Below, one piece after another: positions 1-52,292 of a DNA stretch of 52,292 bases (the first letter of the stretch is position 1; every line of letters starts with the position of its first letter). The notes under the pieces were generated by a model. It saw only the letters and a program-made list of their open reading frames with translations, was not told the origin of the DNA and searched no databases. The stretch covers positions 1 to 52,292 of the forward strand of contig CAIVPR010000046.1 in the NCBI GenBank assembly GCA_903907865.1, in the 5' to 3' direction. The translations under genes were made by a program, and so were the position numbers. This stretch comes from an uncultured Acidobacteriia bacterium (GTDB lineage Bacteria > Acidobacteriota > Terriglobia > Bryobacterales > Bryobacteraceae).

Positions 1-138
1 ACTTCTCACCGCCACCCAGACCTGCCGCATCCAAGGCCGCAATCCTCTCGACTACCTCAAACAGGCTGTCCACTCACACCGCGCGGGCCTTCCCGCACCT
101 TCGCTCCTACCCGCCAAACCACGGGCCTGAACTGTTAC
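1..138 (+). mobile_element. right end of an IS66-family insertion sequence
   Basis: The first 138 bases hold the 3' end of an IS66-type transposase gene, then eight bases ending in GTTAC. IS66-family elements typically have terminal repeats beginning GTAA, so the element most likely ends at 138. From 139 onward the minus strand reads as a coherent histidine kinase, so the junction is sharp. The expected 8-bp target duplication would be CTGCATCT at 139-146; its other copy lies outside the window. Confidence 0.75.
2..130 (+). CDS. IS66-family transposase, C-terminal fragment
   Basis: An open frame entering from the left edge encodes 42 residues and stops with TGA at 128-130. It contains TCRIQGRNPLDYL and then AHRxGxPAPSLLP-like residues (HSHRAGLPAPSLLP), which is the characteristic C-terminal tail of IS66 (TnpC) transposases. 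The catalytic DDE region lies off the window. The fragment is only partial because the window starts here; nothing suggests the transposase itself is broken. It lies tail to tail with the kinase it interrupts. Confidence 0.8.
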   Translation, partial: LLTATQTCRIQGRNPLDYLKQAVHSHRAGLPAPSLLPAKPRA

Positions 139-2007
139 CTGCATCTTCTGTAGGATCAGGGCGCAGTAGCCGTTGATGACAGTCAGCAGGTTGTTGAAGT
201 CGTGGGCTATGCCTCCCGCCAGCCGCCCGATCCCCTCCATCTTTTGCGACTGCGAGTACTGCTCCTGCAGGATGCGGTACTCGGTGATGTCGCGGGCGCT
301 GCCGATAGTCGCCACCACCCTTTTGTTCTCGTCGTAGACAATGGCGGTGGTGAGGTCCACCAGGATGTCGCGTCCCGACTTGGTGCGGGTCCAGAGTTCG
401 CCGCGCCAGCCTCCCGCCAGCGTCCCGGGCAGGATTCCTCCTGTGGTCTCGGCGGAATTGCGCGGGGAGACCACCGTCAGGACGCTCTGTCCAAGGAGTT
501 CCGCCTCGGAGTACCCGTATGTTGTGACAAAAGCCTCGTTCACGTACACAATCCGGCCCTCGGCACTGCCAATGGTGATACATTCCTTCGCGCTGTGGAG
601 CGCCCGCGCGAGCAATTGAACTCGGCGTTCCAGCGCACGCGACGCGGTCACATCCTGCAGGGTGAATTGAACCAACAGCTTGCCATTGCTGCGGAAGCCG
701 ATCACGTGGATTTCGCCGTCCCAAACGGTACCGTCGGGGCGTTGGTGGCGCCAATCGAAGATCATTTCCTTTGCGGTGCCAGCCCGCGCCATCTGCGTTG
801 CGGCAAGAACCGTCGACGGCGTCCCGTCAGCTTGCGCCGGGGTTGAGACTACGGCGATGCTCTTCCCCTTGAGTTCGTCCCGGGATGACCAGCCGTACAA
901 TTGCACGGCTGCCGGATTGCAGTCGACAAAGGTCCAGCCTTCGGGGTCCACCACTCCTTGTGCAATGTGGGAGCGTTCAAAGACGCGGTGACGCACGGAC
1001 TCCGATGTCTTCAAATCGCGGTAAAGCCGGTGGGCCCGCAGCCACGCCGCGAACAGGATGAGCGCGAAGGTCGCCAGGACTCCCGAGATCTCCCGTACGC
1101 GCAGTGCCATCTCCTGGGTCAGTGTTAGAGACCCGTAGGATTCGAACGGAGGAACCCGTAAATCCTCCATCAATTGCTGGACGGGAGCATAGCTTTGGGG
1201 AATCGAAAACCCTGCCGAGTTGACAGCCCGTGCAATCTCGCTGTCAGGCGCAATGGTCAGCAGGGCCACCACCAAGCGCGATGCCAGATCCGGGTCCACG
1301 TTGGCCATCGCAGCCAACGCGGTTTCGGGGTAGGGGCGGGTACTGACTGGGTAGCCACCGACCGTCGCCACTCCGCTTGGTCCGGGCAGAACCCGGAAAC
1401 CGTCGGGACACGAGTCATGCACCCTGCCCAGTGCGGGTCCCGACAGCACTCCGACATCCACCTTGCCTGCGCAGACCTGCTCGGCGATGCCTTGGTATGA
1501 GAAGAGGAATTGGAGGCTGGCGAAGTCCTTCTTTTCATCCAGGCCGACGTGCCTCATTTCATGCAGAGGTGCCAGCCAGCCGCCCACAGCCAGCGGCGAC
1601 AGCGCCAGGACGCGCTTTCCCTTCACATCTCGGAGTGCACGGATATCCGTACGGGACTTGCGCACGAAAACGGCACCGCCAGCCAAGGGAGAGCCGCGCC
1701 CTGCTCCGTTGCCATCCGGCGAGGGCTGCAGTTGCGTCGCAACCGGCCTTGCGCCCAGCCGTACGTTCAACTCAACCATCGCCGACGCGCTGCAGAAGGC
1801 GAACTCGATACGCCCCTGTTCCGCGGCCCGGATCAACTCTTCGATGGAGGCCATCCGGACGATCTCGAACCGGTTGCCCGGAATGCCAGTTTCCAGATAA
1901 CGCGTGAACGGTAGGAAAAGGGCCGAGACTTCTCTCTGGGACTCCCCGCTGACCAAGCCGATCCGAACTGCCGACGACTGCGCCGCCAGTTGCCCGCTGG
2001 AGAGCAA
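139..2007 (-). pseudogene. sensor histidine kinase with PhnD-like sensor and two PAS domains, truncated by IS66
   Basis: Counting from the TTG at 2007, residues 12-280 resemble a periplasmic phosphonate-binding-like (PhnD-type) sensor. A membrane segment lies at about 307-323, PAS domains at about 335-460 and 465-580, then a HisKA H-box (GGIAHDFNNLL) with the phospho-acceptor His602. Host sequence stops after about residue 622, where the IS66 end begins. The frame then runs 29 meaningless codons into the IS to a stop at 52. The HATPase domain is absent, so no kinase activity is expected. A CTG at 2043 in the same frame would add a complete signal peptide (KSKYALSILAALL...LAAQ) and may be the true start, since the frame is open back to a TAA and holds no ATG, GTG or TTG there. 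TATAAT at 2067-2072 fits a promoter for that start. Confidence 0.8.
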
Positions 2008-2066
2008 CGCCGCGAGGATCGAGAGCGCGTACTTGGATTTCAGGCTCAGAAAGCCACCAAGATTGA

Positions 2067-2072
2067 ATTATA
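2067..2072 (-). promoter_or_regulatory. candidate -10 box for the truncated kinase
   Basis: The minus strand reads TATAAT here, 23 bases upstream of the CTG at 2043 that would start a full signal peptide. I see no convincing -35 hexamer at the usual distance, so this is a weak call. Confidence 0.35.
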
Positions 2073-2085
2073 TCGGGCCGGACAA

Positions 2086-3060
2086 CTAAGAAGCCGGGGT
2101 AAACGGCATGGTCAGTGTGCCCCGCATGTAACCCGTCAGCAGGTCGCCGTCCCAGGCACCGCACCAATAGGAGATGTTCCATGGTTCGTCCCCGATGGTC
2201 CCGTTGAGTTGCCGGGCAAGGTCCTCCCCCACATGCCGGATGCCGTTGATGTTGTGCTGCCAGGAGCATTGGAAGGCCAGTTTGCCGATCACGCGCAAGC
2301 CCCATTCTTCGATCTGGAAAATCCGCGAACGCGCTGACTGGATTTTCATCTCCCGCTGCGGATCGTTGCCAGTTTCGAGCCTCCGGATGGAATCCTCGAG
2401 GAAGCGGCGGCGGTCACGGAACCATCGGTACATGTCGTAGGCCCCGACCGCCTCCTGGGCCTCCGTCGAGGTTGCGCTGAAGGCAAACGGCAAACGGCGC
2501 AGGTAGATCTGCGGGTTGGCGATCTTCCAGATTTCGGTGGTGGGGAAGCAGCCGTCCCCCGGACCGATTTCCGCAGTCCCGTCGGGATATCGTTGGTGGT
2601 AGAGGACGGCGTCCGCAGGATCGAGGAAGTCCAACGCCCGGACCGAATCGCCGATCCGGAAGTCGAACGGGTCGACGGCGAAGGCCATGGTGTCGTCGGA
2701 GCCGACGATGTTGTTGCGGCTCTGGAAAGTCGGACCGGCAAACGAGGAACTACGCCCGGTCAGATTGACCGGCTGGCCGCGCAGCGCCTCGCCGGGAGCA
2801 TAAGGTTTGCCGTCGAAACTGACGCCCGAGACCTTGACTCCCGGATCGATCCCGTTCGCCAAGGCGGGCTCGCGCAGCCACTTAGCCTTTTGCTCCTTGG
2901 TTACTTGCAGGCGCAGGATCTGGTCCAGATCGTCTTCCCCCGCCACGGCCATGGTGTAGCCGCTGGTGCCGCGGCGTTCGTTGGTGGGGTCGGGGTCGGT
3001 CGCGAGGCGACACATGAAGTAGCCTTCGAAGTTGATGGCGAGAAGTTTGGTGGCGCTCAT
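2086..3060 (-). CDS. conserved protein of unknown function, partner of VioB-like ferritin protein
   Basis: A 324-residue soluble protein with no signal peptide or membrane segment. I do not recognise its family. The N-terminus (ATKLLAINFEGYFMCRLATD) reads like a beta-rich core. The C-terminal third is rich in Trp and ends with an NINGIRHVGEDLARQ / WCGAWDGDL stretch. The ATG has a strong ribosome binding site (AAGGAG, eight bases upstream). It follows the ferritin-like gene after only 26 bases, so the two are almost surely cotranscribed and probably work together. VioB carries its ferritin-like domain behind a long N-terminal region, and this protein might be a split-off analogue of that region; that is a guess. 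No enzyme motif is visible. Confidence 0.75.
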   Translation of the reverse strand: MSATKLLAINFEGYFMCRLATDPDPTNERRGTSGYTMAVAGEDDLDQILRLQVTKEQKAKWLREPALANGIDPGVKVSGVSFDGKPYAPGEALRGQPVNLTGRSSSFAGPTFQSRNNIVGSDDTMAFAVDPFDFRIGDSVRALDFLDPADAVLYHQRYPDGTAEIGPGDGCFPTTEIWKIANPQIYLRRLPFAFSATSTEAQEAVGAYDMYRWFRDRRRFLEDSIRRLETGNDPQREMKIQSARSRIFQIEEWGLRVIGKLAFQCSWQHNINGIRHVGEDLARQLNGTIGDEPWNISYWCGAWDGDLLTGYMRGTLTMPFTPAS

Positions 3061-3086
3061 GGTGGTTCTCCTTCCGTGTCCGGTCC

Positions 3087-4577
3087 CTAGAATTGGCTGA
3101 ACTTGCCCTGTTGGTAGACGAGCTTTAGGTTGTTCGTCATGCGGTAGGCATTTTGGTGCAGGAACTCGAGCTCTTGGCGGACGCGTTCGCGGCAGACCTC
3201 GTCCTCGATCTCATTGACGCGCCCAACCAATGCCAGCACGTCCTCAGTGAGGTGCTCGAACCGGTCGACGAAGGTGTCGATGTTCGTCAACTCCGGTCCG
3301 TTTCCCGCCTGGTGGCTCTCGAGGAGAGCCTTCACGTCGGCGGGGATGTCGAACGCCGGGCCTGTGCGCTCGTTAGCCCGGCCTGTCGGGAGCATGGTCA
3401 GGATCTCGCCCTGCTTGCGGATCACCATGGTCATCATGGGGGCGAAGACGCATTCGAACAGCGCCTCGCTAAAGTGCGGATAGACGTCTTGCGCGGACCC
3501 GGTGGTCACGTAGTGGTCGTACACCGCGGTCAGCACCATCAGCATGGTGCCGTAGCTGTAGGCGCTTACTTTCAGCATGTCGCGGGTGAACTCGTTGGGG
3601 ATAGCCTCCGGCCGCGGATTGGCGACGAGGTTCAACGCCGGGTCGAACTTGGGATCCTCGTGCTGCATCCGGTTCAGGTCGCCGCGGATTCGCACGAAGG
3701 TGTCGAAGTGGCTGGTGACCGCGGGATCGCTGAGGTTGCCCTCGCCTTGGTGGAGAATCAGCCGGATTGCCTCCAAGGCCGAACTCCGGTCGGTCACGGG
3801 GATCACATAAATGTCGTACTGGGCGATGACATAGACTTGGTTTCCCGGTTTGGCGAAGAGGATGTCCTCGGGAATCGTGTTGATAGCGTGCTCGGCCGCT
3901 GTATAGAGTTCAACAACGGTGCCGGCGCCCGCTTCTTCGACAGCCTGGAGGGTGTTGGCCTGGGGCACTGCGGCGGGCGGCGAAAAATGCCGGAATGCGC
4001 GACGAGCCGACAACGCCGGGGCCGCGTTCTCGCCCGGCTTCAGGAAGCACCAGCAGGGCTCGTCGGGCTTGTCCCTGACCTTGTCCCAAGGCGGACTCTC
4101 GACGCAACTGAAGGTGTCCATGGTGGACGGGGAAAACCGGTCCAGCGAGAACGCGAACTGCTTCGGCTCCAAGCCCGAGCCCCCATCCGCGTGGACATTG
4201 AGCTGGAACGACTGTAGCGGACGGTTCTGGAAATCGTCCGAATGGATGAAGTATGCCGGGGCGCCGATGGCCGAAAAGATGCCGTTAACCAGCGCCAAAT
4301 GCTCCATCTCCTGACGGGCGACCATGAAGATCTGGCTGGCCCAGCGGCGCACGACCTCAACTTGGGCGGCGGTACAGGCCTCGTCCGGATACCTCTTCAG
4401 CGACAGTGCCGCGTAGAGGTACATGCACATAAGGTAGTGCTCCAGTTCGGCACCGTCCTTCAGGGCTTCTACCAGGTGCTTGCGGCAAATGATACTCTTC
4501 GCGGTGCAGCGCTCCTGGTCTGTGCGGTGTTCGCAATTCAGCCAGCCGGCACGGGTGGTGGGCGGGGTGGTGGACAT
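3087..4577 (-). CDS. VioB-like ferritin-fold protein (iminophenyl-pyruvate dimer synthase-like domain)
   Basis: The protein is 496 residues from the chosen ATG. Residues about 30-130 match the ferritin-like domain found in VioB/RebD-type enzymes: LVEALKDGAELEHYLMCMYLYAALSL on helix 1 and ARQEMEHLALVN on a following helix, giving the E...ExxH pattern expected for a di-iron or heme-like site. The C-terminal part is helical. In violacein and indolocarbazole pathways this family couples two amino-acid-derived imines, but no VioA, VioC, VioD or VioE homologue is visible here, so the substrate is unknown. The start at 4577 is preferred over 4613 because it has GGAG eight bases upstream and because 4613 lies at or before the predicted transcription start. 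First gene of a two-gene unit. Confidence 0.75.
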   Translation of the reverse strand: MSTTPPTTRAGWLNCEHRTDQERCTAKSIICRKHLVEALKDGAELEHYLMCMYLYAALSLKRYPDEACTAAQVEVVRRWASQIFMVARQEMEHLALVNGIFSAIGAPAYFIHSDDFQNRPLQSFQLNVHADGGSGLEPKQFAFSLDRFSPSTMDTFSCVESPPWDKVRDKPDEPCWCFLKPGENAAPALSARRAFRHFSPPAAVPQANTLQAVEEAGAGTVVELYTAAEHAINTIPEDILFAKPGNQVYVIAQYDIYVIPVTDRSSALEAIRLILHQGEGNLSDPAVTSHFDTFVRIRGDLNRMQHEDPKFDPALNLVANPRPEAIPNEFTRDMLKVSAYSYGTMLMVLTAVYDHYVTTGSAQDVYPHFSEALFECVFAPMMTMVIRKQGEILTMLPTGRANERTGPAFDIPADVKALLESHQAGNGPELTNIDTFVDRFEHLTEDVLALVGRVNEIEDEVCRERVRQELEFLHQNAYRMTNNLKLVYQQGKFSQF

Positions 4578-4615
4578 GGTCGGGACTCCGTGGAGATTGT
4601 TTCGGACGCCCAACC

Positions 4616-4644
4616 AGCATACCCGAAATTGTGAAATTTGTGAA
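4616..4644 (-). promoter_or_regulatory. sigma70-like promoter of the ferritin-like operon
   Basis: On the minus strand TTCACA (4644-4639) is followed by a 17-base spacer and TATGCT (4621-4616). The predicted transcription start near 4609 leaves a leader of about 30 bases before the ATG at 4577. The surrounding 50 bases are visibly AT-richer than the flanking genes. Confidence 0.5.
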
Positions 4645-4671
4645 TAGCGGATTCTCCGGATTTCCGCTCGT

Positions 4672-6450
4672 TTACCGCCCGGTCTCCTTCACGGTAAGGG
4701 ACCGGAAATCCAGCTCGCGGCGCAGCTCGCCGTACTTCATGGTCAACTTTTCGGAATCGACAGCCGCTTCCAGGAACGGCCCTCCGAAGAGCGGCCAGTT
4801 TGCATAGTCGACGTGCTTGCCGTCCACCGAGGGCACTTCGCCGTACTCAAACTCAAGCACGCGCCCCCGCAGCGACCGGAAGCGCACACGGGGCGTCGGC
4901 TCGACCTTGGTTTCCAAGGGCAGCGCCAGAATCGCCCGCCCGAAAGCCGCCAGGTCCGGGTATTCCGACTGCGCCGCCACCTGCACTACCACGCCGTTGG
5001 TCGGATAGGGGCTGAAGAGCCGCCGCCCGCCGCCCGCGATCGGCTTCCATTCGTAGGGGCGGAGAGGCTTGCAGGCGATGTACGTGCTGTCGCCGGCCTT
5101 CATGAAGATCCAGCCGGAGGGGTCCTCGCGTGTTTCGCCAAGGTCCTTCGAGAAGAAGCCGTTGATGCCCGGAAACCGCGTGCCCGCCGGGATGTTGTAG
5201 AGCGCAATCACGGTGTCGCGGTCTTGAAAGATCGATTCGTACGGGGATCCGCCGAGGAGCTTGTCGGGCGAATCATAGGTCTTCTTCGACTTGACGACGC
5301 CCTCGATTGCCGGATCCGGATTGAACACGAAGTAGGTCTGCAACTCGTGGATCGACGAAAACGGCTGGACGGTGAAGAAGGTGTTCTGCACCCCGCGCGG
5401 GTCGGGCACGGACCAAGTCACGTCCCAGGAATGCTCTTGGATCGGCTGCAGGATGCCGCCTTGGTCGGAGCCGACCGCGTATTCCTTCCGCACGTAGGTG
5501 GTCTTATATACGGGCCCGTGCAGGTCGTCGTTGAAGCGCCAGCGGTTGCGGGTGCGCTTGCGTTCGAGGTGGGTGTAGGCGTTGGTGCGGTCGGTGCCGA
5601 TCTTCTTCAGGATCTCGGGCGGCTCGAATCCACTGGCAAGGGCGTAGTACAGGACGTAGTTGTCCGGCATCGGCAAGCGGCGGCCGACGCCGAACCACAG
5701 CCAGCCGAAGTCGCTAGAAACGCCCTTCCAACGCTCCACCAATTGGTCCTCGTAGACGCGGGCATGCGCGCCGACGTAGAGGCCCTCCAGGTTTTCCGGC
5801 GCGTAGTCGGCGATCAGATACTCGAGCATCATTTGCGCCCGCTTCTTCATGGCGGGATTCTTGGCCCATGCCGCAAGGTAGGACATTGGGATCAAATAGA
5901 CGCCCATGTAGTGGGGCGAATCGTACTCGCCTTGGCCCCGGGCGGTGGTCAATTTGACCCAGTTTTCGATCCACTGGCGGGCTTCCTCGAGGTTGGCTGC
6001 GGAACTCTTGCCGGTGTACCAGGTTTCCGGGCCGTCATTCGGCCAGTATTGCGACATCAGGTAGAGCGTCGAGTAGTAAAGCAGGAAGTGGTTTTCCGTA
6101 TCGCCCCGGTAGGGCATGTAGGTTTTCCACGCCCGTTTCAGCGCCTGGCGTGCCGACGGCGTCAGCTGGCCTTGGTCCAGATGGGCGATCGCGGTGACCG
6201 GGAACATCCAGAACATGTCGCCCGTGGGACCTGCCGCCAAGAGTTCCTCCAGCCGTCGGGAGCACCATTCCGGGTTCTCGTGCTTCCAAAGTCGAGCCGC
6301 GATCTGACCATATCCGGCGTCACCGGGGCCGGGGTAGTGGGCGTAGGCGTCGATGATCTCCAGCTTCCGTTGGGCGAATTCCGGGGTCTCGGCGACCAGC
6401 GGCACCGACATATATAGGGTTGCAAACGCCAGTCCGAACAGCGTTTTCAT
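4672..6450 (-). CDS. secreted protein, possible alpha/alpha-toroid polysaccharide-active enzyme
   Basis: 592 residues with a clear signal peptide (MKTLFGLAFATLYMSVPLVAE). The N-terminal 300 residues look helical with many aromatic residues (WMFPVTAIAHLDQ, YDSPHYMGVYLIPMSYLAAW, SSDFGWLWFGVG). The second half is beta-rich with repeated aromatic-glycine stretches. This helical-toroid plus beta-sandwich layout recalls polysaccharide lyases and related glycoside-active proteins. I cannot assign a GH or PL family or catalytic residues with certainty, so the function is inferred from shape only. The ATG overlaps the TGA of the upstream BNR-repeat gene (ATGA), implying translational coupling. Confidence 0.6.
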   Translation of the reverse strand: MKTLFGLAFATLYMSVPLVAETPEFAQRKLEIIDAYAHYPGPGDAGYGQIAARLWKHENPEWCSRRLEELLAAGPTGDMFWMFPVTAIAHLDQGQLTPSARQALKRAWKTYMPYRGDTENHFLLYYSTLYLMSQYWPNDGPETWYTGKSSAANLEEARQWIENWVKLTTARGQGEYDSPHYMGVYLIPMSYLAAWAKNPAMKKRAQMMLEYLIADYAPENLEGLYVGAHARVYEDQLVERWKGVSSDFGWLWFGVGRRLPMPDNYVLYYALASGFEPPEILKKIGTDRTNAYTHLERKRTRNRWRFNDDLHGPVYKTTYVRKEYAVGSDQGGILQPIQEHSWDVTWSVPDPRGVQNTFFTVQPFSSIHELQTYFVFNPDPAIEGVVKSKKTYDSPDKLLGGSPYESIFQDRDTVIALYNIPAGTRFPGINGFFSKDLGETREDPSGWIFMKAGDSTYIACKPLRPYEWKPIAGGGRRLFSPYPTNGVVVQVAAQSEYPDLAAFGRAILALPLETKVEPTPRVRFRSLRGRVLEFEYGEVPSVDGKHVDYANWPLFGGPFLEAAVDSEKLTMKYGELRRELDFRSLTVKETGR

Positions 6451-7436
6451 TGCTTGGACCCTCCTTCGGGCACGAATTTGAGGCGTGCGACGGAACTGCC
6501 GTCGAGGCCGCTGTGGGACCAGGTCTTGCCGAGGTCCTCGGAGACGAAGAGCGCTTCCTGATGCACGGCGGCGTAGATACGTCCGGGATGGGCGGGGTCA
6601 AACGCGACCGCCGTGACCTCGGGTGCGGGGAGGCCGCTATTGCGGGATTGCCAGGTTTTCCCGCCGTCCTCGGACAGCGCAACTCCGGGGCCCCATCCGG
6701 CGACCGCGATGCGGGCCGGGTTGGTTGGGTCGAAGGCGACGTCGTAGAGGTTGCGCCCGAGTCCGACGCGGCCGGTGGCCTCGAAGCTCTTGCCGCAATC
6801 GGTGGAGCCGTAGAGGCCGCCCTCGTAGGTGGTCGCGAGCCACTGGCACCCGTCGCGGGGGGATTGCTCAATGCGGGTGATCTGAATCCCGGCGGCCCCC
6901 GCGAGCTTCCACTTCGCGCCACTGTCGGTGCTGCGGAAGATGCCCTCCTCGCCGCCGACGAGGAGCACGCCGGAGTTGACGCGGTCTGCGCGGATGGCCT
7001 CGGTGTATTTGCGGTGGAGTCCGGCGGAAAGTTCGCGCCAAGTGCTGCCGCGGTCGGTGGAAACGCGGATGCCGTGGCTGTGGCCGAAATAGATGGCGCC
7101 TGTGCGTGGGTCGACCGAGACGTCGCGGAGTTCGGTGACGTCGGAGCCGGTCAGCTGAGTCCACTCGGGTGCCTTCCTGGCAACCCGGAACAATCCGTTG
7201 CCTGCGGCTAGGTAGAGGGTGGCGGGGTCGGAGCGGTCATAGTCGAGACCAAAGAGGAAGGGGTGGTTGTAGTTGAGATGCTGCCAGCCGGTGGGCTCGT
7301 GGCGGAAAAGGCCGCTGGGCGGCAGTTTCGCACCAACAACGTATTCCTTGGTGACCGCCATAAGGGCGTAGAGGGTGGGGTCGGCGGCGATGGCGGTTTG
7401 AGCCAGCAGCGCTACGCCGAGGGTGGCGAACTTCAC
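6447..7436 (-). CDS. secreted BNR / Ycf48-type beta-propeller protein
   Basis: From a GTG at 7436 the protein has 329 residues beginning with a signal peptide (KFATLGVALLAQTAIAAD). It then carries repeated sialidase-type Asp-box motifs: STDRGSTWRELS, STDSGAKWKL, STDCGKSFEA, SEDGGKTWQS, SEDLGKTWSH. These define BNR / WD40-like propellers of the photosystem-assembly Ycf48 type, which in Acidobacteria are common exported proteins of unclear role. An in-frame extension to 7535 exists, but it is not signal-peptide-like and lies upstream of a TATAAT box only six bases before the GTG. The TGA overlaps the start of the next gene by four bases, so the two form an operon. Confidence 0.75.
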   Translation of the reverse strand: MKFATLGVALLAQTAIAADPTLYALMAVTKEYVVGAKLPPSGLFRHEPTGWQHLNYNHPFLFGLDYDRSDPATLYLAAGNGLFRVARKAPEWTQLTGSDVTELRDVSVDPRTGAIYFGHSHGIRVSTDRGSTWRELSAGLHRKYTEAIRADRVNSGVLLVGGEEGIFRSTDSGAKWKLAGAAGIQITRIEQSPRDGCQWLATTYEGGLYGSTDCGKSFEATGRVGLGRNLYDVAFDPTNPARIAVAGWGPGVALSEDGGKTWQSRNSGLPAPEVTAVAFDPAHPGRIYAAVHQEALFVSEDLGKTWSHSGLDGSSVARLKFVPEGGSKQ

Positions 7437-7442
7437 GCTCTG

Positions 7443-7448
7443 ATTATA
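7443..7448 (-). promoter_or_regulatory. -10 box abutting the GTG start (possible leaderless gene)
   Basis: TATAAT on the minus strand is followed by six bases and then the GTG at 7436. With usual -10 to start spacing, transcription would begin at or next to the start codon. No Shine-Dalgarno sequence is visible, which fits leaderless translation. Confidence 0.45.
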
Positions 7449-7608
7449 TTGGGGTCGGGAGTGTGTCGGCGGACGAGGGTTCCCGCAAAGGCGACGCTCG
7501 GGCGTTCCCCCGGGGAACCAAAGTGCTCGTGGCAAGGCGGGTTTGCGGTTTGTTGAAAAAATGTGAATCCCGTGTCCGGTATTGCGGCGCGCTTCCGCTT
7601 ACCAGTAC

Positions 7609-8529
7609 ATGAGACACTTCCGGTCCTTGCCCTCATCGCTCCCTTTCCTTCTCGCCGCAGCAGCGCTGCCGTCGGTCGGAGCCACCTTTGACTACCAAAG
7701 CATCTCCGACCCCCTTTACAGCAGCACCCGCCCGTTCGGCATCAACGACAATGGTGTCGTCAGCGGCGACCATGGCGGCGGCTCGATCTTCACCTACTCG
7801 AGCGGCACCTTCACCCAGTATTCGCAGACCGACGGGGCCGCGCTGACCTACGACACGAGGATCAACAACGCGGGCGACCTGGTGGGCACGGATGGCGGCC
7901 TCTACGCCTTCACCCTGATCAACGGCACGGCAACCCGACTCTCGGTACCATCCTTCGGCGGGAACACCATATACGACTCCTTCGGCTCGGGCATCAACAA
8001 CACCGGCACCATCCTCGGCGGCTACATTGGCAGCGACGGCCAATTTGGCTTTGAATTGCAGAACGGGACGTACACGCAGATTCGTTTCCCCGGATCGACG
8101 TCCACGGAACCGCTCGGGATCAACGACAGCAACGATGTTGTCGGAGCCTACTCGCTGGGCAGCGGCGCCGTCCACGGCTTTCTGCTTCACAACGGCGTAT
8201 ACACGACCATCGACGGCCCCGGTTCGGGCGACACCTATGTTTGGGGCATCAACAACGCGGGCCACTATGCAGTCAACCAAAACGGCGGCGGATTCTTCTA
8301 CGACGGTGCCGCATTTACCACCTTGGAGGTGCCCGGCTTTTCCGGCGTCACGGTTCTGGGTATGAACAATCTTGACCAGATCGTAGGAACCTACAACAAC
8401 AACGGTGCCACCGTTGGTTTCATCGCCACATCCGAAACATCCGGGACGCCGGAGCCCGGCACGCTGCTGCTTTCGGTCGGGTGCATGGGGATTTGCCTGC
8501 TGGCGCGGCGCTACAGGCGTTCCGTCTAG
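7609..8529 (+). CDS. PEP-CTERM sorting-domain protein with HAF-type repeats
   Basis: About 306 residues from the ATG at 7609: signal peptide (RHFRSLPSSLPFLLAAAALPSVGA), then about six repeats built on xGINxxGxxxG (FGINDNGVVSG, RINNAGDLVG, SGINNTGTILG, LGINDSNDVVG, WGINNAGHYAV, LGMNNLDQIVG). It ends in a PEP-CTERM signal: GTPEPGTLLL, a short hydrophobic stretch and RRYRR. Proteins of this type are exported, and the PEP tail is processed by exosortase EpsH/XrtA-type enzymes, none of which is in the window. A TTG at 7582 would extend the frame, but the signal peptide fits better from 7609; neither start has a good ribosome binding site. Convergent with the next gene across a shared terminator. 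Confidence 0.8.
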   Translation: MRHFRSLPSSLPFLLAAAALPSVGATFDYQSISDPLYSSTRPFGINDNGVVSGDHGGGSIFTYSSGTFTQYSQTDGAALTYDTRINNAGDLVGTDGGLYAFTLINGTATRLSVPSFGGNTIYDSFGSGINNTGTILGGYIGSDGQFGFELQNGTYTQIRFPGSTSTEPLGINDSNDVVGAYSLGSGAVHGFLLHNGVYTTIDGPGSGDTYVWGINNAGHYAVNQNGGGFFYDGAAFTTLEVPGFSGVTVLGMNNLDQIVGTYNNNGATVGFIATSETSGTPEPGTLLLSVGCMGICLLARRYRRSV

Positions 8530-8535
8530 GGGCTC

Positions 8536-8573
8536 GAGGGGGGTGCCGGGTCGACTCCCCCGGCATCCCCTCT
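8536..8573. terminator. bidirectional hairpin terminator
   Basis: An imperfect stem of about 14 bp (GAGGGGGGTGCCGGG paired with CCCGGCATCCCCTC) lies between the stops of two convergent genes and overlaps the TAG of the minus-strand one. TATTT follows on the plus side and a short A-rich stretch follows on the other. Confidence 0.65.
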
Positions 8574-9390
8574 ATTTCAAACGCCCCAGACTCACCGTCA
8601 TGCCAACCACCACTTGGTTGTCAGGCGTCGCTCCCCGCAAGCCGAAATGCTGGCCCGAAAGATCGAACGCCACGCGGTCCGTCATCTGGTACTCCACTCC
8701 TTCGAATAACGCGACGGCACCGGGCACGCCGGTCGACCGCTCCCAAATCATGTTGGTGTGCGGCGTGAATTTCTCCAGAAGCGGCGACCCCGACAAGTTC
8801 CGCCCGTAGCCGAAGCCCGCGTCGAGTGTTCCGGCGGGATTGGTGGCGGAACTGTGGGTCGCCCCCGACCAACCCAGCGTGAAGCCCGTGCTATTACGCC
8901 CACTGTCGTATCGAACAATCGCCGTGGCACCGAGCCGCGCACCGCTTTCGTCGCGCAGGAAGAAAGAGGCCTGCGGTGCGATGGCGATATCCAGCTTCTC
9001 GCCGTCGATCAAGACCGCCGTCCCGGTGATCGAAACTGCCTGGCTGAACCGCACCAGCTTGCCGCCCCCGGCGTCTGTGGCGGCAAGTGTATCGAACGCG
9101 ATGCTGTACTCTGTTCGCCCCCACGGGATGGTGGATCCTTCCGGCGTGTACTTGATCGCCGAGGGCATGGCATAGTCGCCACTGGTAACCGAGAAGAGAT
9201 TGGCCCAATCGACTTCCACAGTGCCCGGTTCCGTGATGAGGGTATTGACGTGCAGCCGCTTGCGGAGACTGATGGCGGAGCCGCCGCCCTGTTTGGCCTT
9301 CAAGCGGTGGAATAGTTGCGCCTCCATCGGCAAACAGCTGAGCGTGGAGGCCAAGATCACGCCGAGGGTGGGCAGGGTCGCGAAACGCAT
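8572..9390 (-). CDS. outer-membrane beta-barrel (transporter-like) protein
   Basis: 272 residues from the ATG at 9390, with a signal peptide (MRFATLPTLGVILASTLSCLPMEAQ). The body alternates polar and hydrophobic residues, is rich in Gly, Ser and Thr, and ends in an amphipathic strand (NQVVVGMTVSLGRLK), all expected of a small outer-membrane barrel. Phrases such as WGRTEYSIAF and FTPHTNMIWERSTG resemble the transporter-like barrel family often found in Acidobacteria. The purine-rich GAGGAG lies directly against the ATG, which is unusually tight spacing. The frame is open far upstream, but that region reads as an antisense shadow of the divergent membrane-protein gene at 9484. Confidence 0.65.
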   Translation of the reverse strand: MRFATLPTLGVILASTLSCLPMEAQLFHRLKAKQGGGSAISLRKRLHVNTLITEPGTVEVDWANLFSVTSGDYAMPSAIKYTPEGSTIPWGRTEYSIAFDTLAATDAGGGKLVRFSQAVSITGTAVLIDGEKLDIAIAPQASFFLRDESGARLGATAIVRYDSGRNSTGFTLGWSGATHSSATNPAGTLDAGFGYGRNLSGSPLLEKFTPHTNMIWERSTGVPGAVALFEGVEYQMTDRVAFDLSGQHFGLRGATPDNQVVVGMTVSLGRLK

Positions 9391-9483
9391 CTCCTCTTGG
9401 ATACCATGCCACTCCGTTCCTGCGATCGGCCTCGACCGTTTTCCCCGAACCATCCGCATGGTAACCTCGTAATAATTCACAGC

Positions 9484-9915
9484 ATGGCATCTCCAACGAA
9501 AACCGGCACGCCGCAAGAGCCGGAATCTCCGCCCATCATGGCCTCGGTCTGGCCCGTGGTCGCCACATGGCTTCTTCCCGGAGCAGGGTATTTCATGCTC
9601 AAGAAGTCCGGCCGCGGCGCACTGACATTCGCCGCCGTGATCACCATGTTCCTGTTCGGCATGTTCATGCGGGGCGTAATGTTTACGCCGGAAAAGGGCA
9701 CCGACTACCTGACCACGTTCATCAACTACGGCGGGTTCTTGTGCAATCTGGCGTCCGGCGGCATCTACATCTTCACCAGCATGTTCGTCACCGCCCAGGT
9801 CGACATGGCCGGCGCGGTACACGACTATGGGACCAAATTCCTGGTCTCGGCCGGGTTGCTGAACATCCTCGCAATGGTCGACGTTTGGGAAATCTCGCGC
9901 GGAGAGAAGGAATAG
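9484..9915 (+). CDS. DUF6677-like small membrane protein
   Basis: 143 residues from the ATG at 9484. About four hydrophobic segments are visible: VWPVVATWLLPGAGYFMLKK, ALTFAAVITMFLFGMFM, FINYGGFLCNLASGGIYIF and KFLVSAGLLNILAMVDVW. The WLLPGAG(Y/H)F and DYGTKFLVSAGLLNILA signatures match what I know as the DUF6677 family, mainly acidobacterial, with unknown function. The next small membrane protein starts three bases after the stop, so the two are cotranscribed and may form a complex. The gene is divergent from the barrel-protein gene. Confidence 0.7.
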   Translation: MASPTKTGTPQEPESPPIMASVWPVVATWLLPGAGYFMLKKSGRGALTFAAVITMFLFGMFMRGVMFTPEKGTDYLTTFINYGGFLCNLASGGIYIFTSMFVTAQVDMAGAVHDYGTKFLVSAGLLNILAMVDVWEISRGEKE

Positions 9916-9918
9916 CCG

Positions 9919-10104
9919 ATGCCCAAGATCAACCTCTCGCATTTTGAAGCCGCGGTACTGTTCGCCCTGCTGACGTCCGTCGTGATGGGCATCACCTCGA
10001 AGAAGACGCAGAAGGAGCAGTTGAACTACGGTCTGTACTGCTTCGCGATGTTCGTGGTGGCGTTGTTCGGCATCGGCTGGGCGATGCGTTTGGGCCACGG
10101 GTAG
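9919..10104 (+). CDS. small membrane protein, 61 residues
   Basis: Two hydrophobic segments (AAVLFALLTSVVMGI and YCFAMFVVALFGIGWAM) are separated by a Lys/Gln-rich loop (TSKKTQKEQLNYG). GAGAAGGA lies just ahead of the ATG, overlapping the end of the DUF6677-like gene. Its size and spacing argue that it is a real gene and a partner of the upstream protein; function unknown. It ends 11 bases before the convergent apaG gene, with no room for a terminator. Confidence 0.75.
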   Translation: MPKINLSHFEAAVLFALLTSVVMGITSKKTQKEQLNYGLYCFAMFVVALFGIGWAMRLGHG

Positions 10105-10115
10105 GCTTCCCCCCG

Positions 10116-10511
10116 CTAGTTCACCAGCACCCGCTCGTGCGGGCTATCCAGCGAGAACGTGGGAATCTCGATGTCGAATACCTCGCCCAGGTCCGTGTTC
10201 ATCCGGTAAGTACCGCCCATGAATCCCGAGGGAGTCTTGAGCGTGCTGCCACTCGTGTACTCGAACAACTCGCCCGGTTCGATCCTCGGTTGCTTGCCCA
10301 CCACGCCGGGTCCCCGCACGTGCTCAACATTGCCTTTGCCGTCGGTGATGATCCAGTGTCGCGAACGCAACTGGACCGGTTCCCCGCCGAGGTTCTTGAT
10401 TTCCACCTGGTAGGCCCACACGTAGCGGTTCTCCCCCGGATTGGAGTGGTCTTCGAGCCAGATTGGCTCAACCGAGACTCGGATCTGGCGGGTAGTGGAC
10501 ATGTAGGGCAT
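10116..10511 (-). CDS. apaG: ApaG domain protein
   Basis: 131 residues matching the ApaG family throughout: an IRVSVEPIWLEDHS start, YVWAYQVEIKNLG, VQLRSRHWIITDGKG, VRGPGVVGKQPRIEPGE and TPSGFMGGTYRM. The fold is an immunoglobulin/fibronectin-like single domain. In enterobacteria apaG is linked to cobalt/magnesium efflux phenotypes and is cotranscribed with ksgA and apaH; here it stands alone, so the physiological role is open. A second ATG three codons downstream (10502) is an equally possible start, and neither has a strong ribosome binding site. Confidence 0.9.
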   Translation of the reverse strand: MPYMSTTRQIRVSVEPIWLEDHSNPGENRYVWAYQVEIKNLGGEPVQLRSRHWIITDGKGNVEHVRGPGVVGKQPRIEPGELFEYTSGSTLKTPSGFMGGTYRMNTDLGEVFDIEIPTFSLDSPHERVLVN

Positions 10512-10642
10512 GGCGCGAATCGGCTATCGCTCACGGTACCATCCTCGCCTGTTTGGCTCGGATGCGTGCCCGCAGGACGGCTGGCTCTCAAGAAATTCAA
10601 GGGAAATGAACCTTTTTGAGCAGTCCTTGCGCCGATGGGATC

Positions 10643-12034
10643 ATGAGACCCGTCCAGCTTGTCCTCCGACATGCTCTCCCGCTCGTCCTGCCGTTCGCGG
10701 CACTCGCCGCGCCGACGTTCCACCGGGATATCGAGCCCATCCTCCAAGCGCACTGCCAGAGCTGCCACCGCCCCGGCGAGATCGGCCCCATGGCCCTGCT
10801 CAGCTATCAGGACACACGCAAGTGGGCTACGGCCATCAAGGAAGCTGTTGCGCTGAAACGGATGCCGCCGTGGTTTGAATCAGGAACGCAGGAGGCTGGA
10901 ACGCAGGAAGTCGGAACGCAGGAATCAGGAACGCAGGAAGCAGGAGCGCCGCAAGGAAGGCGCGGACACTTCCGAAACGACTCCTCACTCTCGCCCGCCG
11001 ACATCCAGACTATCAAGGCTTGGGTCGATTCCGGCGCCCCCGAAGGCGACTCCAAGCTCGCCCCGCCGCCCCGCCGCTTCACCGAAGGGTGGGGAATCGG
11101 CCAGCCCGACCGTGTTATCACCATGCCCGAGTACGAGGTGCCGCCGACAGGCACTGTCGAGTACACCTACGTGATCCTACCTTCGGGCCTCACGGAAGAC
11201 ACCTGGGTCCGAGCCTCCGAAATCCGGCCCGGCAACCGTGCCGTGGTCCACCATGCCTTCCTCTTTGTCCGCACGCCCGGCTCCAAATGGTTCGCGGGCT
11301 ATCCAGAGGGCAAGGCGTTTGTCCCGACTCCCCGACCCGGTAGCACCCAGAAACGCAATTCGGACGGGGACCGCACCAAAGAGGGTTCCATTGCCGACGA
11401 GCAACTCGCCAGCTATGTCCCCGGGGAAGAACCCGTTGTCCTTCCCGACGACACGGCTTTCCTCGTCAAGGCCGGTTCCGACTTCGTGCTTCAGATCCAC
11501 TACACGTCCAACGGCAAACCTGCCACGGATACCACGCGCATCGGCCTCCTGTATGCCCCGAAGCCTCCGGCCCGGCGTGGCTGGTTTGACGGGATCTCCG
11601 CCTCGCGCTTCGTCATCCCGCCGAACGACCCCAACTACGTCTTTGAGACGTTTGCGACACTCGCCACCGATGTCCGGTTGATCTCGGCAGGTCCCCACAT
11701 GCACTTGCGCGGCAAATCCATGGAAATGCGCGCCGTATACCCGACGGGCGAGTCGGAGACGATCTTCAACGTGCCCCGCTACGATTTCAACTGGCAGCAA
11801 CTCTACGAGTTCCCGGCGCCGAAACTGCTGCCAAAAGGCACCCGCTTGGAGCTGCGTGCCACGTTTGACAATTCCGCGAACAACCCGCACAACCCCGATC
11901 CGTCGGCCACCGTCCGGTTCGGGGAACAGAGCCAGGAGGAAATGATGATCGGGTTCCTGACGCTCCAGATCGACCGCGAGACCGACATTTCGCGCCTGAT
12001 GGAGCCGAAGCCGAAACCGGTGAAGGTTCCATGA
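10643..12034 (+). CDS. secreted cytochrome c / copper type II (PHM-like) monooxygenase-like protein
   Basis: 463 residues from the ATG at 10643. After a signal peptide comes a heme site CQSCH at 38-42 in a cytochrome c domain (HRDIEPILQAHCQSCH, MPPWF, SLSPADIQTIKAWVDSGAPEGD). Then comes a domain like copper type II ascorbate-dependent monooxygenases. Candidate copper ligands are all present: HH at 203-204 and His286 (first site), HMH at 352-354 and Met434/435 (second site), matching the peptidylglycine hydroxylating layout. The fusion is frequent in Acidobacteria and Planctomycetes; the substrate is unknown. Between MPPWF and GHFRND the protein carries four GTQEx pentapeptides encoded by a 15-bp tandem repeat. 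Confidence 0.8.
   Translation: MRPVQLVLRHALPLVLPFAALAAPTFHRDIEPILQAHCQSCHRPGEIGPMALLSYQDTRKWATAIKEAVALKRMPPWFESGTQEAGTQEVGTQESGTQEAGAPQGRRGHFRNDSSLSPADIQTIKAWVDSGAPEGDSKLAPPPRRFTEGWGIGQPDRVITMPEYEVPPTGTVEYTYVILPSGLTEDTWVRASEIRPGNRAVVHHAFLFVRTPGSKWFAGYPEGKAFVPTPRPGSTQKRNSDGDRTKEGSIADEQLASYVPGEEPVVLPDDTAFLVKAGSDFVLQIHYTSNGKPATDTTRIGLLYAPKPPARRGWFDGISASRFVIPPNDPNYVFETFATLATDVRLISAGPHMHLRGKSMEMRAVYPTGESETIFNVPRYDFNWQQLYEFPAPKLLPKGTRLELRATFDNSANNPHNPDPSATVRFGEQSQEEMMIGFLTLQIDRETDISRLMEPKPKPVKVP
10883..10942 (+). repeat. 15-bp tandem repeat, four units, inside a coding region
   Basis: Four consecutive 15-bp units of the form GGAACGCAGGARxyz encode GTQEA, GTQEV, GTQES and GTQEA in frame. They sit between residues 80 and 101 of the cytochrome/copper protein, at a point where homologues I know of run directly from MPPWF into a short linker and GHF. 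Confidence 0.9.
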
Positions 12035-12041
12035 GCTTGAA

Positions 12042-12065
12042 CGGGGCGGAATAATCTTCGCCCCG
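12042..12065 (+). terminator. hairpin after the cytochrome/copper protein gene
   Basis: A perfect 7-bp GC stem (CGGGGCG / CGCCCCG) with a 10-base loop starts eight bases after the stop. There is no U-tract, so termination efficiency is uncertain. Confidence 0.45.
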
Positions 12066-12156
12066 CTAAATCCGTTTCGGTGACCCCTCCGTAAACAGTG
12101 CTGAAGGCGGAAAACGTTTCACACGCCGCCCGCCCATCACAAAGGAGAAGAGATTT

Positions 12157-13593
12157 ATGTTCTTAAACATCCGGCTCACCGCCGCGCTCGCCGTTCTGGC
12201 TTGCACGCCGGTGTTTGCCGCCAGTCACAGGAACGGCCCGCTTCTGCTCGAAGACCAGACCGCGAATCTGAACGACCTGTACGTGTTCCGCAGCTACGAA
12301 GCGGGCAAGTCAGACCGCGTGGTCATGAGCATGAGCGTGCAAGGGTTCCAAAACCCCGACAACGGCCCGAGCTACTACAAGTTCTCGGACAGCGTCCTCT
12401 ACCGCTTCAACGTCAACAATGCCCGCGGCCTCGATGGCAATCCAGACATCCAGGTCGACCTCGTGTTCCAGACCCAGCTTCGTCCCAACCCCACTTTCGT
12501 TTCGTACTTCGGCGCGCTGAAGGGGATCGACGATCCGGGCATTTTCCTCTACCAGACCTACGTAGTGGTCATCCGCAACCTGAAGACGAACACGGCCACG
12601 TACATCACGACCGACGTCAACGGCCATCCGCTGTCGGTCGCGCCGCCCAACCTTGGCCCGAAGTCGACCCCGAACTACGAGGCGACCTTCGGCCAGCCCT
12701 CGGTGTTCACCCTTGCCAATGGCATGCGCGTGTTCGCCGGTCCACGCGATGACGCGTTCTACTTTGATAGCGGTGCCACGTTCGACACGCTGAACTTCCG
12801 CGCCCCGGCCCCGGTACTCGCGGGTGCTGCCGACACCGGCAACGGCGCGGCTGCTCCGGCGGCTGTCGACGGCTTCGCAGGCTACAACATCAGCCTGATC
12901 GCCCTCGAAGTGCCGATTTCGTTCCTGACCGCCGACGGCACCGTTCCAACGGACCCCAAGGCTGTCAACGCCAAGGTCGGCGTCTGGGCCTCCACCCACC
13001 GCCAGATCGTCACCGTCCGGCCCAGCCCGTCCGACCCAATCAACTACGGCAACTACGTGCAGGTCGACCGCGTCGGCAACCCCCTGACTGTGGAAGCCCT
13101 CATCCCGCTGCCAATGAAGGACTACTGGAACCGTAGCGAGCCCGCCAACGACAAGCAGTTCGCCCAGTTCATCGGCGACCCGTTCTTCGCCAGCGGCATT
13201 CTCAACGGTGTCTTTGGCCTGAAGGTTCCGCCCGCCCCCCGCGCCGACATCATGGGTGTCTTCATTCCCGACATCAACCGCATCGACCTGACGATTGCCC
13301 CGACCCCGATGGCGAATCAAAACCGCCTCGGGCCGCTCGCCGGTGACAATGCCGGCTGGCCCTTCGGTGGACGCCGTCCGATCGACGATGTGGTCGACAT
13401 CGGCTTCCGTGCCCTCGCGGGTGTTCTCGTTCCAGGTTACGGCGGCGCTCCCAACAACCAGTTGGGCGACGGCGTGAACTCGAACGACGTTCCCCTGCAG
13501 GCGAAGTTCCCGTTCCATGCGGCTCCGCACGCTGGCTACAAGCACAGTCAGATCGAGGGGACCAACGGCCGGGGTTTGGCGACAGGCCAGTAG
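12157..13593 (+). CDS. secreted DUF4331 family protein
   Basis: 478 residues with a signal peptide (FLNIRLTAALAVLACTPVFA) directly followed by the family hallmark ASHRNGPLLLEDQTANLNDLYVF, which corresponds to the ASHREAPLI...ADNTDVYAF opening of DUF4331 proteins. The protein is soluble and beta-rich, with a C-terminal RRPIDDVVDIGFRAL stretch also typical of the family. The biochemical role of DUF4331 is unknown. AAAGGAGAAGAG lies ahead of the ATG. A terminator follows, so it is probably monocistronic, although a functional link to the neighbouring TPR/HEAT pair is plausible. Confidence 0.85.
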   Translation: MFLNIRLTAALAVLACTPVFAASHRNGPLLLEDQTANLNDLYVFRSYEAGKSDRVVMSMSVQGFQNPDNGPSYYKFSDSVLYRFNVNNARGLDGNPDIQVDLVFQTQLRPNPTFVSYFGALKGIDDPGIFLYQTYVVVIRNLKTNTATYITTDVNGHPLSVAPPNLGPKSTPNYEATFGQPSVFTLANGMRVFAGPRDDAFYFDSGATFDTLNFRAPAPVLAGAADTGNGAAAPAAVDGFAGYNISLIALEVPISFLTADGTVPTDPKAVNAKVGVWASTHRQIVTVRPSPSDPINYGNYVQVDRVGNPLTVEALIPLPMKDYWNRSEPANDKQFAQFIGDPFFASGILNGVFGLKVPPAPRADIMGVFIPDINRIDLTIAPTPMANQNRLGPLAGDNAGWPFGGRRPIDDVVDIGFRALAGVLVPGYGGAPNNQLGDGVNSNDVPLQAKFPFHAAPHAGYKHSQIEGTNGRGLATGQ

Positions 13594-13620
13594 CCTGGCA
13601 GTCAGAGCCAAACAATGACC

Positions 13621-13657
13621 GGGGCCGTGTTCGTCGGAGGACGCGGCCCCAGCTTTT
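13621..13657 (+). terminator. intrinsic terminator after the DUF4331 gene
   Basis: GGGGCCG pairs with CGGCCCC around a 16-base loop, followed by AGCTTTT. It lies 27 bases after the DUF4331 stop and 30 bases before the TPR gene. Confidence 0.65.
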
Positions 13658-13687
13658 CAGACCCGATCCATAACCTTAGGAATACCC

Positions 13688-14944
13688 ATGAAACTCGCAA
13701 TCGCCTTGATGCTCGTAGTTACTCTGCAAGCGCAGACCCGGTCCGGTGCCGACCGCCTCGCGCAATCCTTCCAAGACAGAATTCTTACCGAATCCACAGC
13801 CGCGCTGAAGACGGACGACCACATTTCGATGTACGAAACGCTGGTGAAGGCGCAGCCGGAGGTGCTCCACTATCGGAATCTACTGGCTGGCGCATACATC
13901 CAGAAGGTGCGGGAGTCCATGGACTACAGCTACTTGGACCGGGCCTCGCAGATCCTTGGCGAAGTGCTCGCCGTGGACGCCAAGAACTACGAGGCCGCGC
14001 GTTTGCGGACCGAGATCGCATTGGAGCGCCACGACTTCAAGCTGGCCGCGCAATACTCCAAGGCTTTGGCCGATTCCGCGCCCAATGACTCGTGGAACTG
14101 GGGCACGCTCGGCGACGCGTTGACCGAAATGGGCGATTACGACGGAGCCGCCGACGCCTACCAGAAGATGGTGAACATCCGGCCCGACCTTTCCAGCTAC
14201 AACCGCGCCGCCTACTTCCGCTTCCTCTACAACGACACCGACAGCGCCGTCAAAATCATGAAGATGGCGATTTCCGCTGGTAGCCCGATGGCCGAGAACA
14301 CGGCTTGGTGCGAGGTCGAACTGGGCAAGATCCTGCTCAAGACGGGCAAGACCAAGGACGCTGGCGACGCGTTCCAGTCCGCGCTGCGGCGTTTCCCGAA
14401 CTACCATCCGGCGCTCGCGGGAGCCGCGCAGGTCGCCGCCACCCAGCAGGAATGGAAGACGGCCGTCTCCTGGATGCTGCGCGCCAAGCAAGCCGCCCCG
14501 CTGCCGGACTACTCGGCGGCCCTTTACGACTATTACACCGCGCTTGGGGACAACAAGGAAGCGGCCAAGCAAAAGGACTTTATCCTTGTAATCGACCAAG
14601 TCGGCCAAGCGGCAAAGGAGAAGGCCAACCGCAACATCGCCATCATCTATGCCGACCATGATTGGAACCTCGACCGCGCACTGGAACTGGCGCGGAACGA
14701 ATTGGAGGTTCGGGGCGACATCTACACCTATGACGCGCTCGCCTGGGCTCTGCACAAGAACGGCAAAAACGAGGAAGCCGCCGTTGCGATCAAGAAGGCG
14801 ATGCGTCTGGAGACACCGGAAGCGTCGTTCTACATGCACGCCGGAATGATCGAGTCCGCGTTGGGCCACAAGGCGGAGGCCGCCGGGCTGCTGAAGAAGG
14901 CGCACCAGATCAATCCTTCGTTGAACGTCAAGGAGCTCTCATGA
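13688..14944 (+). CDS. secreted TPR-repeat protein
   Basis: 418 residues with a signal peptide (KLAIALMLVVTLQAQT). Nearly the whole mature protein consists of helical TPR-like pairs, for example WGTLGDALTEMGDYDGAADAYQKMV, AWCEVELGKILLKTGKTKDAGDAFQSALRRFP and AWALHKNGKNEEAAVAIKKAM. It presumably acts as an exported protein-binding scaffold; no catalytic motif is seen. AGGA precedes the ATG by eight bases. The last four bases overlap the start of the HEAT-repeat gene (ATGA), so the two are translationally coupled. Confidence 0.85.
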   Translation: MKLAIALMLVVTLQAQTRSGADRLAQSFQDRILTESTAALKTDDHISMYETLVKAQPEVLHYRNLLAGAYIQKVRESMDYSYLDRASQILGEVLAVDAKNYEAARLRTEIALERHDFKLAAQYSKALADSAPNDSWNWGTLGDALTEMGDYDGAADAYQKMVNIRPDLSSYNRAAYFRFLYNDTDSAVKIMKMAISAGSPMAENTAWCEVELGKILLKTGKTKDAGDAFQSALRRFPNYHPALAGAAQVAATQQEWKTAVSWMLRAKQAAPLPDYSAALYDYYTALGDNKEAAKQKDFILVIDQVGQAAKEKANRNIAIIYADHDWNLDRALELARNELEVRGDIYTYDALAWALHKNGKNEEAAVAIKKAMRLETPEASFYMHAGMIESALGHKAEAAGLLKKAHQINPSLNVKELS

Positions 14945-15672
14945 AGACCGCGATTCTTTTCATAGCCGCCGTTTCGGCGGTTCAAGCCGGAAACTTGGAG
15001 CGCTTCACCGACTCCAGCCTGAACACCACCCAGCGCAACGGGGCCTGCTTGGATCTGAGGGGAGACAAGTCGGCCGAGGTGGTCGCGGCGATGCGTTCGG
15101 CCTTGTCCGACATCCGGTTGCAGTCCTGCGCCGGGGAGAACCTGCGGCTGGCCGGCGCCTCGGCGGAACTGGTCGATGCCTTGGGAGAGCGCGACGCCTC
15201 GGCCCGCGCCGTGGCCGCCCGCGAGCTGGGCTCGATGCAGAAGCGGGAATTCATCCCCGCGCTGCGGAAAGCCGCCGACGACCAGGATTTGCTCGTTTCC
15301 AGCAACGCGCTCGAAGGGCTGGTGCGGTATGAGGACCATTCGACGGCACCGCAGCTGAGGGAAATTGCGCTGTCGGGCGGCATGCTGACCTCGCTGGCGG
15401 TGAACGCACTGAGTGATTGGAACGACCCGGAAATTCTCGGGATCGCCCGCAAACTGGTCGACCACAAGGATCCGGGCGAACAATTGATCGCGATCCGGGT
15501 GATGGGGATGTTCGGATCCACCGCCGACCTGCCGAAACTGCGGGAGCTGGCCAAGAACGACGTGCAGCTCGGCGCGGGCAACCGCGGTTTCGGGTTGATG
15601 CCGGCGATTAGTATTTCGCGGGCGGCGAACACGGCGATCCAGTCGATTGAGAGCCGGGCGGGGGTGCGGTGA
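14941..15672 (+). CDS. secreted HEAT-repeat-like protein
   Basis: 243 residues with a signal peptide (KTAILFIAAVSAVQA). The rest reads as short paired helices of the HEAT / PBS-lyase type: ELVDALGERDASARAVAARELG, FIPALRKAADDQDLLVSSNALEGLV, DPEILGIARKLVDHKDPGEQLIAIRVMGMFG. Such repeats bind proteins; no enzyme motif is visible. It is coupled to the upstream TPR gene through an ATGA overlap, so the two exported repeat proteins probably act together. Confidence 0.75.
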   Translation: MKTAILFIAAVSAVQAGNLERFTDSSLNTTQRNGACLDLRGDKSAEVVAAMRSALSDIRLQSCAGENLRLAGASAELVDALGERDASARAVAARELGSMQKREFIPALRKAADDQDLLVSSNALEGLVRYEDHSTAPQLREIALSGGMLTSLAVNALSDWNDPEILGIARKLVDHKDPGEQLIAIRVMGMFGSTADLPKLRELAKNDVQLGAGNRGFGLMPAISISRAANTAIQSIESRAGVR

Positions 15673-15758
15673 CCGTGCTGGTGGTGTAACCTTCATCGGC
15701 CCCAAAATCCCCACTGGGGCCCATGCAAAGAATCTATGGCCCCCAGGCCACCAAAAGT

Positions 15759-15790
15759 TTGACCTGGCCGCCCCAAAATGCGAATAATAT
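15759..15790 (+). promoter_or_regulatory. candidate promoter of the first TonB-dependent receptor
   Basis: TTGACC (15759-15764) is followed after 18-20 bases by the AT-rich AATAATAT (15783-15790). This is the only AT-rich patch in the 260-base intergenic stretch. An inverted repeat lies just downstream. Confidence 0.4.
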
Positions 15791-15798
15791 AAGAAGTG

Positions 15799-15814
15799 CT
15801 CGTCAGTTGACGAG
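15799..15814 (+). promoter_or_regulatory. inverted repeat, possible operator
   Basis: CTCGTCAGTTGACGAG is a perfect 7-bp inverted repeat with a 2-base centre. It sits about ten bases downstream of the candidate -10 box, where a bound repressor would block transcription of the receptor gene. Confidence 0.45.
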
Positions 15815-15934
15815 ACAGGTACTCCACGCGGAGTCCACTTCCCTCGAAGCAAGCTCTCTGCCTCCACGTTCGGCGGCCCCGGGTCCCAGTGTTTTCGCCC
15901 GCCAGAACACCGCTGTCCATTCCTGGAGGGAATC

Positions 15935-18900
15935 TTGAGAGTTTTCACAACCGCCATATCGCTGTTCGTTCTTAGTGCCAGCCTGTGGGCACAGGGAGCC
16001 TCGTCGTTGCGGGGCACCGTAACCGATCCAACCAAGGCCGTCATCGCGACGGCGAAGATCACACTCACCGAAAAGGAAACCGGCGTCGCCCGTGCCTCCG
16101 TCACGACCGCGTCGGGAGAATACCAGTTCCTGCAGGTCCGCCCCGGCACCTACTCGCTGACCGCCGAGGCATCCGGCTTCGGCGTGCGGACCGTCGACAA
16201 CATCCGGCTGCTGGTTGACACGCCGTCGACCGTCGATGTGTCGCTCGAAGTCGCGAGCAGCGCATCCACCGTCAGCGTCATGGCGGAAGCCGCTGTCCTG
16301 AACACCGTGGACGCGTCCGTCGGCACAGCCTTCCAAGAGAAACAGATCTCCAGTCTGCCGTTGCAGACCCGGAATGTTGTGCAGCTGCTCAGCCTCGAAC
16401 CCGGCGTCACCCAAAACGGCGAGGTGATGGGCGCGCGTCGCGACCAAAACAGCATCACCCTCGACGGCGTGGACAACAACGACAACCAGAATCCCCTATC
16501 CGGCTTGAACGGAACGGGCACGCTGAACAGCAGCGGCAATTCCGGCTTTACATCGGCGCTGCCGGTACCGTTGGACTCCGTGCAGGAGTTCCGCGTCACC
16601 GTCGCCGGGCAAAGCGCGTCGGCCGGACGCTCGTCGGGCGGCCAAGTGTCGCTTGTCACCCGCAGCGGCACCAATGAGCTTCACGGTTCCGCCTACGAAT
16701 ACAACCGCAATACCCAGTACACGGCCAACAACTGGTTCAACAACCGGTCGGGCGTGGCGCGTCCGGCGTTGGTGCGGAACCAGTTCGGCGCGTCCCTCGG
16801 CGGTCCGGCGAAGAAGAGCCGCGTGTTCTACTTCCTGAACTATGAACGCCGCATCGACGCCAGCCAGTCGTCGCAGAGCCGCACGGTTCCCAGCGAATCG
16901 CTGAAGGCCGGCCAGATCAAGTTCGCCACCACGAACGGCGGTGTGTACACGCTGAATCCGAGCGACGTCGCCAATGTCGACCCCTTGCACCAAGGCGTGT
17001 CGCCCACCATCCTGAGCTATTTGAAACAGTTCCCCGTGGGCAATTCGCCCCAAACCGGTTCCGACCAGGGCCTGAACTTCTCCGGCTTCCTCTTCAATGC
17101 GCCGGTCAAGTTGGACTACCGGACGTACGTTGGCCGGTTCGACTGGGTTGTGGACCCGGCAGGAAAGCATACGGTCTCCTTCCGCGGCACGCTATCCAAC
17201 AATGATCAGACGCAGACCCCGGCCCAGTTCCCCGGCCAGTCGGCCGCCTCGCAGTTGCAGCAGGACAACAAGGGTTTCAGCCTTCGCCACACAGCTTTGC
17301 TGGCCCCCACCATGACCAACACAGCCAGCGTGGGCGTCACCCGGATCGGCTACGGCTCGACCGGCGCAACCAGCCCGTCCCTCACCCTCGGTGCCGTCAG
17401 CACGTTGCAAAGCTTCGTGCGCGGCAGTTCCCGGATCAACCCGACTTGGAATTTCGCCGACGACTTCAACTGGGTCAAGGGTCGCCACACAGTGACCGCC
17501 GGCGTCAACCTGCGCTGGATTGACAACCGCCTCGAAGGCTACGGCAACTCCTTCCCGTCGTATTCGTTCGGCCGCGGAGTCCTTCTCGGACTCGGCAACG
17601 ACATCTACACCCCGGCGCTCAACTACGTGGCGGGCGGTGATGCGTCGCTCAAGCTGTCGAATTCGACCGCCGTCACGAACGCCTTCGGCACGCTCCTCGG
17701 GCTGTTGAACTCCTACAGCGCGACCTACCAATACCAGAAGGACGGCTCTGTCCTGCCCTTCGGCGCCTCCCGGCTCAACGACTTCATCACCAAGAACTCC
17801 GAGTTCTACGTGCAAGACTCGTGGCGCGTCTCCTCGAAGTTGACGGTGAACTACGGAGTCCACTACGAGTACGACACGGTCCCGTATGAGGTCAACGGAC
17901 TGCAAGTTTCCACCACTCCCGGCCTGAACACCTACTTCGCCAACCGGGCCGGTGCGGCCGCCAAAGGCATCCCCGGCAACCTGCTCCCCGGCAACAACAA
18001 GATCACCTATGCCCTGAACGGCCCGGTGAACGGTCTGCCGAGCTGGTATTCTCCGGACAAGAACAACTTCGCGCCCCGCATCGGCCTCGCCTACTCGGTG
18101 GATCCGAAGACGGTCATCCGCATGGGTGCCGGCATGACCTATGACCAGTACGGCAACGACTTGGTCAACAGCGTCTCCTCGCTCGGCTCGGTCGGCTTGA
18201 CGACAACGCTGGGCACGCCGAGTTCCTACAACTTCACCACTTCGCCGCGCTACGGATCGGGCGTTCTGCCCGGCTTGCAGCCAGCGCCGAAGGGCGGTTT
18301 CCCGTTCACCCCGCCGAACATCGCGGCCATCAGCGGCACCTACTTCGGTATCAGCCCGGACCTGAAGGCTCCGTACACGTTCCTGATGAACGCGTCGGTC
18401 AGCCGTTCGATCAAGGACAAATACACGATTGAAGTCGGTTATGCGGGACGCTTGTCGCGTTCCGGCCTGATCCAGTCCGACTCCTTTGCTCCGGCGATCA
18501 ACTTCAAGGACCCGACCAGCGGGCAGACTTGGACGCAGTCGGGCACCGTTCTGGCAAACCTGTACAACAGCGGCGTGACCGATTCGATGGTCCAGAAGAA
18601 CCCGTCGCTCGTCCCGGCGAATCCGTTCGTCGAGAACATGTTCCCGGGTCTCACAAACTACTACTTCCCCGGCAGCGCGTCGGCGAACTACTTCCACGGG
18701 ATCTACGGCGTGAACGCGGGCAGCATGCTGGACAACCTCCACCAGCTCGACCGCATCACTTCCGCCGCCTTCCCGAATTGCATCGTGAAGACGGGCTGCT
18801 ACACCTTCTTCGCCCCGCAGGGTTCGGCCGATCCGACTTGGACCAACGCGGGCAACTCCAACTACAACGCGATGCTGGTGACGCTGCGCCACTCGCTTTC

Positions 18901-19336
18901 GAGCGGAATGGCGTTCGACGTCAACTATACTTGGGCCCACTCGATCGACAACGGCTCGGGCACGGCGAGCGGTGCCGGCCAGTTCGGCGGCATCCTGCAG
19001 AACGTGTTCAATCCGTCGCTGAACCGGGGCGACTCCTCGTTCGACTTCCGGCATCTGGTCAATGCGAACTTCCTCTACGCGCTGCCCTTGGGCAAAGGTG
19101 GCAAGTTCCTGGTCACGAACTCGAAGATCTTGAACTACGCGGTCGGTGGCTGGCAGGTGTCCGGCTTGGTGCGGTTGCAGTCCGGTGCCAACGCGAACGT
19201 GGGAGGCAGCGGCGTCTTCAACACCAACTACTGGAACGGCTCCGGCTCCTATCCGATCAACGGCGTCAAACCCGCGTTCGGCTTCGGCTATGACCAGAAG
19301 GGCAACCCGAGCATCTTCAAATCCACCACCGTATAG
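15935..19336 (+). CDS. Oar-like TonB-dependent receptor, ended early by an in-frame amber codon
   Basis: Starts at TTG 15935 with GGAGGG five bases upstream and a signal peptide (RVFTTAISLFVLSASLWAQ). Residues about 24-105 form a carboxypeptidase-regulatory-like domain (LRGTVTDPTKAVIATAKITL...YQFLQVRPGTYSLTAEASGF). A plug-like region follows (LDGVDNNDNQNPLSG, VPLDSVQEFRVTVAG), then a large outer-membrane barrel (WAHSIDNGSG, FDFRHLVNANFLYALPLGKG). Such proteins are typical of Acidobacteria and import or export large substrates with TonB energy. Codon 1134 is TAG, but the same frame continues 90 more codons to the expected barrel end (LQLALRYTF) and a strong terminator. Without the last strands the barrel should not assemble. 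The stop is a true nonsense mutation, a sequencing error, or less likely readthrough. Confidence 0.85.
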   Translation: MRVFTTAISLFVLSASLWAQGASSLRGTVTDPTKAVIATAKITLTEKETGVARASVTTASGEYQFLQVRPGTYSLTAEASGFGVRTVDNIRLLVDTPSTVDVSLEVASSASTVSVMAEAAVLNTVDASVGTAFQEKQISSLPLQTRNVVQLLSLEPGVTQNGEVMGARRDQNSITLDGVDNNDNQNPLSGLNGTGTLNSSGNSGFTSALPVPLDSVQEFRVTVAGQSASAGRSSGGQVSLVTRSGTNELHGSAYEYNRNTQYTANNWFNNRSGVARPALVRNQFGASLGGPAKKSRVFYFLNYERRIDASQSSQSRTVPSESLKAGQIKFATTNGGVYTLNPSDVANVDPLHQGVSPTILSYLKQFPVGNSPQTGSDQGLNFSGFLFNAPVKLDYRTYVGRFDWVVDPAGKHTVSFRGTLSNNDQTQTPAQFPGQSAASQLQQDNKGFSLRHTALLAPTMTNTASVGVTRIGYGSTGATSPSLTLGAVSTLQSFVRGSSRINPTWNFADDFNWVKGRHTVTAGVNLRWIDNRLEGYGNSFPSYSFGRGVLLGLGNDIYTPALNYVAGGDASLKLSNSTAVTNAFGTLLGLLNSYSATYQYQKDGSVLPFGASRLNDFITKNSEFYVQDSWRVSSKLTVNYGVHYEYDTVPYEVNGLQVSTTPGLNTYFANRAGAAAKGIPGNLLPGNNKITYALNGPVNGLPSWYSPDKNNFAPRIGLAYSVDPKTVIRMGAGMTYDQYGNDLVNSVSSLGSVGLTTTLGTPSSYNFTTSPRYGSGVLPGLQPAPKGGFPFTPPNIAAISGTYFGISPDLKAPYTFLMNASVSRSIKDKYTIEVGYAGRLSRSGLIQSDSFAPAINFKDPTSGQTWTQSGTVLANLYNSGVTDSMVQKNPSLVPANPFVENMFPGLTNYYFPGSASANYFHGIYGVNAGSMLDNLHQLDRITSAAFPNCIVKTGCYTFFAPQGSADPTWTNAGNSNYNAMLVTLRHSLSSGMAFDVNYTWAHSIDNGSGTASGAGQFGGILQNVFNPSLNRGDSSFDFRHLVNANFLYALPLGKGGKFLVTNSKILNYAVGGWQVSGLVRLQSGANANVGGSGVFNTNYWNGSGSYPINGVKPAFGFGYDQKGNPSIFKSTTV

Positions 19337-19609
19337 TCGCAGTTCCAGGATGCCCTGCCGGGCGCTCCCGGGGCTCGCAACACGTTCCGGCTGCCGTGGC
19401 AGAAGAACGTTGACCTGTCCATCACCAAGGACTTCAAGCTGCCGTTCGAGCATCATTTCCTGCAGTTCCGGGCCGATGCTTACAATGCCTTCAACCAAGT
19501 GAACTTCACGGGGATCAGCCTCTCGACCTCCAGCCCGAGCAGCTTCGGGGAGTTCTCTTCGGCGCAGGAAGCGCGGGTCCTGCAGTTGGCCCTTCGCTAC
19601 ACGTTCTAA
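19337..19609 (+). pseudogene. severed C-terminal part of the TonB-dependent receptor
   Basis: In the same frame directly after the TAG, 90 codons encode SQFQDALPGAPGARNTFRLP..., a VDLSITKDFKLP strand, FRADAYNAFNQVNFTG and the terminal LQLALRYTF. These are exactly the last strands found at the end of other Oar-like receptors, including the intact one ending at 49024 (FRAEVFNLTNSVRFD...MQFGAKYVF). The TAA at 19607 is the natural stop. Confidence 0.85.
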
Positions 19610-19617
19610 GCCGCAGT

Positions 19618-19658
19618 GGGGAGTCGACGGCGGAACTCCCGCCGTCGACTCCCTTTTT
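19618..19658 (+). terminator. strong intrinsic terminator
   Basis: A perfect 15-bp stem (GGGAGTCGACGGCGG / CCGCCGTCGACTCCC) with loop AACTC is followed by TTTTT. It starts nine bases after the TAA at 19607, confirming where the receptor gene originally ended. Confidence 0.92.
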
Positions 19659-19741
19659 GTTGCCGTGCCGCGACCGCAAGGAAGCGTTGTTCTGACGACG
19701 AAAACCGTCTGCCGTCGTTGGGTTGATGGGGGGAAGAGCGC

Positions 19742-20809
19742 ATGCGGATCGGAACCGCCGGTTTTGTCGCGGCCAGGCTCATCTCTGCCCGCGAAGCTCG
19801 AGGGGTAACGCAATCGGAGTTGGCGGAATCGACCGGGATCAAGCCGCAAAGCATCAGCCACTACGAACAGGGACGGCAATCTCCCAGTCCCGAAACATTG
19901 GCCACCTTGGCCGAAAGACTATCCCTCCCGGAACGCCATTTCCTTCGCCCGATGCCGCAGGCACGGATCCTGCATGGTTCCGTGGGCGAACAGTCCAGGT
20001 TGCGTTGGCTGCAGGAGCTAGCCGCCTACATTCGTGAATTTGTTGAGTTGCCTCCGCTGCGGCTGCCAAGGTTCCAGCCGGAGGAGCCCGTTTCCATGGA
20101 AGCCCTTGCAAGCGCCGCCCGGACCTACTTCCACGCGGGTTCGGGCCCAATTGCCAGCGTCACGGCCTTGCTGGAAAACCACGGCTGCGTCGTGACGCGG
20201 CTTCCATCCGGCGGTGACCACGCCGGTTTCGCCTTGCTGTCTTTCGACGACATACCGTATGCCGGGATATCGTGCGGCCGCCAGCCCAGCGAATGCCGCG
20301 TGGTGATGGCGCAGGCACTCGGGTATTGGATGCTCTTCGACCAGGTAGAACCAGCGGAACTCACCAAGCGCGCCGAGGACTTTGCCCGCGCCTTCCTGCT
20401 TCCCGCGAAGAGCTTCGGCAAGGAAGTCTGGTCGCCGACAATCGACGCGCTGCTGTCGCTGAAGCGCCATTGGAACTGTCCGCTGGCTGTGTTGTTACGC
20501 CGATGCGCGGACTTGGACCTGCTGGATTCGGAGCAGGCCCGGCGGGCACTCGGAAACATCGGGCGGCGTGGATGGAAGACTGAGGAACCCGGCGAGCTTG
20601 CGGGTGAAGCCGAGCAGCCCCGGTTGCTGGCCCAGAGCGTCCGTCTCCTACTGGATTCCGGGGTGAAGGACGTCCACAGTCTGCTGGCAGACGTGGCTTT
20701 GGGTGCTGGCGACGTGGAGGAACTTGCCGGGCTGCCGAAGGACTACTTGCGCGGGGTGGATTCGGTCGTGGAGTGGGCTCCGCGTCTGCGGCGGGCATCG
20801 GCGGGGTAG
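19742..20809 (+). CDS. XRE-family regulator fused to an IrrE/ImmA-like domain with lost zinc motif
   Basis: 355 residues. Residues 8-65 are a Cro/CI-type helix-turn-helix (LISAREARGVTQSELAESTGIKPQSISHYEQGRQSP). Residues about 85-300 follow the ImmA/IrrE (COG2856) layout that in relatives forms a metallopeptidase acting on regulators. Here the position of the HExxH site reads Q191-A-L-G-Y195 within RVVMAQALGYWMLF, where active members have AHELGH. Both histidines and the glutamate are missing, so it is probably a non-catalytic sensor or regulator. GGAAGAG precedes the ATG. A 6-bp inverted repeat (ACGACG / CGTCGT, 19695-19718) upstream may be an autoregulatory site. It lies downstream of a terminator and ends at its own small terminator. 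Confidence 0.8.
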   Translation: MRIGTAGFVAARLISAREARGVTQSELAESTGIKPQSISHYEQGRQSPSPETLATLAERLSLPERHFLRPMPQARILHGSVGEQSRLRWLQELAAYIREFVELPPLRLPRFQPEEPVSMEALASAARTYFHAGSGPIASVTALLENHGCVVTRLPSGGDHAGFALLSFDDIPYAGISCGRQPSECRVVMAQALGYWMLFDQVEPAELTKRAEDFARAFLLPAKSFGKEVWSPTIDALLSLKRHWNCPLAVLLRRCADLDLLDSEQARRALGNIGRRGWKTEEPGELAGEAEQPRLLAQSVRLLLDSGVKDVHSLLADVALGAGDVEELAGLPKDYLRGVDSVVEWAPRLRRASAG

Positions 20810-20829
20810 CCCGACCTGCTTGATACGCG

Positions 20830-20846
20830 ACACGGGGCCGTGTTTT
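20830..20846 (+). terminator. small intrinsic terminator after the XRE gene
   Basis: ACACGG and CCGTGT form a 6-bp stem around GG, followed by TTT. It lies 20 bases after the stop, in the 178-base convergent gap before the CHAT gene. I see nothing else in that gap. Confidence 0.6.
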
Positions 20847-20987
20847 GCGCCACGCCCTTTGCGACAGTACGGCCCGGCATGGAGAGCAGGCGAGGGCCAA
20901 GATCAGGGCCGGGTCGTTCTTGGGTAGCCAAGGTGCGCCATCAGACGCTCCATTCTCCCGGAGAACGCTTACACAGTTTCGCGGACA

Positions 20988-23399
20988 CTACCGGCGGAAG
21001 AGCAGCAGCGCTCCGGCAAGCCCGACGACGGCTCCCAGAACCCAAGACAACGGCACGACGCGCGGGATTCTGGTCCCGGCGTCACCACTCAAGACAAACG
21101 CGGCCCAATGGAAAGGGTGCCGCCCGGAAACCTCCAATTTCGCCTCTCGCAGGGCCTCCCCCGCGGTTGCACCGGAAGCGAGCTTCTGGTAGAACCGACC
21201 CATGAGAGCTGCCGACGACGCGTCGTCCACGGGCCATAGGGTAGCCACCACGCTGCGGGTGCCGGCACTCAACAGCGCCCGGCCAAACGATTCCACACCT
21301 TCGCCCTCCACGATTGCGCCGCCTTCGGTTTCGCACGCGGAAAGAGTGACGAGGTCCACGCCATGAAAGTCCAACCGTTGCATCTCGCCCAGATACATTG
21401 GATCACCGGATAGCGCGATCCGGGAACGGGCGGGGTCTTCCACATCGTTTACGGCGTGTGCCGCAACGTGGACAACGACGGGCGCGGGATTCGCGAGTGC
21501 CTTTTGGAACGCGGTCTTGGTCGCGTCGACCCCAAACAGAACGGTCGCAGCCCCACCTACGGAATCAGCAACATTCCGGGCCTCGGAGCGCGCGCTTGGC
21601 AGAGGCGCCAGGTTTCCGGCCGGATCCGCCACGGCCACCAGCGACTTTGCCCAAAATGGCAGCCAGCGCCGCGCGGGCTGGGCGGGGGACAGCTGGGCCT
21701 CTGAAAGCAGGGCGGCGGACGGCAAATATGAGATCGGGACCCCGGGCATCATCAATTCCATTGGCAGCAGAGCCAGTTCACGATCCGGGACGACGACCAC
21801 CGCGACACCGGACGAATCGAACAGGAGCTCCGCGCGGAGGGCGTCGGCAGCCGGTTTCCAATCAACCGACCGGGGATCCCGGAGGAGCCGGGCCAATCCA
21901 GCGATTCTTCGGCGCAGACCCGGCGGCGTCCTTCGGAAGTTCACTCCCGCACCCCCGGACGAAACGCTGACCATGGCGATCGCACTGTCACCCAGCCAGT
22001 ATTCCTGCACGACTCTCCGGTCCCCCAGCCGATGTCGGGTGGTGGCGAGGTTCGCCGGTGCAAGGCGGTCTTGCACGGTCCGAGCGCGCGACATCTCGAT
22101 CCAATGAAAGACCGCGGCCGCATCGGGCTTGGCCGCGCCGGCGGCCTCCTCGATCAACAAATCGTAAACTTGGCGCTTATCGGCCAGGAATCCGCCACGC
22201 AAGCCGGATGGGCCGGCTGTCCGGAGCGATTCTATGATTCCCACCGACTGTTCGAGTCGGGAAGCGGCCATGGCGTGGTCGCCGACGGCCAAGTCGGTCC
22301 GTGCCAATCCATGAAGAACCTTCCATTTGTCCTCCGGCGATTTCACCGCATCGGCAAGGGCCAATGCATCTAGAAATCCGTCGCGTGCCTGGGGAACTTT
22401 GCCGACTCGAAGCAATGCCTCGGCCCGGTAGAGCGAGGCTTGGAGTTGGGCTGGACGGGCACCGGCAGCTTTGGCCATGGCAAGGGCCTGCTCGAATGCC
22501 AGCAACGCTTTTGTGCTCTCACCGAAATCGAGAGCCTCGGTAATGCCGATGTTGATCTGCACCCCGATCTCGCCGCTGCGCAAGCCATGGCTGCCGTAAA
22601 TCGCCTTGGCGGATTGATATGTCTCCAGCGCTTTGCCGGGATCCCCAAGGCGCCGGTACAGGGATCCCATGTTGGTGAGCAACTGCGCGGACTCCGTGGC
22701 GGACAGGCCCCCGTGTTTGGCCCGAAGATCGGCGTAGGCGTCCAGAGCACGCTGGTAGAGGCCCAGTCTTTGGTAGACCACGGCCATGTTGGCGGTGGTA
22801 AGTTGGCGCCGGGAATCGGTCCATGGCGCGCGCGGGGAGGTATTCAACAAGCGCATGGCTTCGTCCAACCGGCGCATTCCCCCGGCGTAGTTGCCTTGGA
22901 AGTACAGGATGTTGCCTATATTGTTCAATCTGGTCACGGTGGCCGCCGGGTCGTTGCGCTCCTTGGCAATGGCTAGGGCGGATTCGGTGTCCGTGAGAGC
23001 GGCGGCATAGTCCCCGGCGTAGGTCTCGGACATTCCAACGAGGGTGATTGAATCACCAGCGCCGCCCTTGTCGCCGATCCGCGTGAATTGGCTGGCCGCA
23101 TCCCTGGCCCGCGCAGTGGCTGCCGAATACTGGCCGTCGGACAAATCGAGACGGGCCAGCTCCATGGTTGCGCGTGCCTTCTCGGGAGCGGTGGCCGTCT
23201 TGGAAGCGGCAATCTTTTCGAAAGCGGCACGGGCACCCCGGTTGTTTCCGGCGCGGGCAAGTGCCAAGGCCGAAGCGATTCCATCCGGCGCTAGCTCCGC
23301 CGCAGCCGACAAGGATGGCAGCGACGGTGCGAACACGAACAGGACAAACAGGCCCGCACCTGCGGCCCACGGTCGATTGGCGGACGGTTTCGCGGACAT
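20988..23399 (-). CDS. TPR-CHAT protease-like protein with C-terminal membrane anchor
   Basis: 803 residues: an N-terminal hydrophobic segment (AAGAGLFVLFVFAPSLPSLSAAA), about ten TPR units over residues 45-400, then a CHAT domain of the caspase-like clan. The catalytic pair is visible as His648 in VVVHVAAHAVND and Cys689 in LVTLSACETEGG, followed by GEGVESFGRALLSAGTRSVVATLWPVDD. A hydrophobic C-terminal anchor (SWVLGAVVGLAGALLLFRR) closes the protein. CHAT proteases cut specific partners after a trigger bound by the TPR part. With a signal at one end and an anchor at the other, the active domain may lie in the periplasm. It is divergent from the secreted protein at 23615 and next to an ECF sigma operon. 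The Shine-Dalgarno (AGAAGG) directly abuts the ATG. Confidence 0.88.
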   Translation of the reverse strand: MSAKPSANRPWAAGAGLFVLFVFAPSLPSLSAAAELAPDGIASALALARAGNNRGARAAFEKIAASKTATAPEKARATMELARLDLSDGQYSAATARARDAASQFTRIGDKGGAGDSITLVGMSETYAGDYAAALTDTESALAIAKERNDPAATVTRLNNIGNILYFQGNYAGGMRRLDEAMRLLNTSPRAPWTDSRRQLTTANMAVVYQRLGLYQRALDAYADLRAKHGGLSATESAQLLTNMGSLYRRLGDPGKALETYQSAKAIYGSHGLRSGEIGVQINIGITEALDFGESTKALLAFEQALAMAKAAGARPAQLQASLYRAEALLRVGKVPQARDGFLDALALADAVKSPEDKWKVLHGLARTDLAVGDHAMAASRLEQSVGIIESLRTAGPSGLRGGFLADKRQVYDLLIEEAAGAAKPDAAAVFHWIEMSRARTVQDRLAPANLATTRHRLGDRRVVQEYWLGDSAIAMVSVSSGGAGVNFRRTPPGLRRRIAGLARLLRDPRSVDWKPAADALRAELLFDSSGVAVVVVPDRELALLPMELMMPGVPISYLPSAALLSEAQLSPAQPARRWLPFWAKSLVAVADPAGNLAPLPSARSEARNVADSVGGAATVLFGVDATKTAFQKALANPAPVVVHVAAHAVNDVEDPARSRIALSGDPMYLGEMQRLDFHGVDLVTLSACETEGGAIVEGEGVESFGRALLSAGTRSVVATLWPVDDASSAALMGRFYQKLASGATAGEALREAKLEVSGRHPFHWAAFVLSGDAGTRIPRVVPLSWVLGAVVGLAGALLLFRR

Positions 23400-23614
23400 C
23401 CTTCTACCAGAGTCTCAGATTGGGCATGCGTGGTGGCGCAATCCGAAGACTTCCCGATACCGTTTGTGCGGAAAATTCTCTGGCCCGCAGGATTTTCCTG
23501 TTCCAGCCGATCCACTCACCTGTCCCAGCGGACGGCGACCATCCGAAGGCATCGAGGATGCCATGGGAGCGCACCCGCCCAACGCGGGAATTCAATCGGA
23601 GGAAGAGCAAAGAC

Positions 23615-25084
23615 ATGTTACAGAAACAATCATTGACAGGGGTGTGGCGGCTGATCGCGCTGGCTGCTGTGCCGGCCGCGATGTGGGGCCAAACGGCGCT
23701 GGTTTCGGGCACACTCGGAGCGTTCGACGTGCTCAACGACTCTGGCCAGGAAGCCCACGGTTTCGAAATCCAGATCGACGGCGTGCTGCCCGGCGACCTT
23801 TATTACTCGGTTTGGGGTGGGCGTTATGGCCAACCCAACATCGTGGCCTACGCAACCGGCGTCTACGTGCGGTATGCCAGCGCCTATGACGCAACCACCG
23901 GCACGTGGGTCGCAACCACGCCGATCGCCACCGGCACGAACTTCTCCTGGCAGGATTGCTATCTGGGCGGGTTTCGCTATGCGCAGTCGGGATGCGAGCA
24001 TCTCGGACAATCGATGCGCGCCCTGAAACCCGGCACGGTGGTCACCGTAACCGGTCGCTGGCTGGTGGAGGACCCTGCCGCACCCGGCACGTTGGTTGCG
24101 GTTGATCCACCAGCCGCGGTGCCTTTTGCCGGCTGGTTCCTCAGCCCTCCAGTTTCCACCGTCCCTGCACCGCCTGTGGTCGTCGCGAAGGTTGTGGCAC
24201 CCATCCCGCCCAAACCGGCACGGTTTGGGGATGCCCAGTGGGTCAAGATCTTCAAGACCGAACTGACCCGTCCGGTGACCGGAGATGAATTGACCAGTGA
24301 CAACACTGCGGTTGTGCCGGAAGCCGCCGCGCAGGTGGAAACCGCATGGGACATCCTCCAAAACCCGTTTCCGGGAGCCAAGACCCGAAAGAACCGTAGT
24401 ACTCGGAACAACCAGGCCGCCTTGTCGATAAACGGGGCATCTGTGGTGCGCCGCTACGAACTCTACAAATACACGGGAGCCTATGATCCAATTACGCACG
24501 AAGCACTGTGTGCCGATACCACTTGCACGGCTCCGGGTCCCGGAGAACTGGGTGCGCCGCTCAGCGCCAATAATACGGCCACCAATGTTACCGCCGATTC
24601 GCTCGCTGTGGCCGTTACTGGCAGCGGTGCGAAATCCGCATCAGTAACCGGCACGGGCATCTCCTGCGGCAACCTGTGCTCATCATTTGAAACCAATGGT
24701 GCGGTTGTCACCCTGACCGCGAATCCCGGGGCCAACGTTTTCGGCGGATGGACGGGCGCTTGCGGCGGAACACAGACCACCTGCTCGGCGACCATCAACG
24801 GCAAGACAACGGTGGGGGCGAGCTTCCTGCTACCGTACACATTGTCGGTGGGCCGATCCAACAGCGGCACAGTCTCGGCCAGCCCCAACGGGATTGATCG
24901 CGCGCTGAGCTGCGGTTCCAACTGTTCGGCAAAGTTTGCCGATGGAACACAGGTCACGCTCACGGCGACCCCGTCCGCGGGCAAGGCATTCGTCAACTGG
25001 TCCGGGGCTTGCTCCGGTACCAGCCCTGTTTGCACCTTGACGATCACCGCCAATACTTCCGTCCAAGCTGTGTTCAGCAAGTAA
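23615..25084 (+). CDS. secreted protein with C-terminal bacterial repeats
   Basis: 489 residues from the ATG at 23615, where GGAGGAAGAG lies upstream. The signal peptide is LQKQSLTGVWRLIALAAVPAAMWGQ. Residues about 25-190 are a beta-rich domain of unknown family with two cysteines (DCYLGGFRYAQSGCEHLGQS). A Pro-rich linker follows (VPAPPVVVAKVVAPIPPKP). The C-terminus carries two copies of a repeat like the Listeria-Bacteroides/PF18998 type: VTLTANPGANVFGGWTGAC and VTLTATPSAGKAFVNWSGAC, each with a Cys pair. Such repeats are cell-surface modules. It shares a 215-base divergent promoter region with the CHAT gene and ends in a strong terminator. Function unknown. Confidence 0.75.
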   Translation: MLQKQSLTGVWRLIALAAVPAAMWGQTALVSGTLGAFDVLNDSGQEAHGFEIQIDGVLPGDLYYSVWGGRYGQPNIVAYATGVYVRYASAYDATTGTWVATTPIATGTNFSWQDCYLGGFRYAQSGCEHLGQSMRALKPGTVVTVTGRWLVEDPAAPGTLVAVDPPAAVPFAGWFLSPPVSTVPAPPVVVAKVVAPIPPKPARFGDAQWVKIFKTELTRPVTGDELTSDNTAVVPEAAAQVETAWDILQNPFPGAKTRKNRSTRNNQAALSINGASVVRRYELYKYTGAYDPITHEALCADTTCTAPGPGELGAPLSANNTATNVTADSLAVAVTGSGAKSASVTGTGISCGNLCSSFETNGAVVTLTANPGANVFGGWTGACGGTQTTCSATINGKTTVGASFLLPYTLSVGRSNSGTVSASPNGIDRALSCGSNCSAKFADGTQVTLTATPSAGKAFVNWSGACSGTSPVCTLTITANTSVQAVFSK

Positions 25085-25090
25085 GGAAAG

Positions 25091-25120
25091 CGGCGGAGGA
25101 ACCCCGGTTCCTCCGCCGTT
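25091..25120 (+). terminator. strong intrinsic terminator
   Basis: A perfect 13-bp inverted repeat (CGGCGGAGGAACC / GGTTCCTCCGCCG) with a two-base centre is followed by TTTCGTCT. It separates the secreted-protein gene from the sigma-factor operon. Confidence 0.85.
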
Positions 25121-25232
25121 TCGTCTCCCATGACCTCCCAAATCGCACTGGCGCATGCACAGACCGTCCGCTCAGGATGCGTCGCCGGCGTGCGCTTCGC
25201 CATTCCCGAATTCGTTGGCGTTACTGTGGCGG

Positions 25233-25238
25233 TATACT
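25233..25238 (+). promoter_or_regulatory. -10 box close to the sigma-factor start (possible leaderless gene)
   Basis: TATACT is followed by eight bases and the ATG at 25247. No Shine-Dalgarno sequence is present between them, which fits a leaderless transcript. The -35 region is unclear. Confidence 0.4.
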
Positions 25239-25246
25239 CGACAGCA

Positions 25247-25822
25247 ATGCGGGATTGCAGCGACGAGGACCTCGTTGCGAAGTACTGCGACGAATCCAGG
25301 CCACGCGAATTCCGTGACCAAGCGGTGGATGAGCTCTTTGACCGCTACCGCGGGAGGGTTGCCGCGTGGTGCCTCCGCTGTGTGGGCGACCGGGACTGGG
25401 CCGCCGACTTGGCCCAGGAGGTGTTTCTCAGAACCCTGAGGGGCCTTCATACTTTCCGTGGAGGGTCAAAGTTCTCCACATGGTTGTACAGCATTGCCCG
25501 CAACCACTGCTTCAACGCACGGGAATCGAGAGCATTCCGGGGGGAGCAGCCACTTGCCGACATCGACGTGGCGGACCAATCAATTCTGCCGACACCAGAC
25601 AATTTGGTGGCAAAGGAAGATCTGCGCCGTATGCGCGATTTGGTCAACAAAACCTTGGACGAAACCGAACTCCGAGTGATGACACTCCACTACGGCGAGG
25701 AGCTAAGTATCGACTCGGTCACACGTCTCCTGGGTTTGCGCAACGCCAGCGGGGCCAAGGCCTACATCGTCAGCGCGAAGAGAAAACTCCAAACAGCGGT
25801 CCGCCGCTTCCGAAACGGTTGA
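25247..25822 (+). CDS. ECF-type RNA polymerase sigma factor
   Basis: 191 residues from the ATG at 25247 (an in-frame ATG at 25130 would add 39 residues unlike the family). Region 2 is clear: LFDRYRGRVAAWCLRCVGDRDWAADLAQEVFLRTLRGLHTFRG then FSTWLYSIARNHCFN. Region 4 is at about 140-190 (LDETELRVMTLHYGEELSIDSVTRLLGLRNASGAKAYIVSAKRKL). Group IV sigma factors direct RNA polymerase to a small regulon and are usually held by an anti-sigma factor encoded next to them. Here that is the gene starting three bases after the stop. No -35/-10 pair repeated between this operon and its neighbours was obvious, so the regulon cannot be told. Confidence 0.88.
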   Translation: MRDCSDEDLVAKYCDESRPREFRDQAVDELFDRYRGRVAAWCLRCVGDRDWAADLAQEVFLRTLRGLHTFRGGSKFSTWLYSIARNHCFNARESRAFRGEQPLADIDVADQSILPTPDNLVAKEDLRRMRDLVNKTLDETELRVMTLHYGEELSIDSVTRLLGLRNASGAKAYIVSAKRKLQTAVRRFRNG

Positions 25823-25825
25823 AGT

Positions 25826-26560
25826 ATGGACGAGCCGAACAACATCGACCAAACAATCCGAAAGGCCCTTTCGCACGGGCCCGACTGCCCCCCGCTTGAG
25901 CAACTACTGGAGGCCGTCGAGAACCGGCAGGCGAATTCCAAGATCGTTCAGCATGCCGACTCCTGCGCTGCGTGCAAGACGGAGATTGCCTTGTACGAAA
26001 GGTTTTCAGACGATTCCGTGTTGACATCGGAACGGTCGGACGTCGCATATGTGGTTCGACGCCTTCGCGGGGTCCAAACCCCGCCCCCATCGAAAGGTCT
26101 CGGGGCTTGGCTTCGCGCGCTCTGGACGAGCATTTCGGTTCGCCCCGCACTGGCGGGCGGATTCGCAATGGTAGCTGCAGCCGCCTTGTTCTTCATCGGG
26201 CTTCCCGCGCCAAAGCAAATCAAAGTGCCCGTCGCGGAGTCGGATGCGATCGTACTGCGCAGTTCATCCATTCGCGTATCGACCCAGCTGGATGACCTGA
26301 AAGAGTTTCCGGAAGAGATCCGCTGGGAGCCGGTTCGCACGGCCAATTCGTACGATGTGACTCTGGCCGAGGTAGACCGCACTGCGCGTTTTCACAAGAA
26401 TGTTACAACTCCATCAATTCATGTGCCTGAAGAAACAAGGACAATGGTGGTACCAGGCAGACCAGTTGTACTGCACATTGTCGCACTCGACGCGAATGGA
26501 CGGGAAGTTGCAGACTCAGGTCCGCTGCTGATACACGTCCAACGCGGTGGTGCGAACTAA
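25826..26560 (+). CDS. membrane anti-sigma factor with zinc-finger motif
   Basis: 244 residues. The cytoplasmic part carries the ZAS-type H-x3-C-x2-C motif at His43, Cys47 and Cys50 (VQHADSCAACK). One membrane segment lies at about 106-126 (VRPALAGGFAMVAAAALFFIGL). The periplasmic part (127-244) is beta-rich and fibronectin-like: WEPVRTANSYDVTLAEVDRTARF, then PGRPVVLHIVALDANGREVADSGPLLIHV. The order matches transmembrane anti-sigma factors, with an outside domain that could sense a ligand or partner. It starts three bases after the sigma gene and ends 15 bases before a secreted-protein gene, so all three form one operon. Confidence 0.82.
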   Translation: MDEPNNIDQTIRKALSHGPDCPPLEQLLEAVENRQANSKIVQHADSCAACKTEIALYERFSDDSVLTSERSDVAYVVRRLRGVQTPPPSKGLGAWLRALWTSISVRPALAGGFAMVAAAALFFIGLPAPKQIKVPVAESDAIVLRSSSIRVSTQLDDLKEFPEEIRWEPVRTANSYDVTLAEVDRTARFHKNVTTPSIHVPEETRTMVVPGRPVVLHIVALDANGREVADSGPLLIHVQRGGAN

Positions 26561-26575
26561 CTCGGAGGATGATAG

Positions 26576-27676
26576 ATGAAAGCACTTGCGACGACCCTTC
26601 TGGGATTGCCGTTCATGACTTCCGTTCTTTGGTCGGCTGCGACCCGGACGCCCCTACCGCCCAATGTGGTGGAGGTCGGGATTTCGAGCGCCGTCGCGCC
26701 ATCACCGGGAACGGTCCAGTTGCAATTCAAACTCACCGAACCTCGTCCGATCATGAGCAGCGGCACGGACATGCCCTTGAACGGATTTACAGGCAACGGA
26801 ATCGCCGTTTGGAGCCCAGACGGCATGGCCTGCGGAGCCGGCAGCATTTCGAACGGAATCCTTCATTTCACTACGGTTGACCCGACCGGGAGCTTGGGAA
26901 CGGGCTTGGACTATCCCTATCTCACCGTCACGCTCGGAATCCCGAAGGGCGTTCCAGTTGGCACGGCAATGCCATTCAACTGGGCTCCCACCGCATCCAT
27001 TTCAGGCCCCGGCGGCACGTACAGCGCGGTAGTCAAGCCTGGAAGTGTGACGGTGGGCGGCAGTTTGTCGATCGCGGATGTGATTCCGGGAGGCGGCACG
27101 TATCCGGCTGGAACGGTCGTGCGGACCATCGGTACAGGCTTCCTAAGGGGATTGCGCCTTTCCACGCCTGTCCGCACGTCCTCCATGACGGTGCTGCCGG
27201 ACGAGATCGTATTGCTGTTGAAGGAGCAGACTACCCTGGACTCGCAGATGTTCCAGGTTACCAATCCAAACGGAGCCACAGCCACCTATTTTTCCTATCT
27301 TCGCGGAATCGGCTTGCGGGTCCCGTCAAAGGGTTTGCTGCAGGCAGGTGAATATGCGTTTCCGTCCGCCCTCCATGCGTTGGCCACTATCGGGCCGATG
27401 GCACCGCTGACTGGCAGCCAGTACGTTGCACTGGCGCTGCAAAATCCGAATCCGGGGCCGGCCGCAGTTTCCATCGCGCTCAACAACGGGGCCCCCACGC
27501 TTCTGGTGCTACCCTCCGGCACCCGAATCGTGGATACGGTTTCCCAGCTCTTGAACGGTGCCAAGGTGTCGGCTGGCGACGTGGTTCATGTCACGTCTAC
27601 GGCAATGATCCAGATCATGGGCCTGAATGCCGACGACTCAACTCAGAGGATCACCCCGTTCGTGCCGACGTTTTAA
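26576..27676 (+). CDS. secreted protein of unknown function in the sigma operon
   Basis: 366 residues with a signal peptide (KALATTLLGLPFMTSVLWSA). Residues 30-160 resemble a cohesin/immunoglobulin-like beta-sandwich (VEVGISSAVAPSPGTVQLQFKL, YLTVTLGIPKGVPVGTAMPF). Residues 165-260 look IPT/TIG-like (GSLSIADVIPGGGTYPAGTVVRTIGTGF). The C-terminal third reads like a repeated adhesin-type module (ALQNPNPGPAAVSIALNN). GGAGG lies ahead of the ATG. Third gene of the ECF operon, so it may be the signal, target or structural output sensed by the anti-sigma factor. The 170-base convergent gap that follows (27677-27846) shows no clear gene or terminator. Confidence 0.75.
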   Translation: MKALATTLLGLPFMTSVLWSAATRTPLPPNVVEVGISSAVAPSPGTVQLQFKLTEPRPIMSSGTDMPLNGFTGNGIAVWSPDGMACGAGSISNGILHFTTVDPTGSLGTGLDYPYLTVTLGIPKGVPVGTAMPFNWAPTASISGPGGTYSAVVKPGSVTVGGSLSIADVIPGGGTYPAGTVVRTIGTGFLRGLRLSTPVRTSSMTVLPDEIVLLLKEQTTLDSQMFQVTNPNGATATYFSYLRGIGLRVPSKGLLQAGEYAFPSALHALATIGPMAPLTGSQYVALALQNPNPGPAAVSIALNNGAPTLLVLPSGTRIVDTVSQLLNGAKVSAGDVVHVTSTAMIQIMGLNADDSTQRITPFVPTF

Positions 27677-27846
27677 CCGGATGCTGGATTCGGCCCACGG
27701 GCTTCCACGCGGCCGGGGAGCAGGCCTCTTTCGGAGGCGAGCGTATCCACCAATGCCAGACCGGCTTCCGGGCCGTAGAGACCGCGGGGAAGCGCCGTCG
27801 ACAGGATTGTCCGAATGTACCGGCAGTTCAGCCTGAAGGCAACAAC

Positions 27847-28899
27847 TCAGAACTTCGAGGGGTCGATCCGCCACACGTTGTGCGCCCTGAGATTCGAGAG
27901 CCACACCGACCCGTGTCCGGCCCGGATGGAATCGCCACCGTCGCCGACCCATTGCCGAATCACGGTGTTGGTGCCTGGATCGATCTCCGTGATCGGCATC
28001 TGGAAGACCGTCGCCCAGACATGTCCGAACCCGTAGGCGATCTCTCCGCCGCCGCCCGGAATGCCCGCCTCAATGCTCGTCACCAGCTTCCGCGATTTCG
28101 CGTCCACGCGGGAAATGGTGCCGTCGCCCTGGTTCAGCGTCCAGACCGCGCCGCCGCCGAAGGTGACGAAGCGCGGGCCTGGACCGGTCTCGATGGAGTC
28201 GGTCACCTTGTTCGTCTTGGCGTCCACGCGGGTCAGCATGTTGGCCTTCGGGGTGGTGACCCAGACCGCTCCGTCGCCATAGACGACGGCGGCGGAACCG
28301 GCGGGGATATCCACCGTCGCCGATACGGTATTGGTCTTGGGGTCGATGCGCGAGAGCTTTCCAGCAGCGTCGGTCACCAGCCAAACGGCGTCGTCACTGG
28401 CCGCGATTCCGCCTTCGCTCTCGGCCGGGGGGGCCTGGATGGTGGCGACCACCTTGTTGGTCTTGATGTCGATGCGCGAAACCGTCTTATCGCCGCAGTT
28501 GGGTACCCAGATGCTGCCGAAGCCCGCCGTCAGACCCGAACAGGGCCGCTTGCCGACCTCAATATTCGCTGCGACCTCGTTCGTTTTGACATCGAGCCGG
28601 TGCACCGTGTTGGTGGGGCCGTTTGAAACCCACACGGCGTCGTCGGTCAGCACCTGCCAGTCCGGCGTGCCACCGGTGGTGAACACGGCAATGGGCGTGA
28701 TCGTGGTCATCTCACGCTTGACGCCGGGCGTGCTCACTCCGGGGGGCGGAGGACGCTTGCCGCCCTTCTTCTTCTGCATGGGAGGCTGGCCGTCGGCGGG
28801 CGGGGGGGCCTGTTCCTGTTGCGCTTGCAGTAGCAGGAACGGCGCGCAGACCCCGGCGAGGAAGCCTGCCGAAATTGGGAGGAAACGATGTGCCTTCAT
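27847..28899 (-). CDS. secreted YVTN-type beta-propeller protein (virginiamycin B lyase-like fold)
   Basis: 350 residues. A signal peptide (KAHRFLPISAGFLAGVCAPFLLLQAQ) is followed by a Gln/Pro/Lys-rich linker, a GVSTPGV motif at 54-60 and then a seven-bladed propeller. Blades repeat xxxVWVSNGPTNTVHRLDVKTN, SIWVPNCGDKTVSRIDIKTN, AVWLVTDAAGKLSRIDPKTN, AVWVTTPKANMLTRVDAKTN and so on. The fold resembles virginiamycin B lyase, but such exported propellers usually bind rather than cleave, and no lyase residues can be claimed. GGAG lies about ten bases before the ATG. It follows a paralogue after 18 bases, in the same operon. Confidence 0.82.
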   Translation of the reverse strand: MKAHRFLPISAGFLAGVCAPFLLLQAQQEQAPPPADGQPPMQKKKGGKRPPPPGVSTPGVKREMTTITPIAVFTTGGTPDWQVLTDDAVWVSNGPTNTVHRLDVKTNEVAANIEVGKRPCSGLTAGFGSIWVPNCGDKTVSRIDIKTNKVVATIQAPPAESEGGIAASDDAVWLVTDAAGKLSRIDPKTNTVSATVDIPAGSAAVVYGDGAVWVTTPKANMLTRVDAKTNKVTDSIETGPGPRFVTFGGGAVWTLNQGDGTISRVDAKSRKLVTSIEAGIPGGGGEIAYGFGHVWATVFQMPITEIDPGTNTVIRQWVGDGGDSIRAGHGSVWLSNLRAHNVWRIDPSKF

Positions 28900-28917
28900 T
28901 GGGTTGGGCTCCTGGTG

Positions 28918-29973
28918 TTATTCGGCGAGTGTTGCGAGGACCAGTTTCGGATCGATCCGAGAAACCGTCCCGTTGTTCAAGTTCGAGAGCCAGATCGCGC
29001 CCGAGGAGGTCAGAATCCCGCCGCCGCCTTCACCCCAGAATTGCTGCGCCACCGTTTCCTTGCCGTCGGTAAGGTCCACCCGGGTCAGGGGGAATCCGCT
29101 CATGGTGACCCAGAGGTAGCCTTCGCCGAAGGCCATGGCCCCCGCAGAATCCGGTACGGCGAGGTCGATGGTCTTCGAGACTTTGTCGGTCTTGGGGTCG
29201 ATGCGGTCGATCTTGCCTTCTTTGCCGCAGAGGACCCAGATGGCCGACTGCCCGGAGACGAGCGCGACCGGCTTGGCACCCACGTCGATCCGCTTGTCCA
29301 CAAGGTTGGTCGCCGGATTGATGCGCAGGACCTTGTTCTGTTCGGGACAGGCCAGCCAGAGCGAGTTTTCGGCGAACACCATCTGACCGCAACCAGTCGG
29401 CACGCGGAGCTCGCCGACGATGGCGTCCTGGTCGGGATCGATGCGGACGATGGTCTGCTTGCTGTCGGTGATCAACCAGATGCTGTCCGCGCTGGCTGCG
29501 ATGGAGCCCCGAACATCCAGAACACCGGTCTCGATGGAAGATTTCACCTTGAGGGAGCGGGGATCGAGGCGCAGCAGCTTGCCGTCGCCACAGGACGGAA
29601 CCCACAGGCTGGCGAACGCGTTCACCATACCGCCGCAAGGGTGCTTCACGGACGGGATCGGATCAACCGCCGTGTTTCCCTTCGCTTCAAACTTGAGGAC
29701 TTTCTCGGCGTCTGGCGCATAGAGCGCACCGGGCCCCTGGGCGGCGAAGTATAGGAAGGCGGGCTTGGCCGGGGTCGTCAAGGTTGCTTCCGCCTTGATT
29801 TGGGAAAAGGGAATCTGCACCCCTGGCGTCTTGACGCCCTGCTTCGGCGCTGCCAGCTTGCTGGCAACCACTGCCGCGGTTTTCCCCTTCGATGAAGCCT
29901 TTCCTTCGGCGGCGGCGGACTGGCTGAACGCAGCCTGCCCCAACAGCGCGAGCAATCCAATGAAGACACGCAT
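28918..29973 (-). CDS. secreted YVTN-type beta-propeller protein, paralogue of the next gene
   Basis: 351 residues with a signal peptide (RVFIGLLALLGQAAFSQ), a Lys/Ala-rich linker with GVKTPGV at 46-52, then a propeller with blades such as SLWVPSCGDGKLLRLDPRSL, SIWLITDSKQTIVRIDPDQD, SLWLACPEQNKVLRINPATN and AIWVLCGKEGKIDRIDPKTD. Layout, length and the motif before the first blade match the downstream gene, so the pair arose by tandem duplication. Both keep a Cys pair around blade 2 (HPCGG...WVPSCGDG here, RPCSG...WVPNCGDK in the paralogue), possibly a disulfide. First gene of the two-gene operon. Confidence 0.82.
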   Translation of the reverse strand: MRVFIGLLALLGQAAFSQSAAAEGKASSKGKTAAVVASKLAAPKQGVKTPGVQIPFSQIKAEATLTTPAKPAFLYFAAQGPGALYAPDAEKVLKFEAKGNTAVDPIPSVKHPCGGMVNAFASLWVPSCGDGKLLRLDPRSLKVKSSIETGVLDVRGSIAASADSIWLITDSKQTIVRIDPDQDAIVGELRVPTGCGQMVFAENSLWLACPEQNKVLRINPATNLVDKRIDVGAKPVALVSGQSAIWVLCGKEGKIDRIDPKTDKVSKTIDLAVPDSAGAMAFGEGYLWVTMSGFPLTRVDLTDGKETVAQQFWGEGGGGILTSSGAIWLSNLNNGTVSRIDPKLVLATLAE

Positions 29974-30083
29974 GGCGGACTTTACCTCGGAACTTGAGTT
30001 TTATGGGATTGCCGGACGGGGGTAGACCAGACTGGGGGAGGAACTTGGGCTCCGACGGGGAGCGGCACTGCGGGGTAGCTTTC

Positions 30084-30089
30084 ATTATA
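30084..30089 (-). promoter_or_regulatory. -10 box for the propeller operon
   Basis: TATAAT on the minus strand lies 110 bases upstream of the propeller operon start, within the 342-base divergent region 29974-30315. No good -35 is seen. The remainder of that region holds no gene I can support. Confidence 0.4.
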
Positions 30090-30122
30090 CATCCGCCAGC
30101 CGTCAGCACGTCCGCAGGGACA

Positions 30123-30152
30123 TTGACTTGGACGGGCTGGCTGTGGTAAGGT
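30123..30152 (+). promoter_or_regulatory. candidate promoter for the DUF1549 operon
   Basis: TTGACT is followed by an 18-base spacer and TAAGGT. It lies in the divergent region, leaving a leader of roughly 150 bases before the ATG at 30316. Confidence 0.4.
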
Positions 30153-30315
30153 TCGAACAGTTCCCCGTGCGTCTGGAGTACGTTCGTCCTCCCCGCAGCG
30201 AACTCCTCGGCATCGTTTGCCCGGGGTCCCCGTACTCCCCCCTCAACAGCCTCGACCGCCCCGTTGGCATTTTCGTGTCTTCTACCGCCGAACGAATGTT
30301 TCGCTTGAAGGGTCT

Positions 30316-33300
30316 ATGTCTCGATTGAAATTTGCCGCCGCCTGTCTCTCCACAGCACTGCTTCCGGTCCTGCACGCCCAGTCAGTGGACGCGTCCAGTC
30401 CAGACTTCTTCGAAAACAAGATCCGGCCCATTCTGGCCAACAACTGTTTCGGGTGCCATACGAGTTCCGCGCTTGGCGGGCTGCGGCTCGACAGCCTCGC
30501 CGCGATGAAGACCGGGGGCAAGCGTGGCACCGCGCTCAATCCCGGCGACCCCGACAACAGCCTCATGATCAAGGCCGTCAAGCAGGTCAATCCCGACCTC
30601 AAGATGCCTCCGAACGGCAAGCTAAAAGCCGCCGATATCGAAACCTTGGAAACGTGGGTGAAGGCTGGAGCCGTTTGGCCCGCCACGACCGTTTCCGCAG
30701 CCCCTGCGAGTACATCCGGCAAGTATGTCATCGCGCCCGAGCGGCGCGAGTTCTGGTCCTTCAAGCCTCTGACCAATCCGGCAGTGCCTACGCCGAAAGA
30801 CGCAAAGTGGGCCAAGACCGAAATCGACCGTTTCGTGCTGGCGCGCCTCGAAAAGGAAGGACTGCATCCCACCGGGGCGGCGTCGAAGCACGATCTGCTC
30901 CGCCGCGCCACGCTGGACCTTACCGGCCTGCTCCCGTCCAACGACGAATACGCCGCCTTCGAAAAAGACACCTCGACCGACGCCTTCGCCAAAGTTGTGG
31001 ACCGGCTTCTCGCCTCGCCCCACTACGGCGAGCGCTGGGGTCGCGTCTGGCTCGACGTCGCCCGCTACGGCGAAGACGACTACCGCAGTCTCAACCCCAA
31101 CCCGCGCGGCTACCGCCCCTATCCCAACGCGTGGGCGTACCGCGACTGGGTTGTCCAAGCATTTAACGACGACATGCCTTACGACCAATTCGTGAAGGCG
31201 CAGCTCGCCGGCGACCTGATGGACAAGAAGGTACGCACCCAGATGCTGCCCGCGACAGGCTTCCTCGGCCTGGGACCTTGGTACTACGACAACGGCTCCT
31301 ACGAAGTGACCCGCGCCGACGAGCGCCACGACCGCGTCGACGTTGTTACCCGCGGCTTCCTCGGCTTGACCGTCCAGTGCGCCCGCTGCCACGACCACAA
31401 GTACGACCCGATTCCCCAAACCGACTACTACGCACTCGCCGGTGTCTTCTACAACACCATCTACGAGGAATACCCGCGCGCACCCAAGAAGGTGGTCGAG
31501 GACTTCATCCGGATCCAGGACGCGGTCGATATCAAGCAGAAGATGCTTGGCGAGGTCAACACCAACCTGGCGGCCGAGCTGTCCCGGACCTTGGTCTACC
31601 AGACCTCCAACTACCTGCAAGGTGTGTTCGACGTGTCCGGCAAGACCAAGAAGGAAGCTTCGCAAGTGGTGGAATCGCGCCGCCTCGACTTCGAACTGCT
31701 CGACCGCTGGGTCAAGTACATGGCCAAGCCGACCGACAAGTACAAGTTCAAGAACGACTGGCTGGCCATGATGAAGCGCGGCGGCACCGCCGACGAGGCC
31801 AAGAAGCTGGCCGAGAAGTTCCAGGAAGAGATCGTGTCCGTGATGCTCGAGAAGAATGAACTCGACATCGAGAATAAGATCATCGCCGACAAGGACGTCG
31901 ACGGCACCAAGCCCAAGAAGCGCACCGACAAGCCGAGCAACTTCACCTCCAACAAGGACTTCAATCCGGGTGCGCTGCTCCAGTTCAAGTCGATGACGGA
32001 CGACCGGAACTCGTTCTGGATCGAGATTTTCCAACGCGAACTGAAGGATTCCGAGGACCCCAACGCCATGCCGATGAACGGTCGGATGGGCAATCCGGGC
32101 GTGCTGCTGTTCCGGGGATGGGGTCTCGAATCGCGCGTTGGTCCCGAATCGCAGGCAAGGATCAAGGTGCTGCAGGCGGATCTGGACGCCGAGCGCAAGA
32201 AACTGGATCCGTCCTATCCGTTCATCCACGGCGTGAAGGATGCGGAGAAGCCGGTTGAAATCCAATTGGCCCTGCGCGGCAATCCCGAGACGCTGGGTGC
32301 GGAAGTCCCCCGGCACTTCCTGAGCGTGTTCTGCGACGGCGAGCCCGTGCCGCTCAACCAGGGCAGCGGCCGCCTGCAGTTGGCCAATCTGATCCTGGCG
32401 CAGCCGATCGCGATGCGCGTGATCGCCAACCGAATTTGGAAGGGTCACTTCGGCACCGGAGTCGTGGACACGCCGAGTAATTTCGGCTTCGGCGGCGAGC
32501 GTCCGACCAACCCGGAACTTCTGGAATACTTGGCAGCCCGCTTCCGCGCCAATGGCATGTCGGTGAAAAAGATGCACCGCGAAATCATGCTGAGCTCGGT
32601 GTACCAGCTTGCTACCAGCGACGCCAAATCGCCCGCGGACAAGCTGGCGTCGGAGAAGGATTCCGGCAACCGCCTCTACTGGAGCGCCAACCGCAAGCGC
32701 ATGGACGCCGAGCAGGTTCGCGACACGATCCTGCAGGTTTCCGGCAACCTCGACGACGGGATTGGCGGGCCTTCGCAGGATTTGAATCCCGACTACAAGC
32801 GCCGCACGCTCTATGGCAAGGTGAGCCGCTACAAGCTGGATGCGTACCTCCAGTTGTTCGACTTCCCGTCGCCCAACATCAGCGCCGAGAAGCGGTTCAC
32901 GACCACCGTGCCGCTGCAACGGCTGTTCCTGATGAACAGCGACTTCGTCCAGTTGGAGGCGGAAGAGCTGGCCAAGCGCGTTGCGACCGAGGCGAACAAC
33001 CGGGCGCGCGTCAAGAAGCTCTACAACTTGGTCTATGGGCGCGATCCGGTGGAGCAGGAAACCGTGGCCGCACTCGACTACCTCCATACCGAGCCGATGA
33101 AGGCCTACCAAGAAAACAAGAACAAGCCGAAGGAAGATGCCGGCCCGGGCCGCGGAGGACGTGGTCGCGGAGGTGCCGGTGGGCCGGGTGGTGTTGGTCC
33201 GGGAGCCAATGTGTCGGATGCCTCCAATCCCGATATGCCGAAGACTGAAGTTGCCGACGCCGGGGCTGGTGGCGGTGGTGGTGGTTTTGGCGGCGGAGCG

Positions 33301-33492
33301 GGAGCTGGTGGCGGGGGTGGTATGGGCGGAGGGGGCGGTATGGGAATGATGGGCGGCATGGGCGGTTTCGGCGGCGGCGGTGGTCGCGGTCGCGGCGGTG
33401 CCCGTCCGGTCGAGGTCAAGTATGAAGCCTCCGTGTGGGGGCGCTACGCCAAGGTCCTGCTCAGCTCGACCGAATTCACATTCATCAACTAG
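30316..33492 (+). CDS. PSCyt1 / DUF1549 / DUF1553 secreted cytochrome protein
   Basis: 1058 residues from the ATG at 30316 (GAAGG upstream; signal peptide SRLKFAAACLSTALLPVLHAQ). A planctomycete-type cytochrome c domain carries CFGCH at 44-48 in FFENKIRPILANNCFGCH. DUF1549 follows (EIDRFVLARLEKEGLHP, LLRRATLDLTGLLP, HYGERWGRVWLDVARY) with the conserved second CxxCH at about 355 (CARCHDHKYDPI). DUF1553 comes last (RVIANRIWKGHFGTGVVDTPSNFGFGGERPTNPELLEYLAARF). Near the C-terminus about 95 residues are almost pure Gly with Arg, Ala and Met, splitting DUF1553 just ahead of its final strand (VWGRYAKVLLSSTEFTFIN). The role is unproven; these proteins always pair with DUF1501 partners, as here. Confidence 0.88.
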   Translation: MSRLKFAAACLSTALLPVLHAQSVDASSPDFFENKIRPILANNCFGCHTSSALGGLRLDSLAAMKTGGKRGTALNPGDPDNSLMIKAVKQVNPDLKMPPNGKLKAADIETLETWVKAGAVWPATTVSAAPASTSGKYVIAPERREFWSFKPLTNPAVPTPKDAKWAKTEIDRFVLARLEKEGLHPTGAASKHDLLRRATLDLTGLLPSNDEYAAFEKDTSTDAFAKVVDRLLASPHYGERWGRVWLDVARYGEDDYRSLNPNPRGYRPYPNAWAYRDWVVQAFNDDMPYDQFVKAQLAGDLMDKKVRTQMLPATGFLGLGPWYYDNGSYEVTRADERHDRVDVVTRGFLGLTVQCARCHDHKYDPIPQTDYYALAGVFYNTIYEEYPRAPKKVVEDFIRIQDAVDIKQKMLGEVNTNLAAELSRTLVYQTSNYLQGVFDVSGKTKKEASQVVESRRLDFELLDRWVKYMAKPTDKYKFKNDWLAMMKRGGTADEAKKLAEKFQEEIVSVMLEKNELDIENKIIADKDVDGTKPKKRTDKPSNFTSNKDFNPGALLQFKSMTDDRNSFWIEIFQRELKDSEDPNAMPMNGRMGNPGVLLFRGWGLESRVGPESQARIKVLQADLDAERKKLDPSYPFIHGVKDAEKPVEIQLALRGNPETLGAEVPRHFLSVFCDGEPVPLNQGSGRLQLANLILAQPIAMRVIANRIWKGHFGTGVVDTPSNFGFGGERPTNPELLEYLAARFRANGMSVKKMHREIMLSSVYQLATSDAKSPADKLASEKDSGNRLYWSANRKRMDAEQVRDTILQVSGNLDDGIGGPSQDLNPDYKRRTLYGKVSRYKLDAYLQLFDFPSPNISAEKRFTTTVPLQRLFLMNSDFVQLEAEELAKRVATEANNRARVKKLYNLVYGRDPVEQETVAALDYLHTEPMKAYQENKNKPKEDAGPGRGGRGRGGAGGPGGVGPGANVSDASNPDMPKTEVADAGAGGGGGGFGGGAGAGGGGGMGGGGGMGMMGGMGGFGGGGGRGRGGARPVEVKYEASVWGRYAKVLLSSTEFTFIN

Positions 33493-33503
33493 GAGAGACC
33501 CAC

Positions 33504-35048
33504 ATGCACAAATCCAGAAATCCTTTGACAAGACGCGAGGCTCTCCGGAAGGTCGGTAACGGCTTCGGCATGGCGGCGTTCGCGGGCATGCTGGGCCGGT
33601 CGATGGCGCGCGCCGAGGGAGTCGGCGGTGTGGCGCAGCTCGACCATCCCGCCAAGATCAAGCGGGTCATCTTCCTGTTCATGAACGGCGGGCTCTCGAC
33701 GATCGACGCGTTCGATCCCAAGCCCGCGCTGGACAAGTACGACGGCCAGCCGATGCCGGGCGGCTCCATCGCGACCGAGCGGAAGACGGGCGCGCTGATG
33801 AAGTCGCCGTTCACGTTCAAGAAATACGGCCAGTCGGGCATGGACATCAGCGAGCTCTGGCCGAACATTGCCACGCACGCCGACGACATTTGCTGGGTGC
33901 GTTCGGTCTTCACCGAGATCCCCAACCACGAGCCGTCCTGCCTCATGATGAACACCGGGGCCAACCAAGCGGGGCGTCCTTCGATGGGCGCGTGGCTGAC
34001 TTACGGCCTAGGCACGGAAAACCAGAACCTGCCGGGCTACGTGGTGTTGTGCCCGGACCTTCCCACCACCGTCGGCTCCCCGCTGTGGAGCAACGGCTTC
34101 CTGCCCGCCATCAACCAAGGCACCTTCATCGCCAACAAGGTGGCGACACCCGGCGCTGGCGGCATGGGCATGGGCGGCGAAGACGGGATGGACGGCGAGA
34201 TGGAAGCAATGCCGGATATGCCGGAGGAAAAGGACAAGGACGGCAAGGTCAAGTCGAAGAAGGTCGTGGTCGAAAAGAACTTCGACCCCAAGAAGATCCT
34301 CAACTACGTCAACAATCCGAAGTTCTCGCTGACGGAGCAGCGCCGGGAGTTGGATCTCCTCGGCAAACTTGAGAAGCTGCACGCCGACGCGGCGGGTACC
34401 GACCCGCAGGTGGAAGCGGTCATCAAGTCGATGGAAGTCGGCTACCGGATGCAGACGGAAGCGCCCGAGGTGTTCGACATCCGCAAGGAATCGCAGGCGA
34501 CGCTCGACATGTACGGGCCGGGCGACGTGGCTCGGGGTGCCCTGATGGCGGTGCGGCTGGCAGAAAAGGGCGTCCGCATGACCCAGCTCTACTACGCCAA
34601 GGGCGATCCGTGGGATGCGCACGCCGACATTTTCGCCCACAAGATCAATGCCAAGAACTCGGACCAAGCCTTCGCGGCCGTGATCACGGACCTGAAGCAG
34701 CGCGGTTTGTGGAAGGACACGTTGGTGGTGTGCGGGTCGGAATTCGGACGCACGCCGGTGCGGGAGGTTGGCGGCATGGGCGCTGGGGTCAAACGCGGTC
34801 GCGACCACAATCCGCACGGCTTCACGATGTGGCTGGCAGGGGGCGCGGTCAAGGGCGGGACGATTCATGGCTCCACCGATGACTTCGGGTTCCGGGCAGT
34901 GGAGAAGCCGACTCACGTGCATGACATCCATGCGACGATCCTGTACTTGTTGGGGATTGACCACACGAAGCTGACGTACCGGTACAGCGGCCGCGATTTC
35001 CGGCTGACGGATGTCGCGGGCAACGTGCTGCATGATTTGATCGCGTAG
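33504..35048 (+). CDS. DUF1501 family secreted protein (Tat-type signal)
   Basis: 514 residues from the ATG at 33504, with AGGAGAG upstream and 11 bases after the previous stop. The N-terminus NPLTRREALRKVGNGFGMAAFAGML is a twin-arginine type signal. The body matches DUF1501, a sulfatase/alkaline-phosphatase-like fold: RVIFLFMNGGLSTIDAFDPKP, ITDLKQRGLWKDTLVVCGSEFGRTP, GRDHNPHGFTMWLAGGAVKGG and a C-terminal HVHDIHATILYLLGIDH. Residues about 216-258 hold an insertion of Gly/Met then Asp/Glu/Lys residues that looks disordered. Cotranscribed with the DUF1549/DUF1553 gene; the pair is thought to act on extracellular polymers, but this is not established. Confidence 0.88.
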   Translation: MHKSRNPLTRREALRKVGNGFGMAAFAGMLGRSMARAEGVGGVAQLDHPAKIKRVIFLFMNGGLSTIDAFDPKPALDKYDGQPMPGGSIATERKTGALMKSPFTFKKYGQSGMDISELWPNIATHADDICWVRSVFTEIPNHEPSCLMMNTGANQAGRPSMGAWLTYGLGTENQNLPGYVVLCPDLPTTVGSPLWSNGFLPAINQGTFIANKVATPGAGGMGMGGEDGMDGEMEAMPDMPEEKDKDGKVKSKKVVVEKNFDPKKILNYVNNPKFSLTEQRRELDLLGKLEKLHADAAGTDPQVEAVIKSMEVGYRMQTEAPEVFDIRKESQATLDMYGPGDVARGALMAVRLAEKGVRMTQLYYAKGDPWDAHADIFAHKINAKNSDQAFAAVITDLKQRGLWKDTLVVCGSEFGRTPVREVGGMGAGVKRGRDHNPHGFTMWLAGGAVKGGTIHGSTDDFGFRAVEKPTHVHDIHATILYLLGIDHTKLTYRYSGRDFRLTDVAGNVLHDLIA

Positions 35049-35062
35049 TAGTCCGTTGTGGG

Positions 35063-35079
35063 GCAGGTTGGCAACCTGC
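35063..35079. repeat. palindromic hairpin
   Basis: GCAGGTT-GGC-AACCTGC, a perfect 7-bp stem with a 3-base loop, 14 bases after the DUF1501 stop. It is without a U-tract, so it may be a dispersed palindromic unit or a terminator or mRNA-end hairpin. Confidence 0.55.
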
Positions 35080-35100
35080 GGCGGGGTCGCCGACACCGCC

Positions 35101-35119
35101 ACGCGCCCTCAGGGCGCGT
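35101..35119. repeat. palindromic hairpin
   Basis: ACGCGCCCT-C-AGGGCGCGT, a perfect 9-bp inverted repeat with a one-base centre, ending 19 bases before the TTG start of the next gene. Together with the hairpin at 35063 it fills the intergenic gap. Confidence 0.6.
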
Positions 35120-35138
35120 ACCTTCGAAGGAGAAACTA

Positions 35139-36026
35139 TTGCCCACGCCAACGAAACTGTACACACGGTGTGTTTTCGCCATTCTGGCGGGAGCGGCCCT
35201 CGTTTCGGGGCAAGCCGTGGAACCCGGCACGATGCCCGCCCGCTGGGCCACCGGCGGGCCGAACTGCATGGAACTCCCGGCGTGGGAGATCCACGAATAC
35301 AATCCGACCGTCTACATCCTGCGGGAATCCGGCTGCACGCACTACGAAAAGCCGTTCCTCTACCTCTTCTTCGGCAAGACCCGTGCTCTCTTGGTGGACA
35401 CTGGTGCCGGGAAGAGCGATGCCGCGGTGGTAGTCGGCGGCTTGGTCGAGAAGTTCCTCACCCGGGAGAAGCGTGATTCCATCGAACTGGTGGTGAGCCA
35501 TTCGCACGCGCACGGCGACCACATTGCCGGGGACGCAGGCTTCGAGGGCCGACCGAACACCATCTTGGTGAAAGCGACCGTGGACGCGGAGTCAAAGTTC
35601 TACGGCATCAAGACTTGGCCTCAGGACCAAGGCTCCGTCGATCTGGGAGACCGGGTGATCGACGTCCTAGCGATTCCCGGCCACGACGCGGCCCACCTCG
35701 CCTACTACGACCGTCGCACGGGTATCTTCCTGACTGGCGACCACCTGTACCCGGGTCGGCTGTATGTGCGGGATGTTCCGGCCTACCTCGAGAGCACCCG
35801 CCGCATGGTCAAGTTCACAGCCGACAAGCCCGTCTCGCACATCCTCGGCTGCCACATCGAACAGACCTCGACACCGGGCGTGGATTATCCGGTCGGGACC
35901 AAATACCAGCCGGAGGAGCACGGGTTGGCGCTGGGTCGGGCGAATTTATTGGAACTGCTGGAGGCGCTGGAGCGGAATCCGGGGAAGAAGACGGTGCTGC
36001 GGGATATCACCATTGCGCCGAGGTAG
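35139..36026 (+). CDS. secreted metallo-beta-lactamase-fold hydrolase
   Basis: 295 residues from the TTG at 35139, which has AAGGAG seven bases upstream and opens a signal peptide (PTPTKLYTRCVFAILAGAALVSGQA). The zinc-binding signature SHSHAHGDH is at about 120-128, preceded by the strand RALLVDTGAGKSD. Further ligands are likely in IPGHDAAH, FLTGDHLY and ILGCHIEQ. The family includes lactonases, glyoxalase II and beta-lactamases; the distant C-terminal layout does not let me choose a substrate. It lies downstream of the DUF1501 operon across two hairpins and may be independently expressed. Confidence 0.85.
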   Translation: MPTPTKLYTRCVFAILAGAALVSGQAVEPGTMPARWATGGPNCMELPAWEIHEYNPTVYILRESGCTHYEKPFLYLFFGKTRALLVDTGAGKSDAAVVVGGLVEKFLTREKRDSIELVVSHSHAHGDHIAGDAGFEGRPNTILVKATVDAESKFYGIKTWPQDQGSVDLGDRVIDVLAIPGHDAAHLAYYDRRTGIFLTGDHLYPGRLYVRDVPAYLESTRRMVKFTADKPVSHILGCHIEQTSTPGVDYPVGTKYQPEEHGLALGRANLLELLEALERNPGKKTVLRDITIAPR

Positions 36027-36216
36027 TTATTTCCAATCGCAATTCCATTGCCAGCGCGCTGTATTCGAGACAAAGACAATGTCGGATGCAGCATGAATTC
36101 TTCGTTAATTGCCCCACTCGCTCTTTGCCCCCCCCGTTGCGGGAGACTATTTGCTTAGCATGGTCTCAGGACGCACTCCGGTCACAGCCCAAAGAAGGAA
36201 CTCAGGAGAGAATTAC

Positions 36217-36440
36217 TTGAAAAGCATCTATTTGGCACCTGCCATAATCGTCGGCCTGTGTGTCACCTCGACAGGAGGCCGGCGCGGCCAATGTGACTTG
36301 GAAGGTGGCATCGGCACCCGCCATCACCTCCGGCGGTCCCCCCGGCCCCCCTCAGCTTCAGCGGTACCTTCGAGCAATCAGGCAACAGCAGTTGCGAGGG
36401 GAAAATTGTCGTCGCTACGCGCTTCACAAAAGGCGACAAT
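36217..36440 (+). pseudogene. frameshifted remnant of a short secreted-protein gene
   Basis: A TTG at 36217 with AGGAGAG upstream starts a signal-peptide-like stretch (KSIYLAPAIIVGLCVTS). The sensible reading then moves to the next frame (GAANVTWKVASAPAITSGGPP, up to about 36345) and again to the third (LSFSGTFEQSGNSSCEGKIV, from about 36351). The second jump falls in the C-runs TCCCCCCGGCCCCCCTC, so either decay or homopolymer sequencing errors could explain it. The end overlaps the HEPN-like gene on the other strand, so its original 3' part is unclear. This is the only content of the 351-base gap 36027-36377. Confidence 0.45.
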
Positions 36441-37073
36441 GCCCTCAAACAGCGACCGCGCAGCCGTTGCATAGGCCGACAGATCATCCTCTGTCACGAA
36501 TAGATCCTCGCCGGCAAGCGGCATCGCGAGCGGTTCCTGACTATCCAACCAGTGGCCTCCCATTTCTGCCCGAATATCCGCGAAGGCCGGATTCTGAAAG
36601 AGGTCGGGCCGCACCTCCCTGAGTTGCTGGGAAGATCGCCCTTCAGCGTGTTTGACGGAGTTTGCGACCCATCGGAGTTCGCGTATCTTCTCCCATGAAT
36701 GTAGGGACGCCAGATCGATTCCAAGGTTCTTGGTGTACCAATCCTTGACAACGTCAAGATTCGTGTCACGCACGCGATCATACCCGCAATCGAGGCTCAA
36801 CGCACTGAGTTGCTGTTCGACCAGATGATAGAGTCCTGCGGCCATCAGGTTGGCCATGGACTGACGGAGCGAATTCATCGTGTCCCACCACGAATAGCTG
36901 TGATCCCGCGCCCAGTCTGCAACGTCTGCCGGATCGGTATATTCGTCGCCAGGGTAGCTGTTATAGAATTCGTTGGCCTTCTCGTTTGCCCGTTCGTCGA
37001 GGTTGTCGAATACCTTCAGCACGTCGCGTAAAAGATCCTCATTGTAAGCCTCCACCGGCGGCATGATGCGCAT
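36378..37073 (-). CDS. HEPN-like hypothetical protein
   Basis: 231 residues from the ATG at 37073 (a GTG at 37100 would add nine). All-helical and soluble. It opens with an acidic Asn/Glu-rich helix (AYNEDLLRDVLKVFDNLDERANEKANEF), then LRQSMANLMAAGLYHLVEQQLS and the phrase IRELRWVANSVKHAEGRSSQQLREVRPDLF, which resembles HEPN-superfamily nuclease or nucleotide-binding proteins of defence and toxin systems. I do not see a canonical Rx4-6H site, so activity is uncertain. By eye the base composition is clearly less GC-rich than its neighbours, suggesting transfer. A small ORF sits just upstream on the same strand. Confidence 0.6.
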   Translation of the reverse strand: MRIMPPVEAYNEDLLRDVLKVFDNLDERANEKANEFYNSYPGDEYTDPADVADWARDHSYSWWDTMNSLRQSMANLMAAGLYHLVEQQLSALSLDCGYDRVRDTNLDVVKDWYTKNLGIDLASLHSWEKIRELRWVANSVKHAEGRSSQQLREVRPDLFQNPAFADIRAEMGGHWLDSQEPLAMPLAGEDLFVTEDDLSAYATAARSLFEGIVAFCEARSDDNFPLATAVA

Positions 37074-37103
37074 TCGTATATCCCGCGCCACCCAGGGCAC
37101 CCG

Positions 37104-37232
37104 TCATTGTTCCCGCCTCATGTCCTTCGCCATCTTGTCGCCCCGCAGATCGATGAACTTGGAGTACATCTTCACCGGCGGAAGCAAGTTCCACCGCTCC
37201 GAAAGTGTCGCCTTGCTCTCCCCCAGACTCAT
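37104..37232 (-). CDS. possible 42-residue small protein upstream of the HEPN-like gene
   Basis: An ATG at 37232 opens 43 codons to TGA at 37104, ending 30 bases before the HEPN-like ATG (four bases before its alternative GTG). The product is basic and hydrophilic (SERWNLLPPVKMYSKF, DKMAKDMRREQ). No family is recognised. A palindrome lies just upstream. Size and place would suit a small partner or antitoxin, but it could equally be a gene remnant. Confidence 0.35.
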   Translation of the reverse strand: MSLGESKATLSERWNLLPPVKMYSKFIDLRGDKMAKDMRREQ

Positions 37233-37238
37233 CACCGT

Positions 37239-37255
37239 GAGACTATTGTAGTCTC
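37239..37255. promoter_or_regulatory. perfect palindrome between ABC operon end and the small ORF
   Basis: GAGACTA-TTG-TAGTCTC, a perfect 7-bp inverted repeat. On the minus strand it contains TACAAT, a possible -10 box, seven bases before the ATG at 37232, so it could be an operator for the small ORF. Alternatively it is the terminator hairpin of the ABC transporter operon ending at 37272. Confidence 0.4.
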
Positions 37256-37271
37256 TTTGGGATTCCGTGGC

Positions 37272-38087
37272 CTATGCCGCCATCTCCTCAGCTTCCCGTA
37301 TCCCCGAACAAGCCGCCTCCAGCCGCGCGTGGAATTCCATCGCCGCCGAATCCGTCAACCGCGCGGGCGGAGCCACATCCAGCGCCACCTGCGAACCACT
37401 CTCCGGATCCTCCTTCGCCAAGACCACAACCCGCGACGCCAAGAATGCAGCCTCCTGCATGTTGTGCGTCACGAACAGCACCGTAATCCCCGTATCGGCC
37501 CAAAGCTGGCGGATCAACTGCTGCATCTCCCGCCGGGTGCCGGGGTCGAGCGCGCTGAACGCCTCGTCCATCAGCAGGATGCGCGGCTGCATGATCAGCG
37601 CCTGCGCGATCGCCACGCGCTGCTGCATGCCGCCCGAGAGCTGGTCCGGGTATTTCCCGGCGTCGGACTCGCGCAGCCCGATGCGCCGGATGTAATCCAT
37701 CGCCTGGTCCCGCACTTCGCGCCGACGGCGGAAATAGCCCGGCGTCCAGCGGGTCGCCAGGTTGAATTCGCTCACCACCGGGCCGAAGGCGATATTGTCG
37801 AGCACCGTCCGGTCGGGAAACAGCGAGTATTTCTGCGGTACGTAGCCGCGCGTACGGTCCGGGCGGTTGTGCTCCACGCCATCGATCAGCACCCGGCCGG
37901 TTGCGGGCCGCTCCGACCCCAGCACCAGCCGCAACATCGTGGATTTCCCGCAGCCCGTCTGGCCCAGCAGGCAGACGAAATCGCCTTCGCGGATATCGAG
38001 GTTGATGCCGGCACCGACGGCTCCCAGCACTGGACGCAGAGGCTTCCCGTAGGCGACGGTCACATTCTGGATGGCAATCAGCGGCAT
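37272..38087 (-). CDS. ABC transporter ATP-binding protein (urea/guanidine carboxylase locus)
   Basis: 271 residues from the ATG at 38087 (GGGAGG seven bases upstream). Walker A GQTGCGKST, Q-loop region YVPQKYSLFPDRTVLDNI, signature LSGGMQQR, Walker B ILLMDEAF and the switch His in FVTHNM are all present, so it should be an active ATPase of the nitrate/taurine (NitT/TauT) class. It begins two bases after the stop of the permease gene and completes a binding protein-permease-ATPase set. From its position the set takes up urea or guanidine. The C-terminal tail (residues about 220-271) is longer than the minimal domain. Confidence 0.88.
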   Translation of the reverse strand: MPLIAIQNVTVAYGKPLRPVLGAVGAGINLDIREGDFVCLLGQTGCGKSTMLRLVLGSERPATGRVLIDGVEHNRPDRTRGYVPQKYSLFPDRTVLDNIAFGPVVSEFNLATRWTPGYFRRRREVRDQAMDYIRRIGLRESDAGKYPDQLSGGMQQRVAIAQALIMQPRILLMDEAFSALDPGTRREMQQLIRQLWADTGITVLFVTHNMQEAAFLASRVVVLAKEDPESGSQVALDVAPPARLTDSAAMEFHARLEAACSGIREAEEMAA

Positions 38088-38089
38088 CG

Positions 38090-38941
38090 TTACGCCTCCC
38101 GGAACCACGGATGCAGTTGTCTATTGACCACGCGCATCGCCAGATCCACCACAAACAACAACAGCGCCACCCAGAGGACATAGGGAATGATCACGTCCAT
38201 CCCCATGTGGCGGCGCAGAAGCGCGATCCGGTATGCGAGCCCGTCCGTCGACGCGATCATCTCCCCCGCGAACAGGAACAGCATCACGGCCTTCAGGTTC
38301 AGCCGGATGCTGTTCAGCACCCGTGGCAGGATCTGCTTCAGCACCACCGTGTAGGCGATGTCGAAATCGCCGGCGCCCAGTGTGAACGCCTTCACAACCT
38401 GCTCCTGGGGGATGCCCTTCGTGAGGTTGTATACATCCAGGACCACAGTGGGAGCGACGCCGATCACGATCAGCATGATCTTCGATAGCTCGTCGATGCC
38501 GAACGCGATGAAAAGAATCGGGAGCAGCGAAAGGGCCACAATCTTGTCGAAGAACAGCAGAAACCGGAGAAAGAACGCTCCGCAGTACGGGAATAGGCCC
38601 ATGTGGAGCCCCAGCAGCACCGCCGGAACCAGCAGCGCCATGCTGATGGCGAAACGCCGCGAGGTGGCCACGGTGTCCTTCCACAGCATGCTGCCCTTCA
38701 GTTTCTGGGAAAGCGTGGCGGCTTCCGGCAGAGCCTCGTCCTCCTCGGCCGGCTTCAAGACCGCGTCGGACATGCCTTGAACCATCTGCGCCACGGTCGG
38801 CATGACGCGGTCCTCGGGGTTGTCCTTGTGCCTGTCCCGCGAGACTTGGAAGTAGGCGACGATTCCCCCCGCGAACAGCAGCCACGACAGCACAAGGCTG
38901 GCGGTCGCATTCGGTTTGGCGTTTACCGCGAACAAATGCAT
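38090..38941 (-). CDS. ABC transporter permease (urea/guanidine carboxylase locus)
   Basis: 283 residues. One membrane segment at 14-34, then a hydrophilic stretch of about 65 residues (SRDRHKDNPEDRVMP...LKGSMLWKD). The binding-protein-dependent permease core follows, with about five segments and the EAA-like coupling region around QEQVVKAFTLGAGDFDIAYTVVLKQILPRVLNSIRLNLKAVMLF. The long soluble insertion after the first segment is unusual for NitT/TauT permeases, though the transporter type found in urea-carboxylase regions may share it. Starts eight bases after the binding-protein stop. Confidence 0.82.
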   Translation of the reverse strand: MHLFAVNAKPNATASLVLSWLLFAGGIVAYFQVSRDRHKDNPEDRVMPTVAQMVQGMSDAVLKPAEEDEALPEAATLSQKLKGSMLWKDTVATSRRFAISMALLVPAVLLGLHMGLFPYCGAFFLRFLLFFDKIVALSLLPILFIAFGIDELSKIMLIVIGVAPTVVLDVYNLTKGIPQEQVVKAFTLGAGDFDIAYTVVLKQILPRVLNSIRLNLKAVMLFLFAGEMIASTDGLAYRIALLRRHMGMDVIIPYVLWVALLLFVVDLAMRVVNRQLHPWFREA

Positions 38942-38949
38942 AGGGCCCC

Positions 38950-40002
38950 CTAAAGCTTGCCCGACGCGGCCATTTCCATGTAGGACGAGTCGAATTTCAA
39001 ACGCACACGGTCGGCCTTGCCTTGGACGGTGCCGTCCGGGAACTTGATCGCAACGTCGTCGACGGACTTGGAATTATTCCCCAGCAGGCCGTGGTCGAAG
39101 CAGAATTGCCGGACCAGCGCCATGGTCTTCTTAAGGTCGGCCGAGTTGCCGAAGTCGGCGGCGGACTTCGGGGTGTAGAACATTTTGGTGGTGCTGAGCT
39201 GCTCCTTGTAGGAGACGAGGGTGTCGGAGGAGCCTTCCGCAATCCCGGCCAGCACTTTGTCGGCGTTGGGGGCGGACATGAGCGACATCATCTCGTACCA
39301 CGCGCCGGCGAGGGCCTTGGCGAATTTCTTGCCGGAGCCGTCGGGGCGGTCGAGAACATCAGTTCGGACGACAGTGAGGTCGAGGATTTCGCCGGGTATC
39401 TGGGAAGAATTGAACAGCGACGCGACGCCCTTACCTTTGGCGACCTGAGAAACCATTGGCTTCCAAGTCACTACTGCCTGCGCGCTGGCATCGTTGAGGA
39501 AGGCCGCCGCTATGTCGGCATCCGACGTATTGACAAGCTTGACGCGCTTGATCTGATCCCGGAGTCCGCCGATGGTCATGGCGCGGTCGAAAAGATATTC
39601 CGACACGGTCTTCTGGACTAACAGGAGTTTCTTGCCACCGAGGTCCTCTAGCTGCGCGCCATTCCGGGCCAGCAGCGCGTCGTTGCCGTTCGAGTAGTCT
39701 CCGATGACAATCGAGGTGGTCGGCACGCCAGAGGCCGCAGGCATGTCGAGGGCCTCCATGTTGGTCATGGTGCAGGCGTCTATGTTGCGGGCCACAAAGG
39801 CGTCGAGTGATGGCGCGTAGTCGAAGCGCTGAACCTTGATGGTGATACCGTACTTGTCGGCCCACTTCTTCAGGATGCCCGACTTGTTGAGGTAGTGGTA
39901 AGGGGTCCATCCGGCATAGATGGACCAGCCGACGGTGAAAGTAGGTTTCTGGGCCGGGAGTAATCCGGCGGTGAGGAGTACGGCTGCTAGTAGTCGGCGC
40001 AT
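38950..40002 (-). CDS. ABC transporter substrate-binding protein (urea carboxylase region type)
   Basis: 350 residues from the ATG at 40002 with signal peptide RRLLAAVLLTAGLLPAQ. It has the NMT1/TauA-like fold (FTVGWSIYAGWTPYHYLNKSGILKKWADKYGITIKVQRFDYAPSLDAFVARNIDACTMTN) and resembles the binding protein family seen specifically in urea carboxylase regions. First gene of the transporter set. The 135-base gap to the carboxylase gene upstream contains only a short GC hairpin (GTCCC-CTCC-GGGAC), so the transporter may be cotranscribed with the enzymes or have its own promoter. Confidence 0.82.
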   Translation of the reverse strand: MRRLLAAVLLTAGLLPAQKPTFTVGWSIYAGWTPYHYLNKSGILKKWADKYGITIKVQRFDYAPSLDAFVARNIDACTMTNMEALDMPAASGVPTTSIVIGDYSNGNDALLARNGAQLEDLGGKKLLLVQKTVSEYLFDRAMTIGGLRDQIKRVKLVNTSDADIAAAFLNDASAQAVVTWKPMVSQVAKGKGVASLFNSSQIPGEILDLTVVRTDVLDRPDGSGKKFAKALAGAWYEMMSLMSAPNADKVLAGIAEGSSDTLVSYKEQLSTTKMFYTPKSAADFGNSADLKKTMALVRQFCFDHGLLGNNSKSVDDVAIKFPDGTVQGKADRVRLKFDSSYMEMAASGKL

Positions 40003-40137
40003 GGTTTCCACGTAGTTTGAGTGCTGGACTCGGCTACGGGGCCGGGTGCGGGGTACTAATTCAATTCTATCGCGTGGTCCCGGAGGGGACATATATCAAG
40101 TTTTCTATCGGCGGCATTCGCCGTTTCAATTACGCGG

Positions 40138-43100
40138 CTACGAACCGCGCTGGACGATGACGAGTTCCTGCCCGGCGAGCACCATGCCCCCCGGGGCGCA
40201 ACGGATTTGCCGGACAACCCCGGTAACCGGCGACGTGACGGCAATTTCCATCTTCATCGCTTCCAGGATCACCACCTGCTGGCCCGCCTCGACGGTCTGG
40301 CCGTCCTCGACCAGTACCTTCCAGACGGACGCGGTGACCGGGGCACGGGCGGCATCGCAGCCTTCCGGCAAGGCGGTAGCCGCGCTGGCGGAAGCGTTGC
40401 CGGTGTCTGCTGGTTCGGCGAATTCCGCCTGTCCGGCGGAAGCCCAGCGCTCCCGCTCTGCGTCGAATGCGGCCTGCTGGGTGCGCTTGAAATCACGGGA
40501 CTCGGTCGAGATCCCGTCCAAGAACGAGTGGTATTCCCGCAGTCCGAAACTGGCCTCCTCGATCTTCAGCGGGTACCGACCCCGAGGGAACGCTTCCCGG
40601 ATGTCCAACAGTTCCTCCGCGCCGACGGGGTAGAAGCGGATCTGGTCGAAGAACCGCAGCAGCCACGGCGTACCGGGTTGGAATTCCGGCGTGCTGCGGA
40701 AGGTATTCCACATCTGGAGCGTCCGACCGACGAATTGGTATCCGCCCGGCCCCTCCATCCCGTACACGCACATGTAGGCCCCGCCGATGCCGACGGCGTT
40801 TTCCGGCGTCCAGGTGCGCGCCGGGTTGTATTTGGTGGTGACGAGGCGGTGGCGCGGATCGACCGGGGTGGCGACCGGCGCGCCGAGGTACACGTCGCCC
40901 AGCCCCAGTACCAGATAGCTGGCGTCGAAGACGATGCGGTGGACGTCGTCGATGGTGCCCAAGCCGTTCGCCCGGCGAATGAATTCGATATTGCTGGGGC
41001 ACCATGGGGCGTCGGGGCGCACTCCCGACATGTAGCGCTGGATGGCGAGGCGGGTCGCCGGGTCGTCCCACGAGAGTGGCAGATGGACGATGCGCGACCG
41101 GACGCTGATCTGTTCGAGATCCGGGATGTTCTGCTCGCAGTCGCGAACCGCCGCCAGCAGTTCCTCGCGCGGCAGACGCGAATCGTAGTGGATTTGCAGC
41201 GACCGAATGCCCGGCGTGATGTCGACGACGCCCTTTAGGTTCGCGGCGCGGATTCCCTGCTCCAGCGCGTGGGCGCGCAGGCGCAGGTTCATGTCGAGGA
41301 CATTGGGGCCGAATTCGACCAGCAAGTTGCGATCGCCGTCCGCCCGGCAGACCATGGCGGGGGCCTTCCCGGTGGCCACGTGCGATTGCAGGATCGGGCC
41401 CTCGCTGGACACGCGGCGGAAGCGGATGGTATCCCCCGGCTTCAACTGGCCGATCTTCCAGAGTTCGTCGTCCACGATGGTCGCCGGACAGACAAAGCCA
41501 CCAAGGCTGGGGCCGTCGGGACCCAGGATCACGGGCATGTCGCCGGTAAAGTCCACCGCGCCGATGGCGTAGGCGTTGTCGTGGATGTTGGAGGGGTGGA
41601 GCCCGGCCTCGCCTCCATCCTTGCGGGCCCATTTGGGCTTGGGGCCGATGAGGCGGACGCCCGTGCGGTCGGAATTGTAGTGGACCTTCCAGGCGGTTTC
41701 GAAGAAGACGGTGATGTCCTCCTCGAGGAAGAAATCGGGTGCGCCGTGGGGACCGTACAGGACGCCGATTTCCCAGGCGTGCGTGAGTTCGGGGAGTGCG
41801 GGCCGCGAATCGGGCGAGTCGGCAACGGCGGGGCCGAGATGCAGGACATCGCCCGCACGCAGCACGCGCCCGAACGGGCCACCGAAACCGCCGAGAATGA
41901 ATGTACTCTTGCTGCCGAGGTACTCCGGCGATTCGATGCCGCCCGCCACCGCCAAGTAGGCACGGGCACCCGGTCCGGCAGAACTGCCAACCTTCAGAAT
42001 GCCGCCCGCAGGCACCGAAACCGGAGTCCACGGGGTGACCGCCAGTCCGTCCAGTGTGCTGGCGAAATCCGCGCCACCGAGCACAATCGTGGTCGCGGCG
42101 GAAAACTGCAGCGTCGGCCCCATTACCGTGATTTCGAGAGCGGGTGCACCTTCGGGATTGCCACAAATCCGGTTGGCCAAACGGAAGGAGCGGCTGTCCA
42201 TCGGGCCCGAAGGCGGCACTCCAACGTGCCAGTAGCCAAGGCGACCGGGGTGGTCCTGGACCGTAGTCTGCGTGCCGGGTTCGAGGACATCGATGGCGCG
42301 CCGAACGAACGGGAAATCCTTCAGAAACGCGGTGGTGACGCCGCCCGCACGGAAGGCATCGGACCGCACGATCTGGCCCAGGTAGCCGATGATCGTCTCG
42401 GTGCCCGAGATTTCGCACTGGTCCAGCGCCGTGGCGAGCCGCGCCAAGGCTTCGGGGCGGTCTGCCCCCTTGACGATGACTTTGGCCAGCATCGGGTCGT
42501 AGAACGGCGTGACTTCGCTGCCGGATTCCACCCAAGTCTCGACGCGCGCGCCAGTCTTGGGCCAAGCCACGTGCACCAGTTTTCCAGCGCAGGGGCGAAA
42601 GTTCTTCCCCGGATCCTCGGCATAAACGCGCACTTGGATCGACGAGCCCGAAGGCCGGATCTCGTCTTGGCGGAGCGGAATCGGCTCGCCCGCGGCCACC
42701 CGGACCATCCATTCGACGAGATCGACGCCCGTTACTTCCTCCGTAACGCCGTGCTCCACCTGCAGCCGGGTATTGACCTCAAGGAAGTAGTACCGGGCGG
42801 TTGACTGGTCGTAGAGAAACTCGACAGTGCCCGCTGACCTGTAATTCACCGCCTTGCAGAGCCGGACGGCCGTTTCCAGCAGTGAAGCGCGGACTTCCGG
42901 CGTCAATCCCGGCGCGGGGGTTTCCTCCACCACTTTCTGGTTCCGGCGCTGCACCGAGCAATCGCGTTCACCGAGGGCAACAACTTCGCCCTTGCCGTCG
43001 CCAAAAACCTGGACCTCGATGTGTCGAGCCTGCTGGACAAACTTCTCCACGTACAACCCGGCGTGGCCGAAGTTGGCGACACTGAGCCTGTGGACGGCGT

Positions 43101-43641
43101 CGAAGGCGTCTCGCAGTTCGTCGGCGGTCGCGGCTAGGCGCATGCCGATTCCGCCGCCGCCCGCCGTGCTCTTCAACATGACGGGGTAGCCGATCTCCGC
43201 CGCTGCCGCCAAGGCTTCATCGGCGTTGGCGAGGAGTTCCGTGCCAGGCAGAATCGGCGCATGGTTGGCCTGCGCGATCTCGCGCGCTGTGTGCTTCAGG
43301 CCGAACGCGCGCATCTGTGCGGGATTCGGACCGATGAAGACTATCCCCGCAGCCTCGCAGGCTTCCGCGAAGGCCGCGTTTTCGCTGAGAAAACCGTAAC
43401 CCGGATGGATCGCCTCTGCCCCCGTCACGCGGGCGGCGCCGAGGATCGCATCCATATTCAGATAGCTCTGGCTGGCGGGTGAGGGTCCGATGTGGACAGC
43501 CTCGTCCGCTTGGGACACGTGCAGCGAATGCTGGTCGGCGTCGGAATAGACGGCCACGCTGCGGATTCCCAGGCGCCGCAAGGTGCGGATGATCCGACAG
43601 GCGATGACGCCCCGGTTGGCGATCAGGACTTTCGAGAACAT
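40138..43641 (-). CDS. urea carboxylase / guanidine carboxylase (biotin-dependent)
   Basis: 1167 residues with the full layout of the family: biotin carboxylase ([26 protein letters not shown] start, ATP-grasp [31 protein letters not shown]), carboxyltransferase AHS2 (about 440-760: [30 protein letters not shown]) and AHS1 (about 770-1060) domains, and a C-terminal biotinyl domain with the biotin Lys1130 in EAMKMEI. It carboxylates urea to allophanate or guanidine to carboxyguanidine using bicarbonate and ATP. The two DUF1989 genes upstream favour guanidine. The key specificity residue (Asp in urea, Asn in guanidine enzymes) needs an alignment. The ATG overlaps the upstream TGA by one base (TGATG). 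Confidence 0.92.
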
Positions 43642-44288
43642 CAGGCGACCGGATCCCAGATCAAGACCTCGACTGGAGTCGGGTTGTAGGCGTTACATGG
43701 GTTGTTCAATTGCGGGCAGTTGCTGATGAGCGCGATGACGTCGGTATCGGCCCGCATCTCCACGTACTTGCCAGCGTCGGAGATGCCGTCCTCGAAGGTG
43801 AGGCGGCCGTCCGGCGTTACGGGGACATTCATGAAGAAATTGATGTTGTTGGGGATGTCGCGCTTGTCCATACCGCTGTCGGCTTGTATGACCGCCTTCA
43901 GGAAACTGCTGCGGCAGGCATGCATGTGGCGCTTGGAGATGTCGTAACGCACCATGTTGCTCTCGTTGGCGCACGCCCCTCCGAGAGTGTCGTGGCGACC
44001 GCAGGTGTCCGCGGTAATCGTCAAGAGGACGGTGCCGCGGGTGGAAACGAGCTTCGTCCCGGTGGCGAGATAGATATTCCGTTGGAGTTGGATGGTGTCC
44101 TGGGCGCTGTACCGGTCAGCCGTGTCCGCCGCATTGTAGAACAAGGTGTCGGCGGCTTGGTTGCCTTCCAAATCCACGATGCGGAAATGCTGACCGGCTG
44201 CGATCTGGTGCATCCACGGCTCGCCGGCCGGAACGATGGCGCGGTACACCGCGTCCTTGGGGTCGAGGCTGCTTTCAACTAATGGCAT
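43641..44288 (-). CDS. urea carboxylase-associated DUF1989 protein 2 / carboxyguanidine deiminase subunit
   Basis: 215 residues of the DUF1989 family, the second of the two found in urea/guanidine carboxylase regions. Recognised from [80 protein letters not shown] and [31 protein letters not shown]. Conserved Cys and His residues suggest a metal site. In guanidine degradation the two DUF1989 proteins form a heteromeric deiminase turning carboxyguanidine into allophanate and ammonia. AGGAG lies seven bases before the ATG; the gap to the upstream gene is nine bases. Confidence 0.88.
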
Positions 44289-44297
44289 GTTCGGCTC

Positions 44298-45017
44298 CTA
44301 GAGGAAATACCGTTCGGTCAGGATGAAGCCGCGACCGTTTTCGGGACGCGACAGGCGGCAGGGATCGTCAGGCCCGGGGGGCGGCACCCGCAGGATCTCG
44401 GCATGGACCGGCTTGGGGGCGTAGGCCGGGTTGGGGTCCAACGGATGCTGACAGGTGTTCACGATGGCGAGCGTATTCATCTCCGAACGCAGCGTCACCT
44501 GCGAGTCGGCTTGGGAATGCCCCTCAACAAAGGTGAGTCCACCATCGTCCGCCACGGCCAACTTGCTGAAGAAATTGACGTTGGCGGTCAAGTCGCGGGG
44601 CGTGAGCCCCCACTTGCCCAACTCCACCAGTACGCTGTCGAAGGCGTTCTTGTGATACCCGTTGCGAGCCGTTTGGTAATTCAGATCGCCGTACTTGGCC
44701 CGGACCAGCGCCGGACCGGCCAGGCCGCCGATCGGGTCGTGCCAGCCCACAGTGTCCTCGATGATGGAGCACAGGATCCGCCCCATGTCGGAATAGAGTA
44801 CATTCCCGGTGGTCAGGCGCGAGATATGTTGGGTCTTGAGCGTGTCCGGCATATTGTAGCGCTCTGTCGGAAACTCGGAGTTATAGAGCAGGACGGCGGC
44901 ATTCGCGCCACCCTCGATATCTGTCAGCCGCAGCGCCGTGCCACGTTTGAGCACATGGGACCATGTCGCGCCCGGCTGGATCGTTTCTTCCCACAAGAGG
45001 ACACACGTATCCGTCAA
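44298..45017 (-). CDS. urea carboxylase-associated DUF1989 protein 1 / carboxyguanidine deiminase subunit
   Basis: 239 residues from the TTG at 45017, where GAGGTG stands four bases upstream; a TTG four codons earlier (45029) is the alternative. DUF1989 family, first of the pair: LWEETIQPGATWSHVLKRGTALRLTDIEGGANAAVLLYN, DTVGWHDPIGG, NYQTARNGYHKNAFDSVLVELGKWGL, NFFSKLAVADDGGLTFVEGHSQADSQVTLRSEMNTLAIVNTCQHPLDP. Expected to pair with the next gene as carboxyguanidine deiminase. It is the first gene of the locus. I looked for a guanidine-I (ykkC) riboswitch between it and 45418 and did not find its conserved blocks. Confidence 0.87.
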   Translation of the reverse strand: MTDTCVLLWEETIQPGATWSHVLKRGTALRLTDIEGGANAAVLLYNSEFPTERYNMPDTLKTQHISRLTTGNVLYSDMGRILCSIIEDTVGWHDPIGGLAGPALVRAKYGDLNYQTARNGYHKNAFDSVLVELGKWGLTPRDLTANVNFFSKLAVADDGGLTFVEGHSQADSQVTLRSEMNTLAIVNTCQHPLDPNPAYAPKPVHAEILRVPPPGPDDPCRLSRPENGRGFILTERYFL

Positions 45018-45083
45018 TTGACACCTCAACTATCTTGATTTTCTGTCTGTAGTGCTCGGGTTGAAACAGAGGGAAGCGGGGAG

Positions 45084-45344
45084 TTATCGGGGAGGGCCGC
45101 AGCAGACATCCATCTTGGTCAGCCGCAGGAACACGTCGAGAGCGATAAGCATCCGTGTGTTGCGGGCTGGGAGGGTCCGGGTCACTAAACCCAGTATTGC
45201 ACCGGGCGGTACCGGGGCAAAGAAGAAATATTGGATCGGCGCGATCAGGAATCCACCCTGCTCCCATCGCACAACGGTTTCACAACATTTGATTTGACAA
45301 GCAGCCCAAGGGTCGGTGATACTCGTATCATCTCCACGCTCCAC
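45084..45344 (-). CDS. possible small protein in the divergent gap, unrecognised
   Basis: An open frame of up to 86 residues starting with GTG at 45344 lies between the DUF1989 operon and the TonB receptor. It includes a hydrophobic run (GGFLIAPIQYFFFAPVPPGAILGLV) and ends RLTKMDVCCGPPR. Third-base G/C preference is high, as in neighbouring genes, but the plus-strand frame is also open, there is no clear ribosome binding site, and the receptor's promoter overlaps its 5' end. It fills most of the 400-base gap and may not be real. Confidence 0.25.
   Translation of the reverse strand: MERGDDTSITDPWAACQIKCCETVVRWEQGGFLIAPIQYFFFAPVPPGAILGLVTRTLPARNTRMLIALDVFLRLTKMDVCCGPPR
45294..45330 (+). promoter_or_regulatory. 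promoter with overlapping inverted repeat for the second TonB-dependent receptor
   Basis: A consensus TTGACA (45294-45299) is followed by an 18-base spacer and GATACT (45318-45323). The -10 lies inside the perfect inverted repeat TGATAC-TC-GTATCA (45317-45330), placed where a bound repressor would block RNA polymerase. The receptor ATG is at 45419. Confidence 0.6.
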
Positions 45345-45418
45345 CCCGTCTGATCTCCGGCCACTACGTCCGTCCGGAACATGCGTTGGAACTTCAACAA
45401 CAACAGAAGGGGATCTCC

Positions 45419-48400
45419 ATGCGAATTCTTGCGGGCACTCTCTTAATGTGCCTACTCACCGGCGGACTCTACGCCCAAAACGCCACCAGTCTGAACGGGG
45501 TCGTTTCCGACCCGTCCGGTGGTGTTCTCACCGATGTTTCAATCAGCCTGAAAAACAAGGCTACGGACGCCACCCGTACTGCAAAGTCGGACGCCCAAGG
45601 AAGATATCTCTTCCCGCAACTCCCGCCCGGAACATACAAGCTGGAAGCCAAGGCCACAGGGTTCAAGGCGGGCGAGGTGGAAAATCTCACCCTGCAGGTC
45701 AACACGCCCGCCACGGTCAACCTGGTGCTGCAAGTTGGCGCGGTCAACGAAACCATCTCCGTGGTCGCCGATGCGACCCTCGTCAACACCGTGGATGCCT
45801 CCCTCGGGAACGCCATTACGGAAAAACCAATCGTCGAACTGCCCTTCGAGGCCCGCAACCCGGTCGGACTGCTCGCGCTTCAGCCCGGCGTCACCTACAT
45901 CAACAACGGCAAGGACGACTTCCGAAGCGGTGCCGTCAACGGCGGCAAGAGCGACCAAGGCAACGTCACCCTCGACGGCGTCGACGTCAACGATCAGCAG
46001 AATCGCACGGCGTTCACCTCCGTGCTCCGCGTGACCCTCGATTCCGTGCAGGAGTTTCGCGTGACGACCTCGAACTTCGGGGCGGACCAGGGGCGTTCCT
46101 CCGGTGCCCAGGTGTCCCTGGTGACCAAGTCCGGTACGAATGAAATCCACGGCTCGGCGTTCGAGTTCAACCGCAACACGCTCACCAGCGCCAACACATT
46201 CTTCAACAACGCGTCCAAGGTTCCCCGCACCGCGCTGATCCGGAACGTTTTCGGAGGCACGCTGGGCGGGCCCATCAAGAAGGACAAACTGTTCATGTTC
46301 GGCAGCTACGAGGGTCGGCGCGACGCCTCGCAGGCCAGCGCGGTGCGGATCGTTCCCACCGCCGACTTCAGGGTCGGGACCTTTACCTATGTCAAGAAGG
46401 ACGGCAGCACGGGAAAACTTTCGCCCGCCGAAATTGCCGCCAATGCCGATCCGCTCCACATCGGGCCAAACGCCGCCATTCTGAAGTACCTGCAGCAGTT
46501 CCCCCAGCCGAACGACACCTCGGTGGGCGATGGACTCAACACATCCGGGTACCGCTTCAACAGCGGGTCCCCCTTGCGCTACGGAACCTACATCACCAAG
46601 ATCGACTACGCGCTGAGCAGCAAGCACCAACTGTTCGTCCGGGGCAACCTGCAGAACGACCACCTCACCAGCTCGATTCCCCAGTTCCCGGGGCAGCCCG
46701 ACGCCTCGGCCCGTTTGGAGAACGCCAAGGGAATCGCCGTCGGCGACACGTGGGTAATCTCATCGAACCTGATCAGCAACATGCGCTACGGCTTGACCCG
46801 TCAGTCTTATGACCAGACCGGCATCCAGAGCACAGCCTACGTGACGCTCCGGTCGATCGACAACCTCTACCCCACCACCCGGCCCCTCTCCGCCACCGTG
46901 CCGACGCACAATTTGGCCGATGACTTCACGTGGAGCAAGGGCGCACACAGCATCGCGTTCGGCGCGAATTACCGCTACACCACCGCCAGCCGACTGAACT
47001 TCGCCAACTCCTTCAGCGACGGCTACATCAACTCGTCTTGGCTGCAAGGCACGGGTACCAACCTGCTGGTCGCCGACGCCAAGAACAGCACCCTCTACAC
47101 GCGCCTGATGACGGATCTGCTGGGCATCGTGGCCGAGGGTGACGCCTACTACAACTTCGACAAGAGCGGCACCGCGCTGCCGCAGGGCGCGGGCATCGCG
47201 CGCAAGTTCGTCGACCAGTCCTTCGAGATGTACCTGCAGGACACTTGGAAGGTCAGCCGCGGCCTGACGGTGAGCGGCGGAGTCCGCGTGTCCTTGAATC
47301 CGGCGCTGAGCGAGGCCAACGGCATTCAGACCACGACCAATGTTCCGCTTTCGGACTGGTTCAACCAGCGCGGCGCCTTGGCGGACCAAGGCCAACCGCA
47401 GTCGAAGATCACTCCGATCAAGTTCGACCTTTCCGGCAATCCGGGCGGACGGCCGCTCTATCCGTTCCAGCACGACTTCTCGCCACGCCTTGGCGTAGCG
47501 TTTTCGCCCCAGAACAGCGACGGCCTGCTGAGTAAGATCTTCGGCGGCGCTGGCAAGACGTCCATCCGCGCCGGTGCGGGGCTCTACTACGACGTGTTCG
47601 GGCAAAGTCTGATCCGTCTGGTGGACGCGACCGCCTTGGGCTTCTCCACCCAGTTGACCAACCCGGCCAATGCGAGCGCGTTGACAGCCCCCCGGTTCCT
47701 GGGGCCCACCGTCCTTCCCGCCGGCCTCTTGATCCCGGCTCCCAAGGGTGGCTTCCCCCAGACCGCGCCCAACATCTGGGCGATCGCCCGGAGCTTGGAC
47801 GACAAGCTGAAGGCACCGTACTCCATCAACCTGAACCTATCCATCGAGCGCGAACTGAAGGGCGGGTTCATGGTACAGGGTGCCTATGTGGGCCATTTGG
47901 CGCGCCGCTCGATCATCGGCGACGACGTCGCGATTCCGACCAATCTGAAGGACCCGGCGTCTGGCCAGACCTACTTCCAGGCCGCGACGTTGATGATGCA
48001 GCAGGTAAACGCCGGCGTTCCCACGTCGAAGATCGCCAAGCAGCCCTTCTTCGAGACCTTCTACCCGGGTTACGCCACCAAGACGCTTAGCGCCACCCAG
48101 TCCATCTACGACCAGTTCTACACCTCGGAACCGGATGCGACGTCGGTCCTACTCGACATCGACGGGCCGGGCTGCAGCCCTTGCGGCAAGTACGGCGCGT
48201 ACCAGCAGTGGAATTCGCAATATTCGTCGCTGGCCGTTTACCGGTCGCGGGGCTCGGGCTCGTACCATGCGTTGCAGTTGACGGCCCGCAAGCGCTTCTC
48301 GAAGGGCCTGCAGTTCGACTTCAACTACACCTACTCGAAGTCGATCGACCTCGCGTCCACCAGGGAAAGCGACGGCGTCACTTCCAGCCAGATCATCAAT

Positions 48401-49024
48401 CCGTGGAACACCCGCCAGATGCGGGCGGTTTCGGACTACGATCTGCGCCACAACTTCACAGCGTTCGGGATTTACGAGCTGCCTGTCGGCAAGGGCAAGC
48501 CGTTCCTTGGCCATGTCGGCAAGGTGGCGGACGCGGTGGTCGGAGGCTGGCAGCTGACGGGGATCTACCGGCAGACTTCGGGCTTCCCGATCGGAGTCGG
48601 CAACGGCGGGTTCTGGCCGACAAACTGGAACCTGTCGGGGTATGCGACCCAGCTAACCCCGTTGACTGCGCAGACGGTCGAGAATGCCAAGGTCAAGGGC
48701 GGCGGAGCCTACATGTTCGCCGATCCGACTGCGGCTTTCAACGCCTTCGCGCTCACCATGCCGGGCCAGACGGGATCGCGCAACACGCTTCGCGGCGACG
48801 GGATCTTCAACATCGATTCCAGCATCAGCAAGTGGTTTGTGCTCCCCTACAGCGAGAAACACCGCATCCAGTTCCGCGCCGAGGTGTTCAACCTGACCAA
48901 CTCGGTCCGGTTCGACGCCAACACCGCGAGCTTGAGCCTGGGTGCTCCGAACACGTTCGGCAAGTACAGCAGCACCTTGGGCAGCGCCCGTGTGATGCAG
49001 TTCGGTGCCAAGTACGTGTTCTAG
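45419..49024 (+). CDS. Oar-like TonB-dependent receptor with carboxypeptidase-regulatory domain
   Basis: 1201 residues, apparently intact. Signal peptide (RILAGTLLMCLLTGGLYAQ), carboxypeptidase-regulatory-like domain at about 24-105 (LNGVVSDPSGGVLTDVSISL...YLFPQLPPGTYKLEAKATGF), plug region (NPVGLLALQPGVTYINNG, LDGVDVNDQQN, VTLDSVQEFRVTTSNF), then a long barrel. It ends with FRAEVFNLTNSVRFDANTAS and the terminal strand MQFGAKYVF. AAGGGG precedes the ATG. As the largest envelope protein here it probably transports a bulky substrate. It is divergent from the guanidine/urea locus, but such receptors are too common in this group to infer a link. It serves as the intact comparison for the two broken copies. 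Confidence 0.9.
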   Translation: MRILAGTLLMCLLTGGLYAQNATSLNGVVSDPSGGVLTDVSISLKNKATDATRTAKSDAQGRYLFPQLPPGTYKLEAKATGFKAGEVENLTLQVNTPATVNLVLQVGAVNETISVVADATLVNTVDASLGNAITEKPIVELPFEARNPVGLLALQPGVTYINNGKDDFRSGAVNGGKSDQGNVTLDGVDVNDQQNRTAFTSVLRVTLDSVQEFRVTTSNFGADQGRSSGAQVSLVTKSGTNEIHGSAFEFNRNTLTSANTFFNNASKVPRTALIRNVFGGTLGGPIKKDKLFMFGSYEGRRDASQASAVRIVPTADFRVGTFTYVKKDGSTGKLSPAEIAANADPLHIGPNAAILKYLQQFPQPNDTSVGDGLNTSGYRFNSGSPLRYGTYITKIDYALSSKHQLFVRGNLQNDHLTSSIPQFPGQPDASARLENAKGIAVGDTWVISSNLISNMRYGLTRQSYDQTGIQSTAYVTLRSIDNLYPTTRPLSATVPTHNLADDFTWSKGAHSIAFGANYRYTTASRLNFANSFSDGYINSSWLQGTGTNLLVADAKNSTLYTRLMTDLLGIVAEGDAYYNFDKSGTALPQGAGIARKFVDQSFEMYLQDTWKVSRGLTVSGGVRVSLNPALSEANGIQTTTNVPLSDWFNQRGALADQGQPQSKITPIKFDLSGNPGGRPLYPFQHDFSPRLGVAFSPQNSDGLLSKIFGGAGKTSIRAGAGLYYDVFGQSLIRLVDATALGFSTQLTNPANASALTAPRFLGPTVLPAGLLIPAPKGGFPQTAPNIWAIARSLDDKLKAPYSINLNLSIERELKGGFMVQGAYVGHLARRSIIGDDVAIPTNLKDPASGQTYFQAATLMMQQVNAGVPTSKIAKQPFFETFYPGYATKTLSATQSIYDQFYTSEPDATSVLLDIDGPGCSPCGKYGAYQQWNSQYSSLAVYRSRGSGSYHALQLTARKRFSKGLQFDFNYTYSKSIDLASTRESDGVTSSQIINPWNTRQMRAVSDYDLRHNFTAFGIYELPVGKGKPFLGHVGKVADAVVGGWQLTGIYRQTSGFPIGVGNGGFWPTNWNLSGYATQLTPLTAQTVENAKVKGGGAYMFADPTAAFNAFALTMPGQTGSRNTLRGDGIFNIDSSISKWFVLPYSEKHRIQFRAEVFNLTNSVRFDANTASLSLGAPNTFGKYSSTLGSARVMQFGAKYVF

Positions 49025-49049
49025 GATCGCTTAAACTGCATGGCACGAA

Positions 49050-49095
49050 GGGGGTGTGTTCATGGGGGCCGGAAGGCCCTTGTGGATGCACCCCC
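49050..49095 (+). terminator. long hairpin after the second receptor gene
   Basis: GGGGGTG (49050) pairs with CACCCCC (49095), and an inner GGGCC-GGAA-GGCCC stem closes on a GGAA tetraloop, with an internal loop between. No U-tract follows. Confidence 0.55.
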
Positions 49096-49118
49096 AAACT
49101 ACGTCAAAACGCAAATGG

Positions 49119-49124
49119 TATAAA
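49119..49124 (+). promoter_or_regulatory. -10 box next to the TPR gene start (possible leaderless gene)
   Basis: TATAAA is followed by seven bases and the GTG at 49132, without a Shine-Dalgarno sequence. The -35 is not obvious. Confidence 0.4.
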
Positions 49125-49131
49125 GCACGCA

Positions 49132-50034
49132 GTGCGGTTCTTGTTACCAGTGCTCCTCTTGGCCGCCGTTGCCTTGGCGTTACAGCCCGATCCGGCGGCT
49201 TTGCGCAAGGTCTATGAGGACCATGTCGCACGTTGCGAGAGAGACTTCGGCCCCCGCGACGCCCGGACCGCCCAAGCTGCCCGTGATCTCGGCTTCTACA
49301 TGCGGGAGTCCGGCGACAAGAAGGCTGCGACGACCGCTTTCGCGATGGCGCTTGCCATCGACCAAGCCAACCTCGGACCGGATGCCCGACAAACACTGGC
49401 TGGAGAACTGGCCTTGGCCTCCGTTTCCCCGCCGCCCGAGGCCGAAGCCCTATTTCGCAAGGCCCTCACCTCCCGAGGCATGGATTCCACCCTCGCCGCA
49501 CCCGCGCTTTCCGCTCTCGGCGACCTGCGCTTTGCCGCCAAGGACCCCGTCGGCGCGGCGGCGGCTTGGCGGCTGGCGTTGCAACATTCCGAGATCGTGA
49601 ACGGGAAGGATTCCGACCCCGTCGCCAAGATCCTCTACAACCTTTCCCAAGTCGTCGATACGAAGGAGGCAGTTGCGCTGCTGGAACGCGCCCGCGCCAT
49701 CGCGGTCGGCAATTTCGGCCCGAACCACCCCGAAACCGCCACGTGCGAGGTCAATCTCGCCAACGCGCTGCTGCATGCCGGACGCCTGTCGGATGCGGTC
49801 GAACATGCACGGACGGGCCTGGCGGCCTTCGAAGCCTCGCTGGGACCGCGGCATCCTCGCGTTTCCGTGGCCTTGACTACTCTGGCCCGAGCCCTTGGCG
49901 GCCAGAAAGGTGCCGACCGGAAGAGCATCGCGGACCTCTACCGCCGCGCCGTTGAAATCGACCGACTCTCGCTTGGCGACAAGGATCCGCAGACGCTGGC
50001 CGACATCCGCGCGCTCAATGCTTTGCCAAAGTGA
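49132..50034 (+). CDS. secreted TPR-repeat protein
   Basis: 300 residues from a GTG at 49132 that opens a good signal peptide (RFLLPVLLLAAVALALQ). The mature part is made of tetratricopeptide units of the NB-ARC/kinesin-light-chain-like kind: DARTAQAARDLGFYMRESGDKKAATTAFAMALAID, HPETATCEVNLANALLHAGRLSDAVEHARTGLAAFE, HPRVSVALTTLARALGG, and SIADLYRRAVEIDRLSLGDKDPQTLADI. It is probably a periplasmic scaffold. The same frame is open far upstream, but that part is an overlap shadow of the receptor gene. Its last 20 bases overlap the 3' end of the cytochrome gene on the other strand. Confidence 0.8.
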   Translation: MRFLLPVLLLAAVALALQPDPAALRKVYEDHVARCERDFGPRDARTAQAARDLGFYMRESGDKKAATTAFAMALAIDQANLGPDARQTLAGELALASVSPPPEAEALFRKALTSRGMDSTLAAPALSALGDLRFAAKDPVGAAAAWRLALQHSEIVNGKDSDPVAKILYNLSQVVDTKEAVALLERARAIAVGNFGPNHPETATCEVNLANALLHAGRLSDAVEHARTGLAAFEASLGPRHPRVSVALTTLARALGGQKGADRKSIADLYRRAVEIDRLSLGDKDPQTLADIRALNALPK

Positions 50035-50905
50035 CCGGCGACAAGGCGTCGCCGTCCGAATAGACAGCAATCCGATGGTTCACGAACGCAAGGTTGGCGT
50101 TGGTGCGCACCGAAGGCATGTGGCACGCCGCGCACGGGCGACCGGTCACCGAAGCGCTGTGTTTCGGCGCGGCGTGACATCCCAGGCACGCTTTGTTGTA
50201 GGTTTCCTGGCGGACTTCCAACGCCTGGTGAGGCGAATGGCAGGTGGTGCACATCAGTTTCCCGGCGGACTTCTGGAAGCAGACACTCGCCGCAAGCAGC
50301 AGCGGCTGGTGTCGCGAGTTCCACGGATCGAGCAGGTTGCTGCCGTCCTCCGCCGAGGACTGCACCCGGTGGCAGGCTCCGCAGGCCGTGTTCATCGCCG
50401 CGCCGCCCTGCTCGCCCGGCTTCTTGAGGCTCACCTTGGTTGGATTCGCAGCATGCTCGGCACCCGGCCCGTGGCAGTCTTCGCAGCGGACACCCAGCTC
50501 GTGAGGCTGGATCGTGCCACTGCCATCCACCTGCAGCGGTCCAGTCGAGTGGCACGAAAAGCAGCGCAGGATTCCGGCAGAGGGGTCAAAGAGGCGGTAC
50601 CGAAGTCCCCTAGTGTCGGCGTGTCCGGGCGTGGTGTCGAACCGCTTGGTCGCGGTGTACCAAGTTTCGCCGTGCTCCAGATAGTCGGTCGCGTTCAACT
50701 GGCTGACGAACGTGACGGCCTGATTCCCCGCCCCGAACGCCCACTGCTCCGGTTCGGTCGCCGCCGGCGGGCGCAGCGCGCGGGCATGTCCGCTCGCGGA
50801 TTGTGCCGCATATTCCACCGGATGGCACTGTTTGCAGACCTCGGCTGTGGCATACGGCCCGGCCCGGAGCGAGACGGCGAACATCAATGGTACCAGCAGC
50901 TTCAT
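50015..50905 (-). CDS. secreted heptaheme cytochrome c
   Basis: 296 residues with a signal peptide (KLLVPLMFAVSLRAG) and seven CxxCH heme sites: CKQCH (from 24), CFSCH, CEDCH, CGACH, CTTCH, CLGCH and CAACH. The arrangement, with PYATAEVCKQCHPVEYAAQSASGHARA at the start and CEDCHGPGAEHAA in the middle, resembles cytochrome c554-like and tetraheme-derived extracellular electron carriers. Extra histidines (HARA, HGPGAEH, NSRHQ, NHRIAVY) could serve as distal heme ligands. It likely moves electrons in the periplasm. Single gene; overlaps the convergent TPR gene by 20 bases. The ribosome binding site is weak. Confidence 0.88.
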   Translation of the reverse strand: MKLLVPLMFAVSLRAGPYATAEVCKQCHPVEYAAQSASGHARALRPPAATEPEQWAFGAGNQAVTFVSQLNATDYLEHGETWYTATKRFDTTPGHADTRGLRYRLFDPSAGILRCFSCHSTGPLQVDGSGTIQPHELGVRCEDCHGPGAEHAANPTKVSLKKPGEQGGAAMNTACGACHRVQSSAEDGSNLLDPWNSRHQPLLLAASVCFQKSAGKLMCTTCHSPHQALEVRQETYNKACLGCHAAPKHSASVTGRPCAACHMPSVRTNANLAFVNHRIAVYSDGDALSPVTLAKH

Positions 50906-50940
50906 CCACTGTCATTGTCCGCCATTCGGCCCTGCGGGGT

Positions 50941-50970
50941 TTGACAAAGGAGCACCCCATGTGAAAAACT
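50941..50970 (+). promoter_or_regulatory. candidate promoter of the third TonB-dependent receptor
   Basis: A perfect TTGACA at 50941 is followed after 18 bases by AAAACT (50965-50970), a weak -10. The receptor ATG is at 51017. Confidence 0.4.
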
Positions 50971-51016
50971 GAACCCACAGACCCTGAGGTCAGTCGCTAT
51001 TTTTTCGGGAGTTTCG

Positions 51017-52156
51017 ATGTACAAAATTTTCCTCGCATTTCTTCTGCCCGCGCTCATGGTGCCCGCGATCATGCTGGCACAGAACACGTCCTGCTCGATT
51101 TCCGGCACCGTCCTCGATCCAGGCGGCGCCACAGTCCCCAACGCCAAAGTCAGCATTACCGGCGACCAAAACGGCTTCGTCCGCGTCGTTAGCACCACCC
51201 GGGAGGGCTTTTTCTCCATCCCAGACCTCACTCCGGCCACCTTCACCGTGGCCGTGGAAGCGCCCGGCTTCAAGGTCTACAAAGAAACCGGCATCACCAT
51301 CAACGCCTCCGAGCAGCGCGCGCTCGGCCAGATCCGGCTGCAGGTGGGCCGCGCTTCCGAATCCGTGACCGTTGAAGCCGAAGCCGTCAGCGTGAATCTC
51401 GCCAACGGCGAACGCGCGGGCACGTTGAGCGGCGAGCAACTGGACCAGATCGCCCTCCGCGGCCGCGACCTTTTCGATGCCGTCAGCCTGATGGCCGGCG
51501 TTGTCGACACCAGCGACGGTCGCGACGCGCCATCGCCGAACAGCATCGCCAACATCTACATCCTCGGCGGCCGCAACGATTCGAAGAACATGACCATCGA
51601 CGGCGTCACCAACCTCGACACCGGCTCCAACGGCACCGTGCACAGCATGCCGTCCATGGACTCCGTCGCCGAGGTCAAGGTGCTCATGTCGGCCTACTCG
51701 GCTGAAAACGGCCGCAACCCGTCCTCGATCAACGTGATCACCAAGGGCGGCGGCTCCCAGTACCATGGCCAGTCCTCCTACTACTTCCGCAACGAGGATC
51801 TCAACGCCAACAACTATTTCTCGAACCTCGCCGGACGCCCGATCCAGAAGTACCGCTACAACATCGGCAGCTACTACATCGGCGGGCCGGTCCAGATTCC
51901 GCACATCCTGAAGAACACCCACAAGCTGTTCTTCTTCTTCAACCAGGAGTACCAGCTCCAGGTCGTGTCCTACTCGGTGAACACCAAGACGGTTCCGACA
52001 GCGCTCGAACGCGCGGGGGACTTCTCGAAGTCGGTCAACACGAACGGCTCCAAGATCACGGTCAACGATCCGCTGAACAACAAGACCGCGTTCGCCGGTA
52101 ACATCATTCCCTCTTCCCGGCTCAATCCGGTGGGCCAGGCGATCCTCAAGATGTTC
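51017..52156 (+). pseudogene. Oar-like TonB-dependent receptor, truncated by an ISL3 element
   Basis: About 380 residues survive: signal peptide (YKIFLAFLLPALMVPAIMLAQ), carboxypeptidase-regulatory-like domain (CSISGTVLDPGGATVPNAKVSI...GFFSIPDLTPATFTVAVEAPGF), plug region (LRGRDLFDAVSLMAGVVDTSDG, YILGGRNDSKNMTIDGVTN, MDSVAEVKVLMSAYSAENGRN) and the first barrel strands (YHGQSSYYFRNEDLNANNYFSN). Host reading ends at about 52156 after LNPVGQAILKMF; the frame then runs 19 codons of IS sequence to a stop at 52216. Nearly the whole barrel is lost, so the protein cannot work. GGGAG precedes the ATG. Confidence 0.85.
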
Positions 52157-52292
52157 GGTTCTTCGCTGTTTTATGTGGGTAGGACCTTCAGGTCGAGCTT
52201 GCCGGCGATGAGGTAGATCATGGTGATGAGGTTCTTGTCGGAGCGGTAGCCGCGCGCTTTGGCCTTGGCGGCTTGAATGAGGCTGTTGATGC
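52157..52292 (-). mobile_element. end of an ISL3-family insertion sequence
   Basis: The receptor reading breaks at GGTTCTTCGCTGTTTTATGT (from 52157), which starts with GG as ISL3-type terminal repeats do, 14 bases outside the transposase stop. The transposase reads inward from the window edge. An 8-bp target duplication would be AGATGTTC (52149-52156). The rest of the element lies outside the window. Confidence 0.75.
52171..52292 (-). CDS. ISL3-family transposase, C-terminal fragment
   Basis: Entering from the right edge, 40 codons encode INSLIQAAKAKARGYRSDKN, then LITMIYLIAGKLDL and a TAA stop at 52171. The NxLIQxAKxxARGYR...MIYLIAGKL pattern is the hallmark C-terminus of ISL3-type (IS204/IS1001/IS1096/IS1165) transposases. 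Partial only because the window ends here. Confidence 0.8.
   Translation of the reverse strand, partial: INSLIQAAKAKARGYRSDKNLITMIYLIAGKLDLKVLPT

Follow-up and report, generated by a model that had tools for sequence, protein, structure and literature searches.

Regulated intramembrane proteolysis, as in the DegS/RseA/RseB/RpoE system (and in PrsW/RsiW), makes use of an outer, membrane-anchored protease. The characterised CHAT/separase members are, to our knowledge, cytoplasmic or nuclear. In type III-E CRISPR, the TPR-CHAT protein Csx29 cuts Csx30, the inhibitor of CASP-sigma (PMC10028731).

The locus described here lies in a 52,292-nucleotide stretch of DNA from an uncultured Acidobacteriia bacterium (the window) and resembles each of these systems in part. 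As in type III-E CASP (PMC10028731), a TPR-CHAT cysteine protease, a sigma inhibitor and an ECF sigma factor are co-encoded. Unlike Csx29, the module CHAT bears export and anchor signals; the putative inhibitor, in contrast to Csx30, combines a zinc motif and an FN3 domain in one membrane protein. The window CHAT reaches 19.7 bits with the Csx29 model NF041237, whose cut-off is 300, and where Asp726 aligns, the Csx29 chains among the matches listed carry Ser. The module, known from its sequence, shares with DegS/RseA/RseB/RpoE an ECF sigma, a single-pass anti-sigma, an exported third operon protein and, judging by sequence signals, a putatively anchored outer protease. This protease, however, is a caspase-fold CHAT enzyme, unlike DegS or PrsW, and the third protein, unlike RseB, is of the cohesin-IPT type. 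The CHAT domain scores above the Pfam cut-off and has the His/Cys pair, as in the CHAT/separase clan CD, whereas the module clade differs from the characterised members in its signal-like N-terminus and its C-terminal anchor. In our best model, the module would be an extracytoplasmic, CRISPR-free counterpart of Csx29/Csx30/CASP-sigma.

Among the literature matches listed, in which subscription journals are thinly covered, titles and abstract openings describe no CHAT plus ECF sigma/anti-sigma module of this kind. With the same coverage, PMC10028731 was the only match that joined "CHAT domain" with "ECF sigma factor", and no paper was found that brought HetF, CHAT and PatU3 together.

The protease and the sigma operon

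The TPR-CHAT gene (20988..23399, minus strand) encodes a putative protease of 803 residues. Its catalytic domain, residues 529-773 (21081..21815, minus strand), is delimited by PF12770 (185.3 bits against a cut-off of 24) and by conserved alignment columns. The catalytic pair, His648 (codon 21456-21458) and Cys689 (codon 21333-21335, both on the minus strand), is invariant in all 13 full-length orthologs (alignment A4) and is kept by the CHATs whose sequence spans the catalytic region without a frame break. The N-termini of the 13 full-length family orthologs are signal-like as judged by eye, and hydropathy places a membrane helix at approximately residues 781-800 (21000..21059, minus strand), followed by a basic tail. 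In L101 and L120 the corresponding helix is weak. These signals fit export of the enzyme and its anchoring on the outer face of the membrane.

The sigma operon, on the plus strand, follows a terminator-like hairpin at 25088..25121, which lies between the InlB-repeat gene and the sigma gene (plus strand; minus in one listing). The ECF sigma factor (25247..25822; 191 residues counted from the likely start) matches Sigma70_r2 with E=4.1e-17 and TIGR02937 with 66.3 bits against 42.9; its region 4 match is weak (12 bits). The second gene (25826..26560) encodes a membrane protein that is the putative inhibitor of the sigma factor. Its zinc motif HxxxCxxC (H43, C47 and C50) is invariant across 29 alignment rows, and a single membrane helix (residues 110-124) separates the motif from an outer FN3 domain; Pfam zf-HC2 gave no match. 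The third gene (26576..27676) encodes a secreted protein of 366 residues that structurally qualifies as a cohesin; the rows of the VIA listing are mostly cohesin- and Ig/IPT-like folds, with the last domain barely covered. The sequence-only reading had described a CHAT protease with an export signal, a C-terminal anchor and an intact His/Cys pair and, beyond a terminator, an operon of ECF sigma, zinc-motif anti-sigma with a fibronectin-like outer domain and secreted IPT-like protein; all of these parts were borne out.

Co-inheritance and linkage of the module

Among 121 genomes of the family, an intact CHAT is present in 14 and the anti-sigma in the identical 14; no anti-sigma without a CHAT was found in this sample. 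The two genes lie within 5 kb of each other in 12 of the 14, while in the other two genomes they are on different contigs. Of the 12 linked loci, 11 also have the IPT gene within 5 kb and 10 the sigma gene, the contigs of the remaining two stopping before the sigma position. A wider set of 41 named loci was defined by CHAT scores of at least 470 bits, a cut set by eye at a score gap, with the addition of the partial loci L126 and L132; L131 (532 bits) was left out as a 1486-residue TPR protein. In 32 of the 41, the anti-sigma lies beside CHAT in one of several gene arrangements; 30 of these linked loci have the module sigma and 28 the cohesin-IPT gene, and in the two without sigma (L102, L105) the contig ends at its position. 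In two other assemblies with intact CHATs (L097, L109) no anti-sigma was found; there the contig stops within the cohesin-IPT gene or shortly after it. A tRNA was looked for at the break in L119, and none was found.

In a tree of 37 module CHATs and seven outgroups, the codirectional and divergent arrangements need two changes each, with adjacency preserved; at a minimum, the starred branches require one change for the former and two for the latter. One of the codirectional loci is that of Bryobacterales bacterium F-183 (L113). In other CHAT families, too, an ECF sigma gene lies no more than 2.2 kb away at 24 of the 33 loci whose flanks are complete (26/40 overall), against 12.0% of random positions, and an H-x3-C-x2-C protein is encoded upstream in 27 of the 40. 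Chance neighbourhood or passive co-inheritance would be in keeping with the limited clade and with two lineages (L092/L093 and L094) in which CHAT and anti-sigma are unlinked. Nevertheless, recurrence in the family sample and in the named loci, survival of the adjacency through several rearrangements and the ECF linkage of other CHAT families make this explanation hardly credible, and a chance neighbourhood is rejected. The CHAT gene forms a conserved module together with those for the ECF sigma, the zinc-motif anti-sigma and the secreted cohesin-IPT protein. The gene-neighbourhood search proposed with the sequence-only reading therefore upholds the unit for these four genes; the InlB-repeat gene, which had been counted in it, is an occasional neighbour. 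For the idea, also put forward in that reading, that CHAT cleaves the anti-sigma, the support is indirect.

It should be noted that linkage alone does not identify the substrate of the protease. CHAT might instead cut the cohesin-IPT protein, which would be the real regulator or sensor, with the anti-sigma responding to the cut protein in an RseB/RseA-like manner. Each of the 14 family genomes with the module has a homologue of the cohesin-IPT gene, which lies tail to tail with CHAT at most loci, the 3' ends overlapping by 7-98 nt in all 23 convergent pairs. However, the gene is absent from L096, L098 and L114, where CHAT and anti-sigma are still adjacent, its match in L121 is weak (48 bits), and at the loci that were read from other CHAT families the third gene is another one or is missing. 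We consider cleavage of the cohesin-IPT protein quite unlikely; because those three loci keep the anti-sigma without it, the anti-sigma is the more constant CHAT partner.

The catalytic state of CHAT bears on the same question. In two genomes (G053 and G122), this type of CHAT is present and the anti-sigma was not detected in neighbourhoods uninterrupted by contig ends; one of the two proteins has lost both His and Cys, and the other stops before both. CHAT catalysis tracks the presence of the anti-sigma, the loss side of this correlation consisting of two cases.

CHAT proteases elsewhere act in cell death or defence, and the module CHAT could likewise be an effector that damages or kills the cell under stress, its coding together with the sigma system being incidental. 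PADLOC gave it a weak BovA match (E=8.7e-8); the four other proteins of the locus had no PADLOC match, and with weak matches only, a known defence system is rejected. The effector reading also sits poorly with the export and anchor signals and with the promoter motif described below, which was not found before any of 40 CHAT genes in their own orientation; it is, in our opinion, very unlikely.

The anti-sigma linker, the promoter motif and the regulon

Between the membrane helix and the FN3 domain of the anti-sigma lies a linker (residues 125-144) that is disordered in the predicted structure (pLDDT <50) and is closed by the invariant Arg145, a candidate cleavage site; linker and Arg145 are encoded at 26198..26260 on the plus strand. 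After removal of same-genome copies, this column is Arg in 35 of 35 class A anti-sigma rows; L108 and L117, of which fragments alone aligned, were excluded. In an alignment of the anti-sigmas of other CHAT families, read by eye, Arg occupies the column in 26 of 27 rows and is followed by G, S or A in 24. Within 50 residues after the membrane helix, R-[GSA] occurs in 33 of 34 class A proteins (p 0.0007) and in 22 of 25 of the other-CHAT-family set (p 0.054), against 33 of 50 CHAT-free anti-sigmas. At the threshold used, L202 and L224 showed no helix. As a stand-alone signature R-[GSA] is rejected, being shared by these 33 controls. Since R-[GSA] is so common there, and an Arg is likewise kept at this place by a CHAT-free family of anti-sigmas (about 345 residues), the argument is weak by itself, and we treat the conserved column as a lead.

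A sigma promoter motif, TGTTCC-N15-CTGTCC in the window (23499..23525, plus strand; the sole strict copy in its own genome assembly), precedes the sigma gene in 27 of 30 loci, against a mean of 0.23 per 30 in shuffles. The window, L104 and L095 lack it directly before sigma; in the window, the motif precedes the InlB-repeat gene (23615..25084, plus strand), which encodes a secreted protein of 489 residues. Strict sites outnumber the reversed pattern 108 to 51 in the 14 module genomes, compared with 40 to 44 in 14 others. As a promoter of the CHAT gene the motif is rejected (0/40). The regulon list was drawn from 92 motif matches in 90 loci examined, of 108 sites in all, and G100 contributes four copies of one repeated site; setting aside sites inside coding frames left 38, and requiring products of at least 100 residues and removing copies left 30.

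Several InlB homologues carry the motif too, and the InlB-repeat protein is a predicted sigma target. Its gene is absent from the other 20 family loci, and among 77 named loci it was found only in L133 and L118, L115 showing partial repeat matches; for this rarity it is rejected as a constant cluster member. These observations bear on the possibility that the substrates of CHAT are exported products of the sigma regulon, among them the InlB-repeat protein, which it would mature or trim, while a different site-1 protease governs the anti-sigma. Signal-like products follow the motif in 18 of 30 cases, against 62 of 219 background genes (by a crude predictor), and the InlB homologues directly upstream of CHAT in L133 and L118 speak for a link of CHAT with the InlB-repeat protein too. 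Strong homologues, however, occur in five of the seven module genomes examined and beside CHAT in two of the 41 loci, and loss of the catalytic pair coincides, in both cases, with absence of the anti-sigma. Trimming of the regulon is, for us, an unlikely primary role.

A candidate site-1 protease and its implications

We infer the cut, its site, the signal and the order of events as follows. The exported TPR-CHAT would be tethered by its C-terminal helix to the outer face of the inner membrane, where a signal would reach it, possibly via the TPR part or the cohesin-IPT protein. CHAT would then cut the flexible linker that joins the membrane helix of the anti-sigma to its FN3 domain, the cut possibly falling behind Arg145, and an intramembrane M50 protease would remove the stub and free the ECF sigma; the window's own genome encodes three M50 proteins. 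The free sigma would recognise TGTTCC-N16/17-TGTC and turn on exported repeat proteins, which in the window means the InlB-repeat protein; in most relatives it would also activate its own operon.

This model is favoured by the phyletic match, the linkage, the tracking of the anti-sigma by catalysis and the topology signals, together with the ECF linkage in other CHAT families, the motif counts, the M50 proteins and the Csx29 precedent. It is weakened by the Arg control, the unlinked lineages, L097 and L109, the weak helices of L101 and L120, the motif gaps upstream of sigma and CHAT, and the InlB neighbours in L133 and L118. On balance, we judge the whole model, with CHAT as a site-1 protease that cuts the anti-sigma and frees the ECF sigma, marginally better than an even bet.

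More tentatively, and short of probable in our estimation, CRISPR-free extracytoplasmic CHAT site-1 proteases controlling ECF sigmas may be widespread. They would include a C-terminal-helix type (the present module) and lipid-anchored or exported-only types, each paired with its own zinc-motif membrane anti-sigma, whose outer linker would be cleaved at a basic residue (Arg). On this view the theme would be the older one, and Csx29/Csx30/CASP-sigma would have branched off from it as a cytoplasmic version triggered by RNA.

The module provides a testable conserved set: a protease, a candidate substrate with a single candidate site, a sigma factor, its promoter motif and a predicted target gene. 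It addresses the question of target choice by CHAT proteases that are not part of CRISPR or gasdermin loci. If the model is true, the few known site-1 proteases would gain a caspase-fold member, and a possible origin could be named for the RNA-activated protease-sigma circuit of type III-E CRISPR. For the soil Acidobacteria themselves, the co-inheritance of CHAT and sigma switch suggests that the inhibitor may be cut by a caspase-like enzyme outside the membrane and that genes may thereby be switched on.

Composition and recurrence of the module

The TPR-CHAT gene (20988-23399, minus strand), with clear Pfam matches for the CHAT domain and the TPRs, neighbors a gene for a secreted protein with clear Pfam-matched InlB-type repeats (23615-25084), behind which a strong hairpin (25088-25121) precedes a three-gene operon. 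This operon encodes an ECF sigma factor (25247-25822; clear Pfam match), an anti-sigma (25826-26560), and a secreted cohesin-IPT protein (26576-27676). The sequence-only reading had given the anti-sigma a zinc motif and a fibronectin-like outer domain, and both assignments hold: all of the 29 aligned rows have H43, C47, and C50, the motif itself being without any Pfam match, and the outer domain is structurally closest to fibronectin type III domains or to proteins containing one. In the anti-sigma model, a helix spans residues 110-124, while residues 125-144, with one exception, have pLDDT <50. The description of the third protein as IPT-like stands in part; its high-confidence model contains one tentative IPT-like domain together with a cohesin and one further β domain. 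An XRE-type regulator (19742-20809), whose similarity to the spr1629-family repressor/antitoxin is below cut-off, adjoins the CHAT gene, and two tandem β-propeller (YVTN/Vgb-like) proteins are encoded at 27847-29973, beside the module.

The unit of CHAT, sigma, anti-sigma, and cohesin-IPT genes recurs. An intact CHAT (here taken as a match of 188 bits or more or, in genome G088, two that sum to 285) was found in 14 of 121 same-family genomes, and anti-sigma matches of at least 39 bits occur in exactly these 14, with two more weak matches (20-23 bits) in G091 and G045. CHAT and anti-sigma share a contig, at most 5 kb apart, in 12 of the 14; in both genomes of genus g2, they lie on separate contigs. 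Ten of these 12 linked loci include the sigma gene, and the contigs of the remaining two stop short of it. Cohesin-IPT homologues are present in all 14 module genomes and in 10 others of the 121, often within longer proteins.

A CHAT profile search of named genomes, partly the same as those of the family sample, used two peptide patterns with the best 80 kept and returned at least 77 loci, at least 41 of them of the window's CHAT type. The anti-sigma is in the locus at 32 of the 41; among those 32, the module sigma is present at 30 (L102 and L105 being cut off by the contig end) and the cohesin-IPT gene at 28. Among the remaining nine, the anti-sigma lies elsewhere in the assembly for L092, L093, L094, L099, L118, and L126, and none was detected for L119 or in the assemblies of L097 and L109, two loci whose contigs break off within the cohesin-IPT gene or shortly after it. 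Loci L100 and L111, which share an isolate name and thus one MAG, each carry a module copy; two paralogous module systems may coexist there.

In most loci, the sigma, anti-sigma, and cohesin-IPT genes are convergent with the CHAT gene, and the 3′ ends of all 23 convergent CHAT/cohesin-IPT pairs overlap by 7-98 nt. All module genes are codirectional in a smaller group of loci, CHAT is divergent in the window and in L108 and L117, and L095 is mixed. On the CHAT tree, 36 module CHATs form one clade (98/88), which includes one CHAT from a MAG labelled Deltaproteobacteria; that of L121 (Thermoanaerobaculum) falls outside. The codirectional layout needs two changes on this tree, of which the starred branches force one, and the divergent layout needs two, both forced by starred branches. 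Linkage of CHAT to the module thus persists through rearrangement.

Predicted topology of CHAT and proposed cleavage of the anti-sigma

We give slightly better than even credence to a model in which the exported CHAT acts as a site-1 protease, cutting the anti-sigma in its linker outside the membrane and freeing sigma. The predicted membrane topology of CHAT fits this model. The 13 full-length family orthologs begin with a hydrophobic stretch, as read by eye, and hydropathy points in most orthologs to a C-terminal hydrophobic helix followed by basic residues; L101 and L120 have a weak helix, and broken reading frames affect this part of L115 and L125. The CHAT domain would then sit close to the outer side of the membrane, in the same place as the anti-sigma linker.

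The catalytic His and Cys are kept in orthologs with the catalytic region covered and in frame; L115 has a broken frame, and L118 ends ahead of the Cys. In two genomes, G053 and G122 (locus L119), a CHAT of the window's type is present and anti-sigma matches do not exceed 36 bits. The G053 CHAT has kept its anchor and lost both His and Cys, in an assembly that is 91% complete, so that a missed anti-sigma is possible; the frame of the G122 CHAT ends ahead of the His, and no catalytic remnant was found behind it. Catalytic pair and anti-sigma partner therefore go together, both cases being as predicted, but two are few. The CHATs of L097 and L109 are intact, and we attribute their missing anti-sigmas to the contig ends.

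Separases cut after Arg, with an Asp in the S1 pocket. Asp726 of CHAT is invariant in the 13 full-length orthologs, and Ser occupies that position in the Csx29 chains shown. At the end of the anti-sigma linker, Arg145 is Arg in 35 of 35 rows; weaker outer-domain matches elsewhere in the family begin after this position in all but one of those listed, although such local alignments cannot prove that the Arg is absent. Arg145 is a candidate cleavage site, which we regard as a lead because Arg plus a small residue follows the helix in 33 of 50 CHAT-free anti-sigmas. One CHAT-free anti-sigma family also retains an Arg after the helix.

Other CHAT families and known systems

Other CHATs from the same bacterial family have an ECF gene within 2.2 kb at 26 of 40 loci (24 of the 33 with complete flanks), compared with 12.0% of random positions (20 stretches of 15 kb). 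The common type, seen in L200, L206, and L210, is a four-gene operon of ECF, H-x3-C-x2-C membrane protein, unknown protein, and TPR-CHAT, and the anti-sigmas of such operons have a common Arg column behind the helix. An H-x3-C-x2-C protein is upstream in 27 of the 40 loci, 25 times with a predicted helix, and a crude pattern finds a lipobox-like start in 16 of the 40 CHATs, two of them doubtful. Among more distant CHATs, ECF genes lie within 1 kb in the named loci L128, L129, L143, L144, L148, L149, L153, and L159. The CHATs that served as outgroup in the tree fall outside the window's clade; therefore, the CHAT-ECF association is not limited to that clade.

The closest system by function is type III-E CASP, in which Csx29 cuts Csx30, an inhibitor of CASP-sigma (PMC10028731). 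We do not count the module as a member of that system, the Csx29 model score being far below cut-off. The layout of the module resembles DegS/RseA/RseB. Since regulated proteolysis of anti-sigmas is already known, and no description of an exported caspase-fold site-1 protease was found in literature searched by title and abstract start, the module is, in our opinion, a variant and not wholly new.

Sigma motif and predicted regulon

Of 30 module sigma genes, 19 are preceded by the bipartite motif TGTTC-N17-TGTC, whereas no word of this form exceeded 3 in five shuffles; looser forms precede 27 of the 30, versus a mean of 0.23 per 30 in 200 shuffles. In a set of 40 CHAT genes, no copy was found upstream on the strand of the gene. 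The window has the motif at 23499, ahead of the InlB-repeat gene and not ahead of sigma, and this is the sole strict copy in the whole assembly. Genome G069 (L337/L350) has two divergent motif copies upstream of sigma, the second ahead of a small signal-bearing protein.

Strong InlB-repeat homologues (at least 200 bits) are present in 5 of 7 module genomes versus 2 of 54 others in a set of 61. A strict motif lies within about 200 bp upstream of five of the seven InlB-repeat copies in module genomes (G000, G058 twice, G059, and G040:C506), and none was found in that interval for G040:C856 and G001:C147. Another InlB-repeat-type gene follows a sigma motif in G083 (L391); the one copy examined from a module-free genome, G054 (L329), has no motif site. 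InlB homologues also lie directly upstream of CHAT, on the same strand, in L133 (6113-7807; 51% identity, loose motif ahead) and L118 (2731-4674; 42%, no motif).

Over the 14 module genomes, 108 strict sites compare with 51 for the reversed pattern, so that about half are expected by chance; over 14 other genomes, the counts are 40 and 44. Three pairs of homologous exported-looking proteins from different genomes (L356/L420, L413/L418, and L366/L384), each behind a strict motif, are likely further regulon families. By a crude predictor, 18 of 30 genes behind non-coding sites have exported-looking products, versus 62 of 219 in the background (p 0.0013). From these motif and export counts, we conclude that sigma most probably acts on a small number of exported proteins and also, in the majority of relatives, on its own operon.
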